64,000 bases of DNA from Lysinibacillus sp. B2A1. GTDB taxonomy: Bacteria > Bacillota > Bacilli > Bacillales_A > Planococcaceae. A program made the translations under genes and the position numbers. The notes beneath the pieces are model-generated. The model was not told where the DNA came from and made no database searches. It was given only the letters and a program-made list of their open reading frames with translations. Positions 1 to 64,000 of the stretch are shown here, in pieces. The stretch spans positions 4,350,501 through 4,414,500 of the forward strand of contig CP027224.1 in NCBI GenBank assembly GCA_002973635.1, read 5' to 3'. The number at the start of each line of letters is the position of its first letter. Position 1 is the first letter of the stretch.

Positions 1-140
1 TCTTCTTTTTCTTGAGCTGTATCCACGCTTTCATTTTTATTAGAGGATGGATCTTGTTCACTTTCCTTTTCTCCACCACAGGCAGCTAAAACGAGCATTA
101 ATAATGCAATAAAGCTAAAAAGTATAAATTTCTTTCTCAT
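1..140 (-). CDS. Lipoprotein N-terminus, probable iron-siderophore binding protein (partial)
   Basis: The gene runs off the left edge; only the first ~46 codons are present, reading MRKKFILFSFIALLMLVLAA then a lipobox Cys in the context LAAC-GG. This is a type II lipoprotein signal peptide, followed by a low-complexity Ser/Glu/Asp/Lys linker as in substrate-binding lipoproteins of ABC importers. GAAGGAGTG lies just upstream of the ATG. A near-perfect Fur box at 254-272 sits upstream, so the likely role is binding an iron-siderophore complex (FecB/FhuD-like). That substrate is inferred from the Fur site only, because the binding domain is outside the window. Confidence 0.75.
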   Translation of the reverse strand, partial: MRKKFILFSFIALLMLVLAACGGEKESEQDPSSNKNESVDTAQEKE

Positions 141-253
141 TCTATCGAACACTCCTTCGTCAATTATGTGTGAATATCAATCTAACTGTTCTAGTAACCT
201 CCCCTTCTTATGTAGTTATTTTGAAAAAGTATTATCAGCTCCTGTTTTTAAAT

Positions 254-272
254 GATATTGATAATCATTATC
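254..272 (-). promoter_or_regulatory. Fur box
   Basis: On the minus strand the 19 bases GATAATGATTATCAATATC match the classic Fur consensus GATAATGATTATCATTATC at 18 of 19 positions. The site lies about 115 bp upstream of the lipoprotein start at 140, so iron-dependent repression of that gene is expected. Confidence 0.85.
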
Positions 273-367
273 ATTTTAGTATTAAATTATTATAAAATCC
301 AGTGTTATTTCTATAATTAGTGAAATTAATTATCAATTAGGTCAAAAATCTCCCTAAGTAGCTATAC

Positions 368-400
368 AAAAAAGGCATCCTAATTAAAGGATGCCTTTTT
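368..400 (-). terminator. Intrinsic terminator of the cold-shock gene
   Basis: A perfect stem GGCATCC/GGATGCC is flanked by A and T runs on both sides. It lies 18 bp beyond the csp stop codon and could work in both directions. Confidence 0.85.
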
Positions 401-418
401 ATGGGTGTAGCATTAAAA

Positions 419-619
419 TTAAAGTTTTACGATGTTTGTAGCTTGTGGTCCACGTTGACCTTCTTCTACTGAGAATTCAACTTTTTGACCTTCTTCTAAT
501 GTTTTGAAACCGTCTCCTTGGATAGCTGAGAAGTGAGCGAATACATCATTTCCGCCTTCTACTTCGATGAAGCCAAAACCTTTTTCTGCGTTAAACCATT
601 TTACTGTACCTTGTGTCAT
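419..619 (-). CDS. Cold-shock protein (CspA/CspB family)
   Basis: This 66-residue, single-domain protein is a small OB-fold RNA chaperone that binds single-stranded RNA and DNA and keeps mRNA translatable at low temperature. The N-terminal [15 protein letters not shown] carries RNP1 (KGFGFI), and RNP2 follows as VFAHFSAI. It ends in the usual [10 protein letters not shown] tail, and its length is exactly that of the family. GGAGGT stands 7 nt before the ATG. The gene is monocistronic, with a ~145-nt leader containing a 15-bp hairpin (681-736) and its own terminator. Which Bacillus paralogue (B, C or D) it matches cannot be told from the sequence. Confidence 0.97.
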
Positions 620-680
620 TTATATGACCTCCACTAATTGTATTAAATAAAATCATTACCATTGCTTCAAAAGAAAAAAA

Positions 681-736
681 TTCACAAATTACAAAAAGTA
701 ACTAACAAAACACGATTACTCTTTGTAATTTGTGAA
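681..736 (-). promoter_or_regulatory. Hairpin plus U-run in csp 5' leader
   Basis: Perfect 15-bp arms (681-695 and 722-736) enclose a 26-nt loop. On the minus strand the stem is followed at once by TTTTTTTCTTTT, so it resembles an intrinsic terminator placed inside the leader. It may act as a temperature-sensitive attenuator or fold. The stem is almost all A-T, so its stability should change strongly with temperature. Confidence 0.5.
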
Positions 737-772
737 TTCATTGTTCTACCGCAATTTGATTTTATTACATTA

Positions 773-801
773 ATTTTATGATAAAATATTGTATTTGTCC
801 A
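773..801 (-). promoter_or_regulatory. Sigma-A-like promoter of csp
   Basis: TGGACA (796-801) and TAAAAT (773-778) are separated by exactly 17 bp on the minus strand. The predicted start near 766 gives a leader of about 145 nt, consistent with the long leaders of csp genes. Confidence 0.5.
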
Positions 802-1121
802 GTATAATGTCACTTTTGCCCCAAAAAATATCTAAAAGAGCAATAAACTTCTAGTAGTTCACTAAAAGTTAACAATAATTCCAATGATTTTAGGTGAAAT
901 ATAAGCACCGATGAAGAAGTTAACGTAAACTAAAGAACAAATCAAATTGAATTAATTCTTAATAAATCAAGTTTCTGCAGCATTTTAATAAAACTGAAGG
1001 ATTTTAATATATATTGTATAATTCAGAAGTATAAAATCCAATTAAGTATCATTTTTCCAAATGACTACTATCGTAATAAAGAGAAAGTTTGAAATCTACA
1101 AAAATTTGGAGGAAAACTTAT

Positions 1122-1574
1122 ATGCAAATAAGATTTGAATTAGAAGAAGACACTTCTATTTTAGATAATCTTTATTTTGATGGCTATTTAAAAGTGTTTG
1201 CAAAGGATAACAATGAAGACGAGCTACTTTTCTTTACCACTACTGGACACAGTACTATTTTAGGTGATTTTACTAGCAAATTGATAACACTTCATCAAAC
1301 AGGAAAAAGTCAAAAATTAGACCCATTTGGCAATGCAGATATCCTTACTCTAGAAAAAAGTAGGTCTAAACTTATGATTTCACATTCTAAAAAAATTGAA
1401 AAAAATAGTCAGTGGCTACACACATTCAATTTCACAGAATTTTTAGTAGCTTATATAAAAGAATTACAACGATATTTAGCTACAGCGAAAAAAGCAGATA
1501 CAAATATCGAGACAATTACAGCTTATGTTTATCTGAAGGAAGGGTTAGATTCTTTACAAGCGATTATAAAATAA
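1122..1574 (+). CDS. Hypothetical protein, 150 aa
   Basis: A soluble, charged 150-residue protein of unknown function. GGAGG at 1108-1112 sits 9 nt before ATG 1122, so this start is preferred to a TTG at 1089 that has no ribosome site. The N-terminal part (MQIRFELEEDTSILDNLYF) looks beta-rich, and the C-terminal half is predicted helical (FTEFLVAYIKELQRYLATA). There is no signal peptide or membrane segment. It stands alone, and a hairpin terminator follows 24 bp after the stop. I do not recognise a family. Confidence 0.7.
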   Translation: MQIRFELEEDTSILDNLYFDGYLKVFAKDNNEDELLFFTTTGHSTILGDFTSKLITLHQTGKSQKLDPFGNADILTLEKSRSKLMISHSKKIEKNSQWLHTFNFTEFLVAYIKELQRYLATAKKADTNIETITAYVYLKEGLDSLQAIIK

Positions 1575-1598
1575 ATTTATAAGAATTTTGTTTCCCAA

Positions 1599-1640
1599 AA
1601 GACCAAGAAGGCAATTAAGCCTATCTCGGTCTTAGGACGA
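1599..1640. terminator. Convergent terminator
   Basis: The arms AAGACC...GGTCTT, with an inner AGGC/GCCT stem, lie between two convergent genes. T-rich sequence follows on the plus side. Confidence 0.6.
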
Positions 1641-1642
1641 TT

Positions 1643-2167
1643 TTATTTTATTAGGGAATAAATATATGTGTCATATGGAACATTATTTTGACGCATATAT
1701 TTTTTTAACAACCCTTCTTTTTCAAAGCCAGCTCTTATTAATAGCTTGTTTGAAGCATCATTTTCAGTGAAAACTATTGCTCCTATACGTACTAACTCCA
1801 TCTCTTGGAAGCCAAATGAAATTACTTTATTAACAGCCTCCAGTGCATAACCTTTTCCCCAACTCTCTGGGAATAGTGCATAACTTATTTCAGCCCTTTT
1901 ATGCTCAGTTGACCACTCCTGAAAACCAATGGTACCAATTATACCTTCTTGCCCTTTTAATTCTATTCCCCATTTAATTCCACGTTTTTCATTATAGTTC
2001 TTTGAAAAATTATTAATTATTTGCCTAACTTGATCTAAACTCGTTAATGGATTTTGCCCATAATGACGTAGTACATCAGGATTAGAAAAGCAATTTAAGA
2101 TAGTCTGAGCATCATTAACTGTTAGCTCTCGTAACACTAATCGATCAGTATATAAAATAGGAAACAT
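1643..2167 (-). CDS. GNAT acetyltransferase, RimJ/RimL type
   Basis: 174 residues of the Acetyltransf_3 branch of the GNAT superfamily, which transfers acetyl from acetyl-CoA to an amine, often an N-terminal or ribosomal-protein amine. Visible landmarks are the opening TDRLVLRELTVNDA, then GTIGFQEWSTEHKRAEISYAL (beta4 and the substrate strand), the acetyl-CoA loop PESWGKGYALEAVNKVI and the terminal NKLLIRAGFEKEG. GAAGGAGTG precedes the ATG. The substrate cannot be predicted. Single gene, convergent with the preceding one. Confidence 0.85.
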   Translation of the reverse strand: MFPILYTDRLVLRELTVNDAQTILNCFSNPDVLRHYGQNPLTSLDQVRQIINNFSKNYNEKRGIKWGIELKGQEGIIGTIGFQEWSTEHKRAEISYALFPESWGKGYALEAVNKVISFGFQEMELVRIGAIVFTENDASNKLLIRAGFEKEGLLKKYMRQNNVPYDTYIYSLIK

Positions 2168-2354
2168 TTCGCCACTCCTTCTAAGTAAGTTATATCTTAC
2201 ACATTTTATATAAAAAGAGTGAAGATTGCATCACTTATTTATTATGCTAAATTGTCTAAGTTGATCCTTCAAAACATCCAACCCTATTTTTTCTGATGCT
2301 ATCATCCCGCCAATCTAATGGTATAAATACTTTAAGAAAACTTAGTTACATTGA

Positions 2355-2385
2355 TTGACCTTCCCCTTACAGGATACTTTATATT
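2355..2385 (+). promoter_or_regulatory. MerR-type promoter with 19-bp spacer
   Basis: TTGACC (2355-2360) and TATATT (2380-2385) are separated by 19 bp. This overlong spacer is the hallmark of promoters untwisted by MerR-family activators. The spacer contains an imperfect dyad (ACCTTCC...GGATACT). It lies just upstream of the merR-type gene, suggesting autoregulation. Confidence 0.6.
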
Positions 2386-2414
2386 TAAAGTAATTTATAA
2401 GGGAGGTGATTGTT

Positions 2415-3218
2415 ATGCTTACAATTGGTGAGTTTTCGAAAATATCTCATCTTACACTGAAGACGCTTCGATACTATGATGAAATTGGTCTTTTAAAGCC
2501 TGATTTCATTGATGCTAATAATAACTATCGCTATTATAATATTTCCCAGTTAGAAACAGCTTTATTGATAGCACGATTAAAAAACTATTTATTTTCGTTA
2601 GAAGACATCAAAATTATTTTAACTAATAGAGATGATACCGAGCTCTTTAGTAAGAAAATGAGAATCAAACAAGAAAATCTGACACAACAACTTACATTTT
2701 ATTCTTCTATGTTAAAAGAATTAAAATTAGATATTCAAGTGTTAGACAAAGACGGAAATATCATGAGCTATTTAGATCAGATTGAGATTAAACTTGTGGA
2801 TCACTTAACCTATAATATCTTATCTCAACGAAAAAAAATAAATACCGCTGATTTTCTAATACACTTTAGTGAGTTATTTAGTAAAATCTTGTTTAGAAAT
2901 TTATCACCTAGCGCAAAACCGCTTGCTATTTTCCATAGTCCTGAATATGAACCTGATAATTATGATGTAGAAATTGCGATTCCACTTACAGCTGCCACGA
3001 ATGAAACAAAAGTGTTTAATCCTGGACTTTGTGCGATGGCTACGCTTATTGGTTCTTACGATAAACTACCTTCCATACATACTAAACTACATGTATGGAT
3101 AGATGAAAATAACTATAAATTGAATGGTGCACCGTTTGAAGTTTATCAAACGGACCCCTATAGCACACAAGAGGATAATAATATCATAGAAGTATTTTTT
3201 CCTATTAAATTTAAATAA
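2415..3218 (+). CDS. MerR-family regulator with GyrI-like effector domain
   Basis: A 267-residue activator of the BmrR/BltR type. The N-terminal winged helix MLTIGEFSKISHLTLKTLRY continues with YDEIGLLKP. A coiled-coil dimerisation helix spans about residues 75-115 (KMRIKQENLTQQLTFYSSMLKELK). The C-terminal ~140 residues resemble a GyrI-like ligand pocket (YDVEIAIPL, then the ending IIEVFFPIKFK). ATG 2415 follows GGGAGGTGAT directly; a GTG at 2406 lies inside that ribosome site and is rejected. The next gene starts 17 bp after the stop, so the membrane protein is a likely target in the same transcript. The ligand is unknown. Confidence 0.85.
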   Translation: MLTIGEFSKISHLTLKTLRYYDEIGLLKPDFIDANNNYRYYNISQLETALLIARLKNYLFSLEDIKIILTNRDDTELFSKKMRIKQENLTQQLTFYSSMLKELKLDIQVLDKDGNIMSYLDQIEIKLVDHLTYNILSQRKKINTADFLIHFSELFSKILFRNLSPSAKPLAIFHSPEYEPDNYDVEIAIPLTAATNETKVFNPGLCAMATLIGSYDKLPSIHTKLHVWIDENNYKLNGAPFEVYQTDPYSTQEDNNIIEVFFPIKFK

Positions 3219-3235
3219 CGAAGGGGTGCCTTACT

Positions 3236-3880
3236 GTGTATGGTATAAACAATTCTACGATAAAAGAAAAAATCTTAATTTTAATTGCTGAGATTATCTA
3301 TTTAATCATTGCATATTATTTACTTTTCAGTACATATGAAAAATCCGTCATTTCTCTAGGGCTTTTTATCGCTTTAATTATTACAGCTGTGCGATTAACA
3401 GCTATGATGTTTATATGGTTACCGAGAGGTATTGCAATGCAGGAAGCTCTCATGAACAGTATAGCCTTTGGGATTTATTATTTGGGCTTTCCTATTTTAA
3501 TGATTATTAGTGAGCAGGATCCAAACTTAACAATACTAATTGTAGGCTGGATATTATTTTTAGGAGGCAGTATGTTAAACACTGTTTCAGAATTACTTAG
3601 AAAGCCTTTTAAAGATAATCCTATAAATAAAGGTAAGCTCTATAAAGGCGGATTATTTAAATATGCGATTCATATTAATTATCTCGGAGATTGCCTTTGG
3701 GTGCTAGGCTTAGCGCTAATCTCTAACAATATTTATAGTTTGCTTATCCCTCTTGGTTTATTCTTCGTATTTGTTTTTGGCTATATTCCAAAATCAGATG
3801 ATTATTTACAAAACAAATACGGAGAACAATTTACAATATATAAACAGAAAACGAAAAAACTAATTCCTTTCATTTGGTAA
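3236..3880 (+). CDS. Integral membrane protein, methyltransferase/DUF1295-like C-terminus
   Basis: 214 residues with about five to six hydrophobic segments. The C-terminal part (INKGKLYKGGLFKYAIHINYLGD, ending YLQNKYGEQFTIYKQKTKKLIPFIW) resembles the isoprenylcysteine carboxyl methyltransferase / steroid 5-alpha-reductase-like fold, where a GLFKY...HPxY motif and a KYG...Y tail occur. The start is GTG 3236, preceded by AAGGGGTG. It is translated from the same message as the MerR regulator and may be the regulated output. The enzymatic activity is an inference and its substrate is unknown. Confidence 0.75.
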   Translation: MYGINNSTIKEKILILIAEIIYLIIAYYLLFSTYEKSVISLGLFIALIITAVRLTAMMFIWLPRGIAMQEALMNSIAFGIYYLGFPILMIISEQDPNLTILIVGWILFLGGSMLNTVSELLRKPFKDNPINKGKLYKGGLFKYAIHINYLGDCLWVLGLALISNNIYSLLIPLGLFFVFVFGYIPKSDDYLQNKYGEQFTIYKQKTKKLIPFIW

Positions 3881-3886
3881 ATAATC

Positions 3887-3916
3887 AAGATCACCTATTA
3901 TGGGGTGATCTTTTTT
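3887..3916 (+). terminator. Intrinsic terminator
   Basis: Stem AAGATCACC/GGTGATCTT followed by TTTT, 6 bp after the stop of the membrane protein gene. Confidence 0.9.
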
Positions 3917-3989
3917 ACTCTAAAACCTAAATAAATCGTTAACCATCACCATTCAAAAAAAAATGCAATTTCTGATTTAGTTTTTTTAT

Positions 3990-4029
3990 GAAAAAAAAAA
4001 GAAGAAGACGAACTATAAAAGTTCGCCTC
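3990..4029 (-). terminator. Terminator of the suf operon
   Basis: On the minus strand a GGCGAACT/AGTTCGTC stem with one mismatch is followed by TTCTTC and a run of ten T. It lies ~95 bp after the sufB stop. Confidence 0.8.
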
Positions 4030-4122
4030 CTACACAGAAGGTTAAAATTAATTGGCACGTTTTCAGCATGTCCGATTATTATTGTTATTCAAAACTCTTA
4101 TATATTAAGCATGTCAGACGTA

Positions 4123-5520
4123 TTATCCAATACTGCCTTCCATCTCGAACTTGATAAGACGGTTCATTTCTACTGCGTACTCCATTGGAAGTTCTTTTGT
4201 GAATGGCTCGATGAAGCCCATTACAATCATTTCTGTTGCTTCTTCTTCAGAGATTCCGCGAGACATTAAATAGAATAATTGTTCTTCAGACACTTTTGAA
4301 ACTTTCGCTTCATGCTCTAATGAAACATTATCATTTAAGATTTCATTGTATGGAATTGTGTCAGAAGTCGATTGGTTATCCATAATTAACGTATCACATT
4401 CGATGTTTGCACGTGCACCGCTTGCTTTAGGACCGAAACGAACTTGTCCCATATACGTTACTTTCCCACCTTGTTTAGCAATCGATTTAGAAACGATTGT
4501 TGAAGATGTGTTTGGTGCCATATGAATCATTTTCGCACCTGCATGTTGGTGTTGTCCTTTACCTGCTAATGCGATGGATAATGTCATACCACGAGCACCT
4601 TCACCTTTTAGGATACATGCTGGGTATTTCATCGTTAATTTTGAACCAATGTTACCATCAATCCATTCCATTGTACCATTTTCTTCAACAACTGTACGTT
4701 TCGTTACAAGATTGTATACGTTGTTCGCCCAGTTTTGAATCGTTGTATAACGGCAATAAGCATCTTTACGTACAATTATTTCTACAACTGCTGAGTGTAA
4801 AGAGTTTGTTGTGTAAACAGGAGCTGTACAACCTTCAACATAGTGTACGTGCGCGCCTTCATCCACAATAATTAGTGTACGTTCGAATTGACCCATATTT
4901 TCAGAGTTAATACGGAAATAAGCTTGTAACGGCGTTTCTACCTTCACACCTGGCGGTACATAGATAAATGATCCACCTGACCAAACAGCCGAGTTTAGTG
5001 CAGCGAATTTGTTGTCAGTGTAAGGAATTACTTTGCCCCAGTATTGTTTGAAAATATCTTCGTTTTCACGTAAAGCAGAATCTGTATCTTTAAACACAAT
5101 ACCAAGATCTTCAAGGTCCTTTTTCATGTTGTGGTACACAACTTCAGACTCATACTGTGCAGATACACCCGCAAGATATTTTTGTTCTGCCTCTGGAATG
5201 CCTAATTTATCAAAAGTAGCTTTGATTTCATCAGGTACTTCATCCCACGACTTTTGTGTAGCTTCTGATGGTTTTACATAATACGTAATTTCATCAAAAT
5301 CTAAATCTCCTAGGTCGCCACCCCATTGCGGCATTGGTTTTGTATAGAAAGTTTCAAGAGCTTTTAAGCGGTATTCAAGCATCCACTCTGGCTCTTGTTT
5401 CATATTTGAAATTTCACGGACGATTTCTTCAGTTAAACCACGTTTTGAACGGAAAATTGATACGTCCTTGTCATGGAAACCGTATTTGTAATCGCCGATA
5501 TCAGGCATTTTTTTAGCCAT
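4123..5520 (-). CDS. sufB: SufB, Fe-S cluster scaffold subunit
   Basis: A 465-residue core scaffold of the SufBC2D complex, where sulfur from SufS/SufU and iron are assembled into nascent Fe-S clusters. It has the typical SufB N-terminus ([13 protein letters not shown]), the beta-helix core ([20 protein letters not shown]) and the C-terminal [19 protein letters not shown] shared with SufD. Start MAKKMPD at 5520 follows GGAGGAG; a longer upstream reading lacks a ribosome site. The length equals that of B. subtilis SufB. It is last gene of the operon, ~100 bp after sufU, with its own strong ribosome site and a terminator behind it. Confidence 0.97.
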
Positions 5521-5617
5521 CGTTTCTCCTCCGTTCATGATATTATATCTAGTCGTTAAATCCTTCAAGCTGGGTGAAGACACGCATAGTTGTCTTCGCC
5601 CAACTAAAAGAAACTAT

Positions 5618-8572
<2,955 letters not shown>

Positions 8573-8590
8573 GCTAGTTCGTCCTCCCTC

Positions 8591-9370
8591 TTATGCTTCT
8601 TGTTCTTCTGTTTCTTCTTCGATACCTAATTCTTTTTTAATCCAGTCATAACCTTCTGCCTCTAAGCGTTGTGCAAGCTCAGCACCACCTGATTTGACAA
8701 CACGTCCTTGCATCATTACGTGTACATGGTCTGGCGTAATGTAGTTAAGTAGACGTTGGTAGTGTGTAATCATTAAGCAGCCAAAGCCTTCTCCGCGCAT
8801 TGCGTTGATGCCTTTTGATACTACTTTCAGCGCATCGATATCAAGACCAGAATCAATTTCGTCTAAAATCGCAATTGTTGGTTTAATCATCATCAATTGA
8901 AGAATCTCATTACGTTTTTTCTCACCGCCAGAGAAACCTTCATTTAAATAACGTTGAGCCATATCTTCATTCATTTCAAGGAATTCCATGTTTTTATCTA
9001 ATTCACGAATAAATTTCATTAATGAAATTTCATCGCCTTCTTCACGACGTGCATTAATAGCTGAACGTAAGAAATCAGCATTTGTTACACCCGCAATTTC
9101 AGATGGATATTGCATAGCTAGGAATAAACCAGCTTTAGCACGCTCGTCTACTTCCATTTCAAGCACATCTTCTCCATCAAGTTCAACAGTACCTGAAGTT
9201 ACTTCATATTTAGGATGCCCCATGATAGCAGAAGCTAGTGTCGATTTACCAGTTCCGTTAGGTCCCATGATTGCGTGAATTTCATTTGTATTGATTGTAA
9301 GGTTTACACCTTTTAAAATCTCTTTCCCGTCGATTTCAACGTGAAGATCTTTAATAACTAAAGTTGACAT
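8591..9370 (-). CDS. sufC: SufC, ABC-type ATPase of the Suf complex
   Basis: A 259-residue cytosolic ABC ATPase whose dimerisation drives a conformational change in SufBD. Walker A is GPNGTGKST, the signature is FSGGEKKR, Walker B is IAILDEIDSGLD and the switch His lies in LMITHYQRLL. It is first gene of the operon (sufC-D-S-U-B, the usual Bacillales order), with GGAGG upstream and a sigma-A-like promoter at 9432-9460. Confidence 0.97.
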   Translation of the reverse strand: MSTLVIKDLHVEIDGKEILKGVNLTINTNEIHAIMGPNGTGKSTLASAIMGHPKYEVTSGTVELDGEDVLEMEVDERAKAGLFLAMQYPSEIAGVTNADFLRSAINARREEGDEISLMKFIRELDKNMEFLEMNEDMAQRYLNEGFSGGEKKRNEILQLMMIKPTIAILDEIDSGLDIDALKVVSKGINAMRGEGFGCLMITHYQRLLNYITPDHVHVMMQGRVVKSGGAELAQRLEAEGYDWIKKELGIEEETEEQEA

Positions 9371-9431
9371 GAAAATACCTCCATAGTGTGTTCAGTGAAT
9401 GGGGAACCATTCCTTAATTATCATCATTCTA

Positions 9432-9460
9432 ATCTTAACTGAAAATCGTTCTCTATGCAA
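9432..9460 (-). promoter_or_regulatory. Sigma-A-like promoter of sufCDSUB
   Basis: TTGCAT (9455-9460), 17 bp, then TAAGAT (9432-9437) on the minus strand, about 60 bp upstream of the sufC start. Confidence 0.5.
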
Positions 9461-9547
9461 ACCATTTCAATTTCTTTCACTTTTCTCTGTTAAAATCCTT
9501 AAAAACAAGGATTTTGTAAGCATTTTCAAATTATTGCTAACCGTTAT

Positions 9548-9562
9548 TGACAATGAGAATCA
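9548..9562. promoter_or_regulatory. Weak Fur/PerR-like box
   Basis: TGACAATGAGAATCA matches the 7-1-7 pattern TGATAATnATTATCA at 11 of 14 fixed positions. It lies ~90 bp upstream of the suf promoter. Confidence 0.3.
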
Positions 9563-9769
9563 ACTTTCTTCATTTTCAATGAATTAACTCTAATTGAGAA
9601 TTAATTTCATCTAGCAACATAGTGAAAACCTCGCAGAAAGCGTTAATTGTAGCGGTTTTGTGACAAATTTGCATAAACAACAATATCTATACTATAACCT
9701 TTTTCTTTAGAATGGAATCAATTAAAGGAAACAAATTACTAGAAACTAATATCAGTAATTTTACAAATT

Positions 9770-9813
9770 ATAAAGAAGAGATATCCAACATAATAAATGT
9801 CGAATATCTCTTC
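9770..9813 (-). terminator. Terminator of the response-regulator operon
   Basis: Stem GAAGAGATAT/ATATCTCTTC followed on the minus strand by TTTATAATTT. A second short ACAT/ATGT pairing lies in the loop. Confidence 0.6.
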
Positions 9814-9835
9814 AAAAACAATGTGTTCTATACCT

Positions 9836-10600
9836 TTATGATATTTTATAATTATAGGCCCATAAATATCCCTTTGATTCAAGCAAAAATGCATCTTGAT
9901 CAGATTCATATTGAATTTCAACAGACTCATTTGTTCTTAACTCATACCCATCATTTACCCGCTCTATTTGAATCGGGACACTCAATTCGTTAAAAAGCTG
10001 ACGAAGTCGATAAATTGTATTATAAAGATTTGCTATTGCCTTTTTTTCATCAAGATTTGGCCAAATATCATCTAAAATTCGGTATTTAGAAACTACTTTG
10101 CCTTCATTTATCAGCAAGTAATAAAAGAGCTCCTCTGTCACCCTTGTTCGCCATTTTATAGCCTTTCCGTTCATGCGTGTTCCAACATCTCCACTTAGTC
10201 TTACTTCTAGCTTTGTCAAAACTTGCTGATGCTGCCTACCATAGTATTTGGCAAGTCTTTCATCTAGCCGTAATACTGTATTTGGCGTTATTGGTTTTAA
10301 AATATAATCTAACGCTTGAACTCGAAAAGCATCTACTGCATATTTTGTGTACGCAGTCGAAAATATTATCGGAACATCAATGCCTTCTTCTACCAAATTA
10401 GACGCAAGTTCAAGACCATTCATTTTAGGCATTTCGATGTCTAAAAGAATGGCATCGCAGGTGATTGCTGCAATTTCTTTTGCCGCTTCAATTGAAGAGG
10501 TAAAGGAAGCAATTACTTCAAATAAACTATCTTTCTCTAGTAAACGTTTATGCAATTCTAAAATAGGCTGCTCATCCTCTACCATAATAATTCTCCACAT
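9836..10600 (-). CDS. Response regulator, receiver plus SARP-type winged helix
   Basis: 254 residues. The N-terminal receiver (IIMVEDEQPILELH; phosphoacceptor Asp in AILLDIEMPKMNG; conserved Lys in YILKPI) is joined to an OmpR/SARP-like DNA-binding segment (about residues 130-220, with EELFYYLLINEGKVVSKYRI and NLYNTIYRLRQLF). The second of two ATGs, at 10600, has AAGGAG at 7 nt and is chosen; the first, at 10606, would be too close to it. The start lies inside the 3' end of the sensor-kinase gene, so the two form an overlapping pair. The targets are unknown. Confidence 0.88.
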   Translation of the reverse strand: MWRIIMVEDEQPILELHKRLLEKDSLFEVIASFTSSIEAAKEIAAITCDAILLDIEMPKMNGLELASNLVEEGIDVPIIFSTAYTKYAVDAFRVQALDYILKPITPNTVLRLDERLAKYYGRQHQQVLTKLEVRLSGDVGTRMNGKAIKWRTRVTEELFYYLLINEGKVVSKYRILDDIWPNLDEKKAIANLYNTIYRLRQLFNELSVPIQIERVNDGYELRTNESVEIQYESDQDAFLLESKGYLWAYNYKIS

Positions 10601-13517
10601 TTTCATGCTCCTTTAACGGTTGTCTTAATGTCATTGTCGTGCCAGCATTTAGAGAAGATGCAATGGTAAGAGTAGCTTTTGGTATTTCCTTTACACGACG
10701 TAATACATTCGTAAATCCAATGCCACTGGAGTTCAAATTTTCACCCTTACTCAAGGCTGCCACTTGTTCCTCAGTCATACCAACCCCATCATCAATTACT
10801 TGAATTTGAAGAATAGCCTCTTCTTGCTGAATCTGGATTGTGACTGACCCATTTCCCTCTTTTTCAAAAATACCATGGCGAATTGCATTTTCTACAAGCG
10901 GTTGAATAAGTAAACTTGGGATCTCTACTTTCGTTGTATCTATTGTCTCATCGATATGAAACGAAACACTTAGTCTACTACCAAAGCGGGCCTGCTCAAT
11001 TTCTACATAAGCTCGAATAATTTCCAATTCTTGCTCCAGGATTGCACTGTGCCCTTCCTTACCTGATTCAAAAATATAGCGCAAATAAGTTGAAAGCATT
11101 GTTAATAAATGTCCCGCTCGCTCTCCATCTGTATAACAAAAAGAAATAATACTACTAAGTGCATTATATAAGAAATGAGGTTTAATTTGTGCTTGGAGAA
11201 AGGCCATTTCGTGCTCTATCGCTTTTTCTATTGATTCTTTTGTTAACACAATAGCCGATAAACGAGCTAACAGCGTTTCTTTTGTTGCTGGCTTACGAAT
11301 ATAATCATTTGCACCTGATTCCAATACAAGCGATATATTCGTAGGATATTCATTCGTCATCATCATAATAATTGGAAGCTCAATAAAGCTAAACTGATGG
11401 CGGATTCTTTTAGTAAGAGCAATACCATTCATTCCAGGCATAACCTCATCGATAAATAAAAAATCTGGTGCTTGTTGCTCAATGGCCCTAAGAGCCTCAT
11501 CAGCGCTATAAGCTAGGTGAATAGAATAATGACTTTGGAGAAGGCTTTGTAACACCTCTGCATGGATAACATCATCCTCAACGATGAGCAATTTAGGCAG
11601 AGATTCATTCATCTCAATTAACGAAACAAGAGCAGGAATGGCCCTTTTATTTTCCAATTTTTGTTCATACCCACCAAATGGTAATATTAAAAGAAACCGT
11701 ATACCATTATGTAATAGATCTACTGAGTAGCTTCCACCCATTTGTTCTATAATGGCCTTACCAATCGATTGACCGGTTTCATCCGCTGCAATTTGTTGAA
11801 TCATTTCGGGACCTGTTCCCTCTACTGTTATTCTTACATCTGTATCTAAATGTAAAATCGTAAGGACAACTTCTCCATTACCTGCATGAGCAATAGCGGT
11901 CTCTATAATCCTGTAAAAAATTTGACCTACCCTTTGCTCATCCGCTTGAACTAATAATTTGGCATTTGTATGCGTATATAAACGAATATTGGCCTTTTCC
12001 ATAGTGCGTTCGTGCATTGTCAATACATGCTGAACAACCATTTGAATATTGATGGGATGTACATCAATGTGAAAATCTTGAAAACGAATTCTTGTGAAAT
12101 CTTTTAAATCACTTACTAGATATAACAATCGTTCAAGCTGTTGTTCCAGTAGTCGATGTGCTGTAGATGTTTGTTGAGTTGATAATGTCTTGGTTACATT
12201 CAAAGCATGATAAATAGGTTGCTCCAGTTCCTTTGTCGTAACCTCTAAAAAGGAATCCTTACCAATCGTTGCTTTCTCTAGACGCTCACTATAAATTTCA
12301 GCCTCTGTCGTTCGATTAATAAGCCGCATTGCTAAAAAAACATTCATCCCCAATACGAAAAATAATAAGCCAATCCGATTAAAAACATTTCTCCCAGAAA
12401 AAAACAGCTGATCAAAAGTGCCACTTAAACTAAAAATAAAGAGAGCTAGCATCGTTGCACTCAAGGTAATTAATTCATTTTTGGGAATTCGAGTGCTTTT
12501 TATGAAAAATAAATAAATAGATCTCCCAACAATCAGCAGCGCTAGCATATTAATATACCCAAAAAACACATATTGTAGATTTGATAATGATCTCGCTGGA
12601 AGAAGGAGTGCTCCAACTCCATAAATAATTAGAGGCAATGTTAATACTATCGCCATTCTTCGCTTCATCATGCCTTCGACAATATAGACAAAGAAAAAGA
12701 ATAGCATAACCGCATTTATATAAGTGGTAAAATCTTGTAAGCGAAAATACCATTCAAATGTAAGATGAGGAAATTCTCTATATAAGGTGCGTTCGCCACG
12801 AGTACATACTAAAATGGCTAGTGTAAAAAAATACATCGCACTGTAAAAAAAAGCTTTATCTCTTGTTCTTAATAAATACAAACAAAAATGAAAGATTGAG
12901 AAAATAAATAGCACTATTATAGTCGTTTTTTCTAAAAAAACATCCTTTATAACATCATTAGCCATAGTATCTGCGTCACCAATATCGATAGGAAAAATAA
13001 TGCCATGCCTTGCATTATAAAAATCGGCTACCTGCAAAGTAATCGTGATTGTTTTAGAAATCGGTGTAAAATAAACCTCATACACTGGATTACTTGGCTC
13101 AGAATCTTTTTTTGTTAGGCCAAGTGTTCCATAAGATGCATATTCTTTATCGTTAATGTACAATCGATGGGCGGACCAAATATTTCTTACACGAAGGCCC
13201 ACTTTTTCAAAATGAGAGGGTAAGTCTACAGTTAGCTGATATGTTCCAACTTTCACATTTTCACGCCAAGGGCCAGGAACTATTTCTGTTTCAGCGTTGT
13301 CTGGAAAATTTGTTGGTTCCACAAACTGCCCACCTTTAAACTTCCACTCACCAGAAAGGGCAATCATTTTCTCTTCAGTAGTAATCCTCGATAGATTCAA
13401 AATGCCATCTGTTGCTTGTATTTTTGTTTTACTTGTATCCTGATCATTAAATATAAATAAAGCTATTATAATGATAGCTGCTAGTATTAGCAGCCAGCTT
13501 ATGCCCTTCTTTATCAT
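10572..13517 (-). CDS. 7TM hybrid sensor histidine kinase with LytS-type output
   Basis: 981 residues in a multi-domain order: an anchor helix (about 5-24); an extracellular beta-sandwich (about 30-190, GPWRENVKVGTYQLTVDLP) of the 7TMR-DISM extracellular type; seven membrane helices (about 200-400); a first kinase core at about 420-615; a receiver (phosphoacceptor Asp near 689, LFIDEVMPGMNG); and a LytS-family kinase core (His near 780 in QIKPHFLYNALSSI; N-box near 875 in QPLVENAIRHG; G-box IDDGVGMTEEQ). The first core has TTKELEQPI where SHELRTPL is usual, so its phosphoacceptor His is missing. Output therefore probably goes through the C-terminal core to the overlapping response regulator. 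The signal is unknown; the external sandwich may bind carbohydrate. Confidence 0.88.
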   Translation of the reverse strand: MIKKGISWLLILAAIIIIALFIFNDQDTSKTKIQATDGILNLSRITTEEKMIALSGEWKFKGGQFVEPTNFPDNAETEIVPGPWRENVKVGTYQLTVDLPSHFEKVGLRVRNIWSAHRLYINDKEYASYGTLGLTKKDSEPSNPVYEVYFTPISKTITITLQVADFYNARHGIIFPIDIGDADTMANDVIKDVFLEKTTIIVLFIFSIFHFCLYLLRTRDKAFFYSAMYFFTLAILVCTRGERTLYREFPHLTFEWYFRLQDFTTYINAVMLFFFFVYIVEGMMKRRMAIVLTLPLIIYGVGALLLPARSLSNLQYVFFGYINMLALLIVGRSIYLFFIKSTRIPKNELITLSATMLALFIFSLSGTFDQLFFSGRNVFNRIGLLFFVLGMNVFLAMRLINRTTEAEIYSERLEKATIGKDSFLEVTTKELEQPIYHALNVTKTLSTQQTSTAHRLLEQQLERLLYLVSDLKDFTRIRFQDFHIDVHPINIQMVVQHVLTMHERTMEKANIRLYTHTNAKLLVQADEQRVGQIFYRIIETAIAHAGNGEVVLTILHLDTDVRITVEGTGPEMIQQIAADETGQSIGKAIIEQMGGSYSVDLLHNGIRFLLILPFGGYEQKLENKRAIPALVSLIEMNESLPKLLIVEDDVIHAEVLQSLLQSHYSIHLAYSADEALRAIEQQAPDFLFIDEVMPGMNGIALTKRIRHQFSFIELPIIMMMTNEYPTNISLVLESGANDYIRKPATKETLLARLSAIVLTKESIEKAIEHEMAFLQAQIKPHFLYNALSSIISFCYTDGERAGHLLTMLSTYLRYIFESGKEGHSAILEQELEIIRAYVEIEQARFGSRLSVSFHIDETIDTTKVEIPSLLIQPLVENAIRHGIFEKEGNGSVTIQIQQEEAILQIQVIDDGVGMTEEQVAALSKGENLNSSGIGFTNVLRRVKEIPKATLTIASSLNAGTTMTLRQPLKEHENVENYYGRG

Positions 13518-13715
13518 GAACCCACCTCATTCTTATCTTACAAGAACCAACTCTCAAATTACTAACAGATTTTGATGCTAGTTACATACTTAATTAAAGG
13601 GGCAATTTTTTATGCAGTCATTATATTTTTTAAACATCTGAGTCTTTTTTATCTTAAATATTATATAATTGGTGTATAATCAATCTTATTTTTCGATTAA
13701 TAGAGGTGAAATTTA

Positions 13716-14618
13716 TTGGAGTTACGTCAATTACGTTATTTTGTTGAAGTTGCTGAGCGTGAGCATATCTCAGAAGCGGCAGAGTATCTTCATGTTGCTC
13801 AATCTGCAATAAGCCGCCAAATTGCTAATTTAGAAGATGAATTAGGGACACCCCTATTTGAACGTGTGGGGCGAAATGTCAAATTAACACCAATTGGAAA
13901 GATATTTCTTGAGCATACGATTACTGCTTTAAAAGCTATTGATTTTGCAGCCAAACAGGTTGAAGAATACTTAGATCCTGCGAAAGGTACGATAAAAATT
14001 GGCTTTCCCACAAGCTTGGCTAGCTATGTCTTGCCAACGGTTATTTCAGCCTTCAAACGAGAATACCCTGATCTACAATTTCAACTTCGTCAGGGCTCCT
14101 ACCGCTTTTTAATTGATGCTGTCAAAAATCGGGAGTTAAACTTAGCCTTTTTAGGCCCTCTTCCCCCGAAGGATGAATCCATACAGTCAACAATTTTATT
14201 TACGGAGAATATCGCTGCATTACTTCCAGCCAACCATCCCTTAGCGAAGAAGGAAAGCATCCAATTGGCTGAATTGCGAAATGATTTATTTGTGCTGTTC
14301 CCAGATGGTTATATATTACATAAGGTAGCGATGGATGCCTGTCGTGCTGCTGGTTTTCTGCCGAACGTTATCTCAGAGGGTGAGGATTTAGATGCACTAA
14401 AGGGGCTAGTTGCTGCAGGTATTGGGGTTAGCCTGCTACCTGAAAGCTCACTATACGACTCAGCTGCTCGCTTCACCGTAAAGGTGCCTATTCAATCACC
14501 TACGATTCCCAGAACAGTTGGCATTATATCACCTATAAACCGTGAAATAGCACCTTCAGAAAAAATATTTTTAAACTTCGTCACAAACTTTTTTTCACGC
14601 CTATCCCAATTCCAATAA
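13716..14618 (+). CDS. gltC: LysR-type regulator GltC
   Basis: 300 residues that closely follow the GltC sequence as I recall it: MELRQLRYFVEVAEREHISE, HVAQSAISRQIANLEDEL, LTPIGK, KIGFPTSLAS, then EGEDLDALKGLVAAGIGVSLLPES. GltC activates glutamate synthase (gltAB) when glutamate is needed. It has an N-terminal winged helix and a C-terminal LysR effector domain. The start codon is TTG with GAGGTG upstream. Unlike in B. subtilis it is not next to gltAB within this window, so it would act in trans. It is divergent from the kinase operon. Confidence 0.85.
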   Translation: MELRQLRYFVEVAEREHISEAAEYLHVAQSAISRQIANLEDELGTPLFERVGRNVKLTPIGKIFLEHTITALKAIDFAAKQVEEYLDPAKGTIKIGFPTSLASYVLPTVISAFKREYPDLQFQLRQGSYRFLIDAVKNRELNLAFLGPLPPKDESIQSTILFTENIAALLPANHPLAKKESIQLAELRNDLFVLFPDGYILHKVAMDACRAAGFLPNVISEGEDLDALKGLVAAGIGVSLLPESSLYDSAARFTVKVPIQSPTIPRTVGIISPINREIAPSEKIFLNFVTNFFSRLSQFQ

Positions 14619-14647
14619 AAAATCGCCATTGCTGGCGATTTTTTTAT
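14617..14647. terminator. Bidirectional terminator
   Basis: AAAATCGCC/GGCGATTTTTTT between the convergent gltC and GH18-like lipoprotein genes; it overlaps both coding ends. Confidence 0.85.
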
Positions 14648-15714
14648 TGCTTCGTATTTGCTATGCGTCCCTCTGCTGCTTGTTCACCAATCCATTGTAT
14701 CGTCTTTGACCCTAAACCTCCGGCACGCCATAAAACAACATTATTGTAGTTTTTCTTATGAACATAGGAGACCCATTTTTCAAGGGTTTCCTGGTCAGCA
14801 TACCAAACTTCATGCTTAACATTTTGATCATCTAAATAACTAAAATAGGCTGCACCACTTGCTTTATCTCGTTGCTTTACCGCTTTCGTTTTAGTCAGTA
14901 ATTCCTCTGCCTCAATCTCCGTTATGGCAACCGTTTTGCCTTGGTTAACCCATTTAAAGCCACCAGTAGCAAAGGCAATCGCTAGATCCTGGTTGGATTT
15001 TTCAATTTTTTTCATTAAATCATCTAAAAATGAAAAAGTAGCCTTCGCACCTGGACCACTATGATAGCCATATACATTATAGGCCATCACAGTATATTTC
15101 GGTCCATCTGGTAGCTTTACATCGAATGGGAATCGTGGCTCTAAGACAACATGTAAAGTAACATCCTTTTTCAATAGCTGCTGATAGAGTTCCTCTAGGA
15201 AAAGTACATACTTTGGAAGATCTTCTTTGGAAATCTTCTCATAATCAATTTCAATACCCTTCAAATTGTATTGCTCTACAATTTGCATAATATTATCAAT
15301 ATGTTGCTGTCTAGTTGACGCATCTTGTAGCAGGCGATGTAATAACGTACTATCCTTCTGAACAGATGGGGCATTATCTGTAACATAATCATTAATTAAC
15401 GTAAGCATCACATGATGTGTTTCATTAAATTGTTGCTGTGTTTGTTTCAACATTTCTATTACGCTTTCAGTAAATAATAATTGATCTTTACTATTAAAAT
15501 AGGCACCAAAAACGCGAATATCCTGTAAGCCCTGCTGCGAATTTTTCACATCTTCAAAAGCTGATTTTTTTTGCCATTCAGGCAACCAAATGGATAATTG
15601 AAGCTTGCTCTTATCCTTCAGCTCCTCTTTTGCCTCAGCAGGTGCTTCTTTGCTATTATTACAAGCCGTGATAATTAATAGGACTATACAGATAAACAAC
15701 AAAAAGTTTTTCAC
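14644..15714 (-). CDS. GH18-like lipoprotein, end of polysaccharide operon
   Basis: 356 residues with a lipoprotein signal (hydrophobic LLFICIVLLIITAC, Cys 18). The rest fits a glycoside-hydrolase family 18-type TIM barrel. LKGIEIDYEKI corresponds to the DxxDxDxE strand-4 motif with the catalytic Glu kept but the earlier Asp residues changed, and YTVMAYNVYGYHSGPG and VVLWRAGG fit later strands. The start is GTG after a GGGGGG run. It lies 22 bp after the deacetylase-like gene. It may trim or bind the polymer made by this operon, much as hydrolase domains do in PNAG systems. Activity is uncertain because of the degenerate motif. Confidence 0.7.
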   Translation of the reverse strand: MKNFLLFICIVLLIITACNNSKEAPAEAKEELKDKSKLQLSIWLPEWQKKSAFEDVKNSQQGLQDIRVFGAYFNSKDQLLFTESVIEMLKQTQQQFNETHHVMLTLINDYVTDNAPSVQKDSTLLHRLLQDASTRQQHIDNIMQIVEQYNLKGIEIDYEKISKEDLPKYVLFLEELYQQLLKKDVTLHVVLEPRFPFDVKLPDGPKYTVMAYNVYGYHSGPGAKATFSFLDDLMKKIEKSNQDLAIAFATGGFKWVNQGKTVAITEIEAEELLTKTKAVKQRDKASGAAYFSYLDDQNVKHEVWYADQETLEKWVSYVHKKNYNNVVLWRAGGLGSKTIQWIGEQAAEGRIANTKQ

Positions 15715-15736
15715 TTGAATCTAATTTCCCCCCGTT

Positions 15737-17488
15737 TTAGAAGGTTTCAATAAAGAAGTCGACTACTCGATTGAATATTGTCACTGTTTTATACTTTACT
15801 TTATCGAAATTCGTATATTGGTTAGTAAAAATTGTTTGATCATTCTTATCTGAAATTAAAACATCTTCGACCAATGTATCATAAATATCGTCTGCATATT
15901 GTTCATGGGAGGTATCCTTCTTGCTGAACAACGCACCAAATCCAATCTGAGAGCCTTGGATTGCAGGGTTTATTTCAATTGTTTTGGACAATTCCTTATC
16001 TACATCTATTGTTATTTTATCTTTATTTACTGCAATATTAAATACTCTTTTTTTTGTAAGATTTCTTGGGTATTCTTCTTCATCTATTCTAGAGCCCTTT
16101 TGCGTATCCTGATATGTGTAGACAGTCGCTTTATTAAATGCATACTCCTCTTCATTCCACTTTATTTCATTTAATGCGAAACGTTCCTTCTCAACAACAC
16201 CAGCTCCAGGTGATTTTTCAGAAACAACAATGTCATTATCTACTAGAGCCACACGAATATAACTATTATTTTTTTCGTCATAATTTAAATAAATAGATTG
16301 CTGTCCAACCACATTCCCTTTAAAAGCAAAGTTAGCAGTATATTGTTCTGGCAGTGTTTTCTTTAATAGCACTCGCCCTTCACTAGATGGAGGGGATGTA
16401 ATTGTCATCTCATTGTTTTTAAATTGTACAGCACCATTAACAATTGACCATTTCTTAGCTAATTCATGATCACCTACTTCAAATTCCACATTTTGCTTAC
16501 TTGCCTGACGAATTTTCATCATCACATGGTTGGTAGACCAATATGGAGATACCTGCAAACGACTTAGATTGTAAAGATCAGCGTCAGCATTATTATAGGC
16601 TCCCTGCTCGCGATTGAAATGCATACTAAAGGTTTTCTTAATTTGCTTATCATTTACGCTTTGTACTAGCGGCTCCATATTATTATAGAGTGAATTAGCG
16701 TGCATAATAGCATAAGCTCTTGGGACCTCTCCTAATTCCTCTTTATAAATATCGTGCATCGATGTATAATCTTTTTTAATTCGTGCTTCCATTTCCTGAC
16801 GTGTTTCACTCGGGATCATATATTGATTACGGAGAAAATCCATTAAATAGTGATTATAATATTCAATTGTCGTTTTATTTGGCACATCATTTTCGTCAAT
16901 CATTCCTAATGACTGTCCTTTATCATTATAAATATTAATATAGGTCAACCGGTAGCCATTAGATCCCAATTCCCAATACCCGCTTTTTTCCATCAATAAC
17001 AAGTCTTTCGGCTTTAAAAATTTGTTATCACGCGTATCCATTTTATTCGCATACGTAAACATCGTCGCTTTATAATTTAGATTCTCCATGATATTTTGGG
17101 CAAAGATACTAGAGTCCGTACGACCGTCTTCAAATGATAAATACAAGGATTTTTCTGGAAGCGGCTTGTTTTTTTCATAAAAATCTAGAATATCCTGCTG
17201 TGTAATTGTTTTATAGCCCTGTCTTTCAAGCAATGCTAATTGTTCTTTTAAATTCTTCTTGGAAACATATTTAGGGGAGTCGCCTCTACTCACACCAAAA
17301 TACGATAAGGCGATAAACCCATCTTTATTTTCCAATGGAATCTTTTCATCTACCCTTTTTTCTGTCAAAAATACGACACGTATTAAAACGACTGCTAAAA
17401 ATATAACGATGATTAATTGAACTATGGAGCGTATTATTTTTCTTCGATTCTTTTTAGCTGGATTTAATACAACATTCTTTTCACTCAT
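15737..17488 (-). CDS. Membrane-anchored polysaccharide deacetylase-like protein
   Basis: 583 residues: an N-terminal basic stretch and one membrane helix (IVQLIIVIFLAVVLIRVVFL), then a NodB-type domain (LYLSFEDGRTDSS replaces the usual TFDDG; KATMFTYANKMD follows), then a C-terminal beta-rich ~250-residue region (QQSIYLNYDEKNNSYIRVAL) that looks like a carbohydrate-binding sandwich. The usual HxxxH metal motif appears as ELGSNGYRLTY, so the metal site is altered. ATGA overlap with the upstream glycosyltransferase gene shows coupling. Role: deacetylation or binding of the exported polymer. Catalysis is doubtful. Confidence 0.7.
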   Translation of the reverse strand: MSEKNVVLNPAKKNRRKIIRSIVQLIIVIFLAVVLIRVVFLTEKRVDEKIPLENKDGFIALSYFGVSRGDSPKYVSKKNLKEQLALLERQGYKTITQQDILDFYEKNKPLPEKSLYLSFEDGRTDSSIFAQNIMENLNYKATMFTYANKMDTRDNKFLKPKDLLLMEKSGYWELGSNGYRLTYINIYNDKGQSLGMIDENDVPNKTTIEYYNHYLMDFLRNQYMIPSETRQEMEARIKKDYTSMHDIYKEELGEVPRAYAIMHANSLYNNMEPLVQSVNDKQIKKTFSMHFNREQGAYNNADADLYNLSRLQVSPYWSTNHVMMKIRQASKQNVEFEVGDHELAKKWSIVNGAVQFKNNEMTITSPPSSEGRVLLKKTLPEQYTANFAFKGNVVGQQSIYLNYDEKNNSYIRVALVDNDIVVSEKSPGAGVVEKERFALNEIKWNEEEYAFNKATVYTYQDTQKGSRIDEEEYPRNLTKKRVFNIAVNKDKITIDVDKELSKTIEINPAIQGSQIGFGALFSKKDTSHEQYADDIYDTLVEDVLISDKNDQTIFTNQYTNFDKVKYKTVTIFNRVVDFFIETF

Positions 17489-19353
17489 TCCTTCTCACCC
17501 ATTTTTCTATTTTTTAGAATCGAAAATCGGGATTTTCGTAATTTTTGCTTCTCCAATTTCTTTTCCTTCGCTATGACATCCTGAGGTGTTTCTCTTGTGC
17601 CCCACGTAGATTTCCAAAAAGTAACCCATGCAACTGGCATTTGCCACAGTAAAATAAATTCATAGAAAAGGACAAAGATAAAGCCAAATGCCCACAATTT
17701 ACTCCTTCTAAAAAAAAGATGGGCCAAACTCATCAGCATAGCCATTAATAGCAGACCCATTAAAAACGTAGTTGGGAAAATACCATGCATGATTGGTACA
17801 TAAATTAAATTGTAGACAACCACAATAGGAGCTGCTATCGGCACAATTAAGCCGATAATGAAAAACAGAAACATAAAGGGTTCCTTCTTCCACATAAATA
17901 AAAATGCCCTTAATGATTCACGCAGCCATGACCGCTTCCATCTCATTTGCTGCGATAAAAAAACCTTTGACTCTGATGGAACAATCGTAGAGCATACAGC
18001 ATTATCCTGATAGCCTGTGCGATGTGTTTTTAATATATAGTTCGTCATACTTCGGTCATCACCAAAGGTTGCAGGCTGCCCAAGAAATTTTTGATTTAGC
18101 CATGCTGTCTCGTTTTTCAAAATCAAATCTTTTCGGTAACATGCTAACGGTCCAGATAAGCATGTTACCGTATCAAACCAAGATTCAGCTGCCTTCATTA
18201 TACGGAAGGCTATATAATAGCGAACTGTTTGTAATTTCGTTAATGCATTGGTGAATTTATTTTCAACCTCTGTTCGTCCAGCTACACCACCCATTTGGGG
18301 ATCCTGGAAGGGTTGCACTAAATTTCTGATAGCATGAGGTTCTAAAAAACTATCTGAGTCTACGAAAACGACTAAATCATGCTTTGCAAGATGTACACCT
18401 GCCACTAATGCCTCACGTTTCCCACCATTTTGGGGTAGTTTATGGAAGCTTAATCGATCCTCTGTTTTAAAGCGTCCACCCTCACCATGAATCAGCTCAA
18501 TCATTTCCTTGGCCTTTTCCTCAGTCCTATCCGTTGAGTAATCATCCACAACAATAACTTCTAATTTATCTACAGGATAATACTGATTTATGCAGCTTAA
18601 AATGGTGCGATGAATCCATTCTTCTTCATTAAAAACAGGAATTATAATCGAAACACCCGGTTCAAAATTAGGATTTATCGGAACATTTCTATAGAAAATC
18701 CCAAATAAATATCTGCTTAAAAGAAATGTCGCTGCAATAATACTATATAAATATAGAAACTTATTAAATTTAAAGTAGATAACACTTTCAGCCCGCATCA
18801 GCATGACTATAACTGAAACAATCAATAGAAATAGACTTGCTACAAAAATTGAAAGTCCCCAGCGCTTTTTTGTCATATATTCGTTTAGCGGCTCCAAAAA
18901 TTCACAAGCATGATAGTACCTTATTTCACCATCTACCTCTTTCGTAAAAGAACGAACGACTTTTGCCTTTAAATTTACTTTAGACTCATAGCCCTCTGGC
19001 ATCGCTCCACCAGGAATAGTGAAATTCATTGTAATAATTTCATCCATTAATAAGTTGTTTGGATTTACTGAATAGATGAGAATACCAGTAACAGAAATAT
19101 CCTCTGCATAATGCTTTTCATTATTTACTTTTTTCCTAGCCCTTTTAACTTGTACTTCAAAATTGGTTACATAACGTAGACTTAGAAGCTGTAAACGATA
19201 TATTTCATTGACATCTGTAGGATCGATTTCCTCTGTTTGATAGGAAGCACCTCGTCGATTAACTAGGCTTCGTATATTTTCTGGATCAGGAATATTTGAT
19301 AGTATTCGCCGATCAGAGCGCGGTATCGTTAAGACCTCTTTTTTCTTATTCAT
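17485..19353 (-). CDS. PilZ-domain processive glycosyltransferase (GT2)
   Basis: 622 residues. The N-terminal part (about 60-160) has a PilZ fold (YAEDISVTGILIYS carries the DxSxxG motif), then two membrane helices and a cytosolic GT2 domain with SIIIPVFNEEEW, VDDYSTDRT, VDSDS, GDDRSMTN and the processivity motif QMRWKRSW, and then four to five C-terminal helices forming an export channel as in BcsA/HasA/PgaC. The RxxxR part of PilZ appears as RYVTN, so one c-di-GMP-binding Arg is not obvious. ATG 19353 is used; a TTG at 19362 would overlap the upstream stop. It is probably the polymer synthase of this operon; the product is likely an aminosugar polymer but is not determined. Confidence 0.82.
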   Translation of the reverse strand: MNKKKEVLTIPRSDRRILSNIPDPENIRSLVNRRGASYQTEEIDPTDVNEIYRLQLLSLRYVTNFEVQVKRARKKVNNEKHYAEDISVTGILIYSVNPNNLLMDEIITMNFTIPGGAMPEGYESKVNLKAKVVRSFTKEVDGEIRYYHACEFLEPLNEYMTKKRWGLSIFVASLFLLIVSVIVMLMRAESVIYFKFNKFLYLYSIIAATFLLSRYLFGIFYRNVPINPNFEPGVSIIIPVFNEEEWIHRTILSCINQYYPVDKLEVIVVDDYSTDRTEEKAKEMIELIHGEGGRFKTEDRLSFHKLPQNGGKREALVAGVHLAKHDLVVFVDSDSFLEPHAIRNLVQPFQDPQMGGVAGRTEVENKFTNALTKLQTVRYYIAFRIMKAAESWFDTVTCLSGPLACYRKDLILKNETAWLNQKFLGQPATFGDDRSMTNYILKTHRTGYQDNAVCSTIVPSESKVFLSQQMRWKRSWLRESLRAFLFMWKKEPFMFLFFIIGLIVPIAAPIVVVYNLIYVPIMHGIFPTTFLMGLLLMAMLMSLAHLFFRRSKLWAFGFIFVLFYEFILLWQMPVAWVTFWKSTWGTRETPQDVIAKEKKLEKQKLRKSRFSILKNRKMGEKE

Positions 19354-19358
19354 GATTA

Positions 19359-20789
19359 TCAATTCACTTTCTTATTCGAATCTTCTTCAATCCAAGTAGA
19401 CATCTTTGAAAAGCTATACCCATCTTTTTGAAGCTTTTCAATAATTGATGGTAATACTTCCACTGTTTTCGTCCCATCTAAAATATGCATAACAATTACC
19501 TTTCCTGGAGCAGCTCTGCTTATTACACGATTATAAATATCCTGAACTGATAACTCTAAATTCCAGTCAAAGGATGCGATATCGTACATGGCAATCGAAG
19601 TAACACCTGTTGCAGTAATAATTTTGGCAGATTCTTCATTAATTACACCTTTATTTGGTCTAAAATATAGTAAAGGTTTTTCCTGGATGGCATATGTTAA
19701 TGCCTTGTGCGCCATTACCACGTCCTCCTGTAGCTCTTCAGGGGTCATGGTCGTAACATCAAGATGGTTGTAAGAGTGACTCGCAACCTCATGACCTCTA
19801 TTTACAATTAATCTTGCTAATTGAGGATCCTTTTCCACACCCTTCCCAATTAAAAAGAAGGTTGATTTTACATTGTATTTATCAAGAATATCTAAAATCT
19901 CTTTAATTCTTTCCTCACTAGCCCAATCATCAAAGGATAAAGCAATTTCTTTTTTAGTAGTATTTTTGCGATAGAATATATTAGGTTTAACATTTTGATA
20001 ATCTGGATTTATTTTAATAGCATCATAGCCATCAATTTCCTCCAAAGGTTTGGCAATATATTGTTCATCTAACACATCCGTTAATGTCGTAAAGACATAT
20101 CCCTTATCCTTTCCATATTGGGACAATAGTGGAATCATATCAATGACCGCTGGATTAATGTACGTATTTAAATGAATAATCGATCCACTATTAATAAAAC
20201 GATGAATATAATCCATTATCTCCTCTGCACTTTGCATATCGCGATCTTTCGGATTAATAGATGATTCAACGACACCCTTCATGTTTAATGTTTTTGATGC
20301 TAAACGCATATTATCTGTCGAGTCACCAGAGCGGCTGCGAATATATTTTGGCGTATACCCTAATTGTTCCTCAAATACTTCATTTGCTAAGAAAATTTCC
20401 TTATAGGTTTCCTCATAGCTTAAATCTGCCATTTCGGGAAACGTTAATGTTCCATTTTCTACTTCATGTCCTCTTGCTAAGATATCCTTTACTAAATCAG
20501 GATCCTGTGCTATTCGCATACCTTCCACAAAAAAAGTTGCCTTCATATCGGACTGATCTAATGCCTTTAAAAGCTTTTGCATAGTGTCATTATCTGCAAG
20601 CCCGTTAAAGGTAATTGCAACCTTTTGGTCAAGTATACTGGCATGACTATAAACAGCACTCATCGTCCCATCATGCTCTTTAATTTCAATCGTCGAGTCT
20701 ACAGGTTTGACCTGATGATCTTCATTAGAAGTTTGACATCCAGCTAACAATAAAATGAACAGTAGACTACATAGTTTTAATTGTCTCAT
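19359..20789 (-). CDS. Lipoprotein with two tandem NodB deacetylase domains
   Basis: 476 residues. A lipoprotein signal (LCSLLFILLLAGC) begins at ATG 20789, chosen because it exposes the lipobox. The first NodB-like domain (about 55-255) has TFNGLADND in place of the TFDDG metal motif and GHEVENGT in place of the HSxxH site, so it should be inactive. The second (about 280-470) has SFDDWASE, GHEVASHSYNH (metal His pair), RPNKG and VIVMHILDG, and should be active on N-acetyl groups of an extracellular polymer. It starts 16 bp after the sugar dehydrogenase gene. Comparable roles are IcaB/PgaB in PNAG systems. Confidence 0.82.
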   Translation of the reverse strand: MRQLKLCSLLFILLLAGCQTSNEDHQVKPVDSTIEIKEHDGTMSAVYSHASILDQKVAITFNGLADNDTMQKLLKALDQSDMKATFFVEGMRIAQDPDLVKDILARGHEVENGTLTFPEMADLSYEETYKEIFLANEVFEEQLGYTPKYIRSRSGDSTDNMRLASKTLNMKGVVESSINPKDRDMQSAEEIMDYIHRFINSGSIIHLNTYINPAVIDMIPLLSQYGKDKGYVFTTLTDVLDEQYIAKPLEEIDGYDAIKINPDYQNVKPNIFYRKNTTKKEIALSFDDWASEERIKEILDILDKYNVKSTFFLIGKGVEKDPQLARLIVNRGHEVASHSYNHLDVTTMTPEELQEDVVMAHKALTYAIQEKPLLYFRPNKGVINEESAKIITATGVTSIAMYDIASFDWNLELSVQDIYNRVISRAAPGKVIVMHILDGTKTVEVLPSIIEKLQKDGYSFSKMSTWIEEDSNKKVN

Positions 20790-20805
20790 GTCTACAAAAT
20801 TCCCC

Positions 20806-22131
20806 TTATAGTTTGTAATATTTTTCGTTTTTAAATAAAAAATGGGTATTTCTTGTGTCAAAAATTAATGCAGCCTGTTGATCAATTAAGGCATAATCAA
20901 TATTTTTATGATTTGTTAAAATTAATACTGCATCTGCTTTTTGAACTAAGGTCTCTGTTAACAACACCGTATTAAAAACTTCCTCTTTTATCGTAAATGA
21001 CTCAATAAACGGATCAACAATCTTTAACTCACACTGTGCTCTCTTTAACTCGTCAATTACTTGTAATGCGGGTGATTCCCGGAAATCATTAATATTTGGC
21101 TTATATGCGACACCAATTACCACAATCTCTGCTTCATCTAGTTTTTTGTTCTGTGCTACTAAATATCTATTTAATCTATCAACTACAAAACTAGGCATTG
21201 AATCATTAATTCTATCGGCAGCCTCTATTAAAGTTGCTGGAATACCATGCTGTTGGCTGGCCCACGATAAATATTTTGGGTCCACAGGTATACAATGACC
21301 ACCAACACCAGGACCTGGAGTAAAGGGCATAAAACCATAAGGCTTTGTCGAAGCAGCTTCAATGACCTCCCAAACATCAATATCCATTTTATGGCAAATG
21401 CGACTTAATTCATTGACAAGTGCAATATTAATTTGACGAAATGTATTTTCTAATAACTTCTCCATTTCTGCTATCTTTGGACTTGTGACAGTAAATACAT
21501 TTGTATTAAGCGCTGTTTCATAAAAGAGCTTTGAAACCTCTAAGCATGCTTCAGTTATACCGCCTACTACTTTCGGTGTATTTGAAACTGAAAAACTCAC
21601 ATTTCCAGGATCGACACGTTCAGGTGAATAAGCTAAAAATATATCCTGCCCAATTACAAAATTGCTTTTTTCTAGAATTGGTTGGACAATTTGTTCTGTA
21701 GTACCTGGATAAGTTGTGCTTTCAAGAATAATCAGCGTATTGGTAGAAATATTTTGTTGAATGGCTATAGCGGCTTCTTCAATATATGAAATATTTGGTG
21801 CTCCATCTGCTGTTGTTGGCGTTGGTACACAAATAATAATTACATCAGCATGTGCTAGTTTAGAAAAATCATTTGCAGGCTCAAACTTCTCTTCAGTAAC
21901 AGCCTTGTGAATAATTGCATTAGATATATCAGCTATATAGCTATGACCTGCCTTTAATTTATCTATTTTTCCATGATCCTTATCAAAGCCAATTACTTGA
22001 AAATCCTTACTAGTGATTTCTAGCGCTAGTGGCAGCCCTACATAGCCAAGTCCGATTACTCCAATTACCGCTTTTTTTGTATAAATTTTCTTTGTTAAAG
22101 CTACTATTGGTGAATCAATCCTTATCCCCAT
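20806..22131 (-). CDS. UDP-N-acetylhexosamine 6-dehydrogenase (WbpA/WecC-like)
   Basis: A 441-residue NAD-dependent four-electron dehydrogenase that oxidises C6 of a UDP-sugar to a carboxylate. The Rossmann motif is GVIGLGYVGLPLALEI; STTYPGTTEQIV and the catalytic Cys in PGPGVGGHCIPVDPKYL are typical of the UDP-GlcNAc (WbpA) / UDP-ManNAc (WecC) branch rather than UDP-glucose dehydrogenase. The C-terminal sugar-binding domain has GVAYKPNINDFRESPAL. It is first gene of the distal polysaccharide operon, with AAAGGAG at 9 nt. It implies that the polymer contains an acidic aminosugar. The exact substrate is inferred from motifs only. Confidence 0.88.
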   Translation of the reverse strand: MGIRIDSPIVALTKKIYTKKAVIGVIGLGYVGLPLALEITSKDFQVIGFDKDHGKIDKLKAGHSYIADISNAIIHKAVTEEKFEPANDFSKLAHADVIIICVPTPTTADGAPNISYIEEAAIAIQQNISTNTLIILESTTYPGTTEQIVQPILEKSNFVIGQDIFLAYSPERVDPGNVSFSVSNTPKVVGGITEACLEVSKLFYETALNTNVFTVTSPKIAEMEKLLENTFRQINIALVNELSRICHKMDIDVWEVIEAASTKPYGFMPFTPGPGVGGHCIPVDPKYLSWASQQHGIPATLIEAADRINDSMPSFVVDRLNRYLVAQNKKLDEAEIVVIGVAYKPNINDFRESPALQVIDELKRAQCELKIVDPFIESFTIKEEVFNTVLLTETLVQKADAVLILTNHKNIDYALIDQQAALIFDTRNTHFLFKNEKYYKL

Positions 22132-22611
22132 AAAAAATTACTCCTTTATCTTGAATTGTTGGGATACTCACATTTTCAAATTCTTTTCGATTTACCTGTA
22201 TGGTTTTGTATTTCAATATAATTTCATTTAAATAAAAATAGATTGTGATCCCAATATATGCAAAAACGACTTTTACAATATATACATAGTACTAAATATA
22301 ACTAAACAATTTCTAAACATTCCACTTGTGGAACGAAAAAATAACTACTCAATAATATATTTCTGAAAACAAATAATAAACACAATCCTTTAGAACTATA
22401 TTATTTCTACATTTTACTACATAAATATATATTTTTATTAATCTCTATGAATACTTCAAGCACTTTTTTGTTTATAATTGTCAAAAAATAATAAAGTTGT
22501 TTAAATTCGAAGTGTTAAACATGCATAAATACCTTCAAAATAAAAAAACAAGCAGCCAATAAAATTAGTCGCTTGTTTTTTGTACCCTTACATTTAAAAG
22601 GGCAATAACAT
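22132..22611. other. Non-coding interval before the distal polysaccharide operon
   Basis: About 480 very AT-rich bp. It should hold the promoter of the 20.8-22.1 kb dehydrogenase operon, but no convincing -35/-10 pair stands out. The terminator of the small gene at 22612 lies at its right end. Confidence 0.4.
22544..22580 (-). terminator. Intrinsic terminator
   Basis: AAAAACAAGC/GCTTGTTTTT stem and T-run on the minus strand, 31 bp after the stop of the gene at 22612. Confidence 0.8.
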
Positions 22612-23001
22612 TTAGTTAATGAAATCTTGAGGAATACATTCACGAACACCAGAATTTCTCATGGAGTTAAATAAAGCTGCACCGATCCTTAATAAAACAT
22701 TGGTATCTGTTCCATTTTCTAAATCATAAATTACGTAGTATGCATTATCAACTGTAAAAATACATTTTCGTTCTAATTCAAATCCAGGTGGTACAGGTGG
22801 AAGATTAATAACTGGTCTAACCACAGGTGTATCTCCTTCATCTCTAATAAAATTGAAAGTTTGTTGGTCAATCTCATAGATATTAACTGGATCAATCTCC
22901 ACACCTTTATCTGGAACTGTAATTTCATCTTCAACTAATAGGAAAAAGCGCTCGTTTCGGAAATTGAAAAGACTTCTCGAGCCAATTTCAAATGATGCCA
23001 T
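22612..23001 (-). CDS. Hypothetical protein, 129 aa, between polysaccharide operons
   Basis: A small soluble, acidic protein with no signal peptide or membrane segment. AGGAGGTGA precedes the ATG, so it is well translated. It is rich in beta-type segments (FFLLVEDEITV, CIFTVDNAYYVIYDL) with a Pro-rich middle (NLPPVPPGFE) and a C-terminal helix (LLRIGAALFNSMRNSG). It has its own terminator and is isolated from both flanking operons. I do not recognise the family. A structural or spore-related role is possible, but nothing shown supports it. Confidence 0.75.
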   Translation of the reverse strand: MASFEIGSRSLFNFRNERFFLLVEDEITVPDKGVEIDPVNIYEIDQQTFNFIRDEGDTPVVRPVINLPPVPPGFELERKCIFTVDNAYYVIYDLENGTDTNVLLRIGAALFNSMRNSGVRECIPQDFIN

Positions 23002-23224
23002 TTTATATTCACCTCCTCTCCTATAAATAAGTTATTCATATTGAATACAATTGTTTGGACAAAAAGGAAGGTAGAATGAAGTATAATTAAAATAACCATT
23101 CGTAGTAGTTGTTCTAGTAGGACTGTTAAAGAAGCAATCGTTGAATACATGGAAGTAGTTTAATTTCGAAACGCATGAAGATAATCCTCAAAATAGATAT
23201 TAATAAAGTTTTTTTAAATGGGAC

Positions 23225-23258
23225 AAAAAAACTTAGGGTAGAAACTACTACCCTAAGT
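23225..23258 (-). terminator. Terminator of the proximal polysaccharide operon
   Basis: Perfect 11-bp stem ACTTAGGGTAG/CTACCCTAAGT then TTTTTT on the minus strand, directly after the stop of the 1059-residue hydrolase. It separates the two operons. Confidence 0.92.
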
Positions 23259-23261
23259 TCT

Positions 23262-26200
23262 CTAGTATTCTTTAAATAATTTTTGCAATATGAAATAGGA
23301 TTGCTTTAACCGCTCTTGATATTTTGGAGCATCCCATGTTTCCCATGAATAGGCTGTAAGTGGGGGTAAAACATGATTTTTTGCTTCTGGCAAGGATTGA
23401 ATAACCTTGCCCTCTTTATCTACAAATAAGGCACCAATAAAAATATTGTCAACTTTCACAGAAGCCTTTTCACCATTTTTATATAAATCTCCCATAAACT
23501 CGCGCTGACTTGGATCTTTTGACTGAATGAGTAGCCAAGGGATACGTAGCTCAATCACATTATTCTCTGTCCAAGTGTAATCTACCAATGAATTATAATC
23601 ATTCGATTCTGGATTGGCATTTCCTTGAAGTAATTTTCCTGTTTCATAAGAACTAAAGTCAGTTGTAATGTTTTGCTCTGGTAAATACAGCTGTTTATTT
23701 AAAACGTAGTAAATCGGTGCAAAATTCCCACTATTTTTTGTAACAGCTGCCATTCGAGGAGGAATCATTTTTAAGCGATATCCATAGAAATAATCATAAA
23801 AATCGTAATATTCATCAATGATCATATGAGAATTTCCATCTTTATTTAATTCCACTATAAAATCTACACCATTTGAAAATTTCATATCTTTTATTGATAT
23901 TGCTGATGTATTTCCTTGCTCTGGTACTACATCAAGTAAAATACGAGGCGAGGCTTTTTGTAAAACATCACTTTTCATTTTGAAATACAAATATTTCTCA
24001 TCATAATCAACAGCAAAATCGGTAGAATCAGATGGTGTAGTATCATATAATTGTGTACCTTTCCACTCTTCTGTATTGCCATCTACCTTCACTTTAAATC
24101 TATCAAAGCTTAATAAACCAAATTGCTGTTCATTCGTTTGTGCATTAGACCAAAATGGGCGACGATTTGGATCATCATAATCCATCGTATTCCATGTTCG
24201 CTTAAACCACTCGTCTTGCCATGTAAAGACAAGCCCTCCTAGCAGGTTCTCATGCATAATATCTTCAAATAAATGTTGAAGCGTTTCACCTTGTGCTTGC
24301 TCAGACATCTGTCCCTGGTTCCACCCATATACATTTTCATGTGTCTTTCCACGAGAGGCAGGAATGCCAAATTCCGCAATTAGCACTGGCATACGATGAG
24401 CCTCATGCAACTCTTTTAAATAGCCTGCATAACTATTTTTATTTCCTCGAAAATCTACATAATTTAAATAGTCTTTATCGAAGTTGAAGAAATCTGGATA
24501 GTATGGATAAACATGATATGAAGCAAATTGTCCAGGTGACTGCATCTCACCTTTTGTAAAAATGACATTTGGATTAACGCCTACCAAATCTTCATCCTCA
24601 GATGGCTCAGATGGATGCTTGAGTAAATCAGTTGTTACCCAGTTTGTAAAGCTCATTGGGCGTAACCAATTGTATTTGTCCTTTTCATATACAGTAATTA
24701 AATCCATTTGTTCCGCTAGCCAATGCTCAAAAGGTGTTGCATTTTTCGTTTCAAAATATGTCCCATTATATTGGCCAATGGTAGCATGCTTTTCATTTGT
24801 ACCAACAACCATTTGAGGGTACCATTCAATTCCCAATACCCACCCAATAACATATTTTGATACATCTACATCATATAGCCCGGAGGCATGTCCCACTTTT
24901 GGTTCAACATACATATTACCGTGGATAACATCTACCATGCGCTTCATTTCCAATTGGAAATCCTTTAGCGTTTCTTCATTGTAAGCATCCAGAGATTCTG
25001 CTAAGCCTTCCTCATTAATCCACACACCATGCAGGATATACAATGGTTTATCTAGATTTTTCTCATTATATTTCGCAAGTGCCCGATAAAAACCTGGTGG
25101 ATGTAATGTATAGACACGAATCGTATTTGCATTCATTTCAGCAATCTGCTGGAACCATTGATAATACTCCTCTTCGGTAATAGCTGCTTCGCCCGGAAAT
25201 GCTCCTGGTTTCCCCATACCAATATTCACGCCCTTAAAGACGATCGGCTTCCATTTTCCATCCTTTAAAACTTCAAAGGATTGTCCTTGGATTCGAGCAT
25301 TGTAGTTAAACGTTTCAGTATTAACAGTTTCTCGAATCTCTTTGTGTTCAAATTCATCAAATATTTTATGCATGACAGGAATATAGATAGACCAGTAGAA
25401 GGAGCTATCTGCAAACTTCTCTGCATATTTATAAATAGTCGGAAGTCCTTTTATTTTATAAAGACTAGGAGCACGAGATACATCATTAAAATCTCCTGCA
25501 AAATAATAACTTGTTGTATACTGCTTATTTTGAGATACGATTGCTGCAAATTGCTCTGGAATATTGTTTTCCGTTAAGAGCTTAATTCCTTCTTGAGTTA
25601 AGTCCCATTCATAATTTGCCAGTGCATCCTCTTTATATTTAGGGGTAATAATATCAAACCAATAACCATAGTCAGCACTTGCTGAGGAATTAAAGAATTT
25701 TTCTCCCTTTTTGGTAAACTGGACTTGAATGCCTTCCGTTTTTACATGTTTGTCCAATTCTAATACAAGCAGCTTCTCTGTTTTTTCATTAAATAGTAAA
25801 AAGCCTCCACCTTTATAGGGCCAATTATCACCATGCTCATCAATGACCCATTGTGGAATTTCTAAATTCTTATGATAATCTAGTTCATCAAAATAACGTC
25901 CAATCCATCCAGACCATGAGATACCTAAATAATCCTGCAGCTCTTTTCGAACAGCCTCCGATGTTGGTGAAGCAAATGTATTATATTCTGCAATTAGCAT
26001 ACTTTTCTTTTTATTTGCTAATCGAGCAACAATGGATTGCCATTCTTCCATTTCTAATCCGCCAACAATTTTTTCAGAACGTTGACCAAGGCGCTTCTCT
26101 TCGTATAAATCATCTTTATAAACACCATACGTATCAGCCAAATAAATGACATCGTAATTACTATAGTCTGTTGGAAAATTTTTTTCTGTAACCTGTTTTG

Positions 26201-26441
26201 TTTTTTCCTTTGGAAGTGTACCATAGTAATCATTTTCTACATCATATGGTTGACCATCCAATGTATATTTATAATGGTTTAAAAACCAATTCACCCCTAA
26301 ATGTTCTCGATAGGTTTCATTTGGAACTGTTTTGTCTAAAATGGCGACGTTTAATGGTTTATCATCCTCCAAATACCACAATACTATAGGCGTAATAATA
26401 AGAAATAGAAGAATGATAACCCCTACATAAATTCGCTTCAT
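23262..26441 (-). CDS. Large membrane-anchored glycoside hydrolase (clan GH-A-like)
   Basis: 1059 residues: an N-terminal anchor helix (VGVIILLFLIITPIVLWYL), then a ~370-residue domain I do not recognise, then a TIM barrel beginning near residue 400 (VFKGVNIGMGKPGAFPGEAA, as in GH2/GH5-type barrels). Candidate acid/base Glu lies near 538 (GWVLGIEWYP) and nucleophile Glu near 690 (VLIAEFGIPASRG). The C-terminal ~270 residues from about 789 (VDGNTEEWKG, EKYLYFKMKSD) resemble a CBM9-like sandwich. ATGA overlap with the GT2 gene shows coupling. It should act outside the cell on the polymer made by the neighbouring synthase; the substrate is unknown. Confidence 0.72.
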   Translation of the reverse strand: MKRIYVGVIILLFLIITPIVLWYLEDDKPLNVAILDKTVPNETYREHLGVNWFLNHYKYTLDGQPYDVENDYYGTLPKEKTKQVTEKNFPTDYSNYDVIYLADTYGVYKDDLYEEKRLGQRSEKIVGGLEMEEWQSIVARLANKKKSMLIAEYNTFASPTSEAVRKELQDYLGISWSGWIGRYFDELDYHKNLEIPQWVIDEHGDNWPYKGGGFLLFNEKTEKLLVLELDKHVKTEGIQVQFTKKGEKFFNSSASADYGYWFDIITPKYKEDALANYEWDLTQEGIKLLTENNIPEQFAAIVSQNKQYTTSYYFAGDFNDVSRAPSLYKIKGLPTIYKYAEKFADSSFYWSIYIPVMHKIFDEFEHKEIRETVNTETFNYNARIQGQSFEVLKDGKWKPIVFKGVNIGMGKPGAFPGEAAITEEEYYQWFQQIAEMNANTIRVYTLHPPGFYRALAKYNEKNLDKPLYILHGVWINEEGLAESLDAYNEETLKDFQLEMKRMVDVIHGNMYVEPKVGHASGLYDVDVSKYVIGWVLGIEWYPQMVVGTNEKHATIGQYNGTYFETKNATPFEHWLAEQMDLITVYEKDKYNWLRPMSFTNWVTTDLLKHPSEPSEDEDLVGVNPNVIFTKGEMQSPGQFASYHVYPYYPDFFNFDKDYLNYVDFRGNKNSYAGYLKELHEAHRMPVLIAEFGIPASRGKTHENVYGWNQGQMSEQAQGETLQHLFEDIMHENLLGGLVFTWQDEWFKRTWNTMDYDDPNRRPFWSNAQTNEQQFGLLSFDRFKVKVDGNTEEWKGTQLYDTTPSDSTDFAVDYDEKYLYFKMKSDVLQKASPRILLDVVPEQGNTSAISIKDMKFSNGVDFIVELNKDGNSHMIIDEYYDFYDYFYGYRLKMIPPRMAAVTKNSGNFAPIYYVLNKQLYLPEQNITTDFSSYETGKLLQGNANPESNDYNSLVDYTWTENNVIELRIPWLLIQSKDPSQREFMGDLYKNGEKASVKVDNIFIGALFVDKEGKVIQSLPEAKNHVLPPLTAYSWETWDAPKYQERLKQSYFILQKLFKEY

Positions 26442-27859
26442 ACACTTTTCTCCTTTTCAGCAATGCCAACACGCTTCATATTGCCCCAATCACTTTTTCC
26501 TCGAATAAATCGAATTAACCCCTCACAGCGCCACAAAAGTGTAAGTGGTCGATACCAAAAGATTTCTGTAAACGCTAAAAGTATCATGCGTAAAAGCTCT
26601 CTTTTTTTCGGATAAGTATTCATGCTCCAGGCCTCGAATAAGATGGAAGCTACTGAAAAAATTACACCGTATATAACAAAAAGTAATAAGAGCATTACCG
26701 CCATCTCATAATAAATTTTCCCTAAGAAAAATGCGATAACAATATATATATATCCGCCTAACTCCACTATTGGCCCTAAACATTCTATTAGCCAAAAATA
26801 CGGAAATGAAATAAAACCTATCAATCCGTATCTTGGATTTAACGTCATTTTCTTATGCTTCCACAGACTTTCAAACAATCCTTGATGCCAGCGTCTTCGT
26901 TGATTTCGCAGCACTGCTAATGTTTGTGGTGCCTCTGTCCAACACACAGGATCTGGTACAAATTCAATGCGTTTATTTTCTTTTTTCTCCTTAATCAGGC
27001 GATGGATGTTTACAACCAGCTCCATATCTTCTCCAATAATATTCGTTGAATAGCCTCCTGCTTCAACAGCCCATTTTTTAGAAAAAACACTGAAGGCTCC
27101 TGAAATAATAAGCACAAGATTAAATTTACTTAAAGCGATGCGTCCCATTAAAAATGCTCGTAAATATTCGATTACTTGCATAATGACTAAGTAATTACTC
27201 GGTAATTGTGTTTCATAAATAGAACCAAACTGCATCTTTGCTCCATTGGCAATACGAATATTCCCTCCTGCCGCAATCACTTCACCGTCAGATAATATAA
27301 TAGGCTTCATCACACGGAGCAGAGATTTTTCATCTAAAATGGAATCGCCATCAATGGAACAAAAATATGGATATTGAGATACATTAATACCTACATTTAA
27401 TGCATCAGCCTTACCTCCATTTTCCTTATCCACTAAAATACAATTCTTATATATTTGAGATTCATAAATTTGCCTAACCTGCTTTGTTGGAATATTAGTT
27501 TGCACAATTTTATTAACAGGCTTCATCTGAAAATGCTCAATCACGGTTTGCAGCGTCGTATCAGTAGATCCATCATTGATAATAATAATTTCAGTTTGCG
27601 GATATCGTAAATTTAGCAATGAATAGACAGTATCTACTACCCCTACCTCCTCATTATAAGCAGGGACAAGTAATGATACCGGTTTAGAATAAAAGGCATC
27701 AATATGTGCATCATCATATTCAGAGGGATCTAACCTATAGCGCTTCCGTAAATCCAGCATTGCAATAACGAACATTGTACAGTAAGAAGTAATAACAAAC
27801 AGCATGTAAAACAAAATAACACCGCCAAAGAACCACATACAAAAATCTAAAAACTTCAT
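26438..27859 (-). CDS. Processive family 2 glycosyltransferase (IcaA/PgaC-like)
   Basis: 473 residues: one N-terminal membrane helix, then a GT2 catalytic domain with LLVPAYNEEVG, INDGSTDTT, DKENGGKADALN, SIDGDS, GEDMELV and QRRRWHQG (the Q/RxxRW processivity motif), followed by three to four C-terminal helices. It has no PilZ domain, unlike the other synthase in this region. ATGA overlaps occur at both ends, with the HEAT-repeat gene upstream and the hydrolase downstream. It probably makes and exports a beta-linked hexosamine-type polymer; the product is not determined. Confidence 0.85.
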   Translation of the reverse strand: MKFLDFCMWFFGGVILFYMLFVITSYCTMFVIAMLDLRKRYRLDPSEYDDAHIDAFYSKPVSLLVPAYNEEVGVVDTVYSLLNLRYPQTEIIIINDGSTDTTLQTVIEHFQMKPVNKIVQTNIPTKQVRQIYESQIYKNCILVDKENGGKADALNVGINVSQYPYFCSIDGDSILDEKSLLRVMKPIILSDGEVIAAGGNIRIANGAKMQFGSIYETQLPSNYLVIMQVIEYLRAFLMGRIALSKFNLVLIISGAFSVFSKKWAVEAGGYSTNIIGEDMELVVNIHRLIKEKKENKRIEFVPDPVCWTEAPQTLAVLRNQRRRWHQGLFESLWKHKKMTLNPRYGLIGFISFPYFWLIECLGPIVELGGYIYIVIAFFLGKIYYEMAVMLLLLFVIYGVIFSVASILFEAWSMNTYPKKRELLRMILLAFTEIFWYRPLTLLWRCEGLIRFIRGKSDWGNMKRVGIAEKEKSV

Positions 27860-28902
27860 TTGTCTCCCTGCTTTCTTGCAGCTATTTCTTGCGCTCTTTC
27901 GATTGCATATGAGTCGTTTGAGGTTTCAATGAATTCTTGTAATTTTTCGATTCCTTGTCGATCCTCTGCAATTGTCTTCGCTGCCTGTGAGCGAACCCAC
28001 CAATTTTCATCTTGAAGAAGCTGCTCTAAATAAGCATAAGTATAAGTAAGAGGCGCATGTTTAAAAATTTTCGCAACCATTAATCTAGCTTCCCACATAT
28101 CGGATGTCACAAAAGGGATATAGGAGTCAATTTCATCAATTATCCCTATTTCAAATAGACCTTTTAGTGCACGTATTTTTATTTCAGCGATATCAGAGGT
28201 TAATAAATGCTTTAGTTTATCAATATACTGCATGTTTCTTTTTACTGCTGCTGTATCAATGACTGCAAATCGAATACTGAGAGGCCAGTTATCAAACTCA
28301 TCAAAAAAACGAATAAATACATCATCCTCTAGCAATACAAACAATCTTCTATATTCACTTTCAGAATACATGGCATTTTGACCTTTAATTTTTTCCATAA
28401 ACAAATCTGGTTGAAAGAGTGAATATATTTTTAACAGCTGAAAATATTCCTCCTCTGAAATTTTGGATTTCTCAAATTGCTGACATGTATCTAGCAATTC
28501 ATTGATCTGTAAATCAGCAATTCGATATAAAGCATTCATTCTAATACTCCAGTGCTTACTTGACAAATCCTGCTCATAAAACTTTTTTAAATAAAGATTA
28601 GAAAATTCTTTAATAACCTTCTCCACGTTTTCATTCATTAAATTTTTTAAATATGAGGAAAAAATCTTTTCAATTGCTTCGACCTGGGCCTTTCCACGAG
28701 GGACAAGCACCATTGAGAAGGGCTCATCATTAAACAAATAGTTATACCATAACTGTGAATAGTTTTGTAAATAGTTGTCCCGTCTTTTTTTAAACAGACT
28801 CTCTCGTTGACGCTGGAAAATTAAATACATCATAAAGAATAAAAGTACAAGTAATAATATGGCTATTATCGTTAGAAGAAAAGAAATAGACAGCACTATC
28901 AT
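27856..28902 (-). CDS. Membrane-anchored HEAT-repeat protein
   Basis: 348 residues. One N-terminal membrane helix (IVLSISFLLTIIAILLLVLL followed by FFMMYLIF) is joined to an alpha-solenoid of HEAT-like repeats, clearest near the C-terminus (IKIRALKGLFEIGI, WEARLMVAKIFKHA, WWVRSQAAKTIAEDR). Such solenoids act as protein-docking scaffolds. The start at ATG 28902 overlaps the previous stop (ATGA), with GAGG upstream. Its place between the regulatory protein and the glycosyltransferase suggests that it links signal and synthase at the membrane. Confidence 0.78.
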   Translation of the reverse strand: MIVLSISFLLTIIAILLLVLLFFMMYLIFQRQRESLFKKRRDNYLQNYSQLWYNYLFNDEPFSMVLVPRGKAQVEAIEKIFSSYLKNLMNENVEKVIKEFSNLYLKKFYEQDLSSKHWSIRMNALYRIADLQINELLDTCQQFEKSKISEEEYFQLLKIYSLFQPDLFMEKIKGQNAMYSESEYRRLFVLLEDDVFIRFFDEFDNWPLSIRFAVIDTAAVKRNMQYIDKLKHLLTSDIAEIKIRALKGLFEIGIIDEIDSYIPFVTSDMWEARLMVAKIFKHAPLTYTYAYLEQLLQDENWWVRSQAAKTIAEDRQGIEKLQEFIETSNDSYAIERAQEIAARKQGDK

Positions 28903-29768
28903 AGCCAAAACCTCGCAAAAGTTCGTTTAATTTTAGCCTCTAGTAAACGCAAATTAAATGGTTTGACAATGTATTCATCGACGCCACCCTCATAGGCATT
29001 TAGTGCGGCTATCTCGGAATTTCGCTCTGACATCATATATATTATAAATTTTTTTTCATTAGGCATATTTCGTAAAATGTGAAGAATTTCTAAACCATTT
29101 TTACGAGGTAAAATATCATTCATTACAATTAAATGCATATGTCCAGTTTTATAGGTATCAGACTGTAAAAAGCTATAGCCATCTTCATAGGCAGTTACTG
29201 CTAATGTAAAATGAGGTATATCTAATTGGTTAAGAGTGGACTCAAGTACTTTTCTAAAAATAGGATTTTGTTCAAGGATACTAACCTTCACCTGCTCATT
29301 TGGTTGCTCACGATAATCCTCGACTTGTACTATGGACCATGTTGATTGTTCATTATCTCCTAATTTTTGCTTATTTTTAGCTATCAAGGTTTCAAAGTCT
29401 ACATTATTATTTCTAATTTCCGTTATAGATGCTTTTAATGTTATATGATTAAATTCCTTCTCTTCTTTTAAAATAGCAAAAATCCGATTCAGAAAGGCTT
29501 TTGCCTCTACATCACTACTCTGTAAAAAGAATATCCCCCAATGCTCTCCATCAGCTAATTGAAAAAGTAAATCTGTTTTACGGATTTTTAATTGTAAAAA
29601 GGTAGTTATTTTATTATGAGTGGTAGGCAGCTGTAAGGGATGCGCTAATTTTAAAAAAACTGCCGTAAATGTAAGTCGTGATCGTATAACACTTTCACGC
29701 CAAATTTCAAAATATCGTTTAACTTCATGCTCCTGCATGACATCTTCTGTACTCATTATTTTACTCAT
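28899..29768 (-). CDS. Degenerate GGDEF plus pseudo-receiver regulatory protein
   Basis: 289 residues, first gene of the proximal operon. Residues ~30-150 follow the GGDEF fold (LKIRKTDLLFQL, then ADGEHWGIFFL where RxGGDEFxxLL is expected, then LNRIFAIL and ITLKASITEI), but the signature is D73-G-E-H-W, so synthesis of c-di-GMP is not expected. Residues ~165-289 are a CheY-like receiver; the phosphoacceptor position holds Asn217 (LIVMNDILPRKNG), the acidic pair is reduced to LEQN, and the Lys in YIVKPF is kept. ATG 29768 is set by GGAG at 8 nt. It is likely a phosphorylation-independent binding protein that controls the glycosyltransferase. Confidence 0.72.
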   Translation of the reverse strand: MSKIMSTEDVMQEHEVKRYFEIWRESVIRSRLTFTAVFLKLAHPLQLPTTHNKITTFLQLKIRKTDLLFQLADGEHWGIFFLQSSDVEAKAFLNRIFAILKEEKEFNHITLKASITEIRNNNVDFETLIAKNKQKLGDNEQSTWSIVQVEDYREQPNEQVKVSILEQNPIFRKVLESTLNQLDIPHFTLAVTAYEDGYSFLQSDTYKTGHMHLIVMNDILPRKNGLEILHILRNMPNEKKFIIYMMSERNSEIAALNAYEGGVDEYIVKPFNLRLLEAKIKRTFARFWL

Positions 29769-29985
29769 TGGTTTCACTCCAATATTGATGTAAGAGGTAT
29801 TTCAATCTCTTTACTATTTTCTATCACTTATTTCATATATAAACAACAGAACTATAGTAATAAATTATACTACTCAATTTCTATACAAAAATATTGGAAA
29901 TATCATTTCTCTTCTGTCAAAATATAATATTTTTTTGATTCATTTTACAAAAAAATGACTTTTATACTACTAAAATCCCAACAAC

Positions 29986-30023
29986 AAAAAAGGTATGTAA
30001 GCTTAAACACTCACATACCCTTT
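29986..30023 (-). terminator. Terminator of the met operon
   Basis: GGTATGT/ACATACC stem, followed on the minus strand by TTTTTT, 14 bp after the metQ stop. Confidence 0.8.
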
Positions 30024-30036
30024 TATAAAATAATGA

Positions 30037-30894
30037 TTATTGAACTGGTACAACTGAACCTTTCCATTCTTCAAGGATGAAGTCTTGGATTTCTTTTGAT
30101 GTTAGCACTTCTAATAATTTTTTAATCTCTGGCTTTGTTTCATCGCCCGCACGAACAGCAATAATATTCACATATGGAGACTCTTTATCTTCAAGAGCAA
30201 TTGAATCATTCACTGGATTTAAGCCATTATCGATAGCAAAGTTAGAGTTGATTAGTACTGCGTCACCTTCATTATTTTCGTACATTTGGACAAGCATTTC
30301 AGGTGCTGTATTAGCATCGAATTTAAAGTTTTTAGGGTTTTCAGCAATATCTTTAATTTCTGCTGCTGTTTTATCAATACCATCTTTTAGTTTAATTAAG
30401 CCTTTTGCTTCTAATAATGAAAGCATACGGCCGTGGTCTGCAACTGAGCTAGAAAGTAAAATTGTAGCGCCCTCTGGTAGCTCATCAAGTGATTTATATT
30501 TTTTAGAGTAGATGCCGATTGGTTCGATGTGAACACCGCCTGCATTGACGAAATCATAACCATTATCTTTAATTTGAAGCTCTAAATAAGGAATATGTTG
30601 GAAATAGTTAGCATCAAGTGTTTTAGAGTCTAAATCTTGGTTTGGTAATACATAATCTGTATACGTTTCAATTTTAAGATCAATACCTTCTTTAGCTAAA
30701 ATTGGTTTTGCTTTTTCTAAAATTACTGCGTGTGGTGTATTAGAAGCACCTACAGTTAATGTCACATTTTCTTTACTATCTGTTTTATCTTCTGTTGATG
30801 CACCTGAGCTCGCATCATCTTTTTTACCAGCACCGCAAGCAGCTAAAGCTAGTACTAATACTGATAAGAATAATCCCGCTAATAACTTTTTCAT
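30037..30894 (-). CDS. metQ: MetQ, methionine-binding lipoprotein
   Basis: A 285-residue NlpA-family lipoprotein that captures methionine outside the membrane for the MetNP transporter. The signal LSVLVLALAAC gives the lipidated Cys. Family landmarks are TLTVGASNTPHAVILE, ANYFQHIPYLE, GGVHIEPIGIYSKKYKSLD and ALINSNFA-like VLINSNFAIDNGL. It is last of the metN-metP-metQ operon behind a SAM riboswitch, which supports methionine as the substrate. Confidence 0.95.
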   Translation of the reverse strand: MKKLLAGLFLSVLVLALAACGAGKKDDASSGASTEDKTDSKENVTLTVGASNTPHAVILEKAKPILAKEGIDLKIETYTDYVLPNQDLDSKTLDANYFQHIPYLELQIKDNGYDFVNAGGVHIEPIGIYSKKYKSLDELPEGATILLSSSVADHGRMLSLLEAKGLIKLKDGIDKTAAEIKDIAENPKNFKFDANTAPEMLVQMYENNEGDAVLINSNFAIDNGLNPVNDSIALEDKESPYVNIIAVRAGDETKPEIKKLLEVLTSKEIQDFILEEWKGSVVPVQ

Positions 30895-30956
30895 TTTATT
30901 ACACTCCCTTTTATGTTGTTCAAAAATATGTTAACGGTAGGAAACCGAAATAACCT

Positions 30957-31625
30957 TTAACGTTTATCTGTTTTAGCTGTAATCATATCGCCTATCCATT
31001 GAATAATAAATACAACTACTAAGATTAGAATAGTTGCCATTAATGTCACATCTGAGCGATTACGCTGGAAGCCGTCCAAGAAGGCTAAGTTTCCTAACCC
31101 GCCTGCACCAATAATTCCAGCCATTGCTGTATACCCAACAAGCGCTACAGCCGTTACAGTAATACCTGAAATAAGCGCAGGTAATGATTCTGGAATTAAC
31201 ACTTTCCATATAATAGTAGATGTTTTGGCCCCCATTGAACGAGCCGCCTCGATTACCCCTTTATCAATTTCACGTAATGCAATTAATACCATACGTGCAT
31301 AGAATGGTGCAGCACCAATAATTAATGCTGGTAACGCAGCATTGGCTCCACGGATTGTGCCGAGCATGAATTTCGTAAATGGAATTAATAAAATAATTAA
31401 CACGATAAATGGAATCGAACGGAAAATATTTACGAGTGATCCTGTTAAGAAATTAACAATCTTATTAGCCCAAAGTTGATGTGGACTTGTTAAAAATAAT
31501 ACGATTCCAATTACTAATCCAAGAATGAATGTAACTACGGTTGAAATAGCTGTCATATATAGCGTTTCATACGTAGCAGCCCACATTCGCTCCCAGTCGA
31601 CATTCGGAAAGAGATTAGTTAGCAT
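30957..31625 (-). CDS. metP: MetP/MetI, methionine ABC transporter permease
   Basis: A 222-residue BPD-type permease with five to six membrane helices and the EAA loop (EAARSMGAKTSTIIWKVLIPE) that docks on MetN. ATG 31625 has GGAGG at 9 nt; an upstream TTG overlaps that site. Its start lies inside the end of metN (11-bp overlap), so the two are translationally coupled. Confidence 0.95.
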   Translation of the reverse strand: MLTNLFPNVDWERMWAATYETLYMTAISTVVTFILGLVIGIVLFLTSPHQLWANKIVNFLTGSLVNIFRSIPFIVLIILLIPFTKFMLGTIRGANAALPALIIGAAPFYARMVLIALREIDKGVIEAARSMGAKTSTIIWKVLIPESLPALISGITVTAVALVGYTAMAGIIGAGGLGNLAFLDGFQRNRSDVTLMATILILVVVFIIQWIGDMITAKTDKR

Positions 31626-32643
31626 TTTCAATCACCTCCGTTTGTACTTCGACTGTATTTAAGTAACCTAGTGCATCGGCAACATTTGCCTCAGTACCAT
31701 CAATTTGCACAATAAGTGTACCGTAAGCACCGTTTTTCGTTTGAGAGATATTACCATGTACAATACTGACCTCTACATCAAAGTGCTTGACGAGGTGTGA
31801 AATAACGGGCTGTTCTGTTTTTTCGCCGACAAAAATTAGCTTAACAAGTTGTCCAGTTGGATAATTTGCTTTTATTTGAGCAACCGTCTCCTGTGTTTCC
31901 TTTGTATCTGTAATTTGAGACACAAATTTTTTCGTAATAGCAGCTTGTGGTGCTTGGAATACTTGTAATACCTCACCACGTTCTACTATTTCGCCAGCCT
32001 CCATTACTGCTACACGATGACAGATTTTACGAATAACGTGCATTTCATGTGTGATTAATACAATTGTTAATCCTATACGCTCGTTAATATCAACAAGTAA
32101 ATCCAAAATTGCATCCGTAGTCTCTGGATCGAGTGCTGAGGTTGCCTCATCACATAATAAAACCTCTGGATTATTGGCAAGTGCTCGCGCAATGCCGACA
32201 CGTTGCTTTTGGCCGCCTGATAGCTGTGATGGATACGCCTGATCACGACCATCTAAACCAACAAGGGTAATCAATTCTTTCACACGTGCATCACGCTGTG
32301 CCTTTGAAACACCTGCGATTTCTAGTGGAAAAGCGATATTTTCAGCGACGGTTCTAGACCATAGTAGATTAAAATGCTGGAAAATCATACTTACCTTTTG
32401 TCTAGCATCTCTTAGCTTTTGCCCCTTTATAGATGAAAACTCTTGATTGTTAACCGTCACCGTACCAGATGTAGGCTTTTCTAAACCGTTCAATAAACGA
32501 ATCATTGTACTTTTACCAGCGCCACTATAGCCGATAATGCCAAATATTTCACCTTTATTAATGGCAAGGTTTACGTCTTTGACTGCTGTTAATTCGCCAT
32601 TTGCGGTTTTGTATTTCTTCGTAATATTTTGAAGCTGGATCAT
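31615..32643 (-). CDS. metN: MetN, methionine ABC transporter ATPase
   Basis: 342 residues. Walker A GYSGAGKST, signature LSGGQKQR, Walker B VLLCDEATSALD, switch His in LITHEM. The C-terminal NIL domain (about 265-340, LVKLIFVGEKTEQPVISHLV) senses internal methionine and inhibits uptake in the studied homologues. ATG 32643 follows AAAGGAGT at 8 nt; longer readings would start inside the riboswitch terminator. Confidence 0.96.
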   Translation of the reverse strand: MIQLQNITKKYKTANGELTAVKDVNLAINKGEIFGIIGYSGAGKSTMIRLLNGLEKPTSGTVTVNNQEFSSIKGQKLRDARQKVSMIFQHFNLLWSRTVAENIAFPLEIAGVSKAQRDARVKELITLVGLDGRDQAYPSQLSGGQKQRVGIARALANNPEVLLCDEATSALDPETTDAILDLLVDINERIGLTIVLITHEMHVIRKICHRVAVMEAGEIVERGEVLQVFQAPQAAITKKFVSQITDTKETQETVAQIKANYPTGQLVKLIFVGEKTEQPVISHLVKHFDVEVSIVHGNISQTKNGAYGTLIVQIDGTEANVADALGYLNTVEVQTEVIENAN

Positions 32644-32670
32644 AGCGAATACTCCTTTTCTCATATAGAA

Positions 32671-32830
32671 AACCCCTTCACTCACAGACAAGTAGAAGGG
32701 GTCACGTATTTATACGCTCAACCGTTCTCTCATCTTTCAAAGATAAATCTTTGGGTGATTTGGCACCTTTTCACTTTGTGATGGTTGCCGGGCTTCATAG
32801 GGCACTTCCCTCCGCCACTCTTCATAAGAG
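32671..32830 (-). promoter_or_regulatory. SAM-I riboswitch (S-box) with terminator
   Basis: On the minus strand P1 is CTCTTAT (near 32830) pairing with ATGAGAG (32727-32733). The conserved core GGCGGAGGGA, then TGAAGCCCGGCAACC, is present. The expression platform is a CCCCTTC/GAAGGGG hairpin with TTTT at 32671-32702, just before the metN ribosome site. High SAM should favour termination and shut off methionine uptake. Confidence 0.96.
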
Positions 32831-32853
32831 CTCGATATATTTAATGTTTTAGT

Positions 32854-32883
32854 AATATATTTGTTACTTTACCATGCTAGCAA
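32854..32883 (-). promoter_or_regulatory. Possible met operon promoter
   Basis: TTGCTA (32878-32883), 18 bp, TATATT (32854-32859) on the minus strand. A start near 32847 would fall just upstream of the S-box aptamer. Confidence 0.35.
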
Positions 32884-32886
32884 ACT

Positions 32887-33198
32887 TCAGTCAATTGATT
32901 TTTTTAACAATTCGTATAAAAATGGTACGGATTGAAATGCATAGATTTTTTCTGTCACTTTTCCGCCATCACAGACGAGTAGACATGGTACACTCTCGAT
33001 TTCGTAATCTAAAGCAATCTCCTCGACAAAATTTAAATTCGCTTTACCGATTTGAAGCCTTGGCAGTAATTGCTCAATAATCATCATCATTTTCGATGCA
33101 ACTGCACATGTACCACACATAGGTGTATATAAATAAAAGGCAGCTCTTTCACCCGACTGGACAGCCGCGACCCACTGCTCTTTTGACCATTCTTCCAT
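32887..33198 (-). CDS. yusE: YusE-like thioredoxin family protein
   Basis: A 103-residue thioredoxin fold with a CGTC redox pair in FYLYTPMCGTCAVASKMM, followed by the cis-Pro region IESVPCLLVCDGGKV. It presumably catalyses thiol-disulfide exchange in the cytosol; the partner is unknown. The place (metNPQ, yusE, yusF, gcvH, yusI, fad genes) matches B. subtilis, which supports the name. ATG 33198 is used; a TTG four codons earlier is possible. It follows yusF by 14 bp. Confidence 0.8.
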   Translation of the reverse strand: MEEWSKEQWVAAVQSGERAAFYLYTPMCGTCAVASKMMMIIEQLLPRLQIGKANLNFVEEIALDYEIESVPCLLVCDGGKVTEKIYAFQSVPFLYELLKKSID

Positions 33199-33212
33199 TT
33201 TTTCACGCAACC

Positions 33213-33554
33213 TTACAAAATAAATTGATTATGGATTGAGAAATGTGCTCGTAGCAATATCATTGCTAATACCTTTCTCGGAGTTGTCTCGACTTCTTTA
33301 TACGTTGGCATTGTACGTAAATGCTCTGCCTCTGGATAATGTCTGTCCATTAATGCCCGCAGCTTATCACCTGATGGATCTGCATCAAAAAATGTATAAA
33401 GCTCACAGCCTTCATATGGATCAAGCAGCACTTCTAATTGATGCACACCAATTGTACCATTCGTACAAAGTATTGTGACATCTTCACTTAAAATAGGTTC
33501 AATTTGAAGCTTATCCGAACGGCCTTCAACAATTAAGCATTTTCCCTCGAACAT
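33213..33554 (-). CDS. yusF: YusF-like Toprim domain protein
   Basis: A 113-residue stand-alone Toprim domain: the Glu motif CLIVEGRSDKLQIEPIL and the acidic motif YTFFDADPSGDKLRALM are both kept, as in small Toprim proteins related to RNase M5 and primases. The function is unknown; nucleic-acid cleavage or binding is possible. ATG 33554 follows GGGGGTGG. Paired with yusE in the conserved Bacillus order. Confidence 0.8.
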   Translation of the reverse strand: MFEGKCLIVEGRSDKLQIEPILSEDVTILCTNGTIGVHQLEVLLDPYEGCELYTFFDADPSGDKLRALMDRHYPEAEHLRTMPTYKEVETTPRKVLAMILLRAHFSIHNQFIL

Positions 33555-33674
33555 CACGCCACCCCCATTAGACATATCCCTTTTCCTTATAATCATTATA
33601 TCAATTAAGTACTAATGATGGTAATGTTAGACACCCATTGAAAAGCGACTATCTTACCAGCCATGAAGATAATA

Positions 33675-33703
33675 AAAAACGTCGGTGAATGCCCGACGTT
33701 TTT
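33675..33703 (-). terminator. Terminator after gcvH
   Basis: AAAAACGTCGG/CCGACGTTTTT stem with T-run on the minus strand, 16 bp after the gcvH stop; it isolates gcvH from yusF. Confidence 0.92.
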
Positions 33704-33718
33704 CTATTATGGCTTGTC

Positions 33719-34099
33719 TTATTCAGCGATCATTTCTTCGTATTGCTCTGCTGTCATAAGCTTTTCAACTTCTGATGCATCAGCAGGCTCAACAACGATC
33801 ATCCAAGCTTTTTCATATGGTGATTCATTAACGAATTCTGGGCTATCTTCTAAATCTGCATTTACTTCAACTACTGTACCTGAGATTGGTGCATATAATT
33901 CAGAAACAGTTTTCACTGATTCTACGCTACCAAATGGATCGTCTGTTTTGATTTCATCGCCAACTTGTGGAAGCTCAACGAAAACTATATCTCCTAATTC
34001 AGATTGTGCGAAGTGTGTAATACCGATACGTACTTTTCCATCTTCTACTTTTACCCATTCATGTTCTTCAGAGTATCGTAAGTCTTTAGGTGTGCTCAT
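33719..34099 (-). CDS. gcvH: GcvH, glycine cleavage H / lipoyl carrier protein
   Basis: 126 residues. The lipoyl Lys lies in [19 protein letters not shown], and the N-terminal [15 protein letters not shown] is typical. It shuttles the methylamine group between P, T and L proteins. In Bacillus it is also the obligatory carrier from which LipL moves octanoate to E2 subunits, which explains its location apart from gcvTPAB. ATG 34099 follows GGAGGGG. Confidence 0.96.
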
Positions 34100-34180
34100 G
34101 CAAAAAACCCCTCCATAAATATGTAATATATTCACTTTCAGTTTGCCATACTTCCCCTATAAAAACAAGGATAATTACGG

Positions 34181-34537
34181 CTATTTCCAAGCTTGCTCAA
34201 AATCAGATTCTTTAAACCCTAAAGTTACTTTTTTTCCATCAGTAACGATTGGACGTTTGATTAACATACCATCAGAAGCAAGTAGCTCGAGCTGCTCCTC
34301 CTCAGTCATATCAGCAAGTTTGTCCTTCAAACCAAGCTCTCGATACTTCATGCCAGACGTATTAAAGAACTTTTTCAGTGGTATTCCGCTTGCTTGCCAT
34401 AACTTTGTTAATTCGTCCTTCGTAGGTGGTTGTTCTACAATGTGTACCTCTTCATACGCTATATCATTGTCGTTAAGCCATTTTTGCGCTTTCTTACAAG
34501 TTGTACATTTGGGATATTGGATAAATTGAATCGTCAT
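34181..34537 (-). CDS. yusI: YusI-like ArsC/Spx family protein
   Basis: A 118-residue thioredoxin-fold protein of the ArsC/Spx family, with CTTC in FIQYPKCTTCKKAQKWL and the conserved Arg in MLIKRPIVTDGKKV. Spx itself has CxxC with RNA-polymerase-binding features that are not clear here. Reductase of an unknown substrate is the usual guess. The position next to gcvH and the fad operon is conserved with B. subtilis yusI. GAGGAG precedes the ATG. Confidence 0.85.
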   Translation of the reverse strand: MTIQFIQYPKCTTCKKAQKWLNDNDIAYEEVHIVEQPPTKDELTKLWQASGIPLKKFFNTSGMKYRELGLKDKLADMTEEEQLELLASDGMLIKRPIVTDGKKVTLGFKESDFEQAWK

Positions 34538-34677
34538 TGAAAGGCTCCTCTACTTTCTTTTTAGGACACTGAATTTTCTGTGTCTTCCTCATTTTCTGTA
34601 GTATACCATCATAATCTTACAAACCAAAATGAAACAGTTTTAGCTGTTCTCTCCCCAAAATCCAGCCTCCACTACAG

Positions 34678-34782
34678 TCTATCCATCTCTTTCTTAATTC
34701 TATCCGTCACTTCGATGTTTCTATCAGTCACTTTTGTAAATCTATCCGTGACTCTCCGCATTCTATCCATCTCACACAAAAA
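34678..34782. repeat. 21-nt-period repeat array, 5 units
   Basis: Units begin at 34678, 34699, 34720, 34741 and 34762, exactly 21 nt apart. Each opens with TCTATC followed by CAT/CGT/AGT and [C/G]AC or CTC, and the last ~9 nt are variable. The array lies between yusI and fadE (both minus strand), ending at the fad terminator. Confidence 0.85.
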
Positions 34783-34812
34783 GCCCAGCTATCCAATTAC
34801 AGATAGCTAGGT
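34781..34812 (-). terminator. Terminator of the fadNAE operon
   Basis: AGCTATC/GATAGCT stem on the minus strand followed by GGGCTTTTT, 10 bp beyond the fadE stop. Confidence 0.75.
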
Positions 34813-34822
34813 TATTTATTCA

Positions 34823-36607
34823 TTACACTACATATTTTTCTGCGTCAATCAACTTAACAGATGCTTCACGTTTCTTCGCGATTAAGTTGTAAGGATTGTT
34901 GCGTGTTAGCTTACGTAGTGCAGATAGCGTCATGCGCGCTGCATCTCCGTCCGCTGAAGCAAGAATTGTATCTTTTGCCTCTTTTTCAATTTCTGCAAAT
35001 GCTTCCTGACAGAAGATTTGTGTATACAGTAATTTTTGCTGTGCTTTTTCAGCACCATCACGCGCAATTGCTTTCTCAGTACGTAAGACAGCTGACTCCA
35101 TCGCAAATAATTGGTTAGCGATATTCGCAATATTCACCAAAACCTCTTGTTCTTGATCAAGCTTTGGACCAAAGCGTTGTGCTGCTAAGCCTGCAGCTAA
35201 TACTGCGATTTTCTTTGCATTTTTCACTAGGTATTTTTCTTGTGCTAGTGGCTCTGTACCTATATCTTCAGGCATTAGCATAAGCAGTTCCTGCTGTAAG
35301 TTTTGAGCGACTTGTAATAGTGGAAGCTCACCCTTTAATGCCTTCTTCATAAATGTACCTGGTACGATCATGCGGTTAATTTCGTTTGTACCTTCAAAAA
35401 TTCGATTAATACGAGAATCACGGTAAATTCGCTCTACCTCATATTCAGCCATAAAGCCATAACCGCCATGAAGTTGTACTGCTTCATCAGCAATATAGTC
35501 TAATGTTTCTGATCCAAATACTTTCGCAATGGAGCATTCAATTGCATATTCAGCGATAGCACCTGCAATTACTTTTCCTTGCTTTTGCTCTTCAGGGCTT
35601 AATTGACTTAAACGATCCTCAAATAGACCAACAGTCCGATAGTTTAATGATTCAGAAGCATACAATTGAGAAGCCATTGTTGATAATTTCTCTTTTGTAA
35701 GATTGAAATCAGATAGCTTTGTTTTAAATTGCTGACGTTGGTTTGTATATTGAATTGCCAGCTCTAATGCGCGTTTAGATCCGCCAATTGTACCAACACC
35801 TAGTTTATAACGACCAATATTTAAAATATTAAAGGCAATCACGTGTCCGCGGCCGACTTCACCTAATAGATTTTCTGCAGGTACTTCTGCATCTTCTAAC
35901 ACTAACGTACGAGTGGATGAAGATTTAATCCCCATTTTCTTCTCTTCAGGCCCCACTGAAACGCCGTTAAATGCACGTTCTACGATAAATGCAGAGAATT
36001 TATCGCCATCGATTTTAGCGTACACAACAAATACGTCTGCAAAGCCTGCATTTGTAATCCATTGCTTTTCACCATTTAGAATATAATGAGTGCCTGCATC
36101 ATTTAGTTTTGCAGTCGTTTTTGCCCCTAATGCGTCAGAACCAGAACCTGGCTCTGTTAATGCGTAGGCAGCAATTAATTCACCTGAAGCTAGCTTTGGT
36201 AAGTATTTTTGCTTTTGCTCTTCATTACCAAACAATACAATTGGTAATGAACCAATACCCACATGTGCACCATGCGTAATTGAGAAACCACCCGCAACTG
36301 ACATTTTTTCTGCGATTAAGGCAGAAGATACTTTGTCTAATCCTAAGCCCTCATATTCTTCAGGTACATCTGCACCTAGTAAACCTAGCTCCCCAGCACT
36401 TTTCAGAAGGCGAACTGAATGCTCAAATTCATGATGCTCTAAGTTTTCAACGACTGGTAGTACTTCATTTGTTACATATTCTTCTGTCGTTTTTGCAATC
36501 ATTTTATGCTCATCTGTGAAATCTTCAGGTGTAAACACACGATCTAATTCCACATCCTCAACAAGAAACCCGCCGCCTTTAATGAAATCCGTTGTTTTTT
36601 CTGTCAT
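34823..36607 (-). CDS. fadE: FadE, acyl-CoA dehydrogenase
   Basis: A 594-residue FAD enzyme that performs the first oxidation of fatty acyl-CoA to enoyl-CoA. Motifs: YALTEPGSGSDALGAKTTA and WITNAGFADVFVVYAK (FAD/substrate loops), QLHGGYGFMAEYEVERIYRD and FEGTNEINR (C-terminal ACAD signature). The extra C-terminal ~180 residues match the long YusJ type. ATG 36607 follows GGGAGG. It is third gene of the fadN-fadA-fadE operon. Confidence 0.95.
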   Translation of the reverse strand: MTEKTTDFIKGGGFLVEDVELDRVFTPEDFTDEHKMIAKTTEEYVTNEVLPVVENLEHHEFEHSVRLLKSAGELGLLGADVPEEYEGLGLDKVSSALIAEKMSVAGGFSITHGAHVGIGSLPIVLFGNEEQKQKYLPKLASGELIAAYALTEPGSGSDALGAKTTAKLNDAGTHYILNGEKQWITNAGFADVFVVYAKIDGDKFSAFIVERAFNGVSVGPEEKKMGIKSSSTRTLVLEDAEVPAENLLGEVGRGHVIAFNILNIGRYKLGVGTIGGSKRALELAIQYTNQRQQFKTKLSDFNLTKEKLSTMASQLYASESLNYRTVGLFEDRLSQLSPEEQKQGKVIAGAIAEYAIECSIAKVFGSETLDYIADEAVQLHGGYGFMAEYEVERIYRDSRINRIFEGTNEINRMIVPGTFMKKALKGELPLLQVAQNLQQELLMLMPEDIGTEPLAQEKYLVKNAKKIAVLAAGLAAQRFGPKLDQEQEVLVNIANIANQLFAMESAVLRTEKAIARDGAEKAQQKLLYTQIFCQEAFAEIEKEAKDTILASADGDAARMTLSALRKLTRNNPYNLIAKKREASVKLIDAEKYVV

Positions 36608-36734
36608 GATTAATTCCTCCCAATATATCCATTTTCGATTGTTTAATCCCCTAATGTTCCTATATAGAAAAGCTTGAAATATACATGTTCGGAGGCAACC
36701 GTAAACAGTACACCTCAAGCTTATCTAGCAATTA

Positions 36735-37907
36735 CTACAGAATTTCAAATACGCCCGCAGCACCCATGCCGCCACCAATACACATTGTGACAACTCCATA
36801 TTTCTTACCTTGACGCTTCAATTCATGAATAAGCTTTAATGTTAAAATAGCCCCTGTTGCGCCTAGTGGATGACCTAATGCGATTGCTCCGCCATTCACA
36901 TTTACTTTATCTTGATCAATGCCTAAATGACGTACAACCTGTAATGATTGTGACGCAAAAGCTTCATTGATTTCCCATAGATCAATATCATCTATTGATA
37001 ATCCTGCAATTTCTAACGCTTTGGGCACTGCCACGATCGGCCCAATACCCATTACTTCAGGAGGTACGCCCCCAACAGCAAAGCCTAGGAATTTTGCCAT
37101 TGGCGTTAGTCCTTGCTTGTCAGCCTCCTCCCGATCCATCACCAGTACAGCTGCTGCTCCATCAGATGTTTGAGAGGCATTACCAGCTGTCACACTACCT
37201 TTTACATGGAAAGCTGGACGTAGCTTTGCTAAACCTTCTGAAGATGTACCTGAACGTACACCTTCATCCATACTAAATGTGAATTTCTTCACTTGTGGTT
37301 TATTGTTAGCATCCACGAAATGCTGCTCCACCTCTATTGGAACAATCTCATCATTGAATTTACCTTCTTTAATCGCCTTCTCAGCAAGCGCATGTGAACG
37401 AACAGCAAAGGCATCTTGATCTTCTCGACTAACATTGTATTGACGTGCTACTTCTTCTGCTGTATGCCCCATTCCCATATAATATCGAGGAGCCGTTTCA
37501 GCTAAAGTCGGATTTAAGCGTGGCGAATTCCCCACCATTGGCACCATACTCATAGACTCGACGCCACCAGCAAGTATCGCCTTCGAATGACCCAGCATAA
37601 TTCGTTCTGCTGCATAAGCAATTGCTTGTAAACCTGATGAACAGAATCTATTTATTGTAAGTGCTGGTGTTGTATCTGGTAATCCTGCAAGTGCACCAAT
37701 ACTGCGCGCAACATTCATCCCCTGCTCTGCTTCTGGCATTGCACAGCCTAAAATCAAATCATCAATCGGTCCTTCATAGCCAGCTCTTTTTAATGTTTCT
37801 TTGACAACTACAGCACCAAAATCATCTGGTCTCACTGTTGCTAAAGAACCTTTTTTTGCTTTTCCAATTGGAGTTCGTGCTCCTGCTACAATAACGGCTT
37901 CACGCAT
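36735..37907 (-). CDS. fadA: FadA, acetyl-CoA C-acyltransferase (thiolase)
   Basis: 390 residues, the thiolytic last step of beta-oxidation. The nucleophile Cys lies in [14 protein letters not shown]; the C-terminal [15 protein letters not shown]is and [13 protein letters not shown]ys complete the active site. [20 protein letters not shown] is the standard start; GGGGG precedes ATG 37907. It lies 49 bp after fadN in the conserved order. Confidence 0.96.
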
Positions 37908-37956
37908 CGTATTAATCCCCCTTTGTTTCATGTGCAAGATTTGTCTATTTCGTCCA

Positions 37957-40341
37957 TTAGTTACGAAGTGGTTTCCCTTTTAACAGCATGTGCTGCATTC
38001 TTTGCTGTGAAAGTGGATCAGCAACAAGGCTAAGGAATGCCTCACGCTCTAAGTTTAAGAGATACTGCTCATCGACTAATGTGCCGTATGGAACCTTACC
38101 GCCCGCAATAACATAAGCTAACTTTTTAGCAATTTTTAAATCGTGTTCACTAATAAAGCCTGACTCATACATTCCTTGTGCTCCCATTAGTAATGTACCG
38201 TAACCTGATGCACCAACCACAGGCACTTTTGTTGACACAGGTGGTTGATAACCTGATTCGTAAAGCGCTAATGCTGCCTGCTTTGCGTCATATAATTGAT
38301 GGTCTGGATTAACGGAAATACCGTCTGCAAAGTTTAAGAAGTTGTTTTCTCGTGCTTCCTCACCAGATGTTGAAACTTTTGCCATCGCAATCGTTTCAAA
38401 CACTTTATTAGCAATATGTTGATAGTCTACCTCGACGCCATTCGGTAAACCTTTTAGGAATTTTTGATAGAGTGCTTTATTGCCACCTCCACCTGGAATT
38501 AAGCCAACGCCCACTTCCACTAACCCCATATAGGTTTCCATCGTTGCCTGAATATGTGCAGCTGGTAAGCATACCTCTGCTCCACCGCCAAGTGTCATGG
38601 CAAACGGTGCTGCGACAACAGGCTTACGAGAATATTTAATTTTCTGCATCGCATCTTGGAACGCTTTAATCACAAAATCTAACTCAAAAATATTATCATC
38701 CTGTGCTTCTACTAAAATCATGCCTAGATTTGCGCCAACACAGAAGTTTTTCCCTTGATTACCGATGACTAGGCCCTTATATTTTGCCTCTACTTCATCC
38801 ACAGCAAAATTAATCATTTGGATAATATCTAAGCCAATAGCATTCGACTGAGAATGGAATTCTAGTAATGCAATACCATCCCCTAAATCTATTAGGCTAG
38901 CACCTGTATTTGATTTAATAACACCATGCTTTTTCTTATAGCGTTTTAAGTTAATTTCCTTTTCATTTACTGGTACTTTTACATACTCGGAACCATTGTA
39001 GTATGCTAAGTCACCATCAATTTCTGTATAGAAAGTGTCAAAGCCGTTTGCTAACATTTCTTTCACAAATGCAGGTACTTCACGACCCTCAGCCTCCATT
39101 TTTGCGACGGAATCTTTCACGCCCAGCGCATCCCATATTTCAAATGGACCTTGCTGCCAGCCGAAGCCCCATTTCATCGCATTATCAATTGCTACAATAT
39201 CATCAGCGATTCCGCCATATAGCTGTGCAGAGTAAATAAGTGTTGGAGCGAAGATACCCCATAATAATTCTCCAGTACGATCCTTGGCATATGTTAAAGC
39301 TTTTACCTTATTAGCTAGACCACGAGTTTGTTTTGCCATTTCAATAGAAGGAGTTTTTAATTTTTTCACTGGGCTATACGCTAATGTGTCTGGATCAATT
39401 TCAAGTATTTCTTTCCCTTGCTTTAAGAAGAAACCTTGACCAGACTTTGCGCCCAGCCAGCCGTTCTCCACCATTTTCTGCAGGAATTCTGGTACTGCAA
39501 ATACTTGCTGCTCTTCACCAGTAGTTTGATCATAAACATTTTTTGCTACGTGGATAAATGTATCTAAACCAACAACATCTAAAGTACGGAAGGTTGCAGA
39601 TTTTGGACGTCCAATTAATGGACCTGTTACAGAATCAACCTCACCCACTGAATAATTCCCATTCACCATTTCTTGTAAAGTGATTAGTAAACCGTATGTA
39701 CCAATACGGTTGGCAATAAAGTTTGGTGTATCCTTAGCAAGCACCACGCCTTTTCCAAGTGCATCCTCACCAAATGTTTTCATAAAGCTTACAACCTCAG
39801 GTGCTGTTGTATTGGCTGGAATGACCTCAAGTAATTTTAAATAGCGTGGCGGATTGAAGAAGTGAGTGCCCAAGAAATGCTTTTGAAAATCCTCTGAGCG
39901 CCCTTCAGCCATTGCATTAATGCTGATACCAGAAGTATTTGAACTAACAATTGTTCCCGGTGTACGTACAGCATCAATTTTTTCATAAAGGCTTTGCTTA
40001 ATCGCTAAATTTTCAACAACAACTTCAATAATCCAATCTACATCTTTTAACTTTCCTAAATCATCCTCAAAGTTGCCGACCGTTAGTAGTGATAAATTTT
40101 TCTTAGAAGTAAGTGGTGCTGGCTTTTGCTTTACTAACTTTTGAAGGGCTCCATTCACAATACGATTTCTTACAGCAGGATGCTCTAGAGAAAGTCCCTT
40201 CGTTTCTTCCTCTGCTGTTAGTTCCTTCGGTGCAACGTCTAATAATAGTGTTGGAATACCGATGTTTGCTAAATGTGCAGCAATACCAGAGCCCATAACA
40301 CCTGAACCTAGAACAGCCGCTTTTTTAATATTGTAAGTCAC
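37957..40341 (-). CDS. fadN: FadN, 3-hydroxyacyl-CoA dehydrogenase / enoyl-CoA hydratase
   Basis: 794 residues: an N-terminal NAD Rossmann domain ([20 protein letters not shown]), the 3HCDH C-terminal domains, then a crotonase-type hydratase domain (about 510-700, [17 protein letters not shown] and [13 protein letters not shown]). It performs the middle two steps of beta-oxidation. The start is GTG 40341, placed by GGGGGA at 7 nt; the longer upstream reading crosses the operator. It is first gene of the operon, with a FadR operator 26 bp upstream. Confidence 0.95.
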
Positions 40342-40728
40342 AAGCAATTCCCCCTTATTCTCCCATTGAATGAATAGCCATTCATTTTTTGGCCAAAAAA
40401 ATATCAAGTTTACCTTTGTGTATTTTTGTCCAGATATTACATACCCTAGCTTAATCCAGCATAACATCTGTGACCTACAACAAAGGTCTATCTTCGTTCA
40501 GCGACTATCGATACTGAATAAAGATAAAACTACTTTTTCTGTTTTTAGTGTAGATTATTTTGTCTAATTTAGCAATCTTTTTTCTACATTTATTTTTGCA
40601 ATATACAACTTTTTTTGTTTTTTACGAGCAAAAATAGGACAACAAGTAGCTACCAATTATCCCAAACAGAAAACTTTCAGGATACGTAAAAAATGTGTAG
40701 AATGGAAAGCAAGGAGAGTGAAATACTA
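40342..40728. other. Divergent control region fadN / thioredoxin-like gene
   Basis: About 390 bp without genes. It holds the FadR operator close to fadN and AT-rich sequence that should contain promoters for both directions. A TAGAAT near 40698 could be the -10 of the plus-strand gene, but no good -35 is seen. Confidence 0.45.
40367..40384. promoter_or_regulatory. FadR operator
   Basis: TGAATGAATAGCCATTCA matches the Bacillus FadR consensus TGAATGAATAnTCATTCA with one mismatch. It lies 26 bp upstream of fadN, so long-chain acyl-CoA should relieve repression of fadNAE. Confidence 0.9.
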
Positions 40729-41046
40729 ATGAAAACAATTACAACTGCTGAACAATTTAATGAACTAATCTCAGGCGACCAAAAGATACTAGTGAAATTT
40801 TACGCTGGCTGGTGCCCCGATTGCACACGTATGAATATGTTCATCGATCCAATTATTGAAGAATACAGCCAATATGACTGGTACGAGCTGAACCGTGATG
40901 AGCTTCCAGAAATTGCAGACAAATATGATGTTATGGGTATTCCAAGCTTACTAATTTTCCAAAACGGTGAAAAATTAGCACACTTACATAGTGCTAATGC
41001 AAAAACACCACAGCAAGTAACAGATTTCTTATCTACACAGCAATAA
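40729..41046 (+). CDS. Thioredoxin family protein
   Basis: A 105-residue thioredoxin fold with a CPDC active site in LVKFYAGWCPDCTRMNMF and the cis-Pro loop MGIPSLLIFQNGEKL. ATG 40729 follows AAGGAG; an in-frame upstream start lacks a ribosome site. It is cytosolic (no signal peptide). Divergent from fadN. The last ~10 codons and the stop are duplicated 105 bp downstream as non-coding sequence. Confidence 0.88.
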   Translation: MKTITTAEQFNELISGDQKILVKFYAGWCPDCTRMNMFIDPIIEEYSQYDWYELNRDELPEIADKYDVMGIPSLLIFQNGEKLAHLHSANAKTPQQVTDFLSTQQ

Positions 41047-41179
41047 TTAGCTAGCTAAAACATTGTATAATTGACATAGAAGAGCTACTAATCTGTGGCG
41101 AAAGCGAAGCGTCAGCCACAAGTAACGGATTTCTTATCTACACAGCAATAATTAGCTGGACTAAAAATTGTATAATTGT
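41014..41179. repeat. Partial tandem duplication of a gene 3' end
   Basis: 41014-41075 and 41119-41179 are about 90% alike at an offset of 105 bp. Copy 1 covers the last ~10 codons and stop of the thioredoxin-like gene; copy 2 is untranslated. A third remnant (GCAAGTAACAGACAC) appears near 41196. Between the copies lies TGTGGC...GCCACA, able to form a hairpin. Confidence 0.8.
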
Positions 41180-41217
41180 CTGGAAAGTAAAAGCCGCAAG
41201 TAACAGACACAAAATAT

Positions 41218-41255
41218 TACAAGAGCTGCATTTCTTTTGAAATGTGGCTCTTGTA
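41218..41255 (+). promoter_or_regulatory. 17-bp hairpin abutting a ribosome site
   Basis: The 17-nt arms 41218-41234 and 41239-41255 pair throughout (two adjacent G-U or mismatch pairs) around a TTTT loop. It ends 4 nt before AAGGAG of the next gene. No T-run follows, so it is not a standard terminator; it could tune translation or protect the mRNA 5' end. Confidence 0.5.
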
Positions 41256-41271
41256 TACAAAGGAGAATATG

Positions 41272-41778
41272 ATGCGCCAACAACTATCCTTACATGGAAA
41301 ATCACAATACGATGCATCCATTTCGCCAAACTATCGAAATTCTGCCTGTGGACCTACGACTGTACATGTAATTTTAAATTATATAGATGCGTCAGCTCCT
41401 TCAATAGATGACCTTTATAAACTCCTTGGTGGTACAAAAATTGGATTATTTAAATGGCGCCTCATTCGTAATCTTCGTCGTCTCCGTCCAGCATGGGATA
41501 TCCGTAATTGTTCATTAAAGGAGGCACTACAGGAAATTGATGCAGGTCGTCCCGTTGCCATACGCTTTGACCGCTATTTCAGCCTGAATTGGCGAGATAG
41601 AAAATCTGCTTTTGCTTATCACTGGGTACCTCTTATTGGCTATGAAATACGAAATGATGAGCTGTTGTTAATTTTCCACGATAATGGTGGTCCTAATCGT
41701 GAAAGTAAAATCCGGACAGTCTCATTTAAGGATAATGAAAAAGTATTGAGTTTTATAAAAATCACACCAATTTTTTGA
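41272..41778 (+). CDS. C39-like papain-fold family protein
   Basis: 168 residues, cytosolic. Active-site-like residues are present: Cys in NYRNSACGPTTVHVILNYI, His in FAYHWVPLIGYE and Asp in LIFHDNGGPN. This fits the peptidase C39-like (C39_2) family of papain-fold hydrolases. The second of two adjacent ATGs (41272) has the better distance to AAGGAG. The substrate is unknown. A 17-bp hairpin stands just before its ribosome site. Confidence 0.75.
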   Translation: MRQQLSLHGKSQYDASISPNYRNSACGPTTVHVILNYIDASAPSIDDLYKLLGGTKIGLFKWRLIRNLRRLRPAWDIRNCSLKEALQEIDAGRPVAIRFDRYFSLNWRDRKSAFAYHWVPLIGYEIRNDELLLIFHDNGGPNRESKIRTVSFKDNEKVLSFIKITPIF

Positions 41779-41809
41779 GCTGGCGTGCCTGCTATGTTTA
41801 GACACGCTC

Positions 41810-42709
41810 TTAATTCCTCTCCTCAAAAATATTCTTTACAACTTGTGCAAAAATATCAGTTGTTCTATACGTCTCTTCCAGCGTATTTTCTACACTTCCT
41901 ATATTTAATAAAATAGAATTATCATGAAGCTCTTGATTATAAGTATTTTGAGGAGTTACTCCTTTTTCTGCTACACCCATCGATAGTCCTGGATATAGTT
42001 CCTCCAGTTGCTTATGAAGCTGTGTTGCAAATTTTTTGTTCACGTCATAGTTTTCGCTTGTTTTTGATACGATAAATTGAATTCTTGCATAATTTTCCCC
42101 TTTAATTTCAATCGTTGAATCCTGTCTTTTCAGAGAATCTCGATGTATATCAAAAATCATCTGTATACTATTATGTTCAGCTAATGCTTGCTGTAAATTT
42201 TCCCTTGATACTTTATAAGAATCTGAAAATGGTAGGTCTTTTCGTTTTAAGATTTTAGCTATATCTGTTTCGTCATGAATTGCTTTTATCTGCAATTTTT
42301 TTAATGCTTTACTTAACTCTTTTCCAACCAATGTTACATTTTTAGTATGACTAAACATCTGATTAGATTTTTTTGTTTGATGTTCAGGAATAAATGATTC
42401 TGTATTATGTGAATGATAAATATATACTACAGGCTCTTTTTCGTCTATTGCATTAGACGATGTTGCTCCATAATCATTGATTTCTACTGAAACCTCGCTA
42501 TTTTCGCTATATAAAATTAACCACGAAAAAATAAATGCACAAACTAAAAAACCACTTGTCATAACAGAGAACCTTGTTATTATTCTTTTTTTACTCATAC
42601 TTCGTGCTTGTTGTCTAAGTGTGTTTTCAGTCGAAGTAACAAATTTTTGGCTTGGATGCTGAGGGTACATATCTTTTAACATATCAAATATCTCTTTATC
42701 ATTTTGCAT
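41810..42709 (-). CDS. SpoIIP-domain membrane protein, probable anti-sigma partner
   Basis: 299 residues: an N-terminal cytosolic ~45 residues (DKEIFDMLKDMYPQHPSQKF), one membrane helix (VMTSGFLVCAFIFSWLILY), then an extracellular SpoIIP-type domain (VVYIYHSHNTESFIPE; MIFDIHRDS; RIQFIVSKTSENYDVN; DNSILLNIGSVENTLEE). SpoIIP is a cell-wall amidase/endopeptidase of engulfment. Here the gene overlaps an ECF sigma factor by 11 bp, and its architecture (cytosolic N-terminus, single helix, exported domain) is that of an anti-sigma factor. Inferred: a wall-sensing anti-sigma protein with a hydrolase-derived sensor. It is not the engulfment SpoIIP itself. Confidence 0.78.
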   Translation of the reverse strand: MQNDKEIFDMLKDMYPQHPSQKFVTSTENTLRQQARSMSKKRIITRFSVMTSGFLVCAFIFSWLILYSENSEVSVEINDYGATSSNAIDEKEPVVYIYHSHNTESFIPEHQTKKSNQMFSHTKNVTLVGKELSKALKKLQIKAIHDETDIAKILKRKDLPFSDSYKVSRENLQQALAEHNSIQMIFDIHRDSLKRQDSTIEIKGENYARIQFIVSKTSENYDVNKKFATQLHKQLEELYPGLSMGVAEKGVTPQNTYNQELHDNSILLNIGSVENTLEETYRTTDIFAQVVKNIFEERN

Positions 42710-43238
42710 TTGTCAAACCTCCCTCTATGTCAATATTCAGTTTTCTTTTCAACTCTTTTGAAGCTCTGTGATAATCAACTTTCACTTTAGCTTCACTACA
42801 TTGTAGAATCTCGGAGGTTTCTTTAATAGAGCATTCAGAAATTCCTCGAAGAATCATTACCGCTCTGTAATTAGGTTTTAATTTTGCAATGGCCTCATGT
42901 ATACATCGTTTTAATTCCGTTACTTCAAATACCTCATCTGGCTTCTTTTCATTTGAGGACAATTGATTAAAAAAAACATCTTTAAATAAAGAGACAAACC
43001 GTTTTTTCCTATAATGATCAACTGCAACATGTTTTGCGATTGAAAAAATCCATGTCTTTAAATTATACTTACCATTAAAATTTGTTAAGCTTTTTAACAC
43101 CCGAATAAATACTTCTTGCGTTAAATCCTCCGCATCATTTTGATTTCCCGAAAAACAAATAAGAAATCTGTACACGTCTAAATAATACAAATTGTAAATT
43201 TCAACGATTCTTGATTCCAAGTTATTCGAATCAATCAA
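42699..43238 (-). CDS. ECF-type RNA polymerase sigma factor
   Basis: 179 residues with sigma region 2 (YLDVYRFLICFSGNQNDAED, LTQEVFIRVL, LKTWIFSIAKHVAVDHYRKK) and region 4 (LKPNYRAVMILRGISECSIKETSEILQCSEAKVKVDYHRA). The start is TTG, with GGAGG at 7 nt. A SigX-like promoter (43268-43296) lies just upstream, indicating autoregulation. It overlaps the SpoIIP-domain gene, its likely membrane antagonist. The regulon is unknown but presumably concerns the envelope. Confidence 0.92.
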   Translation of the reverse strand: MIDSNNLESRIVEIYNLYYLDVYRFLICFSGNQNDAEDLTQEVFIRVLKSLTNFNGKYNLKTWIFSIAKHVAVDHYRKKRFVSLFKDVFFNQLSSNEKKPDEVFEVTELKRCIHEAIAKLKPNYRAVMILRGISECSIKETSEILQCSEAKVKVDYHRASKELKRKLNIDIEGGLTNAK

Positions 43239-43267
43239 CCTTTCCCCTCCTTTACTTATTCATTTAT

Positions 43268-43296
43268 AATTCGTTTGAGATTCGTAAAAGGTTACA
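43268..43296 (-). promoter_or_regulatory. ECF (SigX-like) autoregulatory promoter
   Basis: TGTAAC (43291-43296), 17 bp, CGAATT (43268-43273) on the minus strand. Compare the known SigX pattern TGTAAC-N17-CGAC. It lies 30 bp before the sigma gene start. Confidence 0.65.
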
Positions 43297-43307
43297 AAAA
43301 TTTTCAT

Positions 43308-43338
43308 TAAAAAAGCAGAGCATAATTCTATACTCTGC
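43308..43338 (-). terminator. Terminator after ypcP
   Basis: GCAGAG/CTCTGC stem on the minus strand followed by TTTTTT; it lies between ypcP and the sigma-factor promoter. Confidence 0.8.
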
Positions 43339-43353
43339 GCTTCATAACCATTA

Positions 43354-44244
43354 TTAAATTAGTGTATACAATGAACGTGCCTGCTTGGCTATTAATGTAA
43401 AACCACGTTCCTCAATTTCTTTAAACAATTGCGGCTCATAGTTCGGTACCATGAGATGTGAGAATTCTGCATCAATTGGAATATTCGTTTGAATAGTTGC
43501 AAGCTCGTGTGATAGCTTTAGCATGTCTACATTTTCTTGGATTTTCGTCCGTTGACCTGGCTTTAATTCATCTAATGATGTTAGTACATTTGCAATGGAT
43601 CCATATGTTTGAATAAGTGTAAGTGCCTGCTTTGGTCCAATGCCTTTAACTCCTGGGTAGCCATCACTCGTATCCCCCATAAAGGCCTTAACCTGTGCAA
43701 ATTGAATTGGCTCAATGCCATACTCCTCTTTAAAGCGCGTATCTGTATATACATCATACTCTGTATAGCCTTTTTTCGTAAAAGCAATTTCTGTTGATGG
43801 TCTTAAAAGCTGCAGTAAATCCTTATCTCCACTAATTACGGTAATATCAGCCTCATCCTGCCATTTCGTAATCATTGAGCCAATTAAATCGTCAGCCTCC
43901 ATCCCCTTAACACCGAAATTTTGCCAGCCTATTTGCTGGGATAAATTTTTCGCCATATCGAATTGCGGTAGCATTTCATCTGGTGGTGAAGGTCGATTTG
44001 CCTTATAGCCATCAAATAATTCATTGCGAAATGTATGTGCACCCATATCCCAACAAACAGCAAGATGGGTCGGTCTCATGATAGATTGTGCGGTTAATAC
44101 ATGACGCACAAATCCTTGGGCACCATTAGTCGGCGTACCATCAGCAAGACGAATATAATGCCCCATTGCAGCTGAGGCAAAGAATGAGCGGAATAAAAGC
44201 GCCATGCCATCAACAATCAGTAATTTTGGTTTCGTTGTCATCAT
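43354..44244 (-). CDS. ypcP: 5'-3' exonuclease / flap endonuclease YpcP
   Basis: 296 residues homologous to the N-terminal nuclease domain of DNA polymerase I. Metal-binding acidic residues: LLIVDGMALLFRS, AVCWDMGAHTFRNELFDGYK, KGMEADDLIGS, VISGDKDLLQL and the helix-hairpin-helix GDTSDGYPGVKGIGPKQAL. It acts in removal of RNA primers and flaps. AGAGAGGA precedes the two possible ATGs. It is a single gene with its own terminator. Confidence 0.92.
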   Translation of the reverse strand: MMTTKPKLLIVDGMALLFRSFFASAAMGHYIRLADGTPTNGAQGFVRHVLTAQSIMRPTHLAVCWDMGAHTFRNELFDGYKANRPSPPDEMLPQFDMAKNLSQQIGWQNFGVKGMEADDLIGSMITKWQDEADITVISGDKDLLQLLRPSTEIAFTKKGYTEYDVYTDTRFKEEYGIEPIQFAQVKAFMGDTSDGYPGVKGIGPKQALTLIQTYGSIANVLTSLDELKPGQRTKIQENVDMLKLSHELATIQTNIPIDAEFSHLMVPNYEPQLFKEIEERGFTLIAKQARSLYTLI

Positions 44245-44500
44245 AAATAGTCCTCTCTATAACAATACAATGATTGTATTTATCCATCACTTAATTATTA
44301 ACATTGTTCTATTATAGCAAACTATTATCAGTTACGTCCTAGTATAATTGTGTTTGGATTTTTCAAGCTCAATCAAAACTGAGACATCCTCTTGGAGCTT
44401 TATGTTGGCGTTTGCACCTCAGCTAGATAGCAAAAAATCTACTATAGAAATGTTAAGACCTCATTGTGTAAATATTACCAACAAACAGTTCATTATATCA
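44245..44500. other. Short non-coding interval
   Basis: 256 bp between ypcP and the end of hutG. No gene or clear terminator hairpin was found. Confidence 0.4.
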
Positions 44501-45490
44501 CTACCTAATCAAGGCTTTCGTTTTTGTTGTTAGACGATTACGGTGATCCAATTTAATACCTGTTAGCCATTGTAAAAATGCAGTTACACCCATCTTTACT
44601 GTTTCTGGACGTAAGTCCCCTTCTTTTGGGTCTGCATAAACAAAGTCAATATGGCGAACGCCTTCATTTTCACCAATGAGCTTTAAAATATCAAATAATT
44701 CATACGCTGTTAATCCCCCCGGTGTTGCTGCCGGGACATCTGGTGCGAACGTAATATCTAACGCATCTAAATCTACAGATACATAAATGCGATCTACCTG
44801 ATACATTAGCTGACGTAGCATTTCACGGATTGTTAGCTGGATGCCATCACGACGCATTTGCTTTAACGTAATCATATGAATTCCCTGTTCTTTTGCATAG
44901 TGAATCATTTCAGGCGAATTAAAAAAGCCATGTAATCCGACATTATAGATATGTCTCCCCTCTACAATACCTTCAGCTATCAGCTTCTGAATTGGGGAAT
45001 CCATCGCTAAACCAATTTCCTCTTGATTACGAGCATCCAAATGTGTATCAATTTGGATAATGCCAATTCGTTCCTGTGGGAATGCATTTTTAATTCCTTT
45101 GATTGAACAACCTGTAATAGTATGATCTCCACCTAGAAGACAGGTAAAGCCTTTTGGATAAGCAGTACTTAAATTTTCTGCTGCTGCCTCGATAGCCGAT
45201 TCAGAAAGCATCTTATCTGTCGCATAAATGGCTACATCACCAACATCTACGACTGCTAACGAACGTAAATCGACTTGCTCATCTAAATTATAGGATTGAA
45301 AACTTGGCCATACCCTTCGAAATGCCGTTGGATATTGGGCCTTTTTTGAAGGTTCACTTGCATACGATAATAAAGCTCCATATATGATAATATCTACATC
45401 ATTTGGATGCGGATTGTCCTTTTGCTTAATCCATTGATGCATAGCTGAGCCCTTTTCCTGCTTCCATTGACAATCTGATTGAATAAACAT
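44501..45490 (-). CDS. hutG: Formimidoylglutamase / arginase-family ureohydrolase (HutG)
   Basis: 329 residues with the binuclear manganese motifs CLLGGDHTITG, IIQIDTHLDARN and IYVSVDLDALDITFAPDVPA. Within the family it is assigned to formimidoylglutamate hydrolysis (last step of histidine breakdown) because it lies one base after hutI; motif data alone would also allow agmatinase. ATG 45490 with AAAGGTGG upstream; a later Met (residue 17) is possible. hutH and hutU are not in the window. Confidence 0.85.
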   Translation of the reverse strand: MFIQSDCQWKQEKGSAMHQWIKQKDNPHPNDVDIIIYGALLSYASEPSKKAQYPTAFRRVWPSFQSYNLDEQVDLRSLAVVDVGDVAIYATDKMLSESAIEAAAENLSTAYPKGFTCLLGGDHTITGCSIKGIKNAFPQERIGIIQIDTHLDARNQEEIGLAMDSPIQKLIAEGIVEGRHIYNVGLHGFFNSPEMIHYAKEQGIHMITLKQMRRDGIQLTIREMLRQLMYQVDRIYVSVDLDALDITFAPDVPAATPGGLTAYELFDILKLIGENEGVRHIDFVYADPKEGDLRPETVKMGVTAFLQWLTGIKLDHRNRLTTKTKALIR

Positions 45491-45491
45491 A

Positions 45492-46763
45492 TTAACCGAC
45501 CACCTTTACACCATTTTTCCAAACTTTTTTTACGTGATTGACACCAAAAATATAATGTAACTTTTGGTGATTATGTACATCCCATAGTACTAAATCTGCT
45601 TGTTTCCCTACTTCAATGGAACCTGCACGGTCTTCAATTTGAAGTGCACAAGCAGCATTATATGTCGCAGCACACAGGCTTTCTGCAGGTGTCATTTTCA
45701 TCATAATACATGCTAGATTCATCACAAGCGGCATTGAAATCGTTGGAGAAGACCCAGGATTGCAATCCGTAGAAATTGCTACAGGCACACCTGCGTCAAT
45801 TAAATCTCTTGCACGAGCTGGCTTTTCGCCAAGATACAAGGCTGTTGTTGGTAATAAACATGCTATGACACCTGAATTTGCAAGCGCTTGAATCCCCTCA
45901 TCCGATACTTTCAATAAATGCTCAGCCGAGATTGCTCCTACCTTTGCTGCTACAAATGCCCCCTGGTTTTCTGCAATTTCATCAGCATGGATTTTAGGAA
46001 TAAGCCCCTTGTCCTTACCAGCCAATAAAATACGCTCTGATTGATCAGGGGTAAACACATCGACCTCACAAAAAACATCGATAAATTTAGCTAAACCTTC
46101 CTCAACAACAGCAGGAATCATTTCCTCGATGACAAGTTTGATATAGTGCTCTGGATTATCCCGATACTCCTCTGGCACAGCATGAGCACCCATAAAGGTT
46201 GGCACAATATCTATAGGATGTTTTTCATGCAATTTTCGCATCACGCGCAATTGCTTTAGCTCATTATCCAAATCAAGTCCATAGCCACTTTTACTTTCGA
46301 GTGTTGTTACACCATGCTGTAAAAATAAATCCAATCGCCTCGTTGTTTGATTGAAAATATGCTCTTCGGACAATGCACGTATTTTTCTAGTTGTAGCATG
46401 TATTCCGCCGCCAGCGTTCATAATATCCATATAACTCGCACCTTCTAAACGCATTTCAAATTCATGCTCTCGACTGCCGCCAAAAACAACATGTGTATGT
46501 GGATCAATCAAACCAGGCGTCACAATTTTCCCTGTAGCATCTACAATGTCCGCTTCCTCTGCTCGCGGTAAATACTTCAGAATCAATTCACGTGTTGTTC
46601 CCACATCATGAATAACGCCATCTTCAATCCATACACTGCCTCCTTCAATAATTCCTAACTCTTTCATCTCCTCACGTATACGTGGACCTTTTTTTTCACT
46701 AGCAAGTGTCACTAATTGCGAAATATTTTGAATCCAAATCGGCCTTTGCTGTCTTTCTGTCAT
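45492..46763 (-). CDS. hutI: Imidazolonepropionase (HutI)
   Basis: A 423-residue amidohydrolase-fold enzyme that opens 4-imidazolone-5-propionate to formimidoylglutamate in histidine degradation. Metal ligands: GLIDPHTHVVFGGSRE, the GYGLDLDNELK loop, MGAHAVPEEYRDN, KIHADEIAENQG, AISTDCNPGSSPT. GGGGGAT precedes the ATG. It heads a two-gene hutI-hutG unit. Confidence 0.95.
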   Translation of the reverse strand: MTERQQRPIWIQNISQLVTLASEKKGPRIREEMKELGIIEGGSVWIEDGVIHDVGTTRELILKYLPRAEEADIVDATGKIVTPGLIDPHTHVVFGGSREHEFEMRLEGASYMDIMNAGGGIHATTRKIRALSEEHIFNQTTRRLDLFLQHGVTTLESKSGYGLDLDNELKQLRVMRKLHEKHPIDIVPTFMGAHAVPEEYRDNPEHYIKLVIEEMIPAVVEEGLAKFIDVFCEVDVFTPDQSERILLAGKDKGLIPKIHADEIAENQGAFVAAKVGAISAEHLLKVSDEGIQALANSGVIACLLPTTALYLGEKPARARDLIDAGVPVAISTDCNPGSSPTISMPLVMNLACIMMKMTPAESLCAATYNAACALQIEDRAGSIEVGKQADLVLWDVHNHQKLHYIFGVNHVKKVWKNGVKVVG

Positions 46764-46905
46764 TCTATTATCCCCCTACTAATACTTCGAGCTTTTCAAT
46801 ATTTTTTAGTATCATAAGTAATTACATTTTCGGCATACTCCTGTATTTTCCCTTTTATTTTTTTAAAATTGTCATTCTTGTTAGCTGAAACTCCCATTAG
46901 AAAAT

Positions 46906-46939
46906 AAAAAAACGCAAACTAGAGCATTTTCTAGTTTGC
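46906..46939 (-). terminator. Terminator of envelope cluster
   Basis: GCAAACTAGA/TCTAGTTTGC 10-bp stem followed on the minus strand by GTTTTTTT; its right edge touches the stop codon of the deacetylase gene. Confidence 0.9.
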
Positions 46940-47943
46940 TATTTTTTCTGTTTAGATAAATGATGACAAAGCTCTGCCACCTCATACATGGCATAACTTT
47001 GAAAGTTATATTTTTGAGATAGCTCTTGATAATACTGTAAGATTTCTTCAAGCATGGCTAAGTTTTCACCTAATTTCTTACCAAAATTATGCGGGTGCCA
47101 CCATAAGTGATAAAATGTCTTTGTTGTCGCAGCCTCATGCATTGCCTCTTTAATACGTTTCATTTTTAAGCCCTCTAAAAAACGTAAAGGGCTGCAATAT
47201 GGTCTTAAAAATGCACTTGAGTGAATATTAATCAATGTATCCTTTTGCATTTCCTCTAATGTGACCAAATGATTTCCTGTTATATTCATATAACTATCTA
47301 GCCATTTTTTGATCCTTATTGATCGACCTACATTCTGAGGGCTATATAATGTATGATTTTCATTCCCACGATAGCATATCAAGCCCACTTCTCGACATGC
47401 TGCAAAATACGCTTTATTTACCTGATTACGTGGAAAGACAATCGATTTCATTGGTCCAGTAGACTCCTCACAAATCATTGCAGTAGCATGTAAATCGGAA
47501 CGAAAATCGGCTTCAGTTTGACCTTTTTCTAAACAATAAAAATGAGAAAATGTATGGCTTCCAATCTCCTGATGAGGTGTACTTTTAATTCTCTCAATTA
47601 AGGATTTACCAAAATGTAAAAGATCTTGTTCTTCATTTTCTCCAACCTTGGCAAGCTGCATATGAGCTGCATAGCGCATATTGTCATATTTCACTGGGAT
47701 TCCCCGTAAATAATGAGCCATTTCCGCTTTTGACTCTGCAAATAATAATCCAACCGTAGCCCAAGTCGCATGAATGCCATATTGCTCAAATAACGCTAAA
47801 ATTTTAGGTAATGCCAAACGTACACCATTAATATTTTTATTGTATCGCCCATATCTAAATGTATCATGGACACCCCAATTCAACTCAAAATCCAATGATA
47901 TCACGAGACCTCCATGATTTAGTTCTATTGTTACTTCCTCCAT
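46939..47943 (-). CDS. Polysaccharide deacetylase family protein
   Basis: 334 residues without a signal peptide. NodB-like motifs: LVISLDFELNWGVHD (SxDxE variant of the TFDDG motif), EIGSHTFSHFYC (metal His pair), SIVFPRNQVNK and the late FYHLWWHPHNFG. This variant is common in deacetylases of capsule or glycan gene clusters. It overlaps the acyltransferase-like gene by 13 bp and is last gene of a three-gene unit. The substrate is unknown, presumably a cytosolic or lipid-linked aminosugar. Confidence 0.82.
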   Translation of the reverse strand: MEEVTIELNHGGLVISLDFELNWGVHDTFRYGRYNKNINGVRLALPKILALFEQYGIHATWATVGLLFAESKAEMAHYLRGIPVKYDNMRYAAHMQLAKVGENEEQDLLHFGKSLIERIKSTPHQEIGSHTFSHFYCLEKGQTEADFRSDLHATAMICEESTGPMKSIVFPRNQVNKAYFAACREVGLICYRGNENHTLYSPQNVGRSIRIKKWLDSYMNITGNHLVTLEEMQKDTLINIHSSAFLRPYCSPLRFLEGLKMKRIKEAMHEAATTKTFYHLWWHPHNFGKKLGENLAMLEEILQYYQELSQKYNFQSYAMYEVAELCHHLSKQKK

Positions 47944-48677
47944 TTTTGCACGCCCAGTAACAGTGCACTAATTTTGGAATGAGCAATGTAGCCAGAATAA
48001 ACATTGACTACCTGACCACCAAAGCTCAATTTAAATTCACGAACATTTTGGTCATCCGTCAGCTTGCCCATATCGTATAAAACAAATCCTTGCTCCTTTA
48101 GATGTAATAAATTGTGCCAAAGTAAGAAGCGATTGGCATAACGGATAGGACGTTTTAAATGATCGAGTATTGTTTGAGAATGACAAGTGGCAACATAATA
48201 GGACATTGCTTTTTTAGCATGTACAATATCAAGTCTATAGCATAAAGTTTGTCCACAAATGCTTCGAATCTCAGACAACCATAAAGCCCCCTGATTATTT
48301 AACAGCATAATGGCTTCCATTTGAGACTTATTAATGGATTCAAGTTTTTTTCTTTTGGCAAAATTATTATAAAACTGCTGAAAGGCGCGTAAATTTTCTT
48401 CAGATGGCTCCTTATAAATAAAAACTTGATAGGCTTCTTTTTGAGCACGACGAAGTATTTTTCGGTTGTTTTCTGATAGTGCGAGATACAATGACAGTGC
48501 ACTTTCTGTAAGATAAATATGAACTGTCTCACTTTTAACAAGCTTTCGGCTCGGTACAAGTGAATGTGTATAGCCAATTACCTTCATTGATTTTCGAACA
48601 TTTGCTGGCTTTTCTACAAAATAAAAATGCTGCATTGCGATATTCCATCGCTTACTTTTAATGGACAGAATGAACAT
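47931..48677 (-). CDS. BioF2/CelD-like acetyltransferase-fold protein
   Basis: 248 residues. The segment YLALSENNRKILRRAQKEAY..., then FYNNFAKRKKLESINKSQ, AMSYYVATCHSQ, RYANRFLLWHNLLHLKEQGF and LYDMGKLTDDQNVREFKLSFGGQVVNVY is typical of the FemAB/GNAT-like family used in cell-envelope biosynthesis. The start is uncertain: ATG 48677 overlaps the preceding gene by 20 bp, and a Met 14 codons later is the alternative. It probably transfers an acyl or aminoacyl group onto a glycan precursor (inference from family and neighbours). Confidence 0.72.
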   Translation of the reverse strand: MFILSIKSKRWNIAMQHFYFVEKPANVRKSMKVIGYTHSLVPSRKLVKSETVHIYLTESALSLYLALSENNRKILRRAQKEAYQVFIYKEPSEENLRAFQQFYNNFAKRKKLESINKSQMEAIMLLNNQGALWLSEIRSICGQTLCYRLDIVHAKKAMSYYVATCHSQTILDHLKRPIRYANRFLLWHNLLHLKEQGFVLYDMGKLTDDQNVREFKLSFGGQVVNVYSGYIAHSKISALLLGVQKWRK

Positions 48678-50331
48678 CGCCCCCACTCTCTGTGTTTTTT
48701 TCTACATGAGTTCGCTGAAAACGAGCACATTTGAAATGTTTCATTCGAGAAATAGGTTTATAGCCCAGCTTTATCAAGCGCTTCCGCTTACGCCATTGCC
48801 AAAAGTTTGCTGTTATCCAGAGTGTTTGTGAAGGTTGGATTTTTTGAAAAAAAGCTGTAATTATATCGATATTTTTATAAACATCATAGCTTAAAAAATA
48901 AGTCTGCTTTGGCAAGGTCTCAATAATTTGCATTTTGTCTACATACAAATTGGACGTATGTAAGGCAAACGCAGGCTGAGTCGTTTTTGCAAAGGAATCT
49001 TTATATACAGTATATCCCTTATAAAATAGAGTAATGATTTCTTCCTGATTAAGCTGCATCGCCTCTTGTATGGACATTATCTCAAACAAATCTCCTACAG
49101 GCCGTTGTGGCGGGACGCTCTCTGATGGGGATAATTCATATACATTCACTTGCCTAAAACGTATAAACTTTTCTACGAATAGTTGCCCATATTCTAGCCA
49201 ATCTTTGACTTTTCCATACTTTACTAAGTAACGTAATTGCTCCCCTGTATTGCGCCTCCATTTAACAAAGCGCTGATTCTGTGTTACATATTCCTTTAGT
49301 CGTGCTTTCAATATATACATATTTGCCAAAATCTTTGCTCGCCTCGTCCCGCTGCTGACAAGCATTTGTCTTGTAAAATCAATGTTAGAGCGCCAGTCAA
49401 ATTTATAAGGTTCATAGCCTATCCCCATGTCAAACAGGTGGTAGTTTTCCGAAAAGGCAAATTTAATATTCTCCTGATTTGCTATTCGATCGGCTCCAAA
49501 TATTTGAAAAATAGGCTCATAGGCAAGGGCATACGTGACATATCGCCCTCGACAGCAAAATCCATAGGTAAAGGCAATCCATTGATTTTCAAAAACTAGT
49601 GCATCTACCTTCACTTGCAGTGCTTCCCCTTTAAGAAGTGTTAGACGTTCAAGAAAATCTCGCTTCTTTCCTTTTCTATAAGCACTCGTATTTAGCCTTT
49701 TAGTCCACCGTTCTTCCAATAATTTAAACATTTCCCAAAGCTCGTCCTGAGAGGGGGTCTTCCTTATTAAAGAGCCTACATTTCGTAGCATTCTTTCACG
49801 ATGATTCATATCGTGCTTTTTACTACACTGATGAAAATGGGTATGGAAGTCTATATCGTGAAAGTCTATATAAGGAGTTACTACTCGAAAAATATTTGGA
49901 GGTAGTTGCCTTTCTACAAAATATTGCTCTAATATCTTTGTAGACGCCTTGCTTTCTAGTAACCCATGAAATGAAAATAATAGATGCTTATGCTTTTTTA
50001 TAAGCTGATCAAAGACAAAGGTCGTTGCAGATAGCATGGACTTCTTTAGTGCTACAAGCCCAGAGTAATTTGAGCTTTCTTCCCCTGCAAAAGCATAGAT
50101 TTGTATTCCCCAACGAAGACGAATCGTAAATGGAAAAAAGGCAATAATTTGACCATTATTTTCAACTGCATAAAGCTCCACACGTTCACTTCGTCCCATA
50201 GTTTGCCACCAATTATAAAACCAGGAAAACTCAATAAATGGATTATCATTACCTTCCCTAGCTAAAATGTCATCCCACATATTTTTGTACCACATAAGCT
50301 CATCATCAGTTCTAATGCGAATTAATTGCAC
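48658..50331 (-). CDS. CelD/BioF2-type acyltransferase with C-terminal extension
   Basis: 557 residues. The N-terminal ~340 follow the CelD (BcsL) pattern: IRIRTDDELMWYKNMWDDIL, NPFIEFSWFYNWWQ, ELYAVENNGQIIAFFPF, then RYVTYALAYEP and HLFDMGIGYEPYKFDWR. The C-terminal ~200 residues contain a ~130-residue region I do not recognise and a basic tail. The start is GTG 50331, set by AAAGGTG; a more upstream ATG has no ribosome site. It heads the three-gene unit 50331-46939. Likely role: acyl modification of a surface polysaccharide. Confidence 0.75.
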   Translation of the reverse strand: MQLIRIRTDDELMWYKNMWDDILAREGNDNPFIEFSWFYNWWQTMGRSERVELYAVENNGQIIAFFPFTIRLRWGIQIYAFAGEESSNYSGLVALKKSMLSATTFVFDQLIKKHKHLLFSFHGLLESKASTKILEQYFVERQLPPNIFRVVTPYIDFHDIDFHTHFHQCSKKHDMNHRERMLRNVGSLIRKTPSQDELWEMFKLLEERWTKRLNTSAYRKGKKRDFLERLTLLKGEALQVKVDALVFENQWIAFTYGFCCRGRYVTYALAYEPIFQIFGADRIANQENIKFAFSENYHLFDMGIGYEPYKFDWRSNIDFTRQMLVSSGTRRAKILANMYILKARLKEYVTQNQRFVKWRRNTGEQLRYLVKYGKVKDWLEYGQLFVEKFIRFRQVNVYELSPSESVPPQRPVGDLFEIMSIQEAMQLNQEEIITLFYKGYTVYKDSFAKTTQPAFALHTSNLYVDKMQIIETLPKQTYFLSYDVYKNIDIITAFFQKIQPSQTLWITANFWQWRKRKRLIKLGYKPISRMKHFKCARFQRTHVEKNTESGGDVHSVH

Positions 50332-50453
50332 ATCAATCACCTTTCTTAACAAACTTAGAAACAGCCTATTCATTAGAAAATCAACTGCATTTTTAGCACT
50401 TAACTCTATATATTCATAGAGATGATTTCTAGAACTTTTTTGGTCAGGTAATA

Positions 50454-50490
50454 TAAAAAAGGAGAGGCTGTTGAGAAAGTTAAACCTCTC
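50454..50490 (-). terminator. Terminator after osmC-like gene
   Basis: GAGAGG/CCTCTC stem with a 17-nt loop followed by CTTTTTT on the minus strand. Confidence 0.65.
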
Positions 50491-50575
50491 GATAGCCCCA
50501 CCCTTTTATCGTAAATATTCAAACTGCTATTATTTGATGTTCGAATCGAAATATCAACATTTTCGTCTCGAATTT

Positions 50576-51016
50576 CTAAGCCTGTAAAATCTGTACATGG
50601 CATTCAATTTGAACATTCCCCTTTAATGCCTTGCTAATCATACACGTCTGTTCTGCTTTTTCGGCTAAGCGGTAAATTCTTTTTAGTTCACGTTCAGAGA
50701 GATTTTTTACTTTAATACTTGGCTTATGGACAATTTTTTCATAGGTAAAAATACCATTGGTAACATCAACAAAGCCCTCAGCCTGCATAGATAGATTTAA
50801 CACCTCTATCGTTGAATTTTCTAGTAAAGTAGCCAGAGTAATTAAATAACACGTAGCTGCAGCACCTAGCAGCATTTCATCAGGATTTGTACCAATTCCT
50901 GGTCCATTCATTTCCCGAGGAATAGAAATGTTCGTGTGCAAATTAGCTGCAGCAATTTCCCCTTGCCCATTTCTACCCTCTGACCATTTTAACTGCATAT
51001 GAAATACATGTTGAAT
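50576..51016 (-). CDS. OsmC/Ohr family protein, probable ATT start
   Basis: 146 residues if translation begins at ATT 51016. OsmC-family peroxidases reduce organic hydroperoxides through two Cys: one lies in LLGAAATCYLITLATLLE, the other in KAEQTCMISKAL. GIGTNPDEMLL is typical. The only nearby ATG, at 50998, has no ribosome site within reach, while AGGAGG (51025-51030) sits 8 nt before the in-frame ATT. The added residues (QHVFHMQLKW) fit the conserved N-terminal xHxFHLKxxW of relatives. The monocistronic gene has a terminator ~85 bp after its stop. Confidence 0.82.
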   Translation of the reverse strand: MQHVFHMQLKWSEGRNGQGEIAAANLHTNISIPREMNGPGIGTNPDEMLLGAAATCYLITLATLLENSTIEVLNLSMQAEGFVDVTNGIFTYEKIVHKPSIKVKNLSERELKRIYRLAEKAEQTCMISKALKGNVQIECHVQILQA

Positions 51017-51149
51017 CCTAAAAACCTCCTTTTAATGATGCCTGTTCAAATAACTTCTTTGCAGTTTAGCTTAGCAGATTTTCATATCAATGTGGTCACC
51101 TACTTTAACGCAATTATAATGAGTTACCTGCGTGATTATCCTTTTATCG

Positions 51150-51233
51150 GAGCAGTTTTCACAGCCACCCGAGCAGTTTTAATGGCTATCTGAGCGACTC
51201 CCCCTACCAAAGCAACTTCTTGGTACTCAAGCG
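51150..51233 (-). repeat. Short 21-nt-period repeat array (inverse orientation)
   Basis: GAGCAGTTTT at 51150 and 51171 and GAGCGACT at 51192 are exactly 21 nt apart; two more decayed units follow. On the minus strand the heads read AAAACTGCTC, the same head as in the large array at 58 kb (AAACTGCTC). Confidence 0.65.
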
Positions 51234-51260
51234 CCTTTCCTATCTGACATAACTGCAATA

Positions 51261-51307
51261 AAAAAATGCCCGCACTCTTTGCATAAGCAAGAGTGGAGCA
51301 TTTTTTT
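51261..51307 (-). terminator. Terminator of the Na/Pi transporter gene
   Basis: Long stem AAAAAATGC..GCACTCTT / AAGAGTG..GCATTTTTT with one internal loop; it abuts the stop codon at 51306. Confidence 0.9.
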
Positions 51308-52916
51308 ATTCTGTGGCAGCAACGTTCTTTTCTGTATCAGCATGGCGGTTTTTTTTCGTTGCTGTTTGGTATTCTGCTAAACGAGCAGTTGTGCGCCAAT
51401 AGTGATAAACTAAACGATCAATCCATAGAAGCGCTTCCACTTTTGTTACAGCTGTCTCTAACTCTACGACATTTTCAACAGAATGCTCGAAATAGGCATT
51501 TCGTTTATCGCGTCGCACAGCAGCCATTTCTGATGATGTTTCCATTAATAGAACGGAAATCTCAGGCAAGCGTTCATCTTCATCGATTATCAATAAAACT
51601 TCCTCAAGTACCTCTAACCATTTTTGCGTTAATGTGGATTGCAGCTGAAAGGCGCTTGGATTTTGCTCTCGTAATGCCTTTGTCAAACGAAGCAAGTGAT
51701 CAAGTGCATGTAACAAGGAAATATGTTTATGACGATCCTTCGTGGCCGTTGATTGGATAGCATCCATAAATAAGCGTGTTTTTTCAATAGCATCATCAAT
51801 CAGATTTAATTTACTTTCAGCTTCTGTTGTCATCTTTTTACTTCGAATAAGAGATACGATTACTGTTGTTAATTCCTTCGTGATGTCCTGTAGAGTATTA
51901 AAGGAAACCTCCACAGCTACCCCAGGAATTTTTGCCACACTATCATCGAGATTTCGTGTTAAATGATTCCCCTTCTCTGGTATCATTTTTTCAATAGCCC
52001 TCGCAAACGGTCGGACAAACGGCACGAAAATAATGGCACCAATGACACTAAATAAAGTGTGGAAAACAGCAATACCTAATGTTTCATCAAAACTGCCATT
52101 AATGAATGTCGTCACATTTTTCGTTAACGCAAACATCAATGTTGCACCAAGCGTAACAATAATGGCTGTGGCCACGTTAAAAAGTACATGCGTCATCGCT
52201 GTCCGTTTTGCAGCAGTTGACGCTCCAATTGCAGCAAAAAGGGCTGTGGCAGTGGTTCCTATATTTTGACCAATTACTAAATAGGCTGCCTGTTCAAAAT
52301 CAATAGCTCCTGCATATAAAGCGGTTAAAGTGGCTGCAATTGCTGCACTTGATGCCTGCATAATCACTGTCATGACTAGACCAAGCACAATTAAAATAAG
52401 CTGACCACCTATAGAATCCGCCTGAAATGAATCAAATGGAATTTTATCCTGAACGGATGCCATTCCTCCCTGTAATACATCAATGCCTAAAAATAGTAAG
52501 CCAAAGCCTGTCAAAAGCCCGCCTATCGCTTTAAAATCACGTGGAGCTAATAATTGCACAAAGACACCAAGTGCAATAAAAGGTAAGGACATTGTCTGCA
52601 TATTAATTTTGAAGCCAATAAGTGAAATAATCCATCCTGTGCTTGTGCTACCTATATTTGCTCCAATAATAACACCAATTGACTGTATAAAGGTGAGCAG
52701 CCCAGCACTTACAAAACCAATTGTAATCAGAGTTGTTGCAGTAGAGGATTGCACAATCATTGTCATCAATGTACCTGAAAGAACTGAACTAATTGTTCCA
52801 CCTGTAAATCGATTCAACCATTTTTTTAGAGCATCCCCAGCAAGCTCCTTTAAACCGTTAGTAAGCATGGTCATCCCAAGTAAAAATAAACCAATGCCTC
52901 CTAATACATTTATCAA
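51306..52916 (-). CDS. Na/Pi cotransporter family protein with PhoU-like tail
   Basis: 536 residues. Two inverted Na_Pi_cotrans repeats are visible by their QSS motifs: TMIVQSSTATTLITIGFVSA and VIMQASSAAIAATLTAL, each followed by GANIGST or GQNIGTT. Seven to eight membrane helices end near 315, then a PhoU-like helical tail (about 330-520) faces the cytosol. It probably couples sodium to phosphate movement, although bacterial relatives may export phosphate. TTG 52916 with GGGAGTG upstream is preferred; the longer ATG reading lacks a ribosome site. Confidence 0.9.
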   Translation of the reverse strand: MINVLGGIGLFLLGMTMLTNGLKELAGDALKKWLNRFTGGTISSVLSGTLMTMIVQSSTATTLITIGFVSAGLLTFIQSIGVIIGANIGSTSTGWIISLIGFKINMQTMSLPFIALGVFVQLLAPRDFKAIGGLLTGFGLLFLGIDVLQGGMASVQDKIPFDSFQADSIGGQLILIVLGLVMTVIMQASSAAIAATLTALYAGAIDFEQAAYLVIGQNIGTTATALFAAIGASTAAKRTAMTHVLFNVATAIIVTLGATLMFALTKNVTTFINGSFDETLGIAVFHTLFSVIGAIIFVPFVRPFARAIEKMIPEKGNHLTRNLDDSVAKIPGVAVEVSFNTLQDITKELTTVIVSLIRSKKMTTEAESKLNLIDDAIEKTRLFMDAIQSTATKDRHKHISLLHALDHLLRLTKALREQNPSAFQLQSTLTQKWLEVLEEVLLIIDEDERLPEISVLLMETSSEMAAVRRDKRNAYFEHSVENVVELETAVTKVEALLWIDRLVYHYWRTTARLAEYQTATKKNRHADTEKNVAATE

Positions 52917-53102
52917 ACTTCTAACACTCCCTACAAAATATAATAAATATTTTCTGTTCATCATATGTAGCTGATGAACCTATATAATCAAACGTTACTT
53001 AATATTACCATTATTAAAATTAAGAGGGTAGCTAACATTTCTTTTCTGATGCAGTTTTTTTTCATAGAAGCTCTATCGTCTCACTGTCGAATTATGAAAA
53101 CA

Positions 53103-53131
53103 TTGACATTAAATTTATGGTAGAATAGAAA
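53103..53131 (+). promoter_or_regulatory. Sigma-A-like promoter
   Basis: TTGACA (53103-53108), 17 bp, TAGAAA (53126-53131), 22 bp upstream of the NUMOD4-like gene. Confidence 0.6.
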
Positions 53132-53153
53132 AAATGATTTTTTAGGAGATATA

Positions 53154-53729
53154 ATGATGATATTAACGAAGCAGCAAGCACTACAAGCACTAAATAAAAA
53201 CAAATTTATCGGTTTTACTATTACAACAGGAAATATTATTATAAAAAAAATTAATAAAACCGATTACAATATATTCGTTTTTGAGGAAGAGAAAGAAAAA
53301 CCTATGCACTATGTAGGCTCTATTATGAATGTGATGGCGACAATGAGTGACAAAGCTTCCCAAAAGGATTTTATTATTGTGGAGCAGCTCCCAGCACAAC
53401 AAGAAGAAAAGGAAGAAACAATTGATGAAAATAAAGCTGATTGCGATGAAGTCAGTCGTACGATTTCTGGATATGATGGCCTATATGAAATAACACAGAG
53501 TGGTCGAATTATTTCTGTACGTGAAAATCGCCCATTAACTCGATGCAATGATGAGTATGGCTTCCATATTGTTCGCCTAACAAAGGAAGGAACTGCAGCT
53601 AGTCATAATGTCTTTGAACTATGGCAGCAAGCATTTCCTGAGCTTGAACAGACTGCTTTTAAGGGTGCCCTAAAAGCAAAATATGGCACAGGCTGTAAAT
53701 TAATAGATAAACCAGGTATTCACTTTTAA
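53154..53729 (+). CDS. NUMOD4-motif protein related to homing endonucleases
   Basis: 191 residues. The N-terminal ~80 are a beta-rich domain I do not recognise, followed by an acidic linker (about 82-98), then a clear NUMOD4-type element (ISGYDGLYEITQSGRIISVR) and a degenerate HNH_3-like segment (DEYGFHIVRLTKEG, SHNVFELWQQAFPE). NUMOD4 is a DNA-binding module of HNH homing endonucleases in phages and introns. Here the catalytic HNH residues are not complete. It is preceded by a good promoter and followed by a terminator, so it is an independent gene. The role is unknown. Confidence 0.75.
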   Translation: MMILTKQQALQALNKNKFIGFTITTGNIIIKKINKTDYNIFVFEEEKEKPMHYVGSIMNVMATMSDKASQKDFIIVEQLPAQQEEKEETIDENKADCDEVSRTISGYDGLYEITQSGRIISVRENRPLTRCNDEYGFHIVRLTKEGTAASHNVFELWQQAFPELEQTAFKGALKAKYGTGCKLIDKPGIHF

Positions 53730-53735
53730 TACAAA

Positions 53736-53773
53736 TATCCTCAGTGCTACTTCACTGAGGATATACTTTTTAT
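53736..53773 (+). terminator. Intrinsic terminator
   Basis: Perfect stem TATCCTCAGTG/CACTGAGGATA then TACTTTTTAT, 7 bp after the stop of the NUMOD4-like gene. Confidence 0.88.
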
Positions 53774-53806
53774 ACAATAGAAAGTTCAATTACCTTTCCA
53801 TCATTT

Positions 53807-54022
53807 TTATGGTTTAAGAATTACCTTTATGCATTCATCCTCACAATCATTGAAAAATTGATAAGCTTTACTTACTTCTTCAGCAGTAGCTAAAGTGTAA
53901 TGCTCTCCCTCGGATCCTGCCCCTTTATAGAAATGCAAATCTAAGCCAAATAAAGCCATAGATATAATGCTTACTAAAATCTCATCTTTCTTTTTTAATT
54001 CGAGACCTTTTACATTTTTCAC
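53807..54022 (-). CDS. Small hypothetical protein, possibly a gene remnant
   Basis: 71 codons from GTG 54022. The sequence is soluble, with a helical C-terminal part (TAEEVSKAYQFFNDCEDECI). AGGTG is too far upstream for a normal ribosome site, and the frame is open farther upstream without another start. A neighbouring minus-strand frame ends inside the same stretch, which suggests a decayed larger gene with a frameshift. Family not recognised. Confidence 0.35.
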   Translation of the reverse strand: MKNVKGLELKKKDEILVSIISMALFGLDLHFYKGAGSEGEHYTLATAEEVSKAYQFFNDCEDECIKVILKP

Positions 54023-54217
54023 TTGTAAATCTTTTACACCTCGATAGGATTACTGCCCTCATGGTATGTATTCAATACATTTTCATCTAAGAACAAGTTG
54101 TAGTATTCAATTATTGTAAATTGGTATCTTTTCCTTTTAAACCTATGATTATCATATTCATTTCTACTTAGCATATATTTTGTAATACGCTTAAAGTTTG
54201 GGATGAGGTGGAGAATC

Positions 54218-54919
54218 TTGCAGTTGAGTGCAATGGTGCTTGGTGGTTTTCTTTTTTTCAGTATTAGCATAGGAGGAGCGATTGCTTGGGTGTTCTCGAA
54301 GCTTTTTCAGCATACATCCCAAGGCTTATCATTATTATGTGGTGGATTTCTAGTTGGCTTACTAGTACTTGATATCGTTCCTTCTTCATTTCACCTATAT
54401 CAAACATTTGGTTTAATCCTGGGCATTTTTATTGGTTATTTTATTTTTCAAATATTAGATACTATCTTTCATACTTCCCACTCTCAAAACCCTTCAGTCA
54501 CCCTGCTAGCAATTGCTATGATTATTCACACCATTCCCATTAGTCTTACTGTGGGAAATTTACTAGGAAATGCGGCATTAAGTATTTCAATTACAGCATC
54601 TATTATTCTTCATCACCTACCAGAAGGCTTTGCACTTTCAACAGCTCTTTTATCCCAGGGAGAGCGACTATGGAGACTTTTTCTTTATTTCATCGTATTC
54701 TCTATTTTCTTTAGTATTTTCATATGGATTGGTCAATACTGGGATTTATCTGAAAAGGCACAGGGGGTATTAATGGGGATTTCCATTGGCTTAATTGCCA
54801 CTACTAGTATATCTGAATTTATTTTGCATCATATTCGTTCTGTCACACTAAAGTCCTTGATCATCTATGTTGGTCTAGGTTATTTATTAAGTTATGTATT
54901 CCATACTTTAGTTGAATAA
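54218..54919 (+). CDS. ZIP-family metal transporter
   Basis: 233 residues with about seven to eight membrane helices. The ZIP signature helices are seen as MIIHTIPISLTVGNLL and SIILHHLPEGFALSTALL (HHLPEG metal site). It likely imports zinc, iron or manganese. TTG 54218 has GAGGTGG upstream; an ATG 15 bp earlier lies at the ribosome site and is less likely. Single gene. No Zur or Fur box was seen. Confidence 0.88.
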   Translation: MQLSAMVLGGFLFFSISIGGAIAWVFSKLFQHTSQGLSLLCGGFLVGLLVLDIVPSSFHLYQTFGLILGIFIGYFIFQILDTIFHTSHSQNPSVTLLAIAMIIHTIPISLTVGNLLGNAALSISITASIILHHLPEGFALSTALLSQGERLWRLFLYFIVFSIFFSIFIWIGQYWDLSEKAQGVLMGISIGLIATTSISEFILHHIRSVTLKSLIIYVGLGYLLSYVFHTLVE

Positions 54920-54958
54920 AAAGCAATCCACTGATAAAATGTGGATTGCTTCTTTTTT
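54919..54958. terminator. Bidirectional terminator
   Basis: AAGCAATCCAC/GTGGATTGCTT stem with T-run on both strands between the convergent ZIP and SLH genes. Confidence 0.92.
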
Positions 54959-54966
54959 ATTTAAAG

Positions 54967-56025
54967 CTATTCTTCTTCACCTGCTAGCAATAATGTCAGC
55001 GATAAAATTTTTGAAAACTGTGCACGTGTAAGATTGCCCTTTGGATTAAATTTACCATTTGACCCATCGATTATGTGTAATTGCTGTAAAATACCGATTG
55101 CTTCCACAGCTTCCTTACGCATTTGATTCTTATCTGTGAAGGTATTATTCTTGCTCACTTTGGTTAAATCAAATTCAATTGCTTCTAGGTAGCTAGCTGT
55201 TACATAGGCCATTTCCTCACGTGTAACAGGTTTATTTGGCTCAAATTTAGTTCCATCAAAAATATCAATTAATCCATACTCCTCTAAAATCGCAATCTCC
55301 TTTGCACCCCAGAAGCCATTCAAATCACTATATGTAGCTGGACTCTCATAATCTTCATTAACATCAAATCCTGCGGCATTGAAAATCATTGATGCTAATT
55401 GTCCACGTGTTACCTGTCCATTTGGATTAAAGGTTGTAGCAGAAGTCCCTTTAATAATATCTGCTTGATAAAGTAATTGGATATAACTCTCAGCCCAATG
55501 TCCGATTGTATCTGTGAAATAGCCACCTGGTTTTAATTCAACATCTGCACGACTAAATACCATCATCATATTATTTAAGCCTTGTGTGTCCAATGCCTCC
55601 CATTTCCCAGCTGCAAACACTTCCGCTTTGAAGCTATTACCAGATTGAGTAATTCGCATTTGTATAGTGTCACCAAATAATTTTTTAAATCCTTCGATCT
55701 CTGTCTTAAATGCCTGTTCTCCTTCTGGATATAAGTTTGTTCCATCTGTATAGGATTGCATGATAGCTGCTAACGAAATCTTCACCGTAATACTATTTGG
55801 TGTTGATACTAAAGTTAGCTCATCGCCTAAACCCACCTTCGAAAGCAAAAACAGCTTGTAAACATCTTGATAGGACATGGATTGCAGTTGGTTAGTTGCG
55901 GCTACTACTTGTTTAGGATGAATAATGCTACTAACATCACTATTATCTTGCGCATGTACCAGTAAGCCAAAACCTCCTGTAAAGCATGCAATACTAAGAG
56001 CCCCAGCTAATATTGTTTTTTTCAT
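54967..56025 (-). CDS. Secreted SLH-domain surface protein
   Basis: 352 residues: a signal peptide (MKKTILAGALSIACFTGGFG, cleavage near VHAQ), an N-terminal ~140-residue domain of unknown function, then three S-layer homology repeats (FTDTIGHWAESYIQLLYQAD; YSDLNGFWGAKEIAILEEYG; FTDKNQMRKEAVEAIGIL), each ending in a FxPxxxxTRxQ-type motif (FNPNGQVTRGQL, FEPNKPVTREEM, FNPKGNLTRAQF). It should bind pyruvylated secondary cell-wall polymer. AGAGGAG precedes the ATG. Single gene. The cargo domain's role is unknown. Confidence 0.92.
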   Translation of the reverse strand: MKKTILAGALSIACFTGGFGLLVHAQDNSDVSSIIHPKQVVAATNQLQSMSYQDVYKLFLLSKVGLGDELTLVSTPNSITVKISLAAIMQSYTDGTNLYPEGEQAFKTEIEGFKKLFGDTIQMRITQSGNSFKAEVFAAGKWEALDTQGLNNMMMVFSRADVELKPGGYFTDTIGHWAESYIQLLYQADIIKGTSATTFNPNGQVTRGQLASMIFNAAGFDVNEDYESPATYSDLNGFWGAKEIAILEEYGLIDIFDGTKFEPNKPVTREEMAYVTASYLEAIEFDLTKVSKNNTFTDKNQMRKEAVEAIGILQQLHIIDGSNGKFNPKGNLTRAQFSKILSLTLLLAGEEE

Positions 56026-56300
56026 TCCACTTTCTCCTCTCCATTCATAGAGTCAGTGTACTAAAACAGTAGTTAGTAAATCTATAAAATAATGTAAATA
56101 ATTCAAAATTCTAAAATAGTCCTATATTTTAGAATGGCGTGAATGTAAAAAGATAGTTTATTATAGTAATTTTTGGCTTGTCTATATATGTAATGTATCT
56201 AGATTATAATTTCAAATATAGGATTATTTTGCTATTATAATTGTATCATTAACTGCATATTGGAATGACTACATCTATTAAATGAAAGGAAGTTTATTAC

Positions 56301-56927
56301 TTGATCAATATATTAACAGGAATATTTCTACTAAGTGGTTTAATAGCTGCGATTTTTCTGCTTCTTGCCATTTTCAATTTCATAAAGCTAGATAAAATCA
56401 AAGCTGTAAAAATGTTGAAATTTACAGGCATCTCAATTGTCATTTTTATTTTGTCTTTTATTGCAGTAGGAGAACTTGGAACTACTAGAAAAGAGAAGCA
56501 AGATGAAAAACCTGTAGCGAAGATTGAAACGTTAGGAGATGTAACTTGGCAAGATAAAGTGAAAGAGATTGCTGCAATTAACAATACACCTACCGAAAAA
56601 TTCGATACTATTGTAGCCTATGCTAAAAAATATCCTTCGACAAAGGCTGAAATTAAAGAATTTGAGAATGACATTATAGCTGAGTATAAAAACAAAAAAT
56701 ATTTAGCGGATATTAAAGATGAGACCTATTTATTAAGCAATATTTTTAAGGCATATGTTATTAATAGACACTATGGGGATGAAGAAACACCTATTAATGA
56801 TTTTGTCTATGGATTTTATCAAAATTCTAATAATGTTTTGAGAGGAATCGAATCAAACAATAGCAATACAATTAAATATAATGAACGCCAAATGGATAAA
56901 GCACTAGCAGCCATTGAAAGCCCATAA
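56301..56927 (+). CDS. Membrane protein with extracytoplasmic domain, unknown
   Basis: 208 residues: two N-terminal helices (ILTGIFLLSGLIAAIFLLLA and FTGISIVIFILSFIAVG), then a soluble helical domain of ~145 residues (WQDKVKEIAAINNTPTEKFD, ADIKDETYLLSNIFKAYVIN). The start is TTG 56301 with AAAGGAAG at 8 nt. It has its own terminator. I do not recognise the family. Confidence 0.75.
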   Translation: MINILTGIFLLSGLIAAIFLLLAIFNFIKLDKIKAVKMLKFTGISIVIFILSFIAVGELGTTRKEKQDEKPVAKIETLGDVTWQDKVKEIAAINNTPTEKFDTIVAYAKKYPSTKAEIKEFENDIIAEYKNKKYLADIKDETYLLSNIFKAYVINRHYGDEETPINDFVYGFYQNSNNVLRGIESNNSNTIKYNERQMDKALAAIESP

Positions 56928-56957
56928 AATGTCACTTTTTTTGTGACATTTTTTTAT
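56926..56957 (+). terminator. Intrinsic terminator
   Basis: AAAATGTCAC/GTGACATTTT with T7 loop and T-run, overlapping the stop of the membrane protein gene. Confidence 0.88.
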
Positions 56958-57139
56958 GTTGAAAACACATACTTGAAAAAGAGATTTTCAAGTTAAAAGG
57001 CAAATTCTTTATATCATTATAATAACTGAGTCTTTCATTTGATTTTTTCATATCGGAAGAAGTAGTATGGAGTTGTAACAAGAGAAGCAGTACATATCCA
57101 CACTATTATATTAATGTAATAATATCAGAGGAGGAATTC

Positions 57140-58042
57140 ATGATGAATTATCAAAATATTACAGTTGCAGGTAGCGGAGTTTTAGGTAGTCAGATTGCCT
57201 ATCAAACAGCTTTCAAAGGGTTTAATGTAACGGTTTACGATATTAATGATGAAGCTTTGAAAAATGCACAAGATCGTATCACAAAATTAAAACCATTTTA
57301 TCAGCAAGATTTAGGAGCCTCCCAGGAAGAAGTAGATGCGGCATACGCTCGCCTAACATTTAAAAGTGATCTTGCGGAAGCTGTTGCAAATGCTGATCTT
57401 GTCATCGAAGCAATCCCTGAAGTGGTCAAAATTAAAATTGATTTTTACACTACTCTTGGCAAAGTAGCCCCTGCGAAAACTATTTTCGCTACAAACTCTT
57501 CTACATTATTGCCAAGCCAATTTGCTGAAGCAACTGGCCGCCCAGAAAAGTTTTTAGCACTTCATTTCGCAAACACAATCTGGAAAAATAACACGGCTGA
57601 AGTTATGAAACACCCAGGTACAGATATGAAGATATTCGATGAAGTCGTAGAGTTTGCGCGTGCAATCGGTATGGTGCCACTACCATTATATAAAGAGCAG
57701 CCAGGCTATATTTTAAATTCATTACTCGTACCATTTTTAGATGCAGCTGAATCGCTGTTAGTCAAAGAGGTAGCAGACCCAGAAACAATCGATAAAACGT
57801 GGATGATTGGTACAGGTGCTCCACTTGGACCATTTGCTATCCTAGACATTGTTGGTATTAACACTGCTTATAACATTGTGGAAGCAAAAGCAGCAGCGTC
57901 AGGCGATGAAAACATGAAAAAACTCGCGAACCTGTTAAAAACAGAGTATATCGACAAAGGCAAACTCGGCCGCTCAACAGGAGAAGGCTTCTATAACTAT
58001 CCAAACCCAAGCTTCGCAAAACCTGATTTCTTAAAAGGCTAA
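57140..58042 (+). CDS. 3-hydroxyacyl-CoA dehydrogenase
   Basis: 300 residues: a Rossmann domain with ITVAGSGVLGSQIAYQTAF and VTVYDIN, ATNSSTLLPSQ, ALHFANTIWKNNTAEV, then the C-terminal dimer domain with GYILNSLLVPFLDAA and GAPLGPFAILDIVGI. It oxidises a 3-hydroxyacyl-CoA with NAD, for example 3-hydroxybutyryl-CoA. GGAGG precedes two adjacent ATGs and the first is used. It is separate from the fad operon and has no FadR site, so it may act in short-chain or storage metabolism. Confidence 0.9.
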   Translation: MMNYQNITVAGSGVLGSQIAYQTAFKGFNVTVYDINDEALKNAQDRITKLKPFYQQDLGASQEEVDAAYARLTFKSDLAEAVANADLVIEAIPEVVKIKIDFYTTLGKVAPAKTIFATNSSTLLPSQFAEATGRPEKFLALHFANTIWKNNTAEVMKHPGTDMKIFDEVVEFARAIGMVPLPLYKEQPGYILNSLLVPFLDAAESLLVKEVADPETIDKTWMIGTGAPLGPFAILDIVGINTAYNIVEAKAAASGDENMKKLANLLKTEYIDKGKLGRSTGEGFYNYPNPSFAKPDFLKG

Positions 58043-58047
58043 TTGTC

Positions 58048-58088
58048 AAACGATGCACATAGCTAGTAACGCTGTGCATCGTTTTTTT
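58048..58088 (+). terminator. Intrinsic terminator
   Basis: AAACGATGCACA/TGTGCATCGTTT stem then TTTT, just after the dehydrogenase stop. Confidence 0.92.
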
Positions 58089-58187
58089 ATTGGATAGAGT
58101 TGCTCAAAATGACTTCGATTTAAAAATGATTTGAGCCTGCAAATAAATGATTGGCTCTGAGGCAAACTAATTGGATTTCACCTTAAA

Positions 58188-58687
58188 TTGATCAAGTTTG
58201 CTACTTTTTTGATCCCCTTGTAGCTTTAATTGATCAGGTCTGTCTCTTTTTTGATGACCTTGCACACAAATTGCTCAAGTTAGATAATAAATTGATCAGC
58301 TTGCATCACAAACTGCTCTGGTCAGCCCATTAATTGATCACCTTATATAACAAACTGCTCAGGTCGACTCATTAATTGATCGCCTTCCAATCCAAACCGC
58401 TCGGGTTACCCATTAAATTGATCGCCTTCCAACCCAATCCGCTCAGGTCGACTCATTAATTGATCGCCTTCCAACCCAAACCGCTCGGGTTACCCATTAA
58501 ATTGATCGCCTTCCAACCCAATCCGCTCGGGTTACACTTTAAATTGATCGGCTTCCATCCCAAACCGCTCGGGTTACCCATTAAATTGATCGCCTTCCAA
58601 CCCAAACTGCTCGGGTTACACATTAAATTGATCGGCTTTTACCACATACTGATCTGCTATAGTTTTTTGATCATTTCCTATCAATGG
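58188..58687 (+). repeat. Large 21-nt-period repeat array, about 24 units
   Basis: Heads lie at 58188, 58209, 58230 and 58251, then at 58271 and every 21 nt without error to 58649, and once more near 58667. Two head types alternate strictly from 58271: TTGATC and [C/T][C/T]GCTC (the last unit, CTGATC, ends the pattern), giving a 42-nt higher-order unit. Heads continue as AGGT or CGCCT or GGGTT; tails are variable but end in A-rich triplets. Older, degenerate units extend left to about 58100. No gene overlaps it. Confidence 0.93.
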
Positions 58688-58775
58688 GGCAACGTTTCCC
58701 TAATTTTCTATAACAGATTCTGTTTATACGCATAATATAAACCAATACCAAGAATTACCGATTGGAGGGATTATA

Positions 58776-58991
58776 ATGAGCAATAATATCATTGCATCGA
58801 CCAATATTGTGCTGGCCATCCTGCTTCTTTTAGGCATCACATATTATTATTTTTACAACCAATCACCCATTCAGATTGAACGCTTAGGTAATGTAGGATT
58901 TTGCCTGGCTTTCCCATTGTCCATAATTAATATACTGGCGAGTTTTAAACTGCTGAAAAATAAGGCACGTAACACTCGAGACTCCTTATAG
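58776..58991 (+). CDS. Small membrane protein, 71 aa
   Basis: Two hydrophobic helices (STNIVLAILLLLGITYYYFY and VGFCLAFPLSIINILASF) with a short basic tail. GGAGG stands before ATG 58776, and a terminator follows. Family and role not recognised. Confidence 0.7.
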   Translation: MSNNIIASTNIVLAILLLLGITYYYFYNQSPIQIERLGNVGFCLAFPLSIINILASFKLLKNKARNTRDSL

Positions 58992-58997
58992 CCTGTA

Positions 58998-59028
58998 AAA
59001 CTCCAAATTGCAGTGAAATTTGGAGTTT
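58998..59028. terminator. Convergent terminator
   Basis: AAACTCCAAATT/AATTTGGAGTTT 12-bp stem between the small membrane protein gene and the convergent GNAT gene. Confidence 0.75.
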
Positions 59029-59033
59029 GCAAG

Positions 59034-59531
59034 TTAAAGGAATAAAACCATATAATCCTCATCAACATACAGCTGATCTATTTTTAATGCCCTTTTTTCT
59101 GTTCCAAAAACCTCAAATCCCAAAGAAGCATACAACCTTTTTGCTGAGGTATTTGTAGACACAACCGTTAAATTAATCTGCTCAATTCCCTCTAATTCCT
59201 TTGCCTTATTAATGATTTCGACCATTAAATACCTACCAATACCATACCCACGCTTTTTTGGAGAAACGTAAACAGCAAAGACACTTGCCTTATGCCTTAA
59301 CTTCTGCTTCCTTTCTAGTACTAGGGTTGCAACACCCACTAATTCTTCGTTGTAGAATGTTCCAAACGTGTAAGAATCCTGTGATTCTAATCTCTTTGCA
59401 AATTGCTCAAGGGTAAAATCTTTTTCCTCTTCAAAGCTAGAACCAAATGCCTCTGGATTATTCTTTAGTCCTTCTAATCTGATCCCCCGGTACATGTCAG
59501 CCTCTGCTGCACTTAATATTCTAATATTCAT
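59034..59531 (-). CDS. GNAT family N-acetyltransferase
   Basis: 165 residues: MNIRILSAAEADMYRGIRLE, ELVGVATLVLERKQ, the acetyl-CoA loop VYVSPKKRGYGIGRYLMVEI, INLTVVSTNTSAKRLYASLG and FEVFGTEKRALKI, a full GNAT fold of the RimI-like branch. TTGGAGG precedes the ATG. The substrate is unknown. Confidence 0.88.
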   Translation of the reverse strand: MNIRILSAAEADMYRGIRLEGLKNNPEAFGSSFEEEKDFTLEQFAKRLESQDSYTFGTFYNEELVGVATLVLERKQKLRHKASVFAVYVSPKKRGYGIGRYLMVEIINKAKELEGIEQINLTVVSTNTSAKRLYASLGFEVFGTEKRALKIDQLYVDEDYMVLFL

Positions 59532-59618
59532 GCTTTTTCCTCCAAAAATCTATTTTATATGTACATCCATAACCCATTCCCCTAAAATGGAAATAACAGC
59601 AAAAAAGGAGAACTTACA

Positions 59619-60179
59619 ATGAAATCTAACTGCATGATGCAGCATTTTCACACCCTACAAGAGCAAAGATCTCACTACATCCCTTCCATTCATTCACTCT
59701 CACAGAAAGAGCTATGGTATCGCGGCGAGGAGGGAAAATGGTCTATTGGTGAACACTTTTACCATCTTTATTTAATTCTCAGAATGCTTAAAACAGCAAC
59801 TACATGTTCCCTTTTCCTCACTCCTTACGCAAAAATTCGAAGAAATAAGCCTTTCGCCACAGAAATACATGATATTTATGAAGAATATAAACTTAAAAAA
59901 GGGAAAGGTATGAAGGCTCCAGGAATATTAGTGCCACCTAAGAAAATACGATTTGCCTTAAACAGTAAGGATATTGAACAATACCTAGTAAACGACACAA
60001 TGGCTATGAAAAAATTGGTAGAAGATATTGAAGAGGATGTCGCAGGGCATATCATTTTTCCAGATCCTATTGCTCATTATCCAAACCTTATTCAAGCTAT
60101 TCAATTACTTGCTATACATGAAAGGCATCATTTTGAGATTACAGAAAGATTGATAGGAGCTAATAAACTATTAACATAG
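59619..60179 (+). CDS. DinB-family (YfiT-like) protein
   Basis: 186 residues. The metal-binding His pattern of DinB four-helix bundles is visible in KWSIGEHFYHLYLI and LLAIHERHHFEITERLIG. Such proteins are small, metal-dependent, often thiol-transferase-related enzymes with unknown substrates. AAAGGAG precedes the ATG. Single gene with a terminator shared with pdxK. Confidence 0.82.
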   Translation: MKSNCMMQHFHTLQEQRSHYIPSIHSLSQKELWYRGEEGKWSIGEHFYHLYLILRMLKTATTCSLFLTPYAKIRRNKPFATEIHDIYEEYKLKKGKGMKAPGILVPPKKIRFALNSKDIEQYLVNDTMAMKKLVEDIEEDVAGHIIFPDPIAHYPNLIQAIQLLAIHERHHFEITERLIGANKLLT

Positions 60180-60197
60180 GCATTCTATGTTTCAAAG

Positions 60198-60236
60198 TGA
60201 CCTAAAAAATCAATACAAAGGCAACTTTTTAGGTCA
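60198..60236. terminator. Bidirectional terminator
   Basis: TGACCTAAAAA/TTTTTAGGTCA 11-bp stem between the convergent DinB-like and pyridoxal kinase genes. Confidence 0.8.
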
Positions 60237-60253
60237 TCTCATATGTAAAATCT

Positions 60254-61105
60254 TTAAAGCAGCATTCTTAAAAATTTTTCAAAATGTACGCCTGCCTCGC
60301 GTGGAACTTGTTCCTTCGCTGTGGCTTCAATTGCAGCAGCTAAAAACGTCTCCGCAAGCTTCATCGACTCCACTAAATCTTGTCCTCGCATCATGCCGCC
60401 CATAATCACAGATGCAAACAAATCACCTGTGCCTGAATAACTTTCACCATTATAATCGCGGATACTAAAAAAAGAACGCTCTGCATCCACATACATATTG
60501 CCCACATAACGCTTGCCTTTATCTACTGGTGGCGGATTCAAACCCGTAATAATAACGTTCGCCCCAGTCACCTGCTGAAGCTGTTGACCTGCCTCCTCAA
60601 GTGCCTGAATATAATCTAAATTATTGTCATAACTCTGAAGCTTCTCATACGCCAAACCAGTAAGCAAGCAGCATTCTGTAACATTTGGCGTAATAATGTC
60701 CGCACACTTTACTAACTCTTTCATACGATTAAGTAGCTCGCCAGTAAACATTTTATAGACCTCGCCATGATCACCCATCACCGGATCTACAAGCAACGTC
60801 GTTTCATTTGAATGAAACACACTTAAAAAACGAAAGATATTATCAATTTGCTCCTTACCTGTGACAAAGCCTGTGTGAATACCATCAAAGGTTGCATCAA
60901 GTTTGCTCCATTCATCCACAAAGTAGTCCATCCTTGACGTTAAATCCTCACAATAGAAGCTCGAATACCCTGTTTGTGCGGTTAAAATCGCAGTCGGCAA
61001 AGGCACTGCCTGAACACCCATTACAGATAACACAGGCATCGCAGCCGTTAACGAGCACTTTCCAAAGGATGACATATCCTGAATTACAGCAACTTTTTTC
61101 ATCAT
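60254..61105 (-). CDS. pdxK: Pyridoxal/pyridoxamine kinase
   Basis: A 283-residue PfkB/ribokinase-fold vitamin B6 kinase that phosphorylates pyridoxal or pyridoxamine with ATP. Landmarks are VAVIQDMSSFGKCSLTAAMP, LPTAILTAQTGYSSF, LLVDPVMGDHGEVY, DIITPNVTECCLLTG and the catalytic Asp in SYSGTGDLFASVIMGG. ATG 61105 follows AGGTGG. It is divergent from an ECF S-component that may supply its substrate. Confidence 0.9.
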   Translation of the reverse strand: MMKKVAVIQDMSSFGKCSLTAAMPVLSVMGVQAVPLPTAILTAQTGYSSFYCEDLTSRMDYFVDEWSKLDATFDGIHTGFVTGKEQIDNIFRFLSVFHSNETTLLVDPVMGDHGEVYKMFTGELLNRMKELVKCADIITPNVTECCLLTGLAYEKLQSYDNNLDYIQALEEAGQQLQQVTGANVIITGLNPPPVDKGKRYVGNMYVDAERSFFSIRDYNGESYSGTGDLFASVIMGGMMRGQDLVESMKLAETFLAAAIEATAKEQVPREAGVHFEKFLRMLL

Positions 61106-61280
61106 ACATTCCACCTAACTAATCATGCTTATACTCTCCCCATCGTATCACAATTAGAAAGCAGCGAAAATAATCTCAATCTGACCCCTAACTTTTTTAT
61201 AAAATTGGCACTTCCACAACAGTCAGTCCTTTGCTAAAGTAAAAATCATCAAAATATTCATCATAGTGAGGAAGATACAG

Positions 61281-61832
61281 ATGCAAAATATACAAAGGCA
61301 ATCCTATACAAAATCTCGCACGAAAACATTTGATTTAGTGATTACAGCCATTTTAGCAGCACTTGTTTTCGTAACAACAATGTTTATCAATCTTAAGTTG
61401 CCGTTTGGTCAAGGTGGGCTTATTCACTTAGGCACATCCATGCTTTTCATCAGTGCAATTTTATTCGGTCCAAAAAAAGGCGCACTTGCTGGAGCAATTG
61501 GAATGGGCTTATTCGATATTGTAGGGGGCTGGTTAATTTGGGCACCAACTACTATTATTTCGCGTGCATTACAGGGCTTTATCGTAGGTAAAATTGCTTG
61601 GTCTAAAGGGAATAAAGGTGACAATATTGGACTGAACATTTTAGGAGCAGTCGTATCAATGCCCGTGATGATCGCTGTTTACTATATTGGGCAAGCCATT
61701 ATGTTCAATAGCTGGATTGCACCGTTGGCATCCATTCCCGGGGATATAATTCAAAACATTGTCGGCTTAATCATCGCGATTCCTGTATGTGTCGTACTGA
61801 AAAAAACACCATACTTTAAAAGAAATTTTTAA
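61281..61832 (+). CDS. ECF transporter S component, probable vitamin B6 type
   Basis: 183 residues with about six membrane helices (LVITAILAALVFVTTMFINL, GGLIHLGTSMLFISAILFGP, GALAGAIGMGLFDIVGGW, MPVMIAVYYIGQAIMF, DIIQNIVGLIIAIPVCVVL). This pattern and the K.LPFGQGGLIHLG region fit the S subunits of energy-coupling-factor importers, which need the shared EcfAA'T module encoded elsewhere. ATG 61281 follows GAGGAAG. Pyridoxine as substrate is inferred only from the divergent pdxK. Confidence 0.85.
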   Translation: MQNIQRQSYTKSRTKTFDLVITAILAALVFVTTMFINLKLPFGQGGLIHLGTSMLFISAILFGPKKGALAGAIGMGLFDIVGGWLIWAPTTIISRALQGFIVGKIAWSKGNKGDNIGLNILGAVVSMPVMIAVYYIGQAIMFNSWIAPLASIPGDIIQNIVGLIIAIPVCVVLKKTPYFKRNF

Positions 61833-61837
61833 TGGAA

Positions 61838-61884
61838 ACACGCCATCCTGCTGTTTTTCTCACAGCATTGATGGCGTTTTTTTA
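61838..61884 (+). terminator. Intrinsic terminator
   Basis: Nested stem CGCCATC..CTGTTT / ACAG..GATGGCG with TTTTTTT after the ECF S-component gene. Confidence 0.88.
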
Positions 61885-61959
61885 TAAAACAGGGCGAAAT
61901 TCAAAATAAAGTGAAATTCAACTCTGCCTTTTTCATACTATATGGTGGAGGTGGTAATA

Positions 61960-62400
61960 ATGCCAAGAGTAAAATACCGCGATGCAGACGTTGCCTTAAT
62001 GGCTAGGATGATGAGGGCCGAGGCTGAAGGTGAAGGACAGCAAGGCATGTTATACGTGGGCAATGTCATTGTAAATCGAGCTGTTGCATCTTGTTTAGAC
62101 TTCAACGATGTCAGAACCATCGAACAAGTCATTTACCAGGTACAAGGAGGAAACTATTCGTTTGAAGCCGTACAAAAGGGCAATATGTTTTACCAAAGAG
62201 CGAGAGAAACGGAAAAAAGATTAGCGAAACAGAACTTAGACTACTGGCGACAACATCCAGCAAAATATGCACTTTGGTACTTCAATCCATATGCCCCATG
62301 TCCCCCAACTTGGTACGGCCAACCGTTTACTGGACAATTTAAGAACCATTGTTTCTATGAACCAGCACCAGATACTTGTGAAAGTGTTTATATGGGGTAG
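61960..62400 (+). CDS. cwlJ: CwlJ, spore cortex-lytic hydrolase
   Basis: 146 residues of the hydrolase-2 (SleB/CwlJ) family. ADVALMARMMRAEAEGEGQQ carries the catalytic Glu; GNVIVNRAVASC, FYQRARETEKR, KYALWYFNPYAPCPPTWYGQ and KNHCFYEPAPDTCESVY match CwlJ and set it apart from SleB (no N-terminal binding domain or signal peptide). CwlJ is a coat-associated enzyme that degrades cortex muramic-lactam peptidoglycan in germination. ATG 61960 follows GGAGGTGG. gerQ, often its neighbour, is not present here. Confidence 0.93.
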   Translation: MPRVKYRDADVALMARMMRAEAEGEGQQGMLYVGNVIVNRAVASCLDFNDVRTIEQVIYQVQGGNYSFEAVQKGNMFYQRARETEKRLAKQNLDYWRQHPAKYALWYFNPYAPCPPTWYGQPFTGQFKNHCFYEPAPDTCESVYMG

Positions 62401-62435
62401 GGCCTTATTTTGATTTAAAGTGCCAAATTTTTAGT

Positions 62436-62469
62436 GGGAACTACCTGAATAATTGGTGTTCCCTTTTTC
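62436..62469 (+). terminator. Terminator of cwlJ
   Basis: GGGAAC.ACC / GGT.GTTCCC stem followed by TTTTTC. Confidence 0.8.
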
Positions 62470-62670
62470 TTATCTTAAAATTATTTCATTGTTTTTAAAT
62501 TTCCTTTCGGAACAAGTGGTATTTTATTCTTCTGCATGAGAAAACACTTTCATTTTGATATGCTCTCCATTAGGTAGACAGATGAAAAATACAATTTATA
62601 TAATGGGGAGTATATCACCGAGAAGATGTACTATTTTTTATTTTTCATGCTTACAACGACCATTTTAAAA

Positions 62671-62706
62671 ACCACACATTTCTTACTAATGTCAGAAATG
62701 TGTGGT
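62671..62706. repeat. Hairpin repeat, left copy
   Basis: 13-bp stem ACCACACATTTCT/AGAAATGTGTGGT around TACTAATGTC. The whole 36 bp recurs identically at 63517-63552. Confidence 0.92.
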
Positions 62707-62783
62707 CATGTTGTTGAAATACTATTATGTCAATGAAATCAAGGTGACAAATTAAAAAGTATAGCCCTTTTTCAAAACGAGAG

Positions 62784-62976
62784 GTTGATTTCCGTTCCGA
62801 CTGAGTGCTTTCCTGGGGGCGTCCGATGAGCCGCTTGGGGCAACAGGAGGTTGGTCACGAAGGCATTATCACAGGACGTGATGCTTTTAGCCTTCGTTCC
62901 CCTAATATGCTCGCTCCAGGGTCTCATCTGTGACGCTGAATCCCCGAGGAGTCACTCAGTCTACACTCCAATCAAC
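62784..62976 (+). repeat. ~193-bp structured repeat element, left copy
   Basis: It begins GTTGATTTCCGTTCC and ends ACACTCCAATCAAC. The middle (62850-62900) is a palindromic module with arms CGAAGGC/GCCTTCG and inner ATCAC/GTGAT. It is GC-richer than its surroundings and has no open frame. The ends are inverse to those of the copy at 63271-63453, and terminal sequences of this kind occur as dispersed non-coding elements in Bacillaceae, to my knowledge. Confidence 0.85.
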
Positions 62977-63270
62977 ATCGCTCATAGTATTTTCATGGCA
63001 TTTCACATAAATGTATAGTGATGAATTGAAGTCTTAACCATTACTATTTTGCACAAAGAAATGGAGCTTTGATAACATTTTTCTATGCGAAAGCAGAGCG
63101 ACAGCAATAAGTGGCTTTATGTAAAGTTACAAAGTAGTTTTATGCATAAAATGTAGGTTAACAGCTGTAGAATTGTACCAATATTTTATCCATTTAATGA
63201 TGGTGAGTAACATGCTTATACTTTACTTTTCTTTTGAGGAAGAAAATATTTAAAGTTCTACACTATTGCT
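62977..63270. other. Unique core of the nested inverted structure
   Basis: About 294 AT-rich bp between the two inverted elements. No open reading frame of note, no promoter or known RNA seen. Confidence 0.6.
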
Positions 63271-63453
63271 GATTGGAGTGTAAGGCTACTCGACTCCCGT
63301 GGGATAGCGAGACAGACGAGAAACTGAGGCCAACACGATGTTGGTCACGAAGGCATTGTCACAGGACGTGACGCACTTAGCCTTCGTTCCTCCAGCGTAG
63401 GAAGCGGCTCGTCGCTCGCCCACTGGAAAGCGAGTAGCCTGGAACGGAAATCA
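63271..63453 (-). repeat. ~183-bp structured repeat element, right copy
   Basis: It begins GATTGGAGTGTAAGGCTACT and ends GGAACGGAAATCAC, the inverse of the copy at 62784-62976 at its ends. Its middle module (63340-63390) lies in the same direction as in the left copy. Confidence 0.85.
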
Positions 63454-63516
63454 CCTTCATTTGACTTAGTAGTGTTCACAAAGAATCCCTTGACCATTTA
63501 GTTTTTCAACACTATG

Positions 63517-63552
63517 ACCACACATTTCTTACTAATGTCAGAAATGTGTGGT
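63517..63552. repeat. Hairpin repeat, right copy
   Basis: Identical to 62671-62706. It lies just after the stop of the gene at 63564 and might also act as its 3' end structure, although no T-run follows. Confidence 0.92.
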
Positions 63553-63563
63553 GTGGTTATTCA

Positions 63564-64000
63564 CTATTCTTCAAAAAGATCCATCGGCATAGTTTCCATA
63601 AATTCCCTTAATTCTCGAATACCAGGAAGCTCACTTTCTACAAGTTCTACACCTAGAATTTTCGCAAGCGGTTGAAGCATCGGTCTTACCTCTTTAGAGA
63701 CAAATATTTTACTTGGTCTTACCTCTAAGCCTTGTAAATATGCCCATAAAATGCTTTGTGCAATTGGTGGCGTTTTAGGCATAGGGAACATTTCGTGTCC
63801 AATCACCAAATTGCTTCCTCGTTCAACAAGCATGCCAACAATCGGAAAAACAGTGCGGTTGGTTTGTTCCATTTCTACACCAAAAGGCATGTAAAATAAA
63901 TCATATTCTAGTTGTAATGCACTTTTAGGCTTTTTCTTATATTGTGCTTTCTCAAACATTGAAATTTCCTCGTAGCACTCGTACGTTGGTTTTGAGACCT
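63564..64000 (-). CDS. Hypothetical protein, C-terminal part (partial)
   Basis: The frame is open through the right edge (reading VSKPTYECYEEI before Met 63959), so the gene probably begins outside the window; a start at ATG 63959 with GAGGAA is an alternative. The visible part is soluble: LEYDLFYMPFGVEMEQ, PIVGMLVERGSNLVIG, KTPPIAQSILWAYLQGLEVR, KIFVSKEVRPMLQPLAKILG. This looks like the DUF6930-type domain of uncharacterised Bacillales proteins, but I am not sure of the assignment. Confidence 0.6.
   Translation of the reverse strand, partial: VSKPTYECYEEISMFEKAQYKKKPKSALQLEYDLFYMPFGVEMEQTNRTVFPIVGMLVERGSNLVIGHEMFPMPKTPPIAQSILWAYLQGLEVRPSKIFVSKEVRPMLQPLAKILGVELVESELPGIRELREFMETMPMDLFEE

Follow-up and report, generated by a model that had tools for sequence, protein, structure and literature searches.

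Tandem repeats of bacterial chromosomes and plasmids fall into several described kinds. Variable-number tandem repeats (VNTRs) and minisatellites change in copy number, presumably by slippage. Iterons and plasmid centromere repeats are direct repeats spaced about two helical turns apart and bound in a row by one protein; they occupy one plasmid locus, have few units and are adjoined by the gene for the binder.

Two further kinds are dispersed. According to the text of PMC3532100, STAR elements carry the 14-bp motif T(G/A/T)TGTTG(G/T)GGCCC(C/A), occupy 32–39 loci per Staphylococcus aureus genome, are very uneven between species, and had no known function as of 2012. REP elements are described in the text of PMC1525189 as extragenic palindromic repeats that serve as targets of IS1397 and ISKpn1 (IS3 family) and of ISPsy8, which always breaks REP at one point.

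Here we describe an array that resembles each of these in part. It lies in a window of 64,000 nucleotides (the whole stretch of DNA analyzed, positions 4350501–4414500 of Lysinibacillus sp. B2A1) and is one locus of a dispersed family. Searches of the open-access literature showed no paper on such arrays, and a word search of two Lysinibacillus genome-comparison papers gave no mention of repeats, of tandem or repetitive sequence, or of intergenic DNA.

Results

The array in the window

The features of the locus are listed in Table 1. The heads of the array start at 58188, 58209, 58230 and 58251, then at 19 positions from 58271 to 58649 exactly 21 nt apart, and a last TTGATC starts at 58667. 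The only irregular steps, 20 nt (58251 to 58271) and 18 nt (58649 to 58667), fall outside the regular stretch. These head positions agree with the preliminary description of the locus, which had counted 24 units and claimed exact spacing over that stretch. Its claim that two head types alternate without exception up to 58649 holds for 18 units; the unit at 58649 (CTGATC) breaks the pattern. The autocorrelation of the array is 0.67 at 42 and 0.46 at 21, and TRF reports a period of 42. The pattern TTGATC-N33..39-TTGATC occurs 10 times in the window, always inside the array, against 0.14 expected.

Table 1. Features of the array locus, of a second array in the window and of the associated insertion sequence.
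Feature	Position	Strand	Basis
24-unit array in a 21-nt frame with core YYGMTCRGGT/RCCTT and two unit types in alternation	58188..58672	+	sequence, TRF, autocorrelation
Stretch of 18 units where GCTC and GATC heads alternate strictly at 21-nt steps	58271..58648	+	
Two decayed units at the upstream edge of the array (ATGATTGGCT, CTAATTGGAT; starts 58147, 58167)	58147..58187	+	sequence
Terminator-like hairpin with T run, between upstream gene and array	58050..58088	+	sequence; scan match 58058–58076, longer stem visible in the sequence
Upstream gene, 3-hydroxyacyl-CoA dehydrogenase family	57140..58042	+	Pfam PF02737/PF00725
Small ORF downstream of the array, 71 aa	58776..58991	+	
GNAT acetyltransferase-like gene downstream of the array	59034..59531	-	Pfam
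Second, minimal array of the same family, three units, 21-nt steps (TCGCTCAGAT, CTGCTCGGGT, CTGCTCCGAT)	51135..51197	-	
IS3-family element	L160:2450-3840, L164:4487-5840		Pfam rve, HTH_21

The upstream gene ends 145 nt before the first full unit. A terminator had been proposed ahead of the array, and the stop codon at 58042 is indeed followed by a hairpin with a T run. The 15 nearest named loci, all Lysinibacillus, encode proteins 88–94% identical to the upstream protein. Counterparts of the array were found in one further complete genome (G053), in L. xylanilyticus and in Lysinibacillus sp. BPa_S21, and none was visible in the 420 nt behind the gene in 13 other named Lysinibacillus loci. Two similar decayed units also lie at the edge of the G053 counterpart.

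A dispersed family of arrays

DNA and pattern searches found further arrays in the same genome (G000, a single contig of 5508835 bp; genome-scale coordinates of places are given as printed by our scripts, one base too high). R1, a sequence-only model of four units, matched at least 166 times there at E≤1, the scoring having covered 150 of 1208 candidates. A core detector run on the fetched stretches of this genome recognized 35 array stretches of 3 to 49 units at 33 places, two of the arrays being split by an insertion sequence (IS). Four more array places lie beside other IS copies, which brings the total to at least 37 places. The 35 stretches make up 0.26% of the genome. Similar arrays are therefore present elsewhere in this genome and, as described below, in relatives, which excludes a one-off slippage event.

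Arrays scored at least 15.9 with the detector and 64 composition-shuffled loci at most 6.6. Since the detector finds units by their core and accepts steps of 19–23 nt only, core conservation and spacing are partly built in and core conservation is somewhat inflated; the contrast between tails is unaffected. TRF, the IS sites and a core-free period scan are independent of it. The analyses below used 100 stretches, namely 35 from the own genome, 30 from G053 and 35 from G063 (complete genomes), with the halves of split arrays counted separately. One G053 place matched by R1 (L247) gave no array stretch by the detector.

Two further observations concern array location. Among the matches listed, no array falls in the first 384–450 kb of the three complete genomes. 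At L290:1433-1726 a second array, with GCTC heads and other bases replacing RGGT, lies about 1.2 kb from the main one.

Core, frame and the even-unit rule

Each unit consists of an A or T run, the core YYGMTCRGGT and a tail of about 7–8 nt before the next run. Among 1613 steps in the 100 stretches, 1453 were of 21 nt (90%, within the 19–23 nt that the detector allows), 122 of 20 nt, 18 of 19 nt, 17 of 22 nt and 3 of 23 nt, which upholds the proposed constraint on spacing. In arrays with alternating 20- and 21-nt steps the phase drifts over many units.

The tails are locus-specific and recur within an array mostly every second unit. In the own genome, tails at odd unit offsets are about 0.30 identical, near random, and at even offsets about 0.60. 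At the same odd offsets the core is 0.92–0.97 identical at the G, T and C of GMTC and 0.74–0.77 at the later G and T. When the best tail repeat was taken for 90 arrays of at least 8 units, it was even (2, 4, 6 or 8 units) in 84, odd in 3 and absent in 3. In 75 of these arrays the mean tail identity at even offsets exceeded that at odd offsets by more than 0.1, and the reverse was seen in none. The suggestion that the true unit is 42 nt long thus extends from the window array, through its TRF period and its higher autocorrelation at 42, to 84 of 87 classifiable arrays. Because tails are unlike at odd and alike at even offsets, the 21-nt step persists where neighboring tails have nothing in common, and copying apparently proceeds by 42 nt. 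Selection on spacing and recent amplification of a dimer had been offered as alternatives; the tails carry the mark of copying by two units, yet the 21-nt step holds, so the choice between the two falls away.

The two phases of an array share the invariant bases and tend to have the A or T run in common, and otherwise differ about as independent draws would. No systematic core difference between the phases was found. Single cores outside arrays showed no clear enrichment (11 in 699 kb against 2–10 in permuted controls), so single-copy sites do not back a binder. A possible likeness of the core to Chi sites or to the D arm of tRNA (GCTCAGNT) was set aside, as it would account for neither the G at the R position nor the occurrence of both head orientations.

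Genomic place and conservation between species

By mechanical ORF calls of at least 80 codons, 57 of the 100 stretches lie between tandem ORFs, 32 between convergent and 11 between divergent ones. The median distance from an array is 81 nt to an ORF 3′ end and 148 nt to an ORF start. Head orientation matches gene direction in 40 of the 57 tandem contexts. Forty proteins encoded next to some of the own arrays, two of them IS transposases, were scanned with Pfam and showed no functional theme, no cas genes and no DNA-binding family that recurred: TetR (L153), MarR (L160) and tyrosine recombinase (L146) proteins turned up once each. The neighbors include acyl-CoA dehydrogenases, AddB, fumarase, ATP sulfurylase and a MutY-like protein.

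The places are kept between species. After removal of one-sided flank matches, many of them caused by IS, G053 or G063 carries an array within the same pair of flanks for 27 of the 35 own stretches (23 in G053, 11 in G063, 7 in both), and the flanks of kept places are 79–97% identical. Over 43 same-place pairs in the three genomes, phase-consensus cores are 0.95 identical and tails 0.56, compared with 0.35 for tails of random array pairs. Tail identity at the same place is 0.65 between the own genome and G053 and 0.49 between the own genome and G063. The number of units differs in 42 of the 43 pairs, and head orientation is kept in 41. At G063:4810617 (L236) the heads are reversed where the own and G053 arrays keep the other orientation, as would follow from local inversion or replacement.

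Strand polarity of the tails

When the strand of positive flank GC skew is taken as leading, the tails on it are rich in purines in 88 of 100 arrays (34/35 own, 25/30 G053, 29/35 G063). When the leading strand is assigned by position, with boundaries chosen by eye, the count is 92. These arrays are not independent, many being orthologous. With assignment by position, the mean purine content of leading-strand tails is 0.71, against 0.52 (sd 0.047) in 351 ordinary intergenic pieces from the same loci. A content above 0.65 was reached by 78% of arrays and by 1.1% of these pieces. The window array is a weak case, with 0.55 on the leading strand.

Tandem arrays beside lagging-strand genes argue against transcription as the source of this asymmetry: of 10 such arrays, nine have their purine strand on the leading side by position, although two of the nine (L220, L269) show the opposite flank skew. 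The purine bias of the tails seems to follow replication rather than transcription.

Distribution across genomes

Within the genus, 12 of 32 genomes had R1 matches at E≤1e-5. Of 39 genomes reached via named loci, five, all Lysinibacillus, had R1 matches at E≤1e-4. R2, a broader model built from 40 arrays, some of them from genomes that were then searched, matched 15 of the 32: six rich genomes (82–161 matches), five intermediate ones (16–63) and four with 1–5. The arrays are not essential, because 17 of the 32 Lysinibacillus genomes have no R2 match at E≤1e-4. A family-level search at E≤1e-6 with stricter filters matched 32 of 261 genomes in 4 of 19 genera, and an order-level search gave the same genome number.

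Control loci showed other periodic arrays. At L065 (Sporosarcina luteola), L074 (Metabacillus litoralis) and L114 (Indiicoccus explosivorum) we saw 20–21-nt arrays with quite different cores, so this frame may extend beyond one family. Tandem arrays with a period of 51–52 nt, a different repeat family, occur at L068, L086, L087 and L107 and beside a relative of the IS described below (L299).

An IS3-family element inserted at the core

The IS has 13 copies in 4 of the 32 genomes of the genus: seven in the own genome, three in G053, two in G063, of which one is partial, and a 69% relative in G054. Twelve of the 13 lie in or beside an array, two of these with small arrays (three units at L276, five at L273); the exception is G000:1574576. 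The element inserts mostly at a fixed point of the core, directly before YGCTC in 7 of 10 readable array copies; at L271 it lies on the opposite side. Of the 10 array copies with both ends found, 8 have a clean 4-nt target duplication and two, L275 and L282, have none. No copy was found at E≤1e-100 in three array-rich Lysinibacillus genomes, G057, G062 and G069.

A protein search of 261 genomes found relatives at E≤1e-80 in 30. One locus per genome was subjected to the core-free period scan, which requires an identity of at least 0.55 over 105 nt (shuffled loci reach at most 0.49). A period of about 21, 42 or 63 was seen in 14 of the 30 loci, that is, in 2 of 6 from Lysinibacillus and in 12 of 24 from other genera. 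One of the remaining loci has a period of 51 and 15 have none, including L294 and L297, where the core detector sees short arrays. As a control, 160 pieces of the named-locus set, which is not genome-matched, gave 6 with such a period, two of them Lysinibacillus arrays at the window's own place. Among 17 further IS-relative loci in these genomes, 8 have a strong array (at least 0.65 over 84 nt), three a weak one (0.56–0.62, near scan noise) and six none, including L331–L333 of one genome. The more distant relatives that were fetched (48–49%; L321, L322, L340–L342) have no such array. Array units abut both ends of the IS at L302, L310, L312, L314, L319, L323–L326 and L337.

The 20–21-nt arrays alongside IS relatives in other genera mostly carry other cores. 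Several of these keep YGMTC (CCGCTCRAC, ACCGCTCGTAT, TATGATCGGTT); others do not (GAGAACTCTT, GTATCGGACA, ACTGTCCRTT). The core is common to all three loci in G221, roughly common to those of G259, and shared by two of three in G247. Within one genome, cores differ between L329 and L330 (G207) and between L327 and L328 (G247).

Discussion

The family behaves like direct repeats selected for core, frame and place, and phased protein sites would be the simplest mechanism. We propose, at somewhat short of an even chance, that the arrays are a phased, multivalent binding platform for a putative core-specific DNA-binding protein and are made uniform by 42-bp slippage. At each locus the core (a W-run followed by YYGMTCRGGT) recurs every two helical turns, which places all copies on one face of the DNA. 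The putative protein would bind the row of cores and might act on chromosome or nucleoid organization rather than on one gene. Steps of 42 bp, by slippage or unequal exchange, would homogenize the tails within an array and change its length; selection on core and spacing would keep the rest, while tails would drift freely. An IS3-family lineage would have adopted the core as a target outside genes. Weighing against the platform are the 17 Lysinibacillus genomes with no R2 match, the lack of a clear core excess outside arrays, the unlike cores within G207 and within G247, and the phase drift where 20- and 21-nt steps alternate.

A wider version of this proposal takes the arrays as a family-wide chromosome system: phased arrays of 20–21 bp, with frame and even-unit rule held across genera, the core re-spelled by each lineage, a putative fast-evolving core-binding protein, and the target of the IS3 lineage changing along. 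We consider this possible and, on balance, rather unlikely.

The main rival to a binding platform is a self-maintaining satellite without host function, which would grow by slippage and whose core would be kept by recombination or by a mobile element (molecular drive), only units with an intact core multiplying. The turnover of tails, the changes in array length, the recognition of the core by an IS and the patchy distribution all fit such a satellite. The array places, however, are kept between species with a flank identity of 79–97%, and the three array-rich genomes without an IS copy at E≤1e-100 indicate that the IS is not needed to keep the cores. Nor would an enzyme acting on the core alone be expected to conserve a 21-nt step between unrelated tails. 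We regard the satellite as a serious but unlikely explanation.

The arrays could instead be structural DNA, in which phased A/T runs and GC cores form a curved, wrappable track for gyrase, HU or SMC with no sequence-specific binder. Predicted curvature (wedge model, provisional wedge values) exceeded that of dinucleotide shuffles with z above 2 in 69 of 90 arrays and fell below -2 in none. It was also above that of column-permuted arrays of the same period (1.22 against 1.08 over 75 arrays; p<0.05 in 19), which counts as one result rather than 75, all arrays having one common layout. This excess would also fit the binding platform. The 32 stretches between convergent ORFs would suit this idea as well. 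The invariant GMTCNGST is not needed for curvature, however, and some long arrays are hardly curved in the same model (G000:3841702, z -0.2; 4724799, z 0.3). Structure alone is thus an improbable account.

A repeating RNA element, as the preliminary description had also suggested, would be transcribed and act as RNA. The short median distance to ORF 3′ ends and the agreement of heads with gene direction in most tandem contexts are in its favor. Against it, folding of the first 147 nt of 90 arrays relative to 20 shuffles gave a mean z of 0.02 and 0.01 for the two strands, with values below -2 in 8 and 10 arrays, so there is no average excess of structure. Rfam returned no family at cut-off for the three loci scanned (L001, L002, L004), the one match being far below the gathering score and outside the arrays. 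Tail composition tracks replication more than transcription, and the purine strand stayed the leading one, by position, beside nearly all lagging-strand tandem genes (two with opposite flank skew). An RNA role is therefore very improbable. Coding or decayed coding sequence of seven-codon repeats has next to no chance: 21 is a multiple of 3 and open frames of up to 375 codons cross some arrays, but these frames run on either strand and the 122 steps of 20 nt would break any of them.

The constraint on these arrays has parts that can be told apart and tested one at a time: the core, the helical frame, the even-unit rule, the replication polarity and the genomic place. The six array-rich and 17 matchless Lysinibacillus genomes form a natural contrast for finding the putative binder, and an IS that inserts mostly at a fixed core point is a ready probe of target choice. 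STAR, the nearest kind, had no known function in 2012 by the text of PMC3532100.

Compared with known repeat systems, the arrays differ from CRISPR arrays, where unique spacers lie between long repeats, in that tails recur within an array. Iterons and centromere repeats belong to a single plasmid locus, whereas these arrays are spread over dozens of places on the chromosome, and the neighbors scanned include no recurrent binder gene. With VNTRs and minisatellites they share a variable copy number; unlike those, they have a core and frame common to unrelated loci, the even-number rule and conserved places.

REP/BIME elements are, by PMC1525189, dispersed extragenic repeats targeted by particular IS. 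The arrays share this feature, 12 of 13 copies of the IS lying in or beside them. REP/BIME units are palindromes. The Lysinibacillus core, by contrast, lacks palindromy, gives no excess of hairpins and is repeated directly in long phased arrays; across host species the core changes, although the same IS lineage keeps to it.

STAR elements, as the text of PMC3532100 presents them, are likewise intergenic direct repeats with a short conserved GC-rich motif and locus-specific spacers. By the definition in that text, the STAR motif is absent here, where the core is YYGMTCRGGT. STAR motifs are at least 40 bp apart, with 1–7 per locus in its table, in contrast to a 21-nt frame and up to 49 units. 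No STAR neighborhood is common to two species according to that text, whereas 27 of 35 own stretches are kept, and a word search of it found no mention of leading strand or orientation. Of the known kinds, the arrays most resemble STAR elements, and they are like REP/BIME in having a dedicated IS.
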